The position numbers and the translations under genes are program-made. A stretch of DNA of 39,245 nucleotides from Armatimonadota bacterium (GTDB lineage Bacteria; Armatimonadota; Zipacnadia; UBA1398; JAKPQA01): assembly GCA_029547025.1 (NCBI GenBank), contig JAKPQA010000190.1:1-39245 (forward strand), written 5' to 3'. The notes beneath the pieces were generated by a model. It saw only the letters and a list, made by a program, of their open reading frames with translations. It did no database searches and had not been told where the DNA came from. This document shows, one piece after another, positions 1 to 39,245 of this stretch (positions within the stretch are counted from its first letter, which is position 1; every line of letters starts with the position of its first letter).

Positions 1-639
1 CGGCCCGATGCGCTGCCGATCCTGCGGGAGAACGAGGCGCAGGATCCCGCGCGATTCGTCGTCGAGCTGCGGCCGGATCTGCACTACTTGCAGTCGCACT
101 ATCCGGACTGGAGCAACCCTGAGCTGGGGCCGGAGTACATCCACAACTATCGGCCCCACATGGACGCAGCGCGGGAGGGCGCGCCTGGGCTGCCCATCGG
201 TGTTCAGGTTGACGTGGCGTCGACACAGCCCTGGCGCAGAGACGTGCAGTGGATGCGCGGTTTCGATGCCGTGGCAAGGGAGCTGGGGCTCACGTCGACG
301 ACATACTATGAGTTCTCGCTACGGTGGGAGGTCTACTTCGACGCGCCACGGGTGTGTGAGGCGCGTTGGGTTGGTGCGGATGAGGCGGAGGTGGTCTTCG
401 ACCAACGGATCGATCCGGCGAGCTGCACGTCATTCGCGCAGGCGAAGGTCGACGGCAACAGACTGCGATTCCGAGTGGCGGGCGCGCTGAGGCCGGGCAC
501 CGAGTTCTCTGTTGACGTGGGTGGCATCGCGGACGACCCCGCGCGGCGCATCCCGTTGGGTTGGGACCACGACGCCGGCGTGGGGCCGGCGAACCGGATT
601 CCCCCGGGCACACTCGTGAGGCTCCCGGCGCAACGGTGA
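1..639 (+). CDS. C-terminal part of an unrecognised protein with an Ig-like tail
   Basis: The reading frame is open from the first base, so the gene begins outside the window; 212 residues remain. The first two thirds (motifs such as HYPDWSNPELGPEYIHNYRPH) look like the end of a globular catalytic or binding domain that I cannot name. The last 90 or so residues have the rhythm of a bacterial Ig-like domain (the VFDQRIDPAS...LRFRVAGALRPGTEF style seen in SbsA-like Ig domains, where a derivative or value comparison strand precedes a 'P-G-T-x-F/Y' turn). The codon third positions are strongly G/C, as in a real gene. Given the neighbours, a secreted or carbohydrate-related protein is plausible, but no catalytic residue can be assigned. 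A 212-base stretch without coding character separates it from the next gene. Confidence 0.75.
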   Translation, partial: RPDALPILRENEAQDPARFVVELRPDLHYLQSHYPDWSNPELGPEYIHNYRPHMDAAREGAPGLPIGVQVDVASTQPWRRDVQWMRGFDAVARELGLTSTTYYEFSLRWEVYFDAPRVCEARWVGADEAEVVFDQRIDPASCTSFAQAKVDGNRLRFRVAGALRPGTEFSVDVGGIADDPARRIPLGWDHDAGVGPANRIPPGTLVRLPAQR

Positions 640-851
640 GCGTCACGGAGACGCCAGCTGCCGGCGAGCCGCCCCGGGGTGACGGTCGCCATCGCAGCGG
701 CAGACGACCCGACTACAACAGGGTGTCGCTTCCCGGAGCTTGTGAGATCGGGCTTCTCGGCGGTCGGTCTTGCTGTGGGCGCAAGGGATCCCGCTGCGGA
801 CGGGGAATGGCCGGCACGGAGCGACCGCGGTGGTGTTGACAGGAGCCAAGC

Positions 852-2816
852 ATGCGGAAAGAGCCTTACCCCTCGCTGACGATCTCCTGGCGGATCGGAG
901 TGGCGCATTACGAGACTGACCGTGCGTTCGAGGATCTGTTGGATCAGGTGCGCGCTTGCCGCGAGTGGCTTGACGAACTGGCCTTCTTCGAGACGCTGAC
1001 GCACCACCTGTATCTTCCTCTGGACGCACTGGCGAGTCGCGCGGCGGTGTTGGGGCGGCGGATCCAGGCGGTGCGAGCCGAGGGGATTGGGCGTGTGGGC
1101 ATTAACATCCTGACCACGGTGGGCCACATCAACGAGGCGTGGGACTCGATGCCCGCCCTGCCGTTCCAGCCGATGGTGGGACACGACGGATCGGTGTCGC
1201 GGGGGTGCGCGTGCCCGAACACGCCAGGGCTCCGCGAGTATGTTCGCGAGAAGTATTCACTATTTGCCGAAGCGGGTCCTGATTTCATCTGGGTGGATGA
1301 CGATATCCGGATGAACAACCATGGGGTGGCATGGGCATGTTTCTGCCCGACCTGCCTGCGGATGGTCTCGGAGCGGCTGGGGGTCGACATGGATCGCGGG
1401 GCGCTGCTGGCGGCCATGGACGACCCGGATCGGGGTGACGTCCGTGCGGCGTGGATCGCTCACAACGCCGACACGATCGACTCGCTGATGGCTCACGTGT
1501 CGGCGGCGGTGCGTGCGGTGAACCCTGGTATCGCCATGGGGCTGATGACGGCTGGGCCGGGCGACCTGTATTGCGGAGCGGAGCTGCCGCGGTGGCTGAG
1601 GTCGCTCGGGGCGACGAAGCTGCGACCGGGTGGCGGGTTCTACGCGGACACAACGCCGGGAGCCATGATCGAGAAGGCGTTTGACGTTGGTCGAGGCTCG
1701 CGGGTCGTGCGGGACATGCGAGAGATTGCCGACATTCAGTATGAGCTGGAGAACTTTCCATACCAGAAGCTCGGGAAGTCGGCCACGGCGCTCATCAGCG
1801 AGTGCACACTCGCCCTGGCCATGGGCTGCAATGGCGTGGCGCTGAACATGCTGCCCATGTGGGGCGGGCCGTTTGACGATATCGGTGCGTTCCTCGATCG
1901 GCTGCCGGCGGCCCGGGCGGTGTGGGAGCGGTTGGTGGACGACGCGGCGGGCCTCCCCACGGCTGGCCTGTGGCCGGCATGGCACGCGAAGCTTCAGGCG
2001 AGAAGGCCTGTTCGCGTGGGCGAGAGCTGGCTGGGGAGCATGGGGGAGCATGGCACCTCAGTCCCGTATGTGCTGTCGGGGATCGGCGTGCCACTCTCGG
2101 TCGAGCCATGGGACGGAGTGGGGCCGCCGGTCTACGGTACGGTGCTGGGCGGCCGGGCCGCCGAGGGGTTCACGGACGACGAGCTGCGGGTACTGCTGTC
2201 GGGCGGCGTGCTGATGGACACGGCGACGCTGGAGATCCTCTCGGCTCGGGGGCTTGGTGAGCTCACGGGTGTTCGCGTGGCTCGAAGGATCGACAACGGG
2301 GCAATGGAGCAATTGACGGAGGATGCTCTCAACGGCGGGTATGCGGGGCAGATTCGCGACGCGCGGATCGAGTTCTGGGGCAACGCGCAGGGCAAGGCAG
2401 ATATCCTCGAGGCCCGAGCGGACGGGGTGCGTGTGCTGGCGAACACCCACGACTACTTCCGGCGGTGCCATGGTCCGTGCTTGAGCGTATATGAGAACGA
2501 GCTGGGTGGTCGCGTGGCCGTCATGGGTTACGCGCCGTGGATGTTCCTGCACTCGGTGTCGAAGCGGGCACAGCTCCTGAACATCGCCGACTGGATCACG
2601 GGAGAGGGCCTGCCGGTTCGGGTCGAGGAACCCGTGGCGCTGGTCCCGTTCGTGCGGATGGCCGAAGACCGGTCCAGGGCCGTGGTGGTGCTTCTGAATG
2701 CGGGGCTCGACCCCATCGACCGAGCGACGGTGCGCATCCGGCTCGCCGGCAGCGAGCGGGTGGACGAGGTGGGCGGACTTGCGGCATGGGAGACGACGGT
2801 CTTGCGAACCGAGTAG
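852..2816 (+). CDS. GH42-like glycosidase-family protein (atypical active site)
   Basis: 654 residues, no signal peptide, so probably cytoplasmic. ATG with AGGAG seven bases upstream fixes the start. The N-terminal half reads as a TIM barrel. It carries C119/C121 in a C-P-N-T-P-x-x-R-E context, followed by C163, C165 and C168 in CFCPTC. This matches the four-cysteine zinc site known in GH42 beta-galactosidases (C...CxCxxC just after the acid/base Glu). The middle part (about residues 390-480, with LLSGGVLMDTATLEIL) resembles the GH42 trimerisation, glutamine-amidotransferase-like domain, and the end (VVVLLNAGLDP...AWETTVL) resembles the small beta C-terminal domain. Where GH42 enzymes have W-x-x-D-N-E-Y, this protein has WVDDDIRM (W147, D149-D151), so the usual Glu is absent. 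It may be an inactive or altered-mechanism relative. GH42 membership is inferred from memory of the family, not from a search. Confidence 0.65.
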   Translation: MRKEPYPSLTISWRIGVAHYETDRAFEDLLDQVRACREWLDELAFFETLTHHLYLPLDALASRAAVLGRRIQAVRAEGIGRVGINILTTVGHINEAWDSMPALPFQPMVGHDGSVSRGCACPNTPGLREYVREKYSLFAEAGPDFIWVDDDIRMNNHGVAWACFCPTCLRMVSERLGVDMDRGALLAAMDDPDRGDVRAAWIAHNADTIDSLMAHVSAAVRAVNPGIAMGLMTAGPGDLYCGAELPRWLRSLGATKLRPGGGFYADTTPGAMIEKAFDVGRGSRVVRDMREIADIQYELENFPYQKLGKSATALISECTLALAMGCNGVALNMLPMWGGPFDDIGAFLDRLPAARAVWERLVDDAAGLPTAGLWPAWHAKLQARRPVRVGESWLGSMGEHGTSVPYVLSGIGVPLSVEPWDGVGPPVYGTVLGGRAAEGFTDDELRVLLSGGVLMDTATLEILSARGLGELTGVRVARRIDNGAMEQLTEDALNGGYAGQIRDARIEFWGNAQGKADILEARADGVRVLANTHDYFRRCHGPCLSVYENELGGRVAVMGYAPWMFLHSVSKRAQLLNIADWITGEGLPVRVEEPVALVPFVRMAEDRSRAVVVLLNAGLDPIDRATVRIRLAGSERVDEVGGLAAWETTVLRTE

Positions 2817-2828
2817 GGGGCGCCACAG

Positions 2829-2960
2829 CTAGTCCTCTCGGACGCGGTTCTGGAGGACCCAGCGAAGGAACGCGGGGCCGAGGATGAGCACGGCCGCGAG
2901 GCATACGACAAAGAAGAGCTCCTTGAGCCCAATGGGACCGATATTGGCGAGTGGGTACAC
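2829..2960 (-). CDS. 43-residue single-span membrane protein, TatA-like N-terminus
   Basis: A very short gene. GTG start at 2960 preceded by CGGGAGG at a six-base spacing, TAG stop at 2829. It encodes about 43 residues: a short N-terminal stretch (YPLANIGPIG), then GLKELFFVVCLAAVLILGP as one clear hydrophobic helix, then a charged tail LRWVLQNRVRED. The G-x-x-E-L-(hydrophobic)-G-P pattern recalls the start of TatA/TatE translocase subunits, but the amphipathic helix and acidic or lysine tail of TatA are missing, so this is only a resemblance. It follows the other minus-strand small gene by 59 bases and may be co-transcribed with it. It ends 12 bases from the convergent GH42-like gene. Codon third positions are mostly G/C, and the ribosome site plus clean TM segment make a real gene likely. 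Confidence 0.6.
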   Translation of the reverse strand: MYPLANIGPIGLKELFFVVCLAAVLILGPAFLRWVLQNRVRED

Positions 2961-3019
2961 GTGTGGCCTCCCGAGGCGAGTCGAGCCTCGGCATCATCAT
3001 ACCGCACGGGCGACGGGGC

Positions 3020-3190
3020 TCAGGCGGCGACTTGGCTGTTGTCCTCGGCGAGTTCTTCGAGATTCACCAGTGGCACTTCGGTGGGGACGCGACCCGCGCG
3101 GTATTGGGGCAGAGGCGGTTGGCGATCCACGTATGCGTCGAGTTCGGCGATGAGGCGTTCGAGTGTCTCGCGTTGCTGTGTTGCGGTCAT
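3020..3190 (-). CDS. Small hypothetical protein (56 residues)
   Basis: ATG at 3190 with GGGAGGGC about seven bases upstream; TGA at 3020. The product is hydrophilic with an N-terminal helix (QQRETLERLIAELDAYVD) followed by an extended, proline-rich acidic part (RAGRVPTEVPLVNLEELAED). No known domain is recognised. A frame upstream of this ATG is open for another 73 codons but has no coding character, so I take the ATG next to the ribosome site. It lies just upstream of the 43-residue membrane protein on the same strand, so the two may be one transcript. They are squeezed between the convergent GH42-like gene and the divergent creatininase-family gene. Confidence 0.55.
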   Translation of the reverse strand: MTATQQRETLERLIAELDAYVDRQPPLPQYRAGRVPTEVPLVNLEELAEDNSQVAA

Positions 3191-3380
3191 CGGGCAGCCC
3201 TCCCGACCCCAAGCACCCACGACCCCCTGACACACCCTGAGTGTTCCACAGACCGACCGCTGTTCAAACCCACATACGCGCGAGTGGCCCCGGAGGTTCC
3301 CTGGCTTGGGTATCCGAAGTGACCTGCGCTTCGGTCGCGGGTGCGCGTGGCTGCATCCGGCTTGGGTTTGGGAGGCGGAG

Positions 3381-4151
3381 ATGGGCGAGTGGAACCTGGC
3401 CGAGACCACTCTAGGTCTGAGCCTGGATGCGGGCTACCGGGTGGCCGTACTCCCCGTGGGAGCCACCGAGGCGCACGGTCTGCATCTGCCGTATTCAACG
3501 GACACGCTTCAGGTCGAGGCGATTGCCCGACGGGCATGCGAAGCGGCAGATGCACGGGGTGCGCGGGTGGTGCTGCTGCCGACGGTTCCGTATGGGGTGA
3601 ACGAGAACACACTGGGTTTTCCGTGGACTATCAGCCTGAGGCCGAGCACGCTGTTTCGGGTCGTCACGGACGTGGTGTCGAGTCTGGCGCAGCATGGGGT
3701 ACCGAAGATGCTGTTGCTTAACGGGCATGGCGGGAACGAGTTCCAGCCCCATCTGCGGGAGCTGTGCCGTCAGACGCCGGTACAGATCGTGCTGGTCAAC
3801 TGGTATCAAGCGGCCAGTACGGCTCAGGAGCGCCTGTTCGCGCACGGCGGAGAGCACGCGGACGAGATGGAGACCTCGCTGGTGGCGGCTCTCCGCCCGG
3901 ACTTGGTGCGAGCCGAGCTGGCCGGGTCGGGCCGCACGCGGGAGCCGGTGTTGTCGGCGCTGAAGGAAGGGTGGGCGTGGGTTGCGCGTCCGTGGGACCG
4001 TCTGACCTACGATAGCGGGGTCGGGGATCCGAGCCAGGCGGCAGCCTGGAAGGGCGACGAGCTTCTCGTCGGGCTGACCGAGAAGCTCGCCGGCTTGCTG
4101 GTGGAGCTGTCCGATGCCCCTGTGGATGAGCTGTACCCGTATCGAGCGTGA
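3381..4151 (+). CDS. Creatininase-family amidohydrolase
   Basis: 256 residues, close to the usual length of the family. GGAGG six bases before ATG 3381 fixes the start; an earlier in-frame start at 3306 has no ribosome site. Family signatures are clear: LPVGATEAHGLHLPYSTD (E30, H32/H35 and D41, the metal-binding cluster), LLLNGHGGN (H116), and HGGEHADEMETS near residue 155-166, whose acidic and His residues complete the dinuclear metal site. The family hydrolyses cyclic or linear amides (creatinine, formamido-pyrimidines in riboflavin or F420 synthesis, mycofactocin precursor peptide), and the substrate here cannot be told from sequence. No signal peptide, so cytoplasmic. It ends two bases before the stop of the convergent HDOD gene. 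Confidence 0.9.
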   Translation: MGEWNLAETTLGLSLDAGYRVAVLPVGATEAHGLHLPYSTDTLQVEAIARRACEAADARGARVVLLPTVPYGVNENTLGFPWTISLRPSTLFRVVTDVVSSLAQHGVPKMLLLNGHGGNEFQPHLRELCRQTPVQIVLVNWYQAASTAQERLFAHGGEHADEMETSLVAALRPDLVRAELAGSGRTREPVLSALKEGWAWVARPWDRLTYDSGVGDPSQAAAWKGDELLVGLTEKLAGLLVELSDAPVDELYPYRA

Positions 4152-4153
4152 CG

Positions 4154-5065
4154 TCAGGCCGCGGCGAGGACTCCGGTGAGCATTTCGACCGAGGGGGCCT
4201 CTTCCCTGAGACGGCTGACGCACCGGTGGATTTCATCGGGCCCCATGCCTGCCGCTAGCCCACCGAGCAGTGTCCAGACATCGGAGCACATGGAGGGCGT
4301 CGGGGCGGTCTCGATGCCGGGTTCACCGACGCCATGGCTGACGCAGTCGGAGAGATGCACCGCCGCTGCCAGTCGGCTGTGCTCGCCAGCCTGAGCGGGG
4401 GCATGGTGGAACCGGATGACGTCAACCAGGGCTGGCGGTAGGTGCCAGTGCCGGGCGACGACACCGCCCACTTCCGCGTGATCGGTACCCAACTGTCGAC
4501 GCTCGACCCAAGCGAGCGGTCTGCCTGAAAGGCGTCCTTCCTGCAGCACGGACGCATAGGCTTCCGGCTGGCTGCAGGCCAGCACCAAGGCTCCGATGTC
4601 GTGGAGCAGCCCGGCGGTGAAGGCATCCTCTCGACCGCGGGTGGCTGTTGTCTGCGCGATGCCGCGGCTCCCACTGGCGGTCATAGCGGAATGGCGCCAG
4701 AACCGCTGGAGGCTGAAGCCGGGAACGGTATGGTCGGGGCGGAGCAGGCGGCTGATGGCAGCCCCCACCACCACCGATCTGACTAGATCGAGGCCCATGA
4801 GTGTCACGGCCTGCTGAACCCCGGATACGCTCGAATGGAAGTTGAAGTAACCCGAGTTGGCGATGCGCAGCACCCGTGCTGCAAGGACGGGATCCTGCTG
4901 TACTGCCTGAGCCACGGCGCCCGCGCTGGAGGTGGCTGATTCCGTGAGCCGTAGCACCTCGGTCACGGCAGAAGGCAGAACGGGCAGGCGGCTCAGATCG
5001 ACCAATGCCGTCACATCGGTCGGGGTTACCGGAGTCGGGGAAAGGGACTGGTCCAAATCGATCAC
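4154..5065 (-). CDS. HDOD-domain signalling protein
   Basis: 303 residues. A short leader is followed by the HDOD domain from about residue 18: LVDLSRLPVLPSAVTEVLRL, then QDPVLAARVLRIANSGYFNF (the strongly conserved D-P-x-L-x-x-x-[IL]-L-R-x-x-N-S-x-x-[FY]), QAVTLMGLDLVRSVVV, LLHDIGALVL, and HAEVGGVVARHWHLPPALVDVIRFHH. The HDOD family resembles HD phosphohydrolases but is generally thought to act as a signalling or scaffold module in taxis, stress and stalk or cell-cycle control. GTG start at 5065; an in-frame TGA lies six codons upstream, so the gene cannot start earlier, although the ribosome site (GACGGGG) is weak. Its upstream region is shared with the divergent oxidoreductase gene. No receiver or GGDEF domain is attached. 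Confidence 0.9.
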   Translation of the reverse strand: MIDLDQSLSPTPVTPTDVTALVDLSRLPVLPSAVTEVLRLTESATSSAGAVAQAVQQDPVLAARVLRIANSGYFNFHSSVSGVQQAVTLMGLDLVRSVVVGAAISRLLRPDHTVPGFSLQRFWRHSAMTASGSRGIAQTTATRGREDAFTAGLLHDIGALVLACSQPEAYASVLQEGRLSGRPLAWVERRQLGTDHAEVGGVVARHWHLPPALVDVIRFHHAPAQAGEHSRLAAAVHLSDCVSHGVGEPGIETAPTPSMCSDVWTLLGGLAAGMGPDEIHRCVSRLREEAPSVEMLTGVLAAA

Positions 5066-5368
5066 CCCCGTCGGCGAGAATCAACGTTGGCCCTTCGTAC
5101 CGTTCCTTCCATGGATCGTCATGAGCGCCGGGGCCGCCCGATGTCGCCCATCCAAAAAAGCCGCAACGCGGATGTGAAATCGCGCGATTCTGGCTCAAAA
5201 CTGGGCCAGAGCCCCGGCAGGGCACCGAGACGTACTCTATCCTGGACGCTGTACTCGTGACTAGTCCCCTGGCATCGTCGGCCCGTAGGGCAGCAAGGGG
5301 ACCGACGGCACGCCAGCGAATTGTACTCGACTCGCGCGAGTGCGGGAGACCGGGTGGGAGGGCTGAGC
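5066..5368. other. Divergent intergenic region
   Basis: 303 bases between the divergent HDOD and oxidoreductase genes. I see no reading frame with coding character. It is somewhat less GC-rich than its surroundings around 5145-5275, with a run of six A near 5153, as expected for promoter DNA. A weak inverted repeat (CTGGC ... GCCAG, ten-base loop) lies around 5190-5210. No convincing -35/-10 pair could be picked. Confidence 0.4.
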
Positions 5369-6682
5369 ATGTCCGCGTGGACCGCATCGTCACTGACCCG
5401 CCGCACGTTCATCGGGAAGTGCACCCAGGGGGTTATGGGTTTGGGCATGGCGGCAGCAGGATCCAGGAGAGCACGGGCGGTGTCTGCGAACGACCGCATC
5501 ACCGTGGGGCACATCGGCGTGGGCGGGATGGGCAACGCGCACGTGAGCTGGTTCGCCGGCTTCCCCGATGTGGACACGGCGGCGCTCTGTGACGTCGACG
5601 AGACGCACCTCACCGCAACGATGGACCGGCTGAAGGAGATGCGGCCGGACACGAAAGCCCAAGCGTACCGGGACTTCCGGAACGTGCTGGAGCGGGACGA
5701 TATCGATGTGATCACTTGCGCGACGCCGGACCACTGGCATGCGCTGGTGGCCATCATGGCTTTCGAGGCGGGGAAGGACGTGTACGGCGAGAAGCCGCTG
5801 TGTCACTCGGTGGCCGAGAGCCACGCCATGGTGAGAGCGCGGAAGCGTTACGGACGCGTCTTCCAGCTGGGTACCCAGATTCACGCTGACGACAACTACC
5901 ACCGAGTGGTGGAGCTGGTTCGCGCGGGCGTGCTGGGGAGGATCCACACGGTGCGCGTTTGGAAGGAAGGCGGGTCACCGGGGCTGGGATTCCCGCCGAA
6001 CGAGACGCCCCCGCCCACGCTGGACTGGGATATGTGGCTGGGACCGGCTCCGTGGAGCCCCTACACGCCCGCTCGGTGCCACTTCAACTTCCGCTACTTC
6101 TTCGACTACTCGGGGGGCACGTACGCGGACTTCTGGTGCCACATCGCGGACATCGCTTACTGGGCCATGGGTGATCTTGGGGAACCCAAGACCATCGATG
6201 CCCGTGGGGAGACACCGAAGGACGGGATTGCCGACACGCCTGCGTGGATCGACGTGGACTACGACTTTGGCGACGTGAAGCTGTTGTGGACGACGAAGGC
6301 GCCCGATGTGCCCGGAGCAGCTGGCCGCGGGATCGGATGCCAGTTCGAAGGGGACCGCGGCTCGATGGTGGTCGATTACGGGAGCCGGGTGCTGTTCATC
6401 GACGGCAAGGAGCTGACGGACATCCCCGAGGTGCCACAGAGCATTCCGCGGTCGCCCGGCCACCCGCGGAACTTCCTGGACTGCGTGCGGAGCCGCGAGG
6501 CGCCGGAGAGCCACCTCGATTATGTGCACACCATGACGCTGCCGATGCTCCTGGGCTGCATCTCGTTCCGGCTTGGGCGCAAGCTCACGTGGGATTCGGT
6601 GAAGCAGCGGTTCGTGGACGATGATGCAGCGAACCGGATGCTGGCGCCGCCCTACCGGGAGCCGTGGCACCTGCCGGCATAG
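5369..6682 (+). CDS. Tat-exported Gfo/Idh/MocA-family oxidoreductase
   Basis: 437 residues. ATG 5369 has GGGAGG seven bases upstream. The N-terminus has a twin-arginine signal (LTRRTFIGK, then a hydrophobic, Ala/Gly-rich stretch and a likely cleavage after about residue 38), so it is probably exported folded with its cofactor. Then comes the Rossmann domain: ITVGHIGVGGMGNAHV (glycine motif), CDVDE, and GEKPLCHS, which holds the conserved E-K-P lysine. The C-terminal alpha/beta domain has the FDYSGGTYADFWCHIADIAYW segment with the family's H-x-x-D. The family uses NAD(P) to oxidise or reduce sugars, inositols or glycosides; exported members in this kind of genome often come with saccharolytic genes. 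The substrate is unknown. Confidence 0.92.
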   Translation: MSAWTASSLTRRTFIGKCTQGVMGLGMAAAGSRRARAVSANDRITVGHIGVGGMGNAHVSWFAGFPDVDTAALCDVDETHLTATMDRLKEMRPDTKAQAYRDFRNVLERDDIDVITCATPDHWHALVAIMAFEAGKDVYGEKPLCHSVAESHAMVRARKRYGRVFQLGTQIHADDNYHRVVELVRAGVLGRIHTVRVWKEGGSPGLGFPPNETPPPTLDWDMWLGPAPWSPYTPARCHFNFRYFFDYSGGTYADFWCHIADIAYWAMGDLGEPKTIDARGETPKDGIADTPAWIDVDYDFGDVKLLWTTKAPDVPGAAGRGIGCQFEGDRGSMVVDYGSRVLFIDGKELTDIPEVPQSIPRSPGHPRNFLDCVRSREAPESHLDYVHTMTLPMLLGCISFRLGRKLTWDSVKQRFVDDDAANRMLAPPYREPWHLPA

Positions 6683-6742
6683 GGTCGAGGCATGCCTAGT
6701 TCGGGTCAGGTGCCAAGGCCTTGGGCGCGAGAGTGGGCACCG

Positions 6743-6952
6743 ATGGGCGCCCGGGCGATCCTGACGGTGCCGCGCGACGGGCCCGGGAGCCTGCGGGCTG
6801 TGGCCGGCCGGTGGGCCCTGGCGCTGGCCGAAAGCGTGAAGGCCGAGCACCGGGGGCTGGCGCTGGAGCTCTACGGAAACGTGCTGGACCACGCGGCGCT
6901 CGTCTCCCAGCGCGAGGCAGCCGCCTTGGGTATTCGGGACCTGGTGAAGTGA
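6743..6952 (+). CDS. Small hypothetical protein or gene remnant (69 residues)
   Basis: Between the oxidoreductase and the haem/PD40 gene lies a frame whose third codon positions are almost all G or C from ATG 6743 to TGA 6952, like real genes here. An ATG at 6692 in the same frame is followed by codons without that bias, so I prefer 6743 (GAGAG about nine bases upstream). The product has a beta strand start (ARAILTVPRDGPGS), then helices (RWALALAESVKAEHRGLALELYG, NVLDHAALVSQREAAALGI). It could be the surviving end of a larger decayed gene. No family recognised. Confidence 0.4.
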   Translation: MGARAILTVPRDGPGSLRAVAGRWALALAESVKAEHRGLALELYGNVLDHAALVSQREAAALGIRDLVK

Positions 6953-6978
6953 CCGGTGCGGGGCGAAGGGCGGCGACG

Positions 6979-9900
6979 ATGACACGATCCGTCATGGGGC
7001 TGGCGGCGGTGCTTGCCCTGGGGCTGCTGGGGGCCCACGGCGAAGAGGGGCCGCGGCGCAGCAGCTTCGTGGTGCGGGCGTACGAGTTCGATCGGGGGAA
7101 CGTGGCGGTCTCCGATGTGGGCATGGCCTATGCGGACGCCGAACCGGTAATCTTCAACGGTGGGCCGACACCGAATGCGACCGAGTACGATCTCGACTTT
7201 CCGGTGACTGCTCGGTACGCGATCTCGGGTCGGTACGCCGCGGCCGAGTCCCGACCGGTGGACCTCAGGCTCGATGGGGTCGACCTCGTGCGAGGGTTTG
7301 CCGGCACCACGGGCAGTTGGCAGTCGAGTACGGCCATCTGGGAGCTCCTGACGGAGGTCGACATTGAGGCCGGTCGGCATACGGTCTCTCTGGTCTGTCC
7401 CGGCCCCTGCATGCCGCATATCGTGGCGTTGCGGTTCGAGTCTTCAGCGCCGTTCCCCGCCGGGTGGAGGCGCAGACCGAAGCCCATCGAGGCCGCACCC
7501 GTGGCGTGGAGCGGCACACCTGAGCCCGGCCGGTACGGCTATGAGGCCTATGTGCGACCCGATGGCTTCGTTGATGCTCCCGCCGACTACGATCCGGTCA
7601 TCCCGTATGAGCGGGTCCCGGCTCCCGCGCCGCGTGCCGAGCGCCTGCTGGAGTACCTGCTAATGGGTGAGGGGCGCTACACCGTGCGGGCGGAGATGAT
7701 GCGTGATGAGATGGACGAGACCTGGTCTGCCCATCTCTCAGTGGTGGTCTCAGAGGACCGCACCGACACCGGCGTGCTGCCTCTTGACGCCGAACGGATT
7801 CGGAGGATGGCCGAGCACACGCGCTTCCTCGCGGACCAGTTTCGCAACCGTTGGGGCCTGGACCTGAGGGAGGCGCGCGACGAGGCCGGAGCACTTCTGG
7901 CCGCGGTCGAGCGCCTCGAGTCGACGGCCGATGACGAGGCCAAGTGGCGCGGCATGTACGACCTGTATGTGGCTGCCTATCGACTCAAGAACCGCGTGGC
8001 ACTGAGCAACCCGCTACTGTCGTTCGGGAAGCTGCTGTTCGCCAAGCGGCAGACGTATGACACGAGCCACATCTACACCACGTACTTTGACGGGAGCCAC
8101 CGGTTCGGGGGGAGCCTGGCCATGCTCTCGCCGCCGCGGCCGGACGGGCCGGTTGAGGCCGTGTTGGCCGGGCTTCCGGAGACGGGCATCTTTCGCGACC
8201 CGGACGTCTCGTGGGATGGCGCGCGCGCCCTGTTCTCGTACAAGGCCGATGGTCCGTCGCCGTACCGGATCTATGAGGTGAACCTCGACGGATCAGGTGC
8301 CCGGCAGCTCACGGACAGCGAGTATGACGACATCGACCCGTGCTATCTGCCCGACGGCCGGATCATGTTCGTGTCGACGCGCTGTCGGCGGGTGGTGCTG
8401 TGCCACAACGCGTTCACCGTGTCGGTGCTCTACACTATGTCCAGCGATGGCAGTGACGTACGTTGTGCCTCGTCGAACACGGTGAACGACTTCACTCCGA
8501 GCGTGCTCGCTGACGGTTCGGTTGCCTACACGAGATGGGAGTATGTCGATAAGCAGCTCGGGAACAACCAGAGCCTGTGGGTTGTGAATCCTGACGGGAC
8601 CATGCCGCGGCACATGACCGGCGAGCACTGGGGGCCGATCACGTTCTGGGAGCCCCGGCAGGTTCCCGGCAGCTCGCTGCTCGTATGCACCTTGGCTCCG
8701 CATATGCCCATCGCCGTGGGGCCCATCGCGCTGGTGGACCCGGCCGACGTGTGTTCGAGCCCGGCACGCTTCACGAACATCACGCCGGAGCTCCCGCCGC
8801 CGAGTCACTTTGGCTGGGCCCGCCGGGACGTGGGCTACTACTGCAATCCCTACCCGCTCTCGGAGGAGTACTTCATCGTCTCGTATGCGTACGGTCCCGA
8901 CGACCGCGAGCCTGCCGGCTACGGGCTGTATCTTCTGGACCGGTGGAACAACCGCGACCTCATCTACCGCGACCCGGGCACATCGTGCTTCGAGGCGTTT
9001 CCCGTCACACCTCGCCGGCGGCCGCCGGCCTACCCTGAGCAGGGCGTGGGGGCTGGGGACGCGACGGGTACGATGCTCGTCATGGACGTCTACCAGGGCT
9101 TGCCGGATGTGCCGAGAGGCACGGTGAAGTACATCCGCATCGTCGAGGAAGTGCCCAAGCCCGTGGCGGCGGAGTGCACCGGGCCTCGCCTCCAGTACCC
9201 GGTGGTCAGCGCCATGAGTCATCTGGCCGTGAAGCGCCTTCTGGGCACGGTGCCCGTCGAGGAGGACGGCTCGGCCTGCTTCCGTGTCCCGGCTGATGTG
9301 CCGGTCTACTTCGCGGCGCTGGACGAGAACATGATGGAGGTTCAGCGGATGCGGGCGTTCACGCAGGTGCGGGCGGGGGAGCGAACCGCGTGCATCGGGT
9401 GTCACGAGGCCCGGATCACTGCCCCGGCGAACGCCGTGCCGCTGGCCGCTCGGCGGGAGCCCTCGACTATCGAGCCGCCGCCGGATGGCGTGCACGCTCC
9501 GGACTTCGCCTATGACGTTCAGCCCGTGCTGGACCGGCACTGTCAGCGGTGCCATTCGGGTGCGGACCCCGCGGGGAAGCTGGATCTCTCGGACACGCGG
9601 ACAAACCTGTTCAACGTGGCCTACGAGAACCTGGTGACCCGGGGCTATGTGGCCTACGTCGATGCCAATAGCTCCGCGACACTGCCCCTGCGCCCGGCGA
9701 AGTACTACGGGTCACATGCCAGCAAGCTAGTGCAGACGCTGTTGACGACGCACCGCGAGCGTGTGAGGCTGTCGAAGGCAGACTTCGAGCGCCTGGTGAC
9801 CTGGGTCGACTGCAATGCGCCCTACTATGGGACCTACGTCTATGGGCGGAAGGGCACCCTGGGCGGCCGCGAGCTACTGACCGGCGCCGTCCGGGCGGCG

Positions 9901-10206
9901 TTACAGCCCGTCTATGACCGGCGGTGCGCGTCGTGCCACGGTGGCGACGTGGCGGCCGTGACACGAGTGGACTTTCGCCGAGTGGACCGAAGTCCGATGC
10001 TGCTGGCCCCGCTCGCGCGGGACGCCGGCGGAACCGAGCGCTGTGGCCAGGCGGTGTTCCCGAGGGACGACGATCCTGACGCGCTTGCATGGGCCGAGGG
10101 CATGCGGATCCTGGCCTCGGAGGTGGCCAGCAACCCGCGGGAGGACATGTTGCCCGAGCGTCCGCCGATCAGCGACCCGCTGTGCCGATACGTGTACCGG
10201 CCGTAA
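6979..10206 (+). CDS. Secreted PD40 / tri-haem cytochrome-type protein with HzsA-like middle domain
   Basis: 1075 residues. ATG 6979 begins a signal peptide (TRSVMGLAAVLALGLLGAHG). Residues about 25-160 look like a galactose-binding-like beta sandwich of the CBM6/CBM35 sort (YDLDFPVTARYAISGRY, IEAGRHTVSLVC). About 330-470 and onward hold TolB/PD40 propeller strands (DPDVSWDGARALFSYK; IYEVNLDGSGARQLTDSEYDD; CYLPDGRIMFVSTR). At about 740-810 comes a segment like the middle domain of hydrazine synthase alpha (KRLLGTVPVEEDGSACFRVP ... RAFTQVRAGERTACIGCHE). Three CxxCH haem motifs follow: CIGCH at 805, CQRCH at 855, CASCH at 983. HzsA-related proteins are widespread in Planctomycetota that do not carry out anammox, so hydrazine synthesis is not implied. 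The role may be electron transfer coupled to extracellular substrate oxidation. Upstream is a Tat-exported oxidoreductase. Confidence 0.85.
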   Translation: MTRSVMGLAAVLALGLLGAHGEEGPRRSSFVVRAYEFDRGNVAVSDVGMAYADAEPVIFNGGPTPNATEYDLDFPVTARYAISGRYAAAESRPVDLRLDGVDLVRGFAGTTGSWQSSTAIWELLTEVDIEAGRHTVSLVCPGPCMPHIVALRFESSAPFPAGWRRRPKPIEAAPVAWSGTPEPGRYGYEAYVRPDGFVDAPADYDPVIPYERVPAPAPRAERLLEYLLMGEGRYTVRAEMMRDEMDETWSAHLSVVVSEDRTDTGVLPLDAERIRRMAEHTRFLADQFRNRWGLDLREARDEAGALLAAVERLESTADDEAKWRGMYDLYVAAYRLKNRVALSNPLLSFGKLLFAKRQTYDTSHIYTTYFDGSHRFGGSLAMLSPPRPDGPVEAVLAGLPETGIFRDPDVSWDGARALFSYKADGPSPYRIYEVNLDGSGARQLTDSEYDDIDPCYLPDGRIMFVSTRCRRVVLCHNAFTVSVLYTMSSDGSDVRCASSNTVNDFTPSVLADGSVAYTRWEYVDKQLGNNQSLWVVNPDGTMPRHMTGEHWGPITFWEPRQVPGSSLLVCTLAPHMPIAVGPIALVDPADVCSSPARFTNITPELPPPSHFGWARRDVGYYCNPYPLSEEYFIVSYAYGPDDREPAGYGLYLLDRWNNRDLIYRDPGTSCFEAFPVTPRRRPPAYPEQGVGAGDATGTMLVMDVYQGLPDVPRGTVKYIRIVEEVPKPVAAECTGPRLQYPVVSAMSHLAVKRLLGTVPVEEDGSACFRVPADVPVYFAALDENMMEVQRMRAFTQVRAGERTACIGCHEARITAPANAVPLAARREPSTIEPPPDGVHAPDFAYDVQPVLDRHCQRCHSGADPAGKLDLSDTRTNLFNVAYENLVTRGYVAYVDANSSATLPLRPAKYYGSHASKLVQTLLTTHRERVRLSKADFERLVTWVDCNAPYYGTYVYGRKGTLGGRELLTGAVRAALQPVYDRRCASCHGGDVAAVTRVDFRRVDRSPMLLAPLARDAGGTERCGQAVFPRDDDPDALAWAEGMRILASEVASNPREDMLPERPPISDPLCRYVYRP

Positions 10207-10214
10207 GTGACAAC

Positions 10215-10285
10215 GGACACCGCGAGGGTCTGCCCCGCACCCCGCTTCGCGGCCGGACACCGCGGAGCTCTGCCCCGCACCCCGC
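10215..10285. repeat. Two direct copies of a 31-base C-rich unit
   Basis: The unit beginning GGACACCGCG and ending TGCCCCGCACCCCGC occurs at 10215-10245 and again at 10255-10285, with 28 of 31 bases the same and a period of 40. It lies in the 164-base space between convergent genes and leads straight into the hairpin at 10285-10304. It looks like an interspersed intergenic repeat rather than coding sequence. Confidence 0.6.
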
Positions 10286-10304
10286 CAGGGGACCTGTCCC
10301 CTGG
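10285..10304. terminator. Hairpin between convergent genes
   Basis: CCAGGGGA (10285-10292), loop CCTG, TCCCCTGG (10297-10304): a perfect eight-base GC-rich stem between the stops of the haem/PD40 gene and the clan-A glycosidase. No T-run follows on either side, so a classical intrinsic terminator is not proven. It may be a bidirectional stop, mRNA 3' end protection, or simply part of the repeat. Confidence 0.4.
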
Positions 10305-10370
10305 ACCCCATCCAGGAGCGGCCTGGAACATCCGCCGCGACCGCCGGCGAGGGACCGCTTGGCTCGCCCA

Positions 10371-13367
10371 TCATTCTGCCAGATAGACATCGCGGTAGGC
10401 GAGGGGGCGCTTGGACTCGCCGATCCCCGGCGTGATGCCGATCCAGTAACCGCGGCCGGTGCCGTCGTTGTCGTTCACGATGACGTTGAGGCCCATGACG
10501 CGACCGGGGACGGGCTGTATGCCCATGGTCGCCCACGGGATGACGATGCGATATGAGATCAGGTCGTCGGCAAGGCGCTGAGCGCTGAACTCGCACTCAA
10601 GCGGCTTCCGTTCCGGCACGGTCATGTAGGCTTTGGGGCCGTCGTTGCCGAGGACCAGCCCGAACTCGCGGTCGTCGGCGTCGAAGCCGGTCGCGGGGCC
10701 GGCGTCGTTGAGGGGATCGACGGCGATCTGGACGGAGTCGCTTTCCCAGAACCCTCCCACCTCGGCGATGGGAACCGCGTGCCGGTCGTCGCGAACTGCC
10801 ACCTCGAGCACGAGGCCGTCTTGTGACCAGCTGGCCCAGACGCGTGCACTGAGGTCTTCGGGACCCGTCCATCCGATACCGGGGTCGGAGGGCAGCACCT
10901 GCGCTCGCTGGTCGAGGACGGCGAGTGGCTGCGGCGGCTCGGCCGCCGAGGACATTGCGGGATGGCGGTAGGGCTTCAGCGGTGTGAGATCGAGGTGCAC
11001 TGCGGCGGTCTCCTCCGTCTCGGCCGACCGCGCGGACAGTGTGACGTCCTGGCCGGCCAGCGGAAGCAGTCCGCCGGGGATGGAGAGAGAGGCGGTCGCT
11101 GCGGCGCCCGCAGGGAGGTCCAGGTCGGCAGTGACGCCGCGCGCCTCGATGGTCACCCGCCTGGGGTCGGGCGTGACGTTTCGCAGCCTGGCGCTCAGGC
11201 TGCCGGTGTCGCCGGCGAAGGCGGCTTCGATCCGCACCGGGACGGCGACGGACACTGCTGCCTCGGTCAGCGCTTGTCGGAAGTCGGACAGAGCGTCGAG
11301 GGGGACCTGAATGTAGGTGGGCGCGCGGTCGAGCGCAACGCGGATGGCTTCGCCTCGCCCGCCGTCGGCCAATGGGCGGCCCATCAGGTCATCGACGCGC
11401 CACTCGGCCGGCGCGCGGGCGATTGCCAGGTTCGCGGCACCGTCCTCGGACCAGGCCACCAGGGTGGCCTGCCCGGTATCCTCGGACGCGAACAGGTGGG
11501 CCTGGAGGTTTGGGCTGAGGACGGGCGAGTCCACGGGCGTGGCGTGGTGCAATTTGCTCGCGAGCGTACTGTAGGCCAGGGCGGCAGGCAGAGGCATGCC
11601 CTTTCGGAAGAGCCCATACTCGTAGCCTCCCTCGTTGCAGCCCTCCTCCAGGAACCAGAAGTAGCGCTCGACACGCGGGACCGAGTGAGCGATCACCATT
11701 GACTGCACCAGGCACTCGGCGAACTGGCGGGAGTGGTCGGACAGCGACGGGGCGGACACGTCGAGGCCCCAGCCCTTCTCGCCGATCCAGAAGCGCTGGC
11801 TGCCACCGTGGCGGTCGATCATGGCGATGGTATCGAGGCACTTGCGGCGTTCTTCGTTGCGGACGGGCCACATGGGCTGCTGGCCCTCGCCAAAGTAGCG
11901 GACGCCGGCATAGGGGTGGCCGGTGTAGACGTCGATGAGGTTGCCGCATGAGGCCATCATCGCCTCACTAAAGGGTAGCCCGCCGTCGTAGTCGCCGCCG
12001 CTGACGTCGATGCCGGCCACCCGCGCGCCGGGTGCCCCTCGCCGGACGGCCGCGGCCGCAGACTCGAGGATGCGGGCGTAGCGTTCAGCGCCCTTGGCGA
12101 GATCGAGGCCCACCTGCCACATGCACGTGAGGTCCGGCTCGTTCTGGATCTCAAAGGTGTCGACCATCGGTGCCAGCTCGCGGGCGGAGTGTTCGACGAA
12201 TGCGGCCCACCAGGCGATGCGCTCGGCGGCGCGGTCACCGACCCAGAAGTCGTGGCCCGCTGCTTGCTCCTCGGCCCACGCGGGCGGATAGGCCGTCATC
12301 GTGTACATGATGAGTTGATGGTTGGCTCGAATCTCAGAGAGATCAGGGAGCCAGTAACTGCCGCGCTGCATCTCCGCCCATTTCCAGTCGCGGCCGGCGC
12401 GCACCCACTTGGCACCGAGACGCTCGGTGCGAGCACCGTTGCTCGAGCACTGGATGCCGAAGAAGCTCGAGGGGTCGTCCTGGCCGAAGTTGCGCGGGCG
12501 CTCAACGACAACCACAGCGCCCAGACCGCGCGCGAGGACGTCGTCGCCACGCGCGACCCGGGCTGTGAGGGCCCAGTATTCGGGACTGGAGCCCGGCAAC
12601 GTAACGGTCTGGGTCGCCGCCGCGAACGCGGGGAGCAGCAGGTCGCGGTCCAGGAGCTCAACACGGTCGCCGTGCCAGCTCTCGGCGACCACGCGCAGGG
12701 CAAGCCTAGCCTCCTCGTCGACCGCGTTCTCGACCGTCACCGCGACGGGCACCCGGTCACCGGAGGCGAAGACCACATCACCGGGCTCGCCTGTCCGCAG
12801 TGTGAGTCGGTAGCGGAGTTCGGGGGCGCTGGTGCGGAACGTGAGGTCATCGATCAGGCACGACCCCTGAAGTGTGGGTCCCCGGTTCACGCCGATGAGG
12901 ATGGTTGTCAGCGGGAAGTGGAACTCGCCGTCGTTGGCGCCACCCCAGTGGGCGCCAAAGGTGGCCGCGTCCAGGCTAAGGCGCACCGTCTGCCAGTCGG
13001 CTCCGTCGATGGGGAAGCCGGCCGCGTGTTCCTGGCCGGTGGCGTCGGCGATGCGGATGAAGCCGGAGTTGGCGCCGTCCTGGCGGATGCGGAATGAGAC
13101 GGCGGACGCCTGGCTGACGTCGATGGCGCGGGCGGCCGTGACGTAGTTCCCGCCGTGGCGGAAGTCGTAGTCCAGCCGGATGCATTGGCCGTCGTCGCTC
13201 GCAGCCACGCTGCCGCTTGCACCGGGGAACTCCCAGCCCAAGTTGGCGCCCCAGAGGGCGGCATTGTCGCACCGGTCCATGAGGCAGTCACGCTCGTCGG
13301 TCCGCGCGGCGCAGGAGGTGCCCGCGAGCACGAGGGCGACAAGGGTGTGGAGGGCGTGCTTGGGCAT
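10371..13367 (-). CDS. Secreted clan-A glycoside hydrolase (GH39-like) with CBM9 tail
   Basis: 998 residues. ATG at 13367 with GAGAGAGGA eight bases upstream; the signal peptide covers about residues 1-20 (HALHTLVALVLAGTSCAA). Residues about 20-180 form a jelly-roll module (SFRIRQDG...WQTVRLSLDAATFG), then beta domains. The TIM-barrel region runs about 300-600: SSFFGIQCSSN, KWVRAGRDW, then EIQNEPD with E410 as likely acid/base and FWIGEKGWG with E530 as likely nucleophile, as in GH39/GH5-type clan-A enzymes. More beta domains follow. The last about 180 residues (WASWSQDGLVLEVAVRDD, FWESDSVQIAVDPLND, YWIGITPGIGE) match the CBM9 fold found on xylanases. It likely attacks an extracellular beta-linked polysaccharide, with xylan-type substrates favoured by the CBM9. 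GH number is an inference. Confidence 0.85.
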   Translation of the reverse strand: MPKHALHTLVALVLAGTSCAARTDERDCLMDRCDNAALWGANLGWEFPGASGSVAASDDGQCIRLDYDFRHGGNYVTAARAIDVSQASAVSFRIRQDGANSGFIRIADATGQEHAAGFPIDGADWQTVRLSLDAATFGAHWGGANDGEFHFPLTTILIGVNRGPTLQGSCLIDDLTFRTSAPELRYRLTLRTGEPGDVVFASGDRVPVAVTVENAVDEEARLALRVVAESWHGDRVELLDRDLLLPAFAAATQTVTLPGSSPEYWALTARVARGDDVLARGLGAVVVVERPRNFGQDDPSSFFGIQCSSNGARTERLGAKWVRAGRDWKWAEMQRGSYWLPDLSEIRANHQLIMYTMTAYPPAWAEEQAAGHDFWVGDRAAERIAWWAAFVEHSARELAPMVDTFEIQNEPDLTCMWQVGLDLAKGAERYARILESAAAAVRRGAPGARVAGIDVSGGDYDGGLPFSEAMMASCGNLIDVYTGHPYAGVRYFGEGQQPMWPVRNEERRKCLDTIAMIDRHGGSQRFWIGEKGWGLDVSAPSLSDHSRQFAECLVQSMVIAHSVPRVERYFWFLEEGCNEGGYEYGLFRKGMPLPAALAYSTLASKLHHATPVDSPVLSPNLQAHLFASEDTGQATLVAWSEDGAANLAIARAPAEWRVDDLMGRPLADGGRGEAIRVALDRAPTYIQVPLDALSDFRQALTEAAVSVAVPVRIEAAFAGDTGSLSARLRNVTPDPRRVTIEARGVTADLDLPAGAAATASLSIPGGLLPLAGQDVTLSARSAETEETAAVHLDLTPLKPYRHPAMSSAAEPPQPLAVLDQRAQVLPSDPGIGWTGPEDLSARVWASWSQDGLVLEVAVRDDRHAVPIAEVGGFWESDSVQIAVDPLNDAGPATGFDADDREFGLVLGNDGPKAYMTVPERKPLECEFSAQRLADDLISYRIVIPWATMGIQPVPGRVMGLNVIVNDNDGTGRGYWIGITPGIGESKRPLAYRDVYLAE

Positions 13368-13501
13368 GGATGGGTCCTCTCTCTGAACGATCGCTGCAGA
13401 GGCATTGACCGGCCGTTCCCGGAATGGACCACGCACACCTGCCACGACCGGGCGGCCTTGGCGGGGCTGCGTTGCCGCCGGCGCCCGTAGGGGGTGATGG
13501 T

Positions 13502-15142
13502 GTGAACATCCTCTCCATTGCTGTCGAGGCCCTCGCTCTGGCATGTGGTGTCTCCGCGCCCCAGGATGACGGTCGGGATCGTAGCGCGGAGGCTGGGATG
13601 GTCATCGCGCAGTCACAGGGCCTGCACGGCTACATCGGCTTCGCCGCCGGCCGGCCACCCGCGCGGGCGGAGTTCAGCGCGGGCATGGGCTTCTACTCGG
13701 CTGTCTGGCCACTGATCGACCGTCCGCTGGCCAACTTCCAGGTGGGTCTGGCAAGTACTTGGATCCTTCCCGACAACTCGGACAACACGGATCGGCCGCT
13801 GGCTCCGGAAGGCACGTTGGCCCGCACCTGGCCCGAACGGGGGCCGACCTGGGACAGCGTGTTCCAGACCATCGAGGGCGGCCTGGGCTACTGGGCGGGC
13901 AACCACTTCCGGTACGGCCCGCCCAAGTTCAGCATGAACGGCACGCCGCAGTGCTACGACTACGAGATCGGGTCGCCCGGATGGTCGTTCTTCTACAGCA
14001 GCGCTGCGCTGCCGGACGACCGGCTGGGCATCGCCCAGCTCTCCAATCGGCTGCTGATCCCGCCCGACGGCCTGCCCTTCCGGGGCGACCCCAACGGTCA
14101 GTTCCTGGGCTACTCGTGGATGGCCCTGCCCTTCACCGACGCGAGCGAGGGCGACCCACCGACCGGCGACCAGTCCTGGACGTGCTTCCTCGCCGCGGCC
14201 AACTTCAAGGGCCCGATCGCGTACTACATTCCGGAGACCTGGAGCAAGATCGGGAAGCTGTTCAACTATCCCTTCGTCTACGGACGCGGACTGGACGCAC
14301 GGCCCGGCACCATGGGCGGGGGCGCCATGGAGATCAACACGGTCCCGCGCTATGACAGCATCGACGCCCACGGCGTGGTCTACTCGAAGATCCCGCGTCT
14401 GCAGTTCCCCGTGGACGAGCGAGGGCGGTGCGTGCTGGTGCAAGACGTGACGTACTACTCGAAGGCTGCGCTGTTCGACGCACTCAAGGCCTGGCGCGAC
14501 GGCGGTGAGCCGTGCTCGGGGCGGTTCGACGCGAGGGGCGCCTGGAGAGCCCCGTTGGAGCGGGTCGACACGCGGTACGACATGGCCGGGAAGGCCATGA
14601 CCGGGATCGAGCGCGCCTTCGACAACACGGTGTTCGATGACAACGCGTGGGGTTTGGAGTGGGCCGGCGACGAGCTCGGGCCCAGGGGGGTCTTCCCGCA
14701 GTACTTCAGGCACGTCGGCGATGGATGCGTCGCCATCTCGCCGGCGGACGTGCCGCCCGAGACCGGCCTGCTGGCCGAGGAGTTCCCGGTGGCCGGGCCG
14801 GGTGAGCCCTACACCTCACCGGCCACGGCCGCCTGGACCAGCCCGGGCGCCACGTCCGGTCCGTTCACGGCGAGACTCGCCGACGGCTCTGAGGTCACGT
14901 ACTGGTGGTACCGCTTCATCGATCAGCCCTCGTTCCAGCAGTACCATTGGGGCCAAGAGAAGAGGGCCAAGCTCCAGGCCCTGGTCGAGAGGATCCACGC
15001 CTCGTGGCCCATCGACCGAGACTACATGGCGCCCCCGGGGCGCGGCGAGCTGGTGAGCCTCGATCCGTCGCTGCTCGTGACGCCGCCGGCGGGTCTGGAG
15101 GCGGGGTATGTTCCCATCGTGACGGGGCAGAAGGCCCGGTGA
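13502..15142 (+). CDS. Secreted protein of unknown function
   Basis: 546 residues. GTG 13502 with AGGGGGTG about six bases upstream; the first 20 residues (NILSIAVEALALACGVSA) look like a signal peptide. I do not recognise the family. The sequence is rich in Trp, Tyr, Gly and Pro (GGLGYWAGNHFRYGPPKF, SPGWSFFYSSAALP, IAYYIPETWSKIGKLFNYPF), typical of beta-rich proteins that act on or bind glycans, with few Cys. It reads as one continuous, intact frame. It starts a run of four same-strand genes that all encode exported proteins and is divergent from the clan-A glycosidase with 134 bases between the two starts, so the two may share a control region. Confidence 0.8.
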   Translation: MNILSIAVEALALACGVSAPQDDGRDRSAEAGMVIAQSQGLHGYIGFAAGRPPARAEFSAGMGFYSAVWPLIDRPLANFQVGLASTWILPDNSDNTDRPLAPEGTLARTWPERGPTWDSVFQTIEGGLGYWAGNHFRYGPPKFSMNGTPQCYDYEIGSPGWSFFYSSAALPDDRLGIAQLSNRLLIPPDGLPFRGDPNGQFLGYSWMALPFTDASEGDPPTGDQSWTCFLAAANFKGPIAYYIPETWSKIGKLFNYPFVYGRGLDARPGTMGGGAMEINTVPRYDSIDAHGVVYSKIPRLQFPVDERGRCVLVQDVTYYSKAALFDALKAWRDGGEPCSGRFDARGAWRAPLERVDTRYDMAGKAMTGIERAFDNTVFDDNAWGLEWAGDELGPRGVFPQYFRHVGDGCVAISPADVPPETGLLAEEFPVAGPGEPYTSPATAAWTSPGATSGPFTARLADGSEVTYWWYRFIDQPSFQQYHWGQEKRAKLQALVERIHASWPIDRDYMAPPGRGELVSLDPSLLVTPPAGLEAGYVPIVTGQKAR

Positions 15143-15317
15143 CCGATGCGCCGGCCGGGAACTGCCGTGGGTACGAGGCGATCGTCGCGGTGAGCCGGTG
15201 CTCTCCTTGCGGGTGGTCTTGGCCCGGCGCCCAGGAGAACGGGCAACGGCGGACGAACGCCGGCCACGCCGCGTGGGTCATCGATTGTCGAGCGCCGGCC
15301 TCTGGAGGGGTGTCGCC

Positions 15318-17036
15318 ATGCAGCGCAACTGGTTGGCCATCTGCTTTGCTCTCACTGGAGTGAGCATGATGACTCAGGCACAGGAGACGCCACTGTCATC
15401 GGTCAGCGTTCGTGACTACGGTGCCGTGGGCGACGGCACGACCGACGATACTGCAGCTTTCACGGCGGCGATGGCGGCACTGGGGACGGCGGGGGGCGTC
15501 GTGCACGTGCCCGCGGGCCGGTATCTCATCGCCACGCACATCGACATACCGGACCATGTGACGCTCGAGGGTGTGTTCACCGTCCCCACGGCGTGGACGC
15601 AGAACCTGGGCAGCACGCTGCTGGCCGTCGAGGGGCAGGGCTCCGAAGACGGCCCGGCCTTCATCAGCCTCGGGACGAACAGCGTCCTCAAGGGCATCAC
15701 CGTGTTCTACCCGGATCAGAACGATCCGGCCAGCATCAAGCCCTATCCATGGTGCGTCGCCTGCCGGGGCGGCGACAACCCGTCGATCGTCGACTGCCTG
15801 CTCGTGAACCCCTACAGCGCGGTGGACTTCGGCACGCGCAACTCGGGCCGGCACTACATCCGCGGGCTCTACGGCCAGCCCCTGCGGCGCGGCATCTTCG
15901 TCGACAAGTGCTACGACGTCGGTCGGATCGAGAACGTCCACTTCTGGCCCTTCTGGAACTGGCAGGAGCCCAGACTCCAGCAGTTCATGTGGGAGAACGC
16001 CGAGGCCCTGACCTTCGGCCGGACGGACTGGGAGTATGTCTTCAATGTTTTCGTGTTTGGCTACGGGGTCGGCTACCGGTTCGTGCAGACAGAGAGCGGC
16101 GCCTGTAACGGCAACTTCCTCGGCATCGGCGCGGATGCTTCGGGCCAGGCGGTGCGGGTCGAGCAGTGCCAGGGCATGGGACTGCTGATCACCAACGGCG
16201 AGTTCGTGGCTATGCTGGGTGAGGACCCGATCTCGGTCGTGACCACCTCGACCTGCACGGGCGATGTGAGTCTGATGAACTGCGCCTTCTGGGGCCCGAG
16301 CCGGCAGCTCCTGCGGCACGAGGGCACGGGCACGGTGACGCTGACGGGCTGCAACTTCCGCGAATGGGATTCGCAGGGCAAGGGCCGGCCGGCGCTGGAG
16401 GCCCTGGGCGGCTCGCTGGTCGTGCAGGGCTGCAACTTCACCAAGGGCGGGAATCACGTCGTGCTGGGCGAGGGCGCCGTGAGCGCTGCTATCGTGGGCA
16501 ACCGCTTCGCCGCTGAGCCCCACATCGAGAACCGCAGCGAGGGCGGGGTCGAGATCGGCCTGAACGCCGTCAGCCGCGTGGTGAGCGGTGAGATCACGCT
16601 GGGGGGTCCGAACCGCGGCCGCAATGTGATGCAGTGGGAGGGGGCCGACTGCGGCACCGAGGTGAAGGAGCTGGCAGGGCGGACCTGCCGCATCGCCACG
16701 GGCATGTACATCCTGTTCGGCGTCGATAGTGCGCTGGCTGGCGATGGGGCACACCCAGCTGTCGTGATCGAGGTGGACTACCTCGATGAGGGCGCGGGGG
16801 TGTTCTTCCTCGAGTACGACTCCACCGACGAGACGGTGCTCAAGGTGGCGGAGCGACCGGGAGCCTTCAAGGGGACCGAGCCGGTGGAACTCACTGGCAG
16901 TGGCGAGTGGCGGACGGCGACCTTCAGGCTGCCCGATGCCCGTTTCTCCGACCGCTGCAACGGCGGCGACTTCCGCATCACGAGCCCCGAGGCGCATATG
17001 GCTGTGTCGGCGGTGCGGGTGAGAAGGGGGGAGTAG
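15318..17036 (+). CDS. Secreted pectate-lyase-superfamily beta-helix protein
   Basis: 572 residues. ATG 15318 with GGAGGGG about seven bases upstream. Signal peptide about residues 1-22 ([19 protein letters not shown]). The mature start [20 protein letters not shown] is the hallmark of the pectate lyase superfamily module (Pectate_lyase_3), found in GH28, GH55 and phage tailspike-type beta helices. Through residues about 60-450 short strands repeat with turns ([43 protein letters not shown]). The last about 110 residues form a separate beta domain ([37 protein letters not shown]). Likely a lyase or hydrolase on a pectin-like polymer; no catalytic residue is assigned. It lies 175 bases after the unknown secreted gene and 88 before the esterase. 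Confidence 0.82.
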
Positions 17037-17124
17037 GGGAGCAGTCCCCGGGACAAAGCTTCGGGCGCAGGCCCCCTGCGCACTCACGTCGAACCTCCCT
17101 GCGACCAACGAGGGAGGTACGCGT

Positions 17125-18405
17125 ATGAGCGGAACGACCTTGTGGTGGCCCACATGCGCGGCGGTGGCGTGGTTGGCGGCAGGCGGGGCTGAGGGCGAGG
17201 AGCCCATCTACGACGAGGCGAGAGTGCCTCCGTACACCCTTCCGGATCCGCTCCAGCTCGCGAACGGATCGCGGGTGCGCGACGCTGAGACCTGGGACAA
17301 CGAACGGCGGCCGGAGCTGCTGAAGCTCTTCGAGACCCACGTCTATGGCCGGAGCCCTGCACCGCCCGCCTGGGTGCCGTTCGATGTGGTCGAGTCGTCG
17401 GCGGACGCACTCGGCGGTTTGGCCACACGGAAGCAGATCGTGTTCGACCCCACCGGACATCGGGGCCACCTCGAGGTCGACATGCTGCTCTACCTGCCGA
17501 ATGCGGCCCACGGCCCTGTACCCGTGTTCCTGGCACTGAACTTCGAGGGCAATGCGTGCATCTGCGATGACCCCACCATCCGCTTGCCGCGCTCGTGGAT
17601 GCGTGAAGGCAACGGCGTGGTGGACCACCGGGCGACCGAGGCGCTCCGCGGCGTCGAGACGCGGCACTGGCAGGTCGAGCAGGTGCTCTCGCGCGGTTAC
17701 GGGATCGCCACCATCTACTACGGCGATATCGACCCCGACTTCGACGACGGCTTCCAGAACGGCATTCACCCCTTCTTCTACCGAGCAGGGCAGACGGCGC
17801 CGGAGGCCGACGAGTGGGGTTCCATCGGCGCCTGGGCCTACGGGCTGTCGCGGGCGCTGGATGTGCTCGAGCACGACCCGAAGGTGGACGCGAAGCGGGT
17901 GGCAGTTCTCGGCCACAGCCGCCTGGGCAAGACGGCGCTGTGGGCGGGCGCGCAGGATGAGCGGTTCGCGCTGGTCATCAGCAACAACTCGGGCTGCGGC
18001 GGCGCAGCACTCTCGCGCCGGTGTTTTGGCGAGACCGTGGGGCGCATCAATCGGGCATTCCCGCACTGGTTCTGCGACAACTTCAGCGAGTACAACGAGA
18101 ACGAGGCGGCGCTGCCGGTGGACCAGCACGAGCTGATTGCGCTGATCGCTCCGCGCCCCGTCTATGTGGCGTCGGCCGAAGAGGACAAATGGGCCGATCC
18201 GCGCGGCGAGTTCCTGGCGGCGCTGGGGGCTGATCCGGTGTACCGGCTACTCGGCACCGACGGGCTGCCCGCGCGCGAGATGCCCGCAGTGAACGAGCCC
18301 GTACACGGCACCATCGGGTACCACATCCGCAGCGGCGGGCACGAGGTGGCTCCATACGACTGGGAGCAGTATCTCGCGTTCGCGGACAGGCACCTGCAAA
18401 GGTAG
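17125..18405 (+). CDS. Secreted CE15-like glucuronoyl esterase
   Basis: 426 residues. AGGGAGG seven bases before ATG 17125. Signal peptide about residues 1-25. The alpha/beta-hydrolase core carries [20 protein letters not shown] with nucleophile S265 in G-H-S-R-x-G-K, the signature of carbohydrate esterase family 15, followed by [15 protein letters not shown] and, near the end, [10 protein letters not shown] with H406 as likely catalytic base. CE15 enzymes cut the ester between 4-O-methyl-glucuronic acid of xylan and lignin alcohols. The N-terminal part ([21 protein letters not shown]) is also typical of bacterial CE15 members. The neighbouring clan-A glycosidase with CBM9 fits glucuronoxylan breakdown. 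The acetylxylan esterase families are the main alternative. Confidence 0.85.
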
Positions 18406-18434
18406 TGCGGAGAGCTGAGCGACCGGCCGCCCCG

Positions 18435-18587
18435 GGCCGAATGGGGGCTTCGGGAGCGCAGGCTTCAGCCTGCTGGGGCGCGGGGCGGCGCCCCGCGGTC
18501 TGGGCTCTTGGGCCGGACGGACGCGAGGGTGCGGCTCGATCGGTGCAAGACCGACCGGGCCGGATGGGGCCCCCGCCCCATTCGGCC
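18435..18587. repeat. Cluster of GC-rich hairpins (REP-like)
   Basis: The 203-base gap before the beta-helix gene holds several perfect or near-perfect inverted repeats: GCAGGC/GCCTGC around 18458-18473 (loop TTCA), CGCGGGGC/GCCCCGCG at 18479-18497 (loop GGC), and GGCCGGATGGGG/CCCCATTCGGCC at 18558-18587. A further GGCCGAATGGGG at 18435-18446 is the exact complement of 18576-18587. This is the pattern of interspersed extragenic palindromes, not of a protein gene. It could act as an mRNA-stabilising or attenuating element between same-strand genes. Confidence 0.5.
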
Positions 18588-18608
18588 CCTCCGAACGGCG
18601 AGGTGGGT

Positions 18609-20360
18609 ATGGGACCGACTGTCGTGGCGCTCACCCTCTGGCCCGGCTTGGCGTTGGCCGGCGTCTTAGCCGAGTACCACGTCAGTGCCCTGGCACCGAA
18701 CGCATCGGACGCGGCGGCTGGCACCGCCGAGCAGCCGTGGGCTACGATCTCGCACGCCGCCGAGGTACTCGAGGCCGGTGACCGCGTCATCGTGCACGCA
18801 GGCACCTACCGCGAGCACGTGCTGCCGAGGCACTCGGGCCGGGAGGGCGCACCCATCGTCTACGAGGCGGCCGCGGGCGAAACCGTCATCGTCACCGGCG
18901 CCGATGTGCTCACCGGATGGGCGCGCGTTGGGGGCGATGCGCCCATCTACCGCGTGCCATGGACACATGAGTTCGTCATCGACATGCGCGACGGGACGCC
19001 GGTTCGGCACCATCCGGGTGACGAGGAACACTCCCGCAGCGGCCGAGCCGAGCAGGTCATCGTCGACGGCGAGGTTTGGGACTATCCCCAGCTCGTTCTG
19101 TCCCTGGCCGAGATGACACCCGGGACCTTCTTCCCCGATCCTGACTCTGGGTTCCTCTACATCCGCATGGCCGACGACTCCGATCCGGCCGTGCACCAGA
19201 TCGAGGGAGCGACACGCGGTCTGGTGTTCGGCGCGAACCCTTGGATGCAGGGCGCGAGCTTCGACCACGTGGTGGTCCGTGGGTTCACGTTCCGCTATGG
19301 CGCCACGTTCCCGCAGCGGCCGGGGGTGTGGCTGCTCGGCGAAGCTAACGCGTTGGAGGACTGCACCATCGAATGGATGGCCGGGGGCGGCGCGGGGGTG
19401 GGGCCGAAGCGAGGTGCCATGCGGCGGTGCATCATCCGCCACTGCGGTCACACGGGCGGTTGCGCGGGCGGGGAGGACTTCGTCAACGAGGGCTGCACCT
19501 GGGAAGACAACTGCCGGAAGCCCATCTCGCGTGGGTGGGATGCGGGTGGTGTGAAGCTCGCCGTCTCGCGCCACGGCCTGTTCGATCGGTGCGTCTTCCG
19601 CGACAACGGCGGGCCGGGCTTGTGGTTCGACATCGACGTGTCGGACACGGTGGTTCGCCAGTGCCTGTTCGAGGGCAACGAGCAGCAGGGGTTGTTCATC
19701 GAGATCAGCCGCGACAGCACGGTGGAGGACTGCGCGTTCTTCGGCAACGGCCTCCGGTCGGGCGAGGGATGGAGCACGGCGGGACTGACCCTCGCCGAGA
19801 GCCAGCACTGCACCATCGTACACAACCTGTTGGTGGGCAACCTCGATGGCCTCTCGCTCCGCGAGCAGGGGCCAAGGTACCTCGACACGGCGGACCTCGG
19901 CCCACTGGCTTTCCAGAACGTGGGCCACATCGTCGCTGGCAACATCAGCGCCAACAACCAGCGGTACCAGCTCGGGCTTTGGTATGACACGGCCTTCTTC
20001 GGCATGCACCCGGGTGACAAGGGCAAGTACGCCAGCGAGGAGGAGTTCGCCGCGGTCATCCAGCGCGACCAGCCCGACCGGTGGTTCGACCCGCTACAGC
20101 AGGGGATGACCTTCGCGCACAACGCCTACTTCGCCGGCCCGGGCCAGAAGCTGTTCCTGTACGGTGTGCCATGGCGGGCACGCTTCCGGGAGTTCGACGA
20201 CGTGGCTTCACTGACGGCGGCCACTGGGTTCGAGGCAGGAAGCGTGGTAGCGGATCCGGGCCTCAGAGACCTCGGCGAGGGGCGCTTCGAGCTGCCGCGG
20301 ACGGGCGACCTGTTCGCGCAGGGGTTCGGGCCGCGCTGGAAGCCTGCGGGCATGCGCTAG
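18609..20360 (+). CDS. Secreted right-handed parallel beta-helix protein
   Basis: 583 residues from ATG 18609, with GGCGAGG about five bases upstream. A longer in-frame start at 18405 lies in hairpin-rich DNA without coding character and is rejected. Signal peptide about residues 1-19. Then comes a DUF1565-like start of a beta helix: GTAEQPWATISHAAEVLEAG, VIVHAGTYREHVLPRHSGRE, followed by IVYEAAAGETVIVTGADVL. Residues about 200-470 repeat right-handed beta-helix coils (FTFRYGATF, LEDCTIEWM, RRCIIRHCG, FDRCVFRDN, VRQCLFEGN, VEDCAFFGN, IVHNLLVGN). Such proteins are polysaccharide lyases, C5-epimerases or glycan-binding proteins. Which one cannot be decided here. It converges on the GH28/GH49-like gene. 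Confidence 0.82.
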   Translation: MGPTVVALTLWPGLALAGVLAEYHVSALAPNASDAAAGTAEQPWATISHAAEVLEAGDRVIVHAGTYREHVLPRHSGREGAPIVYEAAAGETVIVTGADVLTGWARVGGDAPIYRVPWTHEFVIDMRDGTPVRHHPGDEEHSRSGRAEQVIVDGEVWDYPQLVLSLAEMTPGTFFPDPDSGFLYIRMADDSDPAVHQIEGATRGLVFGANPWMQGASFDHVVVRGFTFRYGATFPQRPGVWLLGEANALEDCTIEWMAGGGAGVGPKRGAMRRCIIRHCGHTGGCAGGEDFVNEGCTWEDNCRKPISRGWDAGGVKLAVSRHGLFDRCVFRDNGGPGLWFDIDVSDTVVRQCLFEGNEQQGLFIEISRDSTVEDCAFFGNGLRSGEGWSTAGLTLAESQHCTIVHNLLVGNLDGLSLREQGPRYLDTADLGPLAFQNVGHIVAGNISANNQRYQLGLWYDTAFFGMHPGDKGKYASEEEFAAVIQRDQPDRWFDPLQQGMTFAHNAYFAGPGQKLFLYGVPWRARFREFDDVASLTAATGFEAGSVVADPGLRDLGEGRFELPRTGDLFAQGFGPRWKPAGMR

Positions 20361-20381
20361 GCGGGGTCTGGCCTGGACCTG

Positions 20382-20406
20382 CCGGGCCTCGCGGCGGATG
20401 GCCCGG
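20382..20406. terminator. Hairpin between convergent genes
   Basis: CCGGGCC (20382-20388), eleven-base loop, GGCCCGG (20400-20406) in the 53-base gap between the stops of two convergent beta-helix genes. It is palindromic and could serve both strands, but there is no T-run, so its role as a terminator is only suggested by position. Confidence 0.3.
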
Positions 20407-20413
20407 GGCGACG

Positions 20414-21988
20414 CTATCGGTATTCGACCGTGACCTGCCCTTGCTGGAGAAGACCATTGGGCCAGTCGGCATCGCTGCGGAGGAGCTTCCCATGGATGCG
20501 CACGTTCTCGAGAACGATGTGAATGGAGCCCTCCTTCTCTGTACGTAGACGGGAGCGCATCGGGCTGCCCACCAGGTCGGCCATGTCCGGCCCCCAGTAG
20601 TCGCCCTTCTCTGTCCCGGTGATCTCCACGTTTCGGAAGGTGAGGTCTACCGGACGGAGCCGCACCTCTCCGTCGGGCTTGGCGGCCCAGGGCGTCGGGC
20701 GATCCCAGTTGTCGATGGCAAGGAAGTTGAGGACATCGCCCCACACCTTCAGGTTCTCGATACGGCAGTCGGCGAAGGTCGTCCCGATGGACGCCGCAAG
20801 CCCGAACAGCCCGCGTGCCTGGACCTGGACGCTCGTGACGTCGCGGATCACCCAGTTGTCGGCGAACACGTGACCGTGGGTGGCGTAGGCGTAGCCGTAG
20901 CCGAGCTGAACCATGCAGGAGTTGTCCTGCTTCCAGATCACGCAGTTGCGCGTCTCTGAGACGGGCGCCATCCAGCAGAAGACGTCGTCCTCGACCTTGA
21001 AGAAGCAGTCAAGGATCTGGTGGTTTGGTCCGGCGACGATACCGTTGTTGTTGTACAGGTCCGACATGAGCTTGAGGTTGCGGAAGACCGTGCCCGCCCC
21101 GTGTGTCCGCACCATGTAGAAGGGCGACTCGATGATCGTAATGCCCTCGATCAGCGCCCCGTCGGCGTCCACATCCCCATAGATCGTCGCCCACTTGTCG
21201 CGGTACATGGCGTCGTGGTTGAGGTCCCAGGCGTTGGCTTTCCCGGCCGCCTTCTCCGCCAGTGCCGAGTTGACTCGCTCGAGCATGAGCTGCCTGTCCG
21301 TGAGGATTCCGCGGCCCAGTATCCGTACTCCGTCGCCCTCGTAGTAGAGCGACCCGCGGACCATGGCGCCGCCGGCGATGTAGACCGTCTCGCCACCAGT
21401 CACACGGTATTGGAAGCCGATGTCATGCACGCCGGGGCCGAAGTAATGGACACCGGGAGTGTCAAGCGTTGGTACGTCGGTCTCCGGCGGGTTCGCGAAC
21501 AGGAAGAGCGGGTGGTCGAAGTCATGCTGAGGGTTCTCCGCGGCCTTCACCATCACGTAGTACTGCCCGGGCCTGCTGATCTCGACGACTACTTTGCCCT
21601 CGCGGACTGATGCGGAGACGCCTGGCGGATCAGGCCGGACCTCGACTTCGATGGCCTGCACGTCGAGGGGATCGACCACCACGGTCACGGCGCCGGCAAA
21701 GGAGAAGCTCACCCAGTTGTTGTCCTTCGGGAAGAACTGCGCCGCCCAATCGCCCGCGAATTCGCGGTGCCAGATTGACCTCATACGGTAGCAGAATGCC
21801 TCCCTGGCCTCCCCGCCGAGTGACACGGTGACCCGGTAGTGCTCCGAGCGGTATTCGTCCTGCCCCGGCGCGGGGTACACCCACAGGCCAGTCTGAGGCC
21901 CCTCATCGGCGCGCGCCCCCTCTGGGGCACTCCCCAGGGCGACGGCGACTCCCAGGAGAGCGAGGGCTCCATTTCGTCTGATCCGCAT
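20414..21988 (-). CDS. Secreted GH28/GH49-like beta-helix glycosidase
   Basis: 524 residues. ATG 21988 with GGAGAGG ten bases upstream; an open frame continues upstream to 22786 but runs through the next gene and is not used. Signal peptide about residues 1-27. The N-terminal beta domain (SEHYRVTVSLGGEAREAFCY, VSASVREGKVVVEISRPGQY) and the junction VHYFGPGVHDIGFQYRVTGG / VYIAGGAMVRGSLYYEGDGV resemble dextranase-type (GH49) and GH28-like enzymes. The beta helix follows, with NNNGIVAGPNHQILDCFFKV then EDD at 333-335. D334/D335 are candidates for the paired catalytic Asp of these families. Substrate could be a pectin, dextran-like or other alpha-linked glycan. It lies 53 bases behind the GH123-like gene on the same strand, probably one transcript. 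Confidence 0.78.
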   Translation of the reverse strand: MRIRRNGALALLGVAVALGSAPEGARADEGPQTGLWVYPAPGQDEYRSEHYRVTVSLGGEAREAFCYRMRSIWHREFAGDWAAQFFPKDNNWVSFSFAGAVTVVVDPLDVQAIEVEVRPDPPGVSASVREGKVVVEISRPGQYYVMVKAAENPQHDFDHPLFLFANPPETDVPTLDTPGVHYFGPGVHDIGFQYRVTGGETVYIAGGAMVRGSLYYEGDGVRILGRGILTDRQLMLERVNSALAEKAAGKANAWDLNHDAMYRDKWATIYGDVDADGALIEGITIIESPFYMVRTHGAGTVFRNLKLMSDLYNNNGIVAGPNHQILDCFFKVEDDVFCWMAPVSETRNCVIWKQDNSCMVQLGYGYAYATHGHVFADNWVIRDVTSVQVQARGLFGLAASIGTTFADCRIENLKVWGDVLNFLAIDNWDRPTPWAAKPDGEVRLRPVDLTFRNVEITGTEKGDYWGPDMADLVGSPMRSRLRTEKEGSIHIVLENVRIHGKLLRSDADWPNGLLQQGQVTVEYR

Positions 21989-22041
21989 CGATCCGTAACC
22001 TCTCCGCCAGCCGTGGTTAGCGCACGCCCCGGTGCCGGGCG

Positions 22042-24915
22042 TCATCGGGCCAAGGGCCGCTCGTGCGCCTCCAGCCAGCCGATGAGCTCCTCGTAGGTGC
22101 CCTGGGTCACGAGGCGCTTGGTCTCCTCGTCTGTCAGGTCCTCGAAGCGCGCCACGCCGGCGCGCTCGCGAACCAGCATGGCCAAGTCGGCGGTGGCGAT
22201 GGCCTCGCGGATGGCTTCCCAGGTCCGCGTCGGCACGGGGCCGTGGCGCGACTTCACGGCGCCCATGGTCGAGGCGTCGGGGATGTGCTCGTTGGCCGTG
22301 TCCCACTGGTCGCGCCAGGGGTAGTTGAGCGCGAAGAAGGCCGTCCCTACGCACTGACCGGTCTGGCCCGGGACCTGCCTGATCTGCGCCGCGATGCCCT
22401 GGGGCAGGCCCGGCGACTTGTCCCACAGGCAGGGCGTCGTGTACCACATCCAGGGCTTGGCCTTGTAGATGGCCCACTTCTCCGGCCCGCCCCAGTTGGG
22501 CGACAGGTGCAGCGAGTAGGGCAGCCAGAAGTCGCAGTAGGGCGCCAGGAGCTGGAAAGTCGGCAGCGTCGCCGCCTCGCCGGGGTTGAACGAGATGCGG
22601 ACGTGCGGGTCGAGCTCGCGCAGCGCCTTGGCCGCATCGAGATAGGGCTTGAGCTTCTCCTCCGTGTCGCCGCTGGGCTCGTCCATGATGACGGCGAACC
22701 AGTCGTCGTAGTCCAGCCCCAGCGCTTTGATGCGCGCCAGGTCGTCGGCGCCACGGCAGTGCAGGGCCAACTGGCGAATGCCCCATCGCTGCATCTCGGT
22801 CTTGCTCATCTCGCCACGCCAGAGCTTCAGCCCGTGGTCGACATAGTCGCGCAGGTACTCCTCGCCCTCATGAGGCTGCGTGAAGCCATCCACGAGGACC
22901 GGCTGGTTCGGCGTCGCAGCCACCGGCGACACGTGCACCCTCAGCGTCAGGGTGTGGTCGGGCGCCCCCTCGCCCGTGAGCCTGACCATGCTCACGTAAT
23001 CGCCGGGCGGCACGCCGCGCCCATCGACGGTGAGCCAGAGGCCAGCGACTCCCAGAGGGGGGATGGTGATGGTGGGGCGGCGGAGCAGGAGGAAGGGCGT
23101 CCAGCTCTGTCGGTCGGCGCCGCCAGGCGCGAATGCGACGACGCGCCAGCTGACGGCGCTGGGATAGCGGCGGCCCGCGGCCTCGAGCGGCCCTGGCTCT
23201 ACGCTGAGCGTCATCGGGTCCGCCGTCAGGTTCCGCAGCCCAACCTGGACAGCACGGACGCCGTCGCGGGCTAGCACCAGGTCGCGGGAGGCGTCGGGGC
23301 CAGCCACGGGGGCATCGGGCCACGAACGGCCGGGCGTCGTTCCGTCGGCCCACACCTCCTGGGTCAGGGGCGTGTAGGCATCGTCGAGTACCCAGGACAA
23401 GTATGCGTCGCCCGGCTGAGCGCCCGCTCGGGCCGCCCGGTCACGGTACTCGGCGAGAGTCCACGGTGGGCGGATGGTGCCCTGGGGCACGAAGGCCGGA
23501 TCGTCGACCAGGAAGAGGGTGTAGATGCGCCGGTAGGTCCCGCCCGCACCGGCGCCGTCGAGCGTGAAGTCCACCCGTACCGGCCCCGGCTGATCGACGG
23601 CGACCTCGCCCATCTTCATCCACACGCTGGCGATGTTGCCCTGGTGGTGGTAGCGGAACTGCTCCTTGCCCGCGACGCTGGCCGTGCCGAACCACGGCGC
23701 CGCGTAGCTCAGGTTGGTGGCGTCCGAGAGCACCCACATGGTGTAGCGACCGGCGGCGGGGACGGGCACATCGGTACTGACCGTGCCCGTCGGCTCGCCA
23801 TAGCTGGCGAACAGGCACCCCTGGTCGAAGGTCCACGCGCCGTAAGCCTCTGGCCGGCCTTCGGCCGTCAGGCCGGGAATGTGGGTCGGCACGTCGTGCC
23901 ACACGTATCGATAGGGTAGTGGATCGCGCCGCACGTCCGCCTGCAGTGTCTCGATCTGCCGCCGCGCCTGGACGGGATTGGCGACGAGGTTCCATGTCTC
24001 GTTGAACACGATCTGCCGGTCGTCGTCACGGTAATCGGTACCGGCGTCGTTCTCGCGATCGGACCTGGCGAGGCGGTCGACAGTCTCCTGCCAGAATGCG
24101 TGACTGAGCGCGAACCGTTCAGGCTCGGCCTCGCGCTGCTCCCACGAGACCGGCCGGGTCTGCCACCGCCGCCACGCGTCGGCGTCCGGGCCCACCAGCG
24201 GCTCCTCGAAGGTCCACTGGATGCCCCGGCCCGGCTGCTGGCGCAGAGCGGCGCGCTCCTCGGCGCTGGGTGGCTGGCACCAGAGGCGCTCGGTGAGGTA
24301 GAGGCAGTCGATCCGGCGCGGCATGTAGCCCGTCGGGCCGCTTCCGGCGTGCCACCAGCGGACCACGTGCCCGAGCCGGACCACGTACTCGCCGGCCTTC
24401 AGATCGACGATGAGGTCGTGCCACTGCGGCCCCTCGACTTCGGTGGCGTAGTCGTAGACCTCATCATCAACGATCGGCGCCAGGTGCTCCTTGCCGCGCG
24501 GGTACAGTCGCAGGCGCGTCACGCCTGTTCCGGTGGGCCAGCCGTCGTACTGGACCCAGAGGCGGTAGCAGCCCTCTGCCGGCATGGTCAGCGGGAAGCT
24601 TACGGTGGGGCCGTCATCGCCGGCGCCGCTGCTGAGGTAGGCCCCCTCCGCACTCCAGCCGCCGCGCTGATCCTCAGGCAGCAGCTCGGGCTCGACCAGG
24701 ATGGCGTGGGTCGAGGCAGGCGGCTCCAGGTCAACCTCCGGCCTCATCCCGCGGCCCCCGAGCCAGGTGTGGAACGCGTCGATGTAGCGCGCACTGTGGC
24801 CCATGTGCCAGAGTGTGAGGCCCAGAGAGTAGCGAGCCCCCACGGGCTCATCGACTACGTCGGCAACGGCAAGGCCGGGGAGCATCAGCAACGTCAGAAT
24901 GCAGTACGTGCGCAT
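22042..24915 (-). CDS. Secreted GH123/DUF4091-like multi-domain glycosidase
   Basis: 957 residues. ATG 24915 with GGGAGG seven bases upstream; signal peptide about residues 1-18 (RTYCILTLLMLPGLAVA). Residues about 60-210 and 340-480 look like two galactose-binding-like beta sandwiches (AEGCYRLWVQYDGWPTG; VPAAGRYTMWVLSDATN). After a beta domain at about 560-690 (VQVGLRNLTADPMTLSVEPG) comes a TIM-barrel part from about 700, with FAVIMDEPSGD. D745-E746 correspond to the Asp-Glu pair of GH123 beta-N-acetylgalactosaminidases, which work by substrate-assisted catalysis. FNPGEAATLPTFQLLAPYCDFWLPYS and the Trp-rich PWMWYTTPCLWD also fit DUF4091/GH123. Likely removes HexNAc or a related sugar from extracellular glycans. 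First gene of a two-gene transcript. Confidence 0.75.
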   Translation of the reverse strand: MRTYCILTLLMLPGLAVADVVDEPVGARYSLGLTLWHMGHSARYIDAFHTWLGGRGMRPEVDLEPPASTHAILVEPELLPEDQRGGWSAEGAYLSSGAGDDGPTVSFPLTMPAEGCYRLWVQYDGWPTGTGVTRLRLYPRGKEHLAPIVDDEVYDYATEVEGPQWHDLIVDLKAGEYVVRLGHVVRWWHAGSGPTGYMPRRIDCLYLTERLWCQPPSAEERAALRQQPGRGIQWTFEEPLVGPDADAWRRWQTRPVSWEQREAEPERFALSHAFWQETVDRLARSDRENDAGTDYRDDDRQIVFNETWNLVANPVQARRQIETLQADVRRDPLPYRYVWHDVPTHIPGLTAEGRPEAYGAWTFDQGCLFASYGEPTGTVSTDVPVPAAGRYTMWVLSDATNLSYAAPWFGTASVAGKEQFRYHHQGNIASVWMKMGEVAVDQPGPVRVDFTLDGAGAGGTYRRIYTLFLVDDPAFVPQGTIRPPWTLAEYRDRAARAGAQPGDAYLSWVLDDAYTPLTQEVWADGTTPGRSWPDAPVAGPDASRDLVLARDGVRAVQVGLRNLTADPMTLSVEPGPLEAAGRRYPSAVSWRVVAFAPGGADRQSWTPFLLLRRPTITIPPLGVAGLWLTVDGRGVPPGDYVSMVRLTGEGAPDHTLTLRVHVSPVAATPNQPVLVDGFTQPHEGEEYLRDYVDHGLKLWRGEMSKTEMQRWGIRQLALHCRGADDLARIKALGLDYDDWFAVIMDEPSGDTEEKLKPYLDAAKALRELDPHVRISFNPGEAATLPTFQLLAPYCDFWLPYSLHLSPNWGGPEKWAIYKAKPWMWYTTPCLWDKSPGLPQGIAAQIRQVPGQTGQCVGTAFFALNYPWRDQWDTANEHIPDASTMGAVKSRHGPVPTRTWEAIREAIATADLAMLVRERAGVARFEDLTDEETKRLVTQGTYEELIGWLEAHERPLAR

Positions 24916-24990
24916 GACAGGCCTCCCGCCTCCTCTCCGGTGGCCCGTCTCAGTCGGCCGGTTCGCTGATCCCGATCCACCAGGATGACG

Positions 24991-25068
24991 TCATCGCGAT
25001 GGTCGGGCCCGGGCGATTCCGGCAGCGGCCAGAAGGACCAGCAGCACAGCGCGCCGGCGAGGAGGCAT
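24991..25068 (-). pseudogene. Orphan signal-peptide ORF, possible remnant of a secreted protein
   Basis: ATG 25068 with GGGGAGAG eight bases upstream starts a textbook signal peptide: PPRRR, then AVLLVLLAAAGIARARP, but the frame stops after 25 residues. In another frame just downstream, ending at 24950, the piece MTSSWWIGISEPAD recalls the WIGI near the end of CBM9 tails such as that of the clan-A glycosidase in this window. A simple reading is a secreted glycan-active gene collapsed by deletion and frameshift, leaving its two ends. It could also be a leader peptide for the GH123-like gene, whose start is 76 bases downstream. Confidence is low. Confidence 0.3.
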
Positions 25069-25149
25069 CTGAGCCACTCTCCCCGCCCGAGGGCTTCGGC
25101 ACGCGCGGCGAGATGGCCTCTGCGAGGGCTCCGCCCCATTGGTACTGAG

Positions 25150-25500
25150 TGAGGCCCACGATGGAGCCGCAGGAGCACCGAGACGGTACGTCCGGGTCTG
25201 GCGGATGGGCCACATGGGGAGGACCGTCCGGCGAAGCCGGATGGTGGGCCCCCAATGGCATAGGCGGTAACTGAGGGCTCGAGTGGCCCATCCGCCTGGT
25301 TACGGAGGGGCGCCATGGGGGGAACCACGCGTCTCCCAGCGTGGTGGGCCCCCAACGCGCCCGATCCGCACGCCTCAACCTCGGGCCGGTCAGGGGCCCC
25401 GCGCCCTCTTGGCGCACCCCTGTGCGGCCCCTCCGCCAGACCCGGATGTGCCGTCTCGGTGCTCCTGTGGTCTCATCTCGGGCCTGACTTGGCGCCAAGG
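25150..25500. repeat. Mosaic repeat copy A with inverted ends
   Basis: A 350-base non-coding element. Its left part (25166-25205) and the reverse complement of its right part (about 25430-25497) share the core AGGAGCACCGAGACGG...TCCGGGTCTGGCGGA, so the ends form a long imperfect inverted repeat of about 60 bases. The inside matches copy B at the window end: 25263-25366 against 38852-38955 (99 of 104 bases the same), 25385-25434 against 39019-39068 (49 of 50), 25166-25205 against 38793-38832 (37 of 40), 25221-25258 against 39157-39194. A hairpin CCACGC/GCGTGG sits at 25324-25343. No transposase is near. A MITE-like or REP-like family is likely. Confidence 0.75.
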
Positions 25501-25523
25501 GGGCCTGGCCCCTGTGCCGCCAT

Positions 25524-25552
25524 TTGCCGCTCCGATGCGCCTGGTGTACACT
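25524..25552 (+). promoter_or_regulatory. Sigma70-type promoter for the hisC operon
   Basis: TTGCCG (25524-25529), 17 bases, TACACT (25547-25552): a good housekeeping -35/-10 pair. Transcription would start near 25559, leaving about 70 bases of leader before the GTG of hisC. The promoter lies about 25 bases after the end of mosaic repeat A, so the repeat borders its upstream side. Confidence 0.55.
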
Positions 25553-25627
25553 TCGAGCCCACTGGCAGCGGCAGCCGTGGATGCCCCCGAGGGCGTTCGC
25601 GCCCTCCGCTGGAAGGGACCATCGACC

Positions 25628-26755
25628 GTGTCCGAGGACGCCCGGAGACTCAGCGAGATTTGCCCGCTCGTTCGCCCCTGCCTGGACCGCCTCGAAGCCT
25701 ACCGGCCCGGGAAGCCCATCGAGGAGGTGCGCCGGGAGCTCGGGCTGTCCGAGGTCTATAAGCTCGCCTCCAACGAGAACCCTCTGGGGCCCTCTCGGGA
25801 GGCCATCGAGACCATGCAGCGGGTTCTGGCCGACGCCTGGCTCTACCCGGAGGACACGTGTTTCGACCTGGTTCGCGAGCTGTCCGCCCACCTGGGCGTT
25901 CCTGCGGAACGGCTCATCATCGGCCGGGGCTCCGATGAGCTGATCCACCTGATTGGCATGGCTTTCGTCAACCCGGGGGAGGAGCTCATCATGGCCGATC
26001 CTCCGTTCCCCATGTACCCCATCACGGCCACTCAGATGGATGGCTGGGCGGTTCGTGTGCCGTTGCAGGACTACACACACGACCTTCCGGCCATGGCGGC
26101 GGCCATCACACCGAAGACCAAGGTGATCTTCATCGCCAATCCCCACAATCCCACGGGGACCATCGTGCGGAAGCCTGAGCTCGAGGCGTTCCTGAGTCGG
26201 GTGCCGGATCACGCGCTGGTGGTGATGGACGAGGCGTACTGCGAGTTCGTGGATGATCCGGGCTACCCCACCTCGCTGGACTACGTGGCGGAGGGGCGGA
26301 ACGTGGTGGTGCTGCGGACGTTCAGCAAGATCTACGCCCTGGCGGGCCTGCGGGTGGGCTACGGAGTGTTCCCCGACCACCTGGCGCCGGCGGTGAAGCG
26401 GGTGCGGCCTCCGTTCAACGTGAGCACAGTGGCTCAGGCGGCCGCCGTGGCGAGCCTGCGCGACGCCGGGCAGGTGGCGCGGTCGAAGGCGTACAACATC
26501 GAGGCGCGCCGGTATCTGTGCGGCGAGTTCGACCGGCTGGGTCTGGCGTATGCGCCGAGCCAGGCGAACTTCATCCTCGTGGACCTGGGCGTCGACTGCG
26601 TCGAGGCGTTCCAGCGGCTGCTCCGCAGGGGCTACATCGTGCGCACCGGTGACGTGTTCGACCTGCCCACCCATGTCCGAGTCAGCTTCGGCACACCTGA
26701 GCAGAACGCGGGGTTCATCGCGGCTCTGGAGCAGGTGCTGGCCGAACTCCGTTAG
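25628..26755 (+). CDS. hisC: Histidinol-phosphate / aromatic aminotransferase
   Basis: 375 residues, the usual length. GTG 25628 with GAAGGGA nine bases upstream; earlier in-frame starts would add non-conserved residues encoded by promoter and repeat DNA. Class I/II PLP aminotransferase motifs are present: KLASNENPLGPS (substrate/cofactor loop), IIGRGSDELIHLI, FIANPHNPTGT, VVMDEAYCEF (Asp that holds the pyridine nitrogen, then Tyr), TFSKIYALAGLRVGYG with K234 as the Schiff-base lysine, and RVSFGTPEQN (substrate carboxylate Arg). HisC converts imidazole-acetol phosphate and glutamate to histidinol phosphate. Next to tyrA it may also, or mainly, transaminate phenylpyruvate, hydroxyphenylpyruvate or prephenate, as reported for several bacteria with this order. 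First gene of the hisC-tyrA-cmk-plsC operon. Confidence 0.93.
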   Translation: MSEDARRLSEICPLVRPCLDRLEAYRPGKPIEEVRRELGLSEVYKLASNENPLGPSREAIETMQRVLADAWLYPEDTCFDLVRELSAHLGVPAERLIIGRGSDELIHLIGMAFVNPGEELIMADPPFPMYPITATQMDGWAVRVPLQDYTHDLPAMAAAITPKTKVIFIANPHNPTGTIVRKPELEAFLSRVPDHALVVMDEAYCEFVDDPGYPTSLDYVAEGRNVVVLRTFSKIYALAGLRVGYGVFPDHLAPAVKRVRPPFNVSTVAQAAAVASLRDAGQVARSKAYNIEARRYLCGEFDRLGLAYAPSQANFILVDLGVDCVEAFQRLLRRGYIVRTGDVFDLPTHVRVSFGTPEQNAGFIAALEQVLAELR

Positions 26756-26767
26756 GATTGCACCCAA

Positions 26768-27673
26768 ATGGCCGAGTGCTTCGAGCGCGTGGCAATACTG
26801 GGGGTCGGCCTGATCGGCGGGTCCATGGGCATGGCGCTGCATTCGGCCGGGGCCGCCGGCATGGTGGTGGGGTGCTCGCGCACCGAGTCACGCCTGTGCG
26901 AGGCGAAGCGCCGGGGCGCCATCGACTCCTACACCACGGACCCGCTGGCCGCGGTGGACGGGGCCGACCTGGTCATTCTCTGCTTGCCCGTGGCGTCCAT
27001 TCCGGCCTCGGCGCGCACGATCGCGCCGGTCCTCAGATCGGATGCCATTGTCACCGATGTCGGCAGCGCCAAGGCGTGCATCGTGGACGCCCTCGAAGAG
27101 CTGTTCGACGGCCGGGGCCAGTTCGTGGGCGGTCATCCCATGGCGGGATCGGCCCAGCAGGGCGTCTGGCACGCGCGTGCCAACCTGTTCCATGGAGCCA
27201 CCTACTTCGTTACGCCCACCGGGCGGACGCCTTGTCGGGCCACGGACGCCGTCACCTCACTGGCGCATCAGCTGGGCGCCCGGCCGGTGCACCTTCCGCC
27301 GGTGGACCACGACCGCGTGGTGGCGGCGATCAGTCACTTGCCCCATGTGGTGGCGTCCGGCCTGGCGTCACTTGTGCCCGAGCTGTGTGGTGCGTTCGCC
27401 GACGTGGCTCTGGAGGCGGCGGCCGGCAGCTTCGCCGACGGCACGCGGGTTGCCGGGAGCGATCCTTCCCTGTGGGCCGAGATCCTGGTGCAGAACCGGG
27501 CCGAGGTGCTGCGCGCACTGGCGAGTTTCCGCGCGAGGCTGGACGCGTTCGAGTCCGCCCTCTCCGCGGGAGACGAAGCGGCCACCCGGGAGCTGTTCGG
27601 CCTCGGCACCGAGGTGCGGCGTCGGTTCGAGGCCAGAGAGGCACGGCCCGAACCGCCCGGACAGGAGGGCTGA
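26768..27673 (+). CDS. tyrA: Prephenate/arogenate dehydrogenase
   Basis: 301 residues, 12 bases behind hisC. The start of a Rossmann domain is clear: VAILGVGLIGGSMGMAL (G12, G14, G17). Further family motifs are VDGADLVILCLPVASI, DVGSAKACIVDAL, FVGGHPMAGS (the G-x-H-P-M-x-G-S motif with the catalytic His), AISHLPHVVASGL and a helical C-terminal dimerisation domain (EILVQNRAEVLRALASF). It oxidatively decarboxylates prephenate to 4-hydroxyphenylpyruvate, or arogenate to tyrosine, using NAD(P). No chorismate mutase or ACT domain is attached, so feedback control by tyrosine would need another site. The ribosome site (TAGGAT) overlaps the hisC stop, which suggests coupled translation. Confidence 0.93.
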   Translation: MAECFERVAILGVGLIGGSMGMALHSAGAAGMVVGCSRTESRLCEAKRRGAIDSYTTDPLAAVDGADLVILCLPVASIPASARTIAPVLRSDAIVTDVGSAKACIVDALEELFDGRGQFVGGHPMAGSAQQGVWHARANLFHGATYFVTPTGRTPCRATDAVTSLAHQLGARPVHLPPVDHDRVVAAISHLPHVVASGLASLVPELCGAFADVALEAAAGSFADGTRVAGSDPSLWAEILVQNRAEVLRALASFRARLDAFESALSAGDEAATRELFGLGTEVRRRFEAREARPEPPGQEG

Positions 27674-27675
27674 CT

Positions 27676-28389
27676 GTGGGATCCACCTCGAAGACGCCTC
27701 CGCGCCGTGCCCGGCCTGTCATCGCGATCGATGGGCCAGCGGGAGCCGGGAAGAGCACGGTGGCCAAGGCCGTGGCCGATCGTCTCGGGTTCATCTACAT
27801 CGACACGGGCGCCATGTACCGGGCCGTGGCGCTGCTGGCGGTCCAGCATGGCACGGGCATCCATGAGCCCGAGCGCCTGGCGGCCCTCGCCGAATCGGCT
27901 CGGTTCGAGTTCCGCCGCGATGCCCGGGGCCGGAGCCGGCTGCACCTGAATGGCGCCGATGTGGAGGATGATATCCGCACACCCGAGATCGGTCGGCTCT
28001 CGAGCCCCGTCTCGGAGGTCGCGGGTGTCCGGAGCGCCCTGGTTCCCCTGCAGAGGGCCATGGGGGCGGGTGGCGGCGTCGTGATGGAAGGCCGGGACAT
28101 CCAGACGAACGTGTTCCCCGATGCCGAGGTCAAGGTCTTCCTTACGGCCACCGAGCCGGAGCGAGTCCGGCGGCGCCGGGCCGACCTGGCCGCCCGGGGC
28201 ATCGAGAAGTCACTCGACGAGGTGCTCTTTGAGATTCGCGAGCGCGATGCCCGGGACAGCTCCCGGTCGCTGAACCCGTTGACCAAGGCCGATGATGCCG
28301 TCGAGATCCTCACTGACGGGATGCCGGTCGACGAGGTGGTCGACGCGGTCACTTCCTTGGCAGTGAAGGCGGGCGCGGGTGGTGGGTAG
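27676..28389 (+). CDS. cmk: Cytidylate kinase
   Basis: 237 residues. GTG 27676 with AGGAGGGC six bases upstream, two bases after the tyrA stop. The P-loop is IDGPAGAGKST (residues 18-28), followed by LGFIYIDTGAMYRAVAL, which binds CMP, then VMEGRDIQTNVFPDAEVKVF (CMP-binding region) and ERDARDSSRSLNPLTKADDA, the lid and nucleotide-recognition part. It phosphorylates CMP and dCMP to the diphosphates with ATP. The hisC-tyrA-(aroA)-cmk order is common in bacteria; here aroA is missing from the string. Its last 11 bases overlap the start of plsC. Confidence 0.95.
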   Translation: MGSTSKTPPRRARPVIAIDGPAGAGKSTVAKAVADRLGFIYIDTGAMYRAVALLAVQHGTGIHEPERLAALAESARFEFRRDARGRSRLHLNGADVEDDIRTPEIGRLSSPVSEVAGVRSALVPLQRAMGAGGGVVMEGRDIQTNVFPDAEVKVFLTATEPERVRRRRADLAARGIEKSLDEVLFEIRERDARDSSRSLNPLTKADDAVEILTDGMPVDEVVDAVTSLAVKAGAGGG

Positions 28390-29095
28390 GATTGCGATCC
28401 CACCGATCACCCCCCAGGTGCCCCATCCGCGGCTGTACGACCTGTGCCGCCGGATCATCGGGGCGTTCTGCTGGTTGTGTCGATGCGAGGTGACGGGGCT
28501 CGAGCACGTTCCGGCCACGGGGCCGGTGATCATCGCCTCGAACCACCAGAGCTATGCCGATCCCCCCTTGCTGTCGCGCATCACCCGGCGGCCTCTCAGC
28601 TACATTGCCAAGGAGGAGCTATTCCGGATCCCCTTGATGGGGCGGTTCATCGTGTGGGTGAATGCCTTCCCCGTGCGCCGGGGAACGGCGGACCTGCGCG
28701 CGCTTCGTGCGGGCCTCCAGGTGCTGGCGGCCGGGCGGTGTCTGGTGATCTTCCCCGAGGGGATGCGGAGCCCCGATGGCCGCCTGTTGCAGCCGGAGCT
28801 GGGAGTGGCGCTGATTGCGCTCAAGTCGCGAGCGCCGGTCCTGCCGGTGGCTCTCGATGGCTCGAACCGCGTGCTGCCGCGCAAGCCGCCCATACTGCGG
28901 CCGGCCCGGTTCCGCATCCGGGTGGGGGCGCCCATCACCTTCGAGGCGCTCTACGACAAGCGGCACTGGGAGCGCGAGGACCTGGAGTATGTGGCTCGGA
29001 CGATCATGGAGCGCATCGCCGAGCTGCTCGGGCAGACGTTCCGGTGGGAGCCGCGCGGCGCGGATGAGGGCGCCACATCGTCGTCTCCGGAGTAG
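28379..29095 (+). CDS. plsC: 1-acyl-sn-glycerol-3-phosphate acyltransferase
   Basis: 238 residues; GTG 28379 lies inside the end of cmk, with an 11-base overlap that implies translational coupling. The acyltransferase motifs are in place: ASNHQSYADPPLL, the N-H-x4-D catalytic motif (H56, D61), VNAFPVRRG, VIFPEGMRSPDGRLLQ (F-P-E-G-x-R-S, the substrate-binding motif), and PVLPVALDGSNRVLP. It moves an acyl chain to position 2 of lysophosphatidic acid to make phosphatidic acid. The N-terminal hydrophobic stretch about residues 20-45 may anchor it to the membrane. A cmk-plsC pair is also known in Firmicutes and others. Its stop is eight bases from the stop of the convergent GH78-like gene. Confidence 0.93.
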   Translation: MVGRIAIPPITPQVPHPRLYDLCRRIIGAFCWLCRCEVTGLEHVPATGPVIIASNHQSYADPPLLSRITRRPLSYIAKEELFRIPLMGRFIVWVNAFPVRRGTADLRALRAGLQVLAAGRCLVIFPEGMRSPDGRLLQPELGVALIALKSRAPVLPVALDGSNRVLPRKPPILRPARFRIRVGAPITFEALYDKRHWEREDLEYVARTIMERIAELLGQTFRWEPRGADEGATSSSPE

Positions 29096-29103
29096 CGGTG
29101 GTG

Positions 29104-31545
29104 TCAGGCGCGGGCCTGGAGCGTGTGGTTCCCGGGTTCGAGCTCGAACACGATGTAGCCCCGCTCGGACCAGGCCGACCGCACCTCGGGCTTGGCGGCG
29201 CCCAGCCCGCCAGCTCGCCAGACCAGAGCTCCGTTGAGCTCGATGGTCTCCCAATGGTTGGGCGTGATCTCCGGAATGCACAACCGTCCCACGGTGCCCT
29301 CGGGCACGGTGGAGTGGAGCGTGAACGCGTCCCCGGCCGGATCGCCCACCCACGAGGCGGCGATCTCACCGTGGGGCGAGGGCACGATGCCCTTCATCCA
29401 CCTGACCCCGGCGCAGCGGGGGCGCACCGCGAAGGTGGCATAGCCCGGGCGAAGGGGACGGACGCCCAGAAACTCGGCCGACAGGTCATAGGTGGGCCCG
29501 CCGGACCACGCGTGGCAGAGGCTCCACACGGGCCGCCAGGTCTCCCAGCACGTGGTGGCTCCCGCGTCGAGCATGGCCCCCCAGCGCTGCCGTATGTAGT
29601 CCAGTGCCGCCTCGTGCTGCCCCTGTTGGTATAGGGCCTGCAGGAGGTAGAAAGAGAAGTAGGGCGACCCCACCTGCACCACGCCCGGCGAGGGTTCGCG
29701 AACGGCTTCGAGCGCGCGCGACGCCTCTTCGGGATTGTCGAACACGCCGAAGAGCACCGCCAGGGCGTTGGCCTGTTGGCCGATCTTGGCGCTCCATTCC
29801 TCGCCCTCACGGCAGTCGACCAGAGCCCCCCTCTCGGGACACAGGAACCGCTCGCGGATGGCTTGGCGAAGCTCCTGTGCCCGGTGATGGTAGTGGGCCG
29901 CCTGCTCGCCCCGGCCCGTGGCCGAGGCGATGAGTTCGGCGTGCCGGAGCGCACCGAGGTAGAAGCAGTTGAGGGCCGCGACCTCACCGCGCTTGTCCAC
30001 GTCGGCCCAGTCGATGAACACCCAGTGAGGCACGTTGCCGAGTACGCCGTGAGCGTCGATGAGGGACTCGAACCACCCGACGACTCGCGCCACCGCCGGC
30101 ATGAGCTCGGCCAGGAGCTCGCCATCGCCCGAGTACAGATAGTGCTCCCACAACGAGATGATCCACAGGCAGGCGAAATCGGGGATGAGCTGGTCGGTGG
30201 CCGCCGGGTAGCAGGCATGGACGAGCCCGTCGGGCCGCTGCGACTGAGCGATCTGCCGGAGCCCGCGCCGCATCAGCCGGGTATCGCCGAAAGCGTAGTA
30301 GGTGATGAGCGCCTGGATCCGCGCATCGCCCCACCACTGGCCCCGCTCCCGCCAGGGGCAGTCGATGTACGCGTCCTCCATGCAGAGCTGGGTCGTGTAG
30401 GTGCCGATGTCCCAGATCTGGTTCAGCACCGGGTCCGAGCTCTCGAAGCTCCCATAGTACTCGACGGGATAGCCACAGAAGCTCACGTACACGGCGCGTA
30501 GGCCGATGGGTCTGGACGCATTGCGGACCTCGATGTGCATGAACCGGAACGCCCGGGGCATGACCGGCTCGTAGGTCTGGAGCCCATCGCGCAGGATCAC
30601 CCGGTCGGCGTAGTTGAGCTGCTGGCGGCAGCAATCCACACGGCCATCGACCAGCGCTTCGCTGTAGGCAATGTCCACGATGGCGCCATCGGCTCCGTTG
30701 ATCACAAGCACCGGGTAGCCGGCCACCTCGCGAGCGAAGTCGACCACCATGTAGACCGCTTCACCGGCCGCGCCGGGCTGGATGATGGTCTCGCGCTCGT
30801 CCGGCGCCAGAGCGGCACACCGGTGGCGTATGGACTCGCTCCCCAGTCCGATGTGATGGCCCGAGGCGACCAGCTGGGCCACAGAACCCGGGGCCATTGG
30901 GTCCATGCCGGCGGGCGCCACGCAGTGGCCGACCTCGCGCACCGACTCGGGGTAGAGCGGCATCTCATAGAGGTGCGGAATGCCGCGTGGCTCGAGCTCC
31001 TGCCACGGGTCCAGCGCGGCCGGTCCCAAGACCGTGGCGCTCTCCCAGCCGGAGTCATCGTATCCCGGGTGCTCCCAGCCCACGGGCTCCCGGCGCGTGT
31101 CGCGGATCTCGGGATAGCCCTGTTGGGCACAGAGCCGGGGCACATCAGCCTGGTAATCCTCCGCCGGGCAGACGCGCCACTCGGGTCCGGTGCTCAGATC
31201 GACGCCTTGCACGGCTGCTTGGCCGATCAGCGCTCCGCGGACGGGCATGAAGTTGAACACGGGGCAGCCCAGGTGGTGCACGAGGAAGGCGAGCACGTTC
31301 TCCCCGGTCTGCAGGTAGGGAGCGATGTCGTACGTGTCATAGGAGGGGGTGGAGACATGATAGCGTGCGGGGCCCCGGCCCACAAAGTGACCATTCACGT
31401 AGAAGCAATAGCGGCTGTCCGCGCAGCAGTGTACGACGGCTTCGGAGGGTACGTCGTCGAGCACGAACGCACGCCGCGCGCGCATATAGCGGTTGGGTAG
31501 GGCGGGGTCCTCGGCAGTCCAGATCCACGATGCGTGCCACTCCAC
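29104..31545 (-). CDS. GH78 alpha-L-rhamnosidase-like enzyme
   Basis: 813 residues, GTG at 31545 with TGAGG eight bases upstream. No signal peptide, so it probably acts inside the cell on imported oligosaccharides or glycosides. Domain order fits GH78: an N-terminal beta sandwich (WHASWIWTAEDPALPNRYMR, FYVNGHFVGRGPARYH), a second beta domain, an (alpha/alpha)6 barrel from about residue 370, and a C-terminal beta domain (VRPLRPGYATFAVRPRC). The signature is AYIDCPWRERGQWWGDARIQ, with E400 as the likely general acid, and WETW about residue 665 for the second acid. It releases L-rhamnose from pectin side chains (rhamnogalacturonan) or glycosides, in line with the pectin-active genes earlier in the window. 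Confidence 0.88.
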   Translation of the reverse strand: MEWHASWIWTAEDPALPNRYMRARRAFVLDDVPSEAVVHCCADSRYCFYVNGHFVGRGPARYHVSTPSYDTYDIAPYLQTGENVLAFLVHHLGCPVFNFMPVRGALIGQAAVQGVDLSTGPEWRVCPAEDYQADVPRLCAQQGYPEIRDTRREPVGWEHPGYDDSGWESATVLGPAALDPWQELEPRGIPHLYEMPLYPESVREVGHCVAPAGMDPMAPGSVAQLVASGHHIGLGSESIRHRCAALAPDERETIIQPGAAGEAVYMVVDFAREVAGYPVLVINGADGAIVDIAYSEALVDGRVDCCRQQLNYADRVILRDGLQTYEPVMPRAFRFMHIEVRNASRPIGLRAVYVSFCGYPVEYYGSFESSDPVLNQIWDIGTYTTQLCMEDAYIDCPWRERGQWWGDARIQALITYYAFGDTRLMRRGLRQIAQSQRPDGLVHACYPAATDQLIPDFACLWIISLWEHYLYSGDGELLAELMPAVARVVGWFESLIDAHGVLGNVPHWVFIDWADVDKRGEVAALNCFYLGALRHAELIASATGRGEQAAHYHHRAQELRQAIRERFLCPERGALVDCREGEEWSAKIGQQANALAVLFGVFDNPEEASRALEAVREPSPGVVQVGSPYFSFYLLQALYQQGQHEAALDYIRQRWGAMLDAGATTCWETWRPVWSLCHAWSGGPTYDLSAEFLGVRPLRPGYATFAVRPRCAGVRWMKGIVPSPHGEIAASWVGDPAGDAFTLHSTVPEGTVGRLCIPEITPNHWETIELNGALVWRAGGLGAAKPEVRSAWSERGYIVFELEPGNHTLQARA

Positions 31546-31849
31546 GGCAGCGCCTCACCCGCGTTCCCTCAAGCGCTCGCCCGCACACCGAACGAGCCCG
31601 CCAGAGCTCCATCTGAGCGGTCAACGCCGCGCTGCCCCTGACAGTTCCCGGGGGGAGCGAGCCGGCGGCGGGGGCCGTGGCAGGCTACCGCATGTCCCCA
31701 ACCCGGCGCACGGGGAGGTGTGGGGCGAAGCAGACCGGCCGAAAGGGCCAACATCGGCCGCCGAACCGACGATCAGCGCTGGGCAAGAGGTTCAGGCGCA
31801 GCCGACGCGAATCCTCCCCCGAGTTCGTGCGTCATGCGGGTGTGGAGCC
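31546..31849. other. Divergent intergenic region
   Basis: 304 bases between the divergent GH78-like and cNMP-binding genes. No frame has coding character throughout, no repeat is found, and no clear promoter pair is seen. It presumably holds both promoters. Confidence 0.35.
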
Positions 31850-32284
31850 ATGGTCAAGACGGAGGACCTCAACTTCATCGATGCCTTTCGCGAGCTCGAC
31901 GGGCGTCAGCTCGCCGAGGTGCGTGAGCGGCTGGTCACTGGGCGCTACCGGGGAGGACAGGCGATCTTCCAGGAGGGCGACCCGGGCCTCGCCATGTACT
32001 TCATCCTCGAAGGCAGTGTCCAGATCTGCCGACGCACCCAGCAGGGCACGCGCCAGCTCATCGAGCGGATTCGGTCCGGGCATGTTTTCGGTGAGATGGC
32101 CATCATCGATGGCGGCCCCCGCTCCGCCACAGCCCTGGCCGTGGGGGATACGAAACTGGCCGTTCTGGGCCGGAAGGACTTCGAGGCGCTGATGGAAGCC
32201 CAGCCCCGGATAGCCGCCCTGCTGCTCCGCCGGATCTCGCGGATGCTCTCCCTGCGCTTGCGCCGCACGAACGCGATGCTCTAG
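31850..32284 (+). CDS. Stand-alone cyclic-nucleotide-binding domain protein
   Basis: 144 residues, ATG 31850 with GTGGAG four bases upstream. It is almost entirely a cNMP-binding beta barrel of the CAP_ED type: YRGGQAIFQEGDPGLAMYFI, LEGSVQICRR, HVFGEMAIIDGGPRSATALA (the phosphate-binding cassette F-G-E-M...P-R-S-A-T), AVGDTKLAVLGRKDFEALME, then a short helix. There is no helix-turn-helix after the dimer helix, so it is not a Crp/Fnr regulator as it stands. It could sense cAMP, cGMP or another ligand and act through a partner. Twelve bases separate its stop from that of the convergent nucleoside hydrolase. Confidence 0.9.
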   Translation: MVKTEDLNFIDAFRELDGRQLAEVRERLVTGRYRGGQAIFQEGDPGLAMYFILEGSVQICRRTQQGTRQLIERIRSGHVFGEMAIIDGGPRSATALAVGDTKLAVLGRKDFEALMEAQPRIAALLLRRISRMLSLRLRRTNAML

Positions 32285-32296
32285 CGCCCCACCGGC

Positions 32297-33247
32297 CTAA
32301 CGGCGCAGCGCCCGGTTGCGACAGCCCGTGACGATTCGATCGACGTAGAAGCGCATGAACGCCCTGGCATCCGGCCTCACGCCCACCTCGGCGTTCGGGC
32401 GGAGTCCACCCACCACACGCGTGTAGCCCTCGGCGTCCACCTCGATGTGGCTGCGCTTCACGCCAAAGAACCGGCGGTCGAAGGCCCAGGCCAGGGCGAC
32501 GGGATCGTAGAGGATGGGCGTCTCGTTGCCCCACAGCCGGTACAGCTCCTCCAGCGCGTCGGTCAGTGGCGTCTTCTGCGAAAAGAGGACCGCCCGCTGA
32601 TCCGCCTCGAGCCGCATCATGGCCGTGATGTCGAGCCCGGCCATGCGGATGGGGATCCCCGAGGTGAACATGGCCTGGGCGGCCGGCACATCCATCTTGA
32701 TGTTGAACTCGGGGTCGGGTGGCGGCTTCAGGTTGTAGCCCACGTACGCGGAGCCCGCCATGGTCGCGATGCCTCTGACCATCGGCGCGATTCCCGGGTC
32801 CTTCGCCAGAGCGTCCATGATGTTGGTCTCGGGGCCCACCACGACCAGCACGACCTCACCGGGGGCCTGGCGCACGTGCTCGATGATGAAGTCCGCCGCC
32901 GGCTGGTTGATGGGGATCTTGGCCGTGAAGCCTTCGCCCCACTTGCACTGGGGGTAGTAGTCCGACGGGCTCGAGCGGCCGACGGCCACGGGCACGTCAT
33001 CGCGCCCCGCCAGGTGCAGCATGCGGCAGGCGATGCGGGCCTTGGCCTCGGTGGGGCCCTGCGAGGTGGTCACCCCGATGAGCTCGACCTCGGGGCAGAC
33101 GAGGGCCAGGGCCAGGCAGAAGGCGTCATCGATGTCGCCGCCGATGTCGGTGTCCAGGATCACCTTGACCTTGCCACCGGTCGAGGACCACGTGGGTGCC
33201 CCCGCGATCAGCGCGGGGCAGAGCAAGGGGATCAACCAGTGTCCCAA
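32297..33247 (-). CDS. Exported inosine-uridine-preferring nucleoside hydrolase family protein
   Basis: 316 residues if TTG at 33247 is the start, with GGAGAGGTGA giving a good nine-base spacing; GTG at 33256 is an alternative but abuts the ribosome site. The first about 18 residues (GHWLIPLLCPALIAGAP) look like a signal peptide. Then comes KVILDTDIGGDIDDAFCLAL, the D-T-D-x-G-x-D-x-D-D calcium and ribose site (D32-D41), followed by GVTTSQGPTE, PVAVGRSSPSDYY, VVVGPETNIMDAL, MDVPAAQAMF and PILYDPVALAWAFD. The family cleaves N-glycosidic bonds of nucleosides to free base and ribose. Third in a row after the beta-lactamase-fold and NamZ genes on the same strand, which suggests salvage of wall and nucleoside fragments. 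An exported nucleoside hydrolase is less usual than the cytoplasmic kind. Confidence 0.85.
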   Translation of the reverse strand: MGHWLIPLLCPALIAGAPTWSSTGGKVKVILDTDIGGDIDDAFCLALALVCPEVELIGVTTSQGPTEAKARIACRMLHLAGRDDVPVAVGRSSPSDYYPQCKWGEGFTAKIPINQPAADFIIEHVRQAPGEVVLVVVGPETNIMDALAKDPGIAPMVRGIATMAGSAYVGYNLKPPPDPEFNIKMDVPAAQAMFTSGIPIRMAGLDITAMMRLEADQRAVLFSQKTPLTDALEELYRLWGNETPILYDPVALAWAFDRRFFGVKRSHIEVDAEGYTRVVGGLRPNAEVGVRPDARAFMRFYVDRIVTGCRNRALRR

Positions 33248-33308
33248 GGGACTCACCTCTCCGGCAATCCACCGCCCAGACGCCTCGTACCGGCCGGGCC
33301 GCGGCACC

Positions 33309-34472
33309 TCATGGGTCGGCGTAGAGCAGATGGGCTGACCGTTGGCAGCGGAAGCTCGCCATGCCCGTGGCCAGCAGTGGTTCGATCTCTGCGGCGGGCT
33401 GCCCTGCCTCGATCGCCTCGCGCACCGCGCGGAGGCCACACAGGCGGTCGACTCGGTCCGCGGGGAGCTCCAATCGGTCCGGCCACAGCTGCCGAATGGC
33501 GCACACGACGTGGAGGCCCGTGCGGACGGACTCGAACGCGTCCCGATCGCTGACGCGGACCCGAACACCGCCGCACTCCACTCCCGGGTAGTGGCGAGCC
33601 CCGTCCGCTGGCGTGAATCGGACCGCCTCGAAGCGCACCGCGGGGAGCCCGGCCGCGTTGAGATACTCGGCGAGGGCCTCCCCGTCCATCCATGGCGCAC
33701 CCAGCTGCTCGAAGGGGGAAGGGGTCCCCCGCCCCACGGAGACGTTGGTGGGTTCGAGAAGGCACACACCCGGGTAGCAGATGCCCGCGTCGACCGACGG
33801 CATGGCGGGCGACGGCGGGATCCACGGGAGGCCGGTGTCCTCGTAGTACATGGAGCGCCTCCAACCTTCCATCGGCACCACGGTCAGGTCACACGCGACA
33901 CCGAAGCACGCGCGGAACATGCCCGCGAGCTCGCCCACGGTCATGCCGTGCCTCAGCGCGATCTCGTGCGGGCCCACGAAGGACTTCAGCTCCGGCTCGA
34001 GCACCGGCCCCTCGACGGCCATCCCTCCGATGGGATTGGGGCGATCGAGGACGTAGACGCGCAAACCCGCCCGTCCGGCCGCGCCCATGGCATACGAGAG
34101 CGTTGAGATGTAGGTGTAGAAGCGCGCTCCGATATCCTGAATGTCGAAGACCAGGGCATCGAGCCCATCGAGCATGTCGGGCGTCGGTTCCAGCGTCTGG
34201 CCATAGAGGCTGTGGATTGTGAGCCCCGTGTCAGCGTCCACGTCATCGGCGAGCCGATCGTCGAGGAGGCCACGGAAGCCATGCTCGGGTGCGAAGAGCG
34301 CGGTCAGCCGCACTTGGGGCGCGCGCGCCAGCAACTGGGCCGCCGGCGTGCCCGAGGAATCGCGCCCCGTGTGGTTGGTGATGAGTCCCACGCGCAGTCC
34401 GCCCAGCAGACGGGCCGGGTCGGCCATCAGCACATCGAGGCCCGAGCGCACCGGAGGTCGCTGTGTGGTCAT
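33309..34472 (-). CDS. namZ: NamZ-like exo-beta-N-acetylmuramidase (DUF1343, GH171)
   Basis: 387 residues. ATG 34472 with GAGGTGA about nine bases upstream, eight bases after the stop of the upstream serine hydrolase. Family motifs are RVGLITNHTGRDSSG, LTALFAPEHGFRG (the E-H-G-F-R-G motif with a key Glu), VFDIQDIGARFYTYISTLSYAM, YVLDRPNPIGG, GLPWIPPSPAMPS and YPGVCLLEPTNVSVGRGTPSPFEQLGAPW. In Bacillus subtilis NamZ removes MurNAc from the non-reducing ends of peptidoglycan strands and lies beside AmiE, a beta-lactamase-fold amidase, as here. No signal peptide is seen, unlike many homologues, so it may act on imported muropeptides or use another route out. Confidence 0.88.
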   Translation of the reverse strand: MTTQRPPVRSGLDVLMADPARLLGGLRVGLITNHTGRDSSGTPAAQLLARAPQVRLTALFAPEHGFRGLLDDRLADDVDADTGLTIHSLYGQTLEPTPDMLDGLDALVFDIQDIGARFYTYISTLSYAMGAAGRAGLRVYVLDRPNPIGGMAVEGPVLEPELKSFVGPHEIALRHGMTVGELAGMFRACFGVACDLTVVPMEGWRRSMYYEDTGLPWIPPSPAMPSVDAGICYPGVCLLEPTNVSVGRGTPSPFEQLGAPWMDGEALAEYLNAAGLPAVRFEAVRFTPADGARHYPGVECGGVRVRVSDRDAFESVRTGLHVVCAIRQLWPDRLELPADRVDRLCGLRAVREAIEAGQPAAEIEPLLATGMASFRCQRSAHLLYADP

Positions 34473-34480
34473 CGGAAGCG

Positions 34481-35593
34481 TCACCTCGGTTCCGACTGTC
34501 GCCGGAGGCACTCGACGGCGCTCTCATAGACGCTCATGCGCACCTCGGAGATGCGCCGGTTGCCTTCGCGGCTCGGGTGGACCGCGTTCGTCAAGCACAC
34601 CACGAAGGCGTCCCGCGCCGGATCGCACCACAGCGACGTCCCCGTGAACCCGGTGTGGCCGAAGGCCCGGGTCGAGAAGACGCGGGCCACGGCGTCCTCG
34701 GGCCCGATGCCCACCCAGCCACGCCAACACCAGCCCGCGGGCCCCGACGGATCCCGGACGAACAGCGCCTCGTAGCCCGGCCGGGGGATGATGTCCCGTC
34801 CCTCGAACCGCCCGCCCCGCAGCATCATCCGGGCGAAACGTGCCAGGTCGGAAGCCGTGGAGAACAGGCCGGCGTGTCCACTGACGCCGCCCATGGCCGC
34901 CGCGTTCTCATCATGGACACATCCTCGCTTGGGCAGATCGTGCCCGGCCGCGACTTCGGTGGCGGCCGCGCGCGCAGCCAGGCCCGAGGGTGGCACGAAC
35001 CCCGTGTCGAGCATGCCCAGCGGCCGGAACAGCCGTTCACGCGCCAACGCGGCCAAGCGCTGCCCCGAGACGCGCTCGAGCACCTCGCCGAGGAGGACGA
35101 AGCCCAGATCGCTGTAGGTCCGTCGCGCGCCCGGCGTGTCGGCCAGAGGCTCGGCAAGCACCGCGGCCCGCACCTGCTCCCGCGTGGCGCAGTGGCGGTA
35201 GAAGGGGCGCCACGCCGGGAGGCCGGACGTGTGGGTCAGGAGCTGATGGACCGTCACGGCTCCCTTGGCGTCGCCCACGAGGTCGGTGAGGTACGCGTCG
35301 AGGCGGCCCTCCATGTCGATCCGGCCCTCGGCGCAAAGGATGCCGACCAGGCTCGTGGTGACAACCACCTTGGTGAGCGAGGCCAGGTCGAACAGCGTGT
35401 AGGCTCGCATGGGCTCACGGGTGGGGACCACCTGCGCCCACCCATGGCCCCGAAGGAAGCGCGTCGCCTCCGAGGTGCCCGTCGCTACCACGATGCCCGG
35501 CACCGCACCGGAGTCGACCACTCCCTCCAGGACGGCGCGGAGCGGCGCGAAGACATCGGGGCCCGATGCGGTCCGGGTCACGGCGCTACCCAT
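34481..35593 (-). CDS. Serine beta-lactamase-fold hydrolase (AmiE/YbbE-like)
   Basis: 370 residues. ATG 35593 is chosen because GGAGG lies six bases upstream; an ATG at 35599 overlaps the same ribosome site. The beta-lactamase/class C fold motifs are S72-L-T-K75 (in LFDLASLTKVV), Y160-S-D162 and H313-T-G315, standing for S-x-x-K, Y-x-N and K-T-G. Other conserved parts are GVPGIVVATG-like VDSGAVPGIVV, TVHQLLTHTSGLP and GHAGLFSTASDLARF. The family includes esterases, D-aminopeptidases, penicillin-binding proteins and AmiE, the muramoyl-amidase partner of NamZ. It precedes namZ by eight bases, and the pair most simply means MurNAc-peptide recycling. No signal peptide is evident. Confidence 0.88.
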   Translation of the reverse strand: MGSAVTRTASGPDVFAPLRAVLEGVVDSGAVPGIVVATGTSEATRFLRGHGWAQVVPTREPMRAYTLFDLASLTKVVVTTSLVGILCAEGRIDMEGRLDAYLTDLVGDAKGAVTVHQLLTHTSGLPAWRPFYRHCATREQVRAAVLAEPLADTPGARRTYSDLGFVLLGEVLERVSGQRLAALARERLFRPLGMLDTGFVPPSGLAARAAATEVAAGHDLPKRGCVHDENAAAMGGVSGHAGLFSTASDLARFARMMLRGGRFEGRDIIPRPGYEALFVRDPSGPAGWCWRGWVGIGPEDAVARVFSTRAFGHTGFTGTSLWCDPARDAFVVCLTNAVHPSREGNRRISEVRMSVYESAVECLRRQSEPR

Positions 35594-35756
35594 GCCCATC
35601 CTCCGCGTCACACAAGTCGAGGGCGGGCCCTCGCTCGCCGGCTGCCCGCCACAGCGACCGGATTCCAGGGCCGCGCGGAGAGCACCTGCGCCGGGACCGG
35701 TTCGCGGGCGGAGGTGCCTTGGACGCGCCGCCGGAAGGTTAGGGAGGGGTGGGTAG

Positions 35757-37013
35757 GTGACCGGAGAGGCCGTCGTGAACGTGGCGATCGTGGGCGGAGT
35801 GCTCGCCATCGGGGCACTGATCCTGCTGTACACGGCCCGCAAGAAGGACGAAGTGAACTGGATCGTTGCCCGCGCGGTCCCGCTCCCGGCCGGCTATGCC
35901 AACCCGGGCGACGATGTGTGGATCTCGGGCGAGATCGTGTGCCCGGGGCCGCTGGAGACCCCATTCACGAACCTGGGCTGTGTGTTCTTCCACTATCAAC
36001 TCGAGGAGCGAGTCCGGCGGACCCGCGTCGTCAATGGGCGCCGGCAGCACTACTGGACCTGGGAGACGCGCGAGAACTACAGCCGCTCGGTCAACTTCGC
36101 CATCCGCGATGCCTCGGGCCAGCTGTGGGTCCGCTCGGAGCAGGCGGAGTTCGACCCGGTCAGCGTCGGCACCCACACCGACGGCCGCTGGCGCCACACG
36201 GAGCAGGCGCTGCTGTTCCCGGGCCAGGCCAGCGCGGTCGGGACCGTGCTCGAGGGGCGGCAGTGGCTCGGGCGCCAGGGGAACGTGCCGCTGATCGCTA
36301 CGCACCGTTCGCGGGGCGACTACGTGAGGTCGCAGGAGACCTCCGAGCGCGTCTGCAGAGGGTTCGGGTACGGACTTCTGGTGGTGGGGGCCGGCCTGCT
36401 GGCGGCGGCGGCGGCCGGAGCGCTCCGGCCCGGTGACATCGCCGCCCTGGTGGTCGCGGTCGTGGCCGCCCAGGCGCTGGTCGCCCTCGCCTGGGGGCTG
36501 AACGCTTACAACCAGCTCATCAGCTACCGCAACCGCGTGCTCAACGCATGGCACCAGGTCGAGGTGGAGCTCCGGGCACGCTACGACGTCGTCGACAACC
36601 TGGTGTCGGTCGTGAAGGCGGCGGCCGAGCACGAACGCTCCGTGCTCGAAGCCGTAACCCGGGCCCGCGGCTCGGCTGAGTCCGCCGCCGGCATCGCGGC
36701 CCAGATCAGCGCCCAGGGTGAGCTCGCGGGGCACATCCGCAGCCTCATCGCCCTCGGCGAGCGGTACCCGAGCCTCCGGACGCACACGAACTTCCTCAAG
36801 CTCCAGCAGCAGCTCTCGGCCATCGAGACGAAGATCGCCTATGCCCGCGGGTTCTACAATGAGTCGGTCACCGAGTACAACACGACGGTCGGCAAGTTCC
36901 CACTGCTCATCGTCGCCAAGCTCACGGGTCACGCCCCGTGCCCGCACTATGTGACCGAGGAGCATCTTGCCCGCGGGGTCGCCGAGCCGCCCCACGTAGC
37001 GATCGATCGCTAG
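35757..37013 (+). CDS. GIDE-LemA fusion membrane protein
   Basis: 418 residues. GTG 35757 with GGGAGGGG seven bases upstream; GTG 35775 with its own GGAGAGG is an alternative. Segment 7-26 is a transmembrane helix. Residues about 34-180 look like the GIDE/BAM domain, known from mitochondrial E3 ligases and some prokaryotic proteins (GLETPF-type start, CVFFHYQLEERVRR, TRENYSRSVNFAIRDASGQL), without a RING. Two hydrophobic segments about 202-245 follow, then a LemA domain (NAYNQLISYRNRVLNAWHQV, VDNLVSVVKAAAEHERSVLE, TKIAYARGFYNESVTEYNTT, P-then-LLIVAKL). LemA proteins are membrane-anchored helical bundles of unclear function. Convergent with and overlapping the next gene by four bases. Confidence 0.85.
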   Translation: MTGEAVVNVAIVGGVLAIGALILLYTARKKDEVNWIVARAVPLPAGYANPGDDVWISGEIVCPGPLETPFTNLGCVFFHYQLEERVRRTRVVNGRRQHYWTWETRENYSRSVNFAIRDASGQLWVRSEQAEFDPVSVGTHTDGRWRHTEQALLFPGQASAVGTVLEGRQWLGRQGNVPLIATHRSRGDYVRSQETSERVCRGFGYGLLVVGAGLLAAAAAGALRPGDIAALVVAVVAAQALVALAWGLNAYNQLISYRNRVLNAWHQVEVELRARYDVVDNLVSVVKAAAEHERSVLEAVTRARGSAESAAGIAAQISAQGELAGHIRSLIALGERYPSLRTHTNFLKLQQQLSAIETKIAYARGFYNESVTEYNTTVGKFPLLIVAKLTGHAPCPHYVTEEHLARGVAEPPHVAIDR

Positions 37014-38740
37014 GGATCGGCCGTCGGCGGCTTCCGCACCGGCGGCATCATCTTCTCGATGAGCTCCTGGGTGATCCGGTGGCGCGTCTCGTTGAGGGCG
37101 GCCGCGACCTCGGCACGCCCCTCGTCGTAGGCCCGATTCACCGCCTCATCGAAGTTGAAGCGCTGGGGCGCCCCGCCCGCGGGCTCGGGAAACAGGCGCT
37201 CCATGTACCGGACGGCCTCATCGCCGCCCAGACGCTGGGCCATGTCCTTGGGCAGGTACGCACCGCCCTGGGATGCCTGGTGGGCCGTGACGCGCAACCG
37301 GAGGGCCAGGAACTCGGTCAGCGCCTCCCGTTCATCGTCCCCAGCCGTCTGCCACAGGGCCTGCAGCCGCGCCCAGGTGACCGGCGCCTGAGCCACTCGC
37401 TCCTTCTCCGTGTCGGGCATGTTGTGGTAGGCCCGCACCAGCTCCGCCATCAGTTGGCGCACTTGGGGCTCGGGGGCCTGAATGTCCCCCGTGGCCAGCA
37501 CAGACGTGATCGAGGCCATCAAGCCCGCGTAGGCGGTCGCGGCCTCGTGCGTGAGGGGCATCGGTCCGGCGACGAGCACGTCGCGGCTCTGCTCGAACAA
37601 CGCCAGCAGGGCCCGAGCCGATTCAAGCTCCGGGTGGGTGCGCGCGCCATCGAGCGCTGTCTGGAGCTCGGTCCGCCTCGTCGCGCTCCGCTCCGCCCAG
37701 GGCATGGAGGCGATGTCACGCCAGGCTTCGGACAGAGCCAGCAGTCCATGGCGGGTCGCCTCATCGGCACCCGCAAAGTCGCGGACCAGAGCAGCTCGGA
37801 AGCGCTCCCGGTCGGTACGGCTGAGGTTGCGGTTGAGGATGTAGCCCACATAGGCCGTCGCATCATCGGCATCGCGGCCCAGCAGGGGCGGGATGCCGTC
37901 CACCAGCACGGTGTCGCCCGGGATCACCGGGGGGCCGCCCACGATGCGGTCGAGCGGTCCGGCCGCCACGGCGGGAATGTGCCAGCGTCCCTCGACCCGG
38001 GCCAGCAGCATCGAGACCGCCAGGGGACCCTCATCGCGCGTCATCACAAAGGAGACCATCCCCACGCCGCCCGACAGCATCACATCCAGGTCACTGGCCG
38101 ACGCCCGGTGGGGGGCCAACGGAGGGGGAGGCAAAGACTCCAGCCGGCGGAGGCTGGCATCGGTCCCGTCGAGCCACAGCAGCGGGACGGACACGCCGCT
38201 GAACGCGCGGAGCTCACCGCCAATGTATGACTCGAGGAAGCCGTCGACCAGCCCGCTGATCTCTGCCGTGGCCTGGGTGAGGCAGTCATCGGGCACCCCG
38301 ATGGCCATGGCGCGCACCATGTAGGCCTCGACGCCCGCGGGGTCCGTGTCTCGGCGGGCCCACGCCATCACCGGCACCGCGCCCTGCGCCCCCTGGAGCC
38401 GGAAGGTGAAGAGCGCGGCTCGGCCCGTCAGGAGTCCCCGAAGGTCCACGGCCTGCAAGCGCAGACTCTCGATGGTGGGAGGGAGGCGCTCAGCGGATTC
38501 CAGCTCGATGGCATCCGCCGATCCCTCCTGCACCACATAGAGCGGATACTCGATACTGGCGAAGGCCCCGAGGCCGTTCTCGCCCACTGCCGCCGCGATC
38601 TCGTCGGCCAGGTCGGCCAGGCGAGGGGGAGCGGCGGAGACCTCGCCGGGGGCTGTCGGCCCATCGGCGCCCCGGCTCGGAGCGCCGGCCATACCGGACA
38701 GCAGCGCCATGCCCAGCGCGAGGGGCAACCTGATGCGCAC
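37010..38740 (-). CDS. Unrecognised secreted or envelope protein
   Basis: 576 residues from GTG 38740 (weak AGG six bases upstream). Signal peptide about residues 1-23 (RIRLPLALGMALLSGMAGAP). No family recognised. The first 300 residues are alternating strands and helices (LADLADEIAAAVGENGLGAF, IEYPLYVVQEG, VPVMAWARRDTDPAGVEAYM, VSVPLLWLDG). The C-terminal half is helical (TAYVGYILNRNLSRTDRERF, ATAYAGLMASITSVLA, VRQLMAELVRAYHNMPDTEK, NETRHRITQELIEKMMPPVR). Its stop is TAG read from the CTAG at 37010-37013, which is also the stop of the GIDE-LemA gene. Perhaps envelope-linked. Codon use is like its neighbours. Confidence 0.82.
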   Translation of the reverse strand: MRIRLPLALGMALLSGMAGAPSRGADGPTAPGEVSAAPPRLADLADEIAAAVGENGLGAFASIEYPLYVVQEGSADAIELESAERLPPTIESLRLQAVDLRGLLTGRAALFTFRLQGAQGAVPVMAWARRDTDPAGVEAYMVRAMAIGVPDDCLTQATAEISGLVDGFLESYIGGELRAFSGVSVPLLWLDGTDASLRRLESLPPPPLAPHRASASDLDVMLSGGVGMVSFVMTRDEGPLAVSMLLARVEGRWHIPAVAAGPLDRIVGGPPVIPGDTVLVDGIPPLLGRDADDATAYVGYILNRNLSRTDRERFRAALVRDFAGADEATRHGLLALSEAWRDIASMPWAERSATRRTELQTALDGARTHPELESARALLALFEQSRDVLVAGPMPLTHEAATAYAGLMASITSVLATGDIQAPEPQVRQLMAELVRAYHNMPDTEKERVAQAPVTWARLQALWQTAGDDEREALTEFLALRLRVTAHQASQGGAYLPKDMAQRLGGDEAVRYMERLFPEPAGGAPQRFNFDEAVNRAYDEGRAEVAAALNETRHRITQELIEKMMPPVRKPPTADP

Positions 38741-38767
38741 GCAGCCTGTCACGGGGCTGCCCCCCCG

Positions 38768-39194
38768 GGCGCCAAGTTGGGCCCGAGACGACGCCGCAGG
38801 AGCACCGAGACAACACGTCCGGGTCTGGCGGAGGGGCCACAGGGGGCCATTGGCGGTAACTGAGGGCTCCCGTGGCCCATCAGCCTGGTTGCGGAGGGGC
38901 GCCACGGGGGGAACCACGCGTCTCCCAGCGTGGTGGGCCCCCAACGCGCCCGATCTGGAGGCCGGGATGCAGCAGGAAGCCGCATCCCGGGCCGCTGTGT
39001 CGTCGTCCGGCCGACTGGGCCGGTCAGGGGCCCCGCGCCCTCTGGGCGCACCCCTGTGCGGCCCCTCCACAAGACCAGGCGAGCGTTCCGCGCGACCTTC
39101 GCGAGACCCAGCCGCCCGGCCAAGGGCCCGATGTCACCGCCAATGCCACAGGGGGCAGACCGTCCGGCGAAGCCGGGGAGTGGGCCCCCAATGG
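38768..39194. repeat. Mosaic repeat copy B at the window end
   Basis: The same blocks as in copy A, in the same order except that the piece like 25221-25258 is moved to the end (39157-39194). The first part 38768-38832 matches the reverse complement of the right end of copy A. It carries an insert between the 104-base and 50-base blocks at 38956-39018, including the inverted pair GGGATGC ... GCATCCC. The hairpin CCACGC/GCGTGG is kept near 38915-38932. No gene is seen in 38741-39245. Confidence 0.7.
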
Positions 39195-39245
39195 GCCCGC
39201 GTCGGCCGACCATGAGCCCTGTGTGAGCGCCTATGGGGCTGTCCC

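Follow-up and report, generated by a model that had tools for sequence, protein, structure and literature searches.

An Armatimonadota Protein with Three Haem Motifs on the Hydrazine Synthase Alpha Scaffold: A Candidate Carbohydrate-Targeted Oxidoreductase

Results

Gene and Domain Organisation of P0001

According to the open reading frame list and its translation, positions 6979..10206 on the forward strand of the window (the whole stretch of 39,245 nucleotides analysed here) hold a gene that runs from ATG to stop and encodes a secreted-type tri-haem HzsA-like protein of 1075 amino acids, P0001; orthologs sharing 59-68% identity with it align over nearly the full length. The translation begins with MTRSVMGLAAVLALGLLGAHG, which can be read directly as a Sec-type N-terminus, and the predicted signal peptide corresponds to about residues 1-21 (6979..7041), its cleavage site being approximate. 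Judging from this leader, export of P0001 to the outside of the cytoplasm is plausible.

A preliminary description, made from the letters of this DNA, had divided P0001 into a CBM6/35-like module, TolB/PD40 propeller strands, an HZS_alpha domain and three CxxCH motifs. This anatomy is correct, because the motif, domain, profile and AF2/Foldseek results all match it. The first module lies at residues 27-165 (7057..7473). It was not detected in the Pfam scan of the whole protein, and Pfam CBM_6 on the module itself stayed under the cut-off (E 4.8e-5; 24.1 bits against a gathering score of 28.9). The assignment is thus weak by sequence alone, but it becomes firmer by family profile and fold: a profile built from nine related modules hits an exo-chitosanase CBM35 (PDB 2vzp, E 5.8e-8), and the AF2 model of the module matches solved CBM35s (2w47 and others; Foldseek E 2.5e-7, TM ~0.75), several of the best structural matches having been solved with uronic-acid ligands. 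As modelled, the N-terminal module is probably sugar-binding.

A helical region (residues 271-341, 7789..8001; AF2 secondary structure with pLDDT >90) lies 5' of a TolB/PD40-type beta-propeller, which spans about residues 351-676 (8029..9006). The PD40 match (E 0.006 in Pfam) is on its own under the cut-off, and the TolB model scores 33 bits against a cut-off of 343, but TolB profile matches, the AF2 strands and Foldseek fold matches to TolB and HzsA back the propeller. The HZS_alpha middle domain (PF18582) occupies residues 714-810 (9118..9408), with 84.8 bits against a cut-off of 26.6 (E 6.4e-24), and the whole-genome search found it at the same place. The AF2 model of P0001 has a mean pLDDT of 81.1, most of the core being >90, and Foldseek ranks the two HzsA chains first among PDB structures (E 1.6e-27 over 791 columns) and TolB after them.

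Haem Sites

CxxCH occurs three times in P0001, at residues 805, 855 and 983, which exceeds chance: 0.008 motifs are expected from the composition of the protein, and none of 20,000 shuffles reached three. All three are kept in the orthologs mentioned above, which come from other families of the class. The haem alpha-I motif CIGCH (residues 805-809, 9391..9405) is followed by Glu810; among 79 aligned homologs CxGCH is found in all 79 and the following Glu in 65. The haem alpha-II motif CQRCH (residues 855-859, 9541..9555) aligns with the alpha-II motif of HzsA, and this CxxCH is likewise present in 79/79. Profile alignment to 5c2v_A (chain position 745) makes His925 (9751..9753) the equivalent of HzsA His772 and the predicted distal ligand of haem alpha-II; it is kept in 74/79, and we infer from the CxxCH and this histidine that haem alpha-II would be bis-His ligated. 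The third motif, CASCH (residues 983-987, 9925..9939), is absent from HzsA. All 12 HZS_alpha proteins of the genome have the two HzsA-type haem motifs, about 50 residues apart, and 3 of them have the third, the other nine lacking it; in the tree of the family the third haem has been gained or lost repeatedly.

Cytochrome c assembly/maturation genes are present in the genome, so that P0001 combines the three motifs, a signal peptide and a host with the maturation genes, as expected of a c-type cytochrome. Haem proteins require a route for electrons; the genome lacks a haem-copper oxidase, and a bd oxidase is the only terminal oxidase found in it, so it is not evident where periplasmic cytochromes would deliver their electrons.

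Relationship to Hydrazine Synthase Alpha

P0001 was compared with HzsA by PDB sequence and profile alignments to the Kuenenia stuttgartiensis chain 5c2v_A. It matches this chain with E 4.9e-13 in phmmer, and the family profile does so with E 6.9e-33 in four collinear blocks, which cover two parts of the propeller, the middle domain up to its terminal CxxCH, and the cytochrome domain at the C-terminus. The PF18582 score, this profile match and the top rank of HzsA chains in Foldseek bear out the HzsA-like character proposed in the preliminary description, and place P0001 in the HZS_alpha superfamily by both domain score and fold.

Agreement in fold and domain order might suggest that P0001 is a genuine hydrazine synthase alpha subunit, and its host an unrecognised anammox-type organism. 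We regard the chance of this as negligible, and rule it out on residues, score and genome content. Firstly, P0001 scores 79.3 bits with the equivalog model NF052339, whose cut-off is 800. Secondly, Tyr591, the proximal ligand of haem alpha-I in HzsA (PMC12607021), has no equivalent: at +4 after the CxxCH His, where it would stand, P0001 has Ile and the homologs vary, and 85 of 92 have no Tyr within 6 residues. Thirdly, HzsA Cys303, which binds zinc together with the alpha-I residue His587 (PMC12758564, PMC12607021), maps to a D-A loop of the propeller; the equivalent loop contains no Cys in P0001, and any Cys there is found in only 12 of 79 homologs. Finally, searching the genome, which is 96% complete, with the beta-gamma model NF052342 gave no match at E 1e-15, and Pfam scans revealed no beta-gamma genes within the window.

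A Conserved Set of Residues on One Face of the Propeller

By AF2 strand assignment, Cys475 (8401..8403), the RW[ED]Y motif R519-W520-E521-Y522 (8533..8544) at the start of the next loop, and His575 (8701..8703) are located in the B-C loops of three blades that follow one another. A Cys somewhere in the C475 loop, R519, E/D at position 521 and Y522 are present in 79/79 aligned homologs, W520 in 78/79 and H575 in 75/79; in the same alignment, no such conservation is seen in the B-C loops of the two flanking blades. The B-C and D-A loops share one face of a propeller. Since the D-A loop of HzsA Cys303, whose zinc is shared with His587, is on this same face, propeller topology leads us to infer that the conserved Cys, Arg, Trp, Glu or Asp, Tyr and His face haem alpha-I. 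Haem alpha-I, with the His of its own CxxCH as ligand, would therefore be an active site in a new pocket.

Alternatively, P0001 could be an electron-transfer or adhesion protein without catalysis. Its haems would then do no more than conduct electrons, and the CBM would tether it to glycan of a biofilm or cell surface, where it would serve as a local sink or conduit for electrons. The repeated gain and loss of the third haem, the lack of a dedicated partner (see below) and the common use of propeller folds as interaction scaffolds fit such a protein; on the other hand, a mere carrier would have no need of a Cys/Arg/Trp/Tyr/His set that is restricted to B-C loops on three blades, is flanked by unconserved blades and resembles a buried active site. 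We hold this alternative to be possible, albeit unlikely.

Distribution, Paralogs and Accessory Modules

The Armatimonadota genome that carries P0001 (6.3 Mb) encodes 12 HZS_alpha proteins. The family is present in 24 of 151 Armatimonadota genomes, in 1-26 copies each, and several of these other Armatimonadota have 15-26. A scan of GTDB contigs gave at least 550 confirmed relatives, the best 80 of which belong to Planctomycetota, Verrucomicrobiota, Kiritimatiellota, Lentisphaerota, Hydrogenedentota, Armatimonadota and a few others; the closest named relative among the matches listed is from an Armatimonadetes MAG (68%). In the family tree, which was built without anammox HzsA and the published clades I-IV (the latter being compared by their published description), the 12 proteins sit at 12 different points, most of them amid proteins from other phyla, and hence are not recent duplicates. 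Each falls in its own subfamily, common to Planctomycetota, Verrucomicrobiota and relatives. By analogy, such scattered placements would fit the pattern of substrate-specialised enzymes.

Most HZS_alpha proteins of the genome carry sugar-binding-type modules: Pfam detects F5/8C, LamG or NPCBM in 6 of the 12, besides the CBM35 fold in P0001. Their termini vary, and include F5/8C, LamG, NPCBM, an FGE-sulfatase domain and a DUF4960-type domain; the modules of 45 further homologs comprise F5/8C (10), DUF7402 (10), LamG (6) and NPCBM (2). The family is thus large, modular, paralogous and spread over many phyla, which goes beyond what the preliminary description had seen. The bacteria that host it are rich in polysaccharide-degrading genes.

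Genomic Neighbourhood

Pfam scans of the window identify genes for a GH78 protein, a CE15 protein, a rhamnogalacturonase/epimerase-like protein, a beta-helix protein and a CBM9-bearing protein. Genomes with the family have only slightly more GH78 genes than others (p 0.02 for raw counts and 0.06 per Mb, the genera not being independent), and we discarded this enrichment as support because it is weak and confounded.

The gene upstream of P0001 (5321-6682) is on the same strand, at a distance of 296 bp, and encodes a Gfo/Idh/MocA protein. The preliminary description took its product to be Tat-exported and possibly paired with P0001; on this view P0001 would accept electrons from its oxidation of sugar. 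The gene, its orientation and an RR-type leader are indeed there, but the TAT model scores 13.3, below its cut-off of 16.7. The proximity of the two genes and the resemblance of the oxidoreductase to glycoside 3-dehydrogenases (NF058561, E 9.5e-51, below cut-off) speak for the pairing, whereas the orthologs largely refute it: four ortholog loci were readable, three with upstream sequence included, and none has a Gfo/Idh/MocA gene near the P0001 ortholog. Family-wide, GFO_IDH_MocA accounts for 2 of the 90 genes directly adjoining family members. Moreover, because the genome carries 82 Gfo/Idh/MocA genes, chance alone would place one within 5 kb of an estimated ~2 of its 12 HZS_alpha genes, compared with 3 of 12 observed. 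Enzymes of the Gfo/Idh/MocA type bind NAD(P) tightly and do not necessarily depend on a cytochrome. The expected co-occurrence with sugar oxidoreductases is therefore missing from both the ortholog flanks and the family-wide neighbour counts, and on these grounds we rejected the pairing, which we consider very improbable.

None of the other window genes recurs in the flanks of the four ortholog loci, which share almost nothing with each other and have no conserved gene partner of the P0001 group. Across the family, neither neighbour clustering nor a near-versus-far Pfam comparison detected a conserved partner gene (sulfatases, for instance, are 2/90 near and 2/90 far), and further HzsA-like copies are located beside family members in 12 of 79 loci. 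P0001 probably works without a dedicated neighbour-encoded partner.

HzsBC-like Genes

Of the 22 family-bearing Armatimonadota genomes sampled, 17 have HzsBC-like fusion genes, usually as one copy, and in 11 of these 17 an HzsA-like gene is within ~110 bp of the fusion gene or overlaps it (10 co-directional; 8 genera). In addition, at two Planctomycetota loci a propeller-dihaem gene adjoins an HzsA-like gene and matches the HzsBC fusion model with E ~1e-51, below cut-off. Together with published alpha/beta-gamma pairs (PMC12758564), these arrangements argue for another possibility, that P0001 is a nitrogen/peroxide-redox enzyme of a hydrazine-synthase-like alpha-beta-gamma complex, in which a MauG/CCP-like beta-gamma makes a small reactive intermediate for alpha and is either supplied in trans or has been lost. 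Several results count against it. The genome of P0001 has no HzsBC homolog despite its 12 alpha-like genes, its single CCP/MauG gene sits on another contig than P0001, and another genome (G015) combines 26 HZS_alpha matches with no HzsBC match. The tree, furthermore, places the HzsBC-linked alphas mainly in the subfamily of the genome's own protein on contig C172, not in that of P0001, and Tyr591 and Cys303 are not conserved. We consider this possibility improbable for P0001. Because the linked alphas cluster elsewhere and the genome is without HzsBC, the family consists of one branch whose members are mainly beta-gamma-linked and of numerous orphans, among them P0001.

Discussion

The reading that we favour, with a probability of about 0.45, is that P0001 is a secreted, carbohydrate-targeted haem oxidoreductase on the hydrazine-synthase-alpha scaffold. 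Its CBM would dock the protein on a polysaccharide, perhaps one rich in uronic acids, as is suspected from the closest solved CBM35s and from the pectin-/glucuronate-type enzymes encoded nearby. Haem alpha-I would be the active site, in a new pocket lined by the conserved propeller loops, and the putatively bis-His haem alpha-II and the third haem may relay electrons between this pocket and a soluble or membrane partner. The reaction could be either oxidation of sugar or reduction of a small oxidant. The scaffold, the haem motifs and the binding fold of this proposal were found by computation; among the steps built on them our confidence is highest for glycan docking, lower for catalysis at haem alpha-I and lowest for the sugar chemistry, and a haem active site is more likely than sugar as the substrate. 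The extracytoplasmic redox role at glycans advanced in the preliminary description is plausible, because an HzsA-type fold, three haem sites, a carbohydrate-binding-type module and export are all supported.

Some observations weigh against a glycan oxidoreductase. CBM-type modules occur on non-enzymes too, P0001 has no conserved partner and no obvious electron sink, and the link with GH78 is weak.

Anammox has hydrazine synthase as its signature enzyme, whose origin was for a long time described as a possible de novo birth. A more speculative view, which we put forward as doubtful, is that HZS_alpha proteins are modular polysaccharide-targeted haem oxidases/reductases of anaerobic and microaerobic degraders, comparable to LPMOs or PSCyt proteins, and that hydrazine synthase is a late offshoot that recruited one beta-gamma-linked member, the Arg-Trp-Tyr/His/Cys pocket being replaced by Tyr591 and zinc. 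The ancestry of HzsA and its ancestral chemistry become testable with a large family that spans many phyla, shares the alpha scaffold, has an identifiable alternative pocket and, in Armatimonadota, includes genes next to beta-gamma genes. Should its members oxidise or reduce glycans, they would be redox enzymes of a kind not yet described, by which uncultured bacteria of lakes and sediments break down polysaccharides.

It remains true, as the preliminary description had it, that the role of HzsA-related proteins outside anammox is not established, although such homologues do figure in PMC12758564. Very few open papers mention HZS_alpha, and the literature searched contained no assayed function for any family member.

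Comparison with Known Systems

HzsA (PDB 5c2v; NF052339; PF18582) and P0001 share, in the same order, the propeller, the HZS_alpha domain with the alpha-I CxxCH, and the cytochrome domain with the alpha-II CxxCH and distal His. P0001 differs in lacking the Tyr591 proximal ligand and the Cys303 zinc ligand, in having a CBM35-fold module, a third haem and the conserved RW[ED]Y/Cys/His loop set, and in that its genome encodes no beta-gamma partner. TolB/PD40 proteins have the propeller repeats in common with P0001, but TolB is cofactor-free and has no haem domains. The N-terminal module is alike in fold to CBM35 and CBM6 modules, the CBM35s being the best matches, but identity is ~20% and Pfam CBM_6 remains below its gathering score.

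The nearest conceptual parallel is provided by the PSCyt/CBM proteins of Verrucomicrobia, whose function is likewise not known (PMC5615132). Like the present family, the PSCyt1-3 cytochromes are multi-copy c-type cytochromes of polysaccharide degraders that are fused to LamG, NPCBM, CBM6 or F5/8C (He et al. 2017, PMC5615132); the core of P0001, on the other hand, consists of PD40 and HZS_alpha, with no PSCyt domain (Pfam, E 0.1).

Non-anammox HzsA homologues have been described as clades I-IV (Hagglund et al. 2025, PMC12758564). As in those clades, the HZS_alpha proteins studied here are non-anammox proteins without Tyr591 and Cys303, and some of the published homologues adjoin beta-gamma fusions. 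In that work alpha homologues are called few, Planctomycetota, Desulfobacterota and a few others being named, and Armatimonadota are not named in its main text. His772 is reported to be missing in clade I, whereas its equivalent is kept in 74/79 of our homologs. The family described here further differs from the published homologues in reaching up to 26 copies per genome, in carrying sugar-binding modules, and in being frequent in some Armatimonadota families.

Haem proteins and polysaccharide-related genes

The source Armatimonadota genome encodes 12 multi-haem HzsA-like proteins, and contains cytochrome c assembly genes and one bd oxidase; a haem-copper oxidase was not found in this genome. 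Among these proteins, the single chain encoded at positions 7520-11590 of locus L010 (contig C157) has a DUF4960/ThuA-like region at its N-terminus and an FGE-sulfatase (formylglycine-generating-type) domain at its C-terminus, and that at 965-3982 of L012 (contig C218) has an apparent insertion of a sugar-binding-like domain of ~150 residues between the CxxCH and the distal His of haem alpha-II.

Polysaccharide-related genes are clustered at 10371-33769 of the window, where a CBM9-bearing protein, a rhamnogalacturonase/epimerase-like protein, a CE15 glucuronoyl esterase, a right-handed beta-helix protein, a GH78 rhamnosidase and a nucleoside-hydrolase-like protein are encoded. This gene content suggests that the cluster targets pectin or glucuronate-rich glycans.

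Neighbours of HzsA-like genes

HzsA-like genes occur in tandem at loci L035, L045, L050, L023 and others, some overlapping or almost doing so (e.g. 5884-8691 and 8687-12163 of L050).

HzsBC-like beta-gamma fusion genes, each encoding two CxxCH motifs, adjoin HzsA-like genes at L089 (7418-12190), L032 (5602-11723) and, in Armatimonadota genomes, L116-L124, L127 and L129. In 11 genomes of this phylum, the two genes overlap or are separated by ~110 bp at most, which extends the published alpha/beta-gamma pairs (PMC12758564) to the phylum Armatimonadota.
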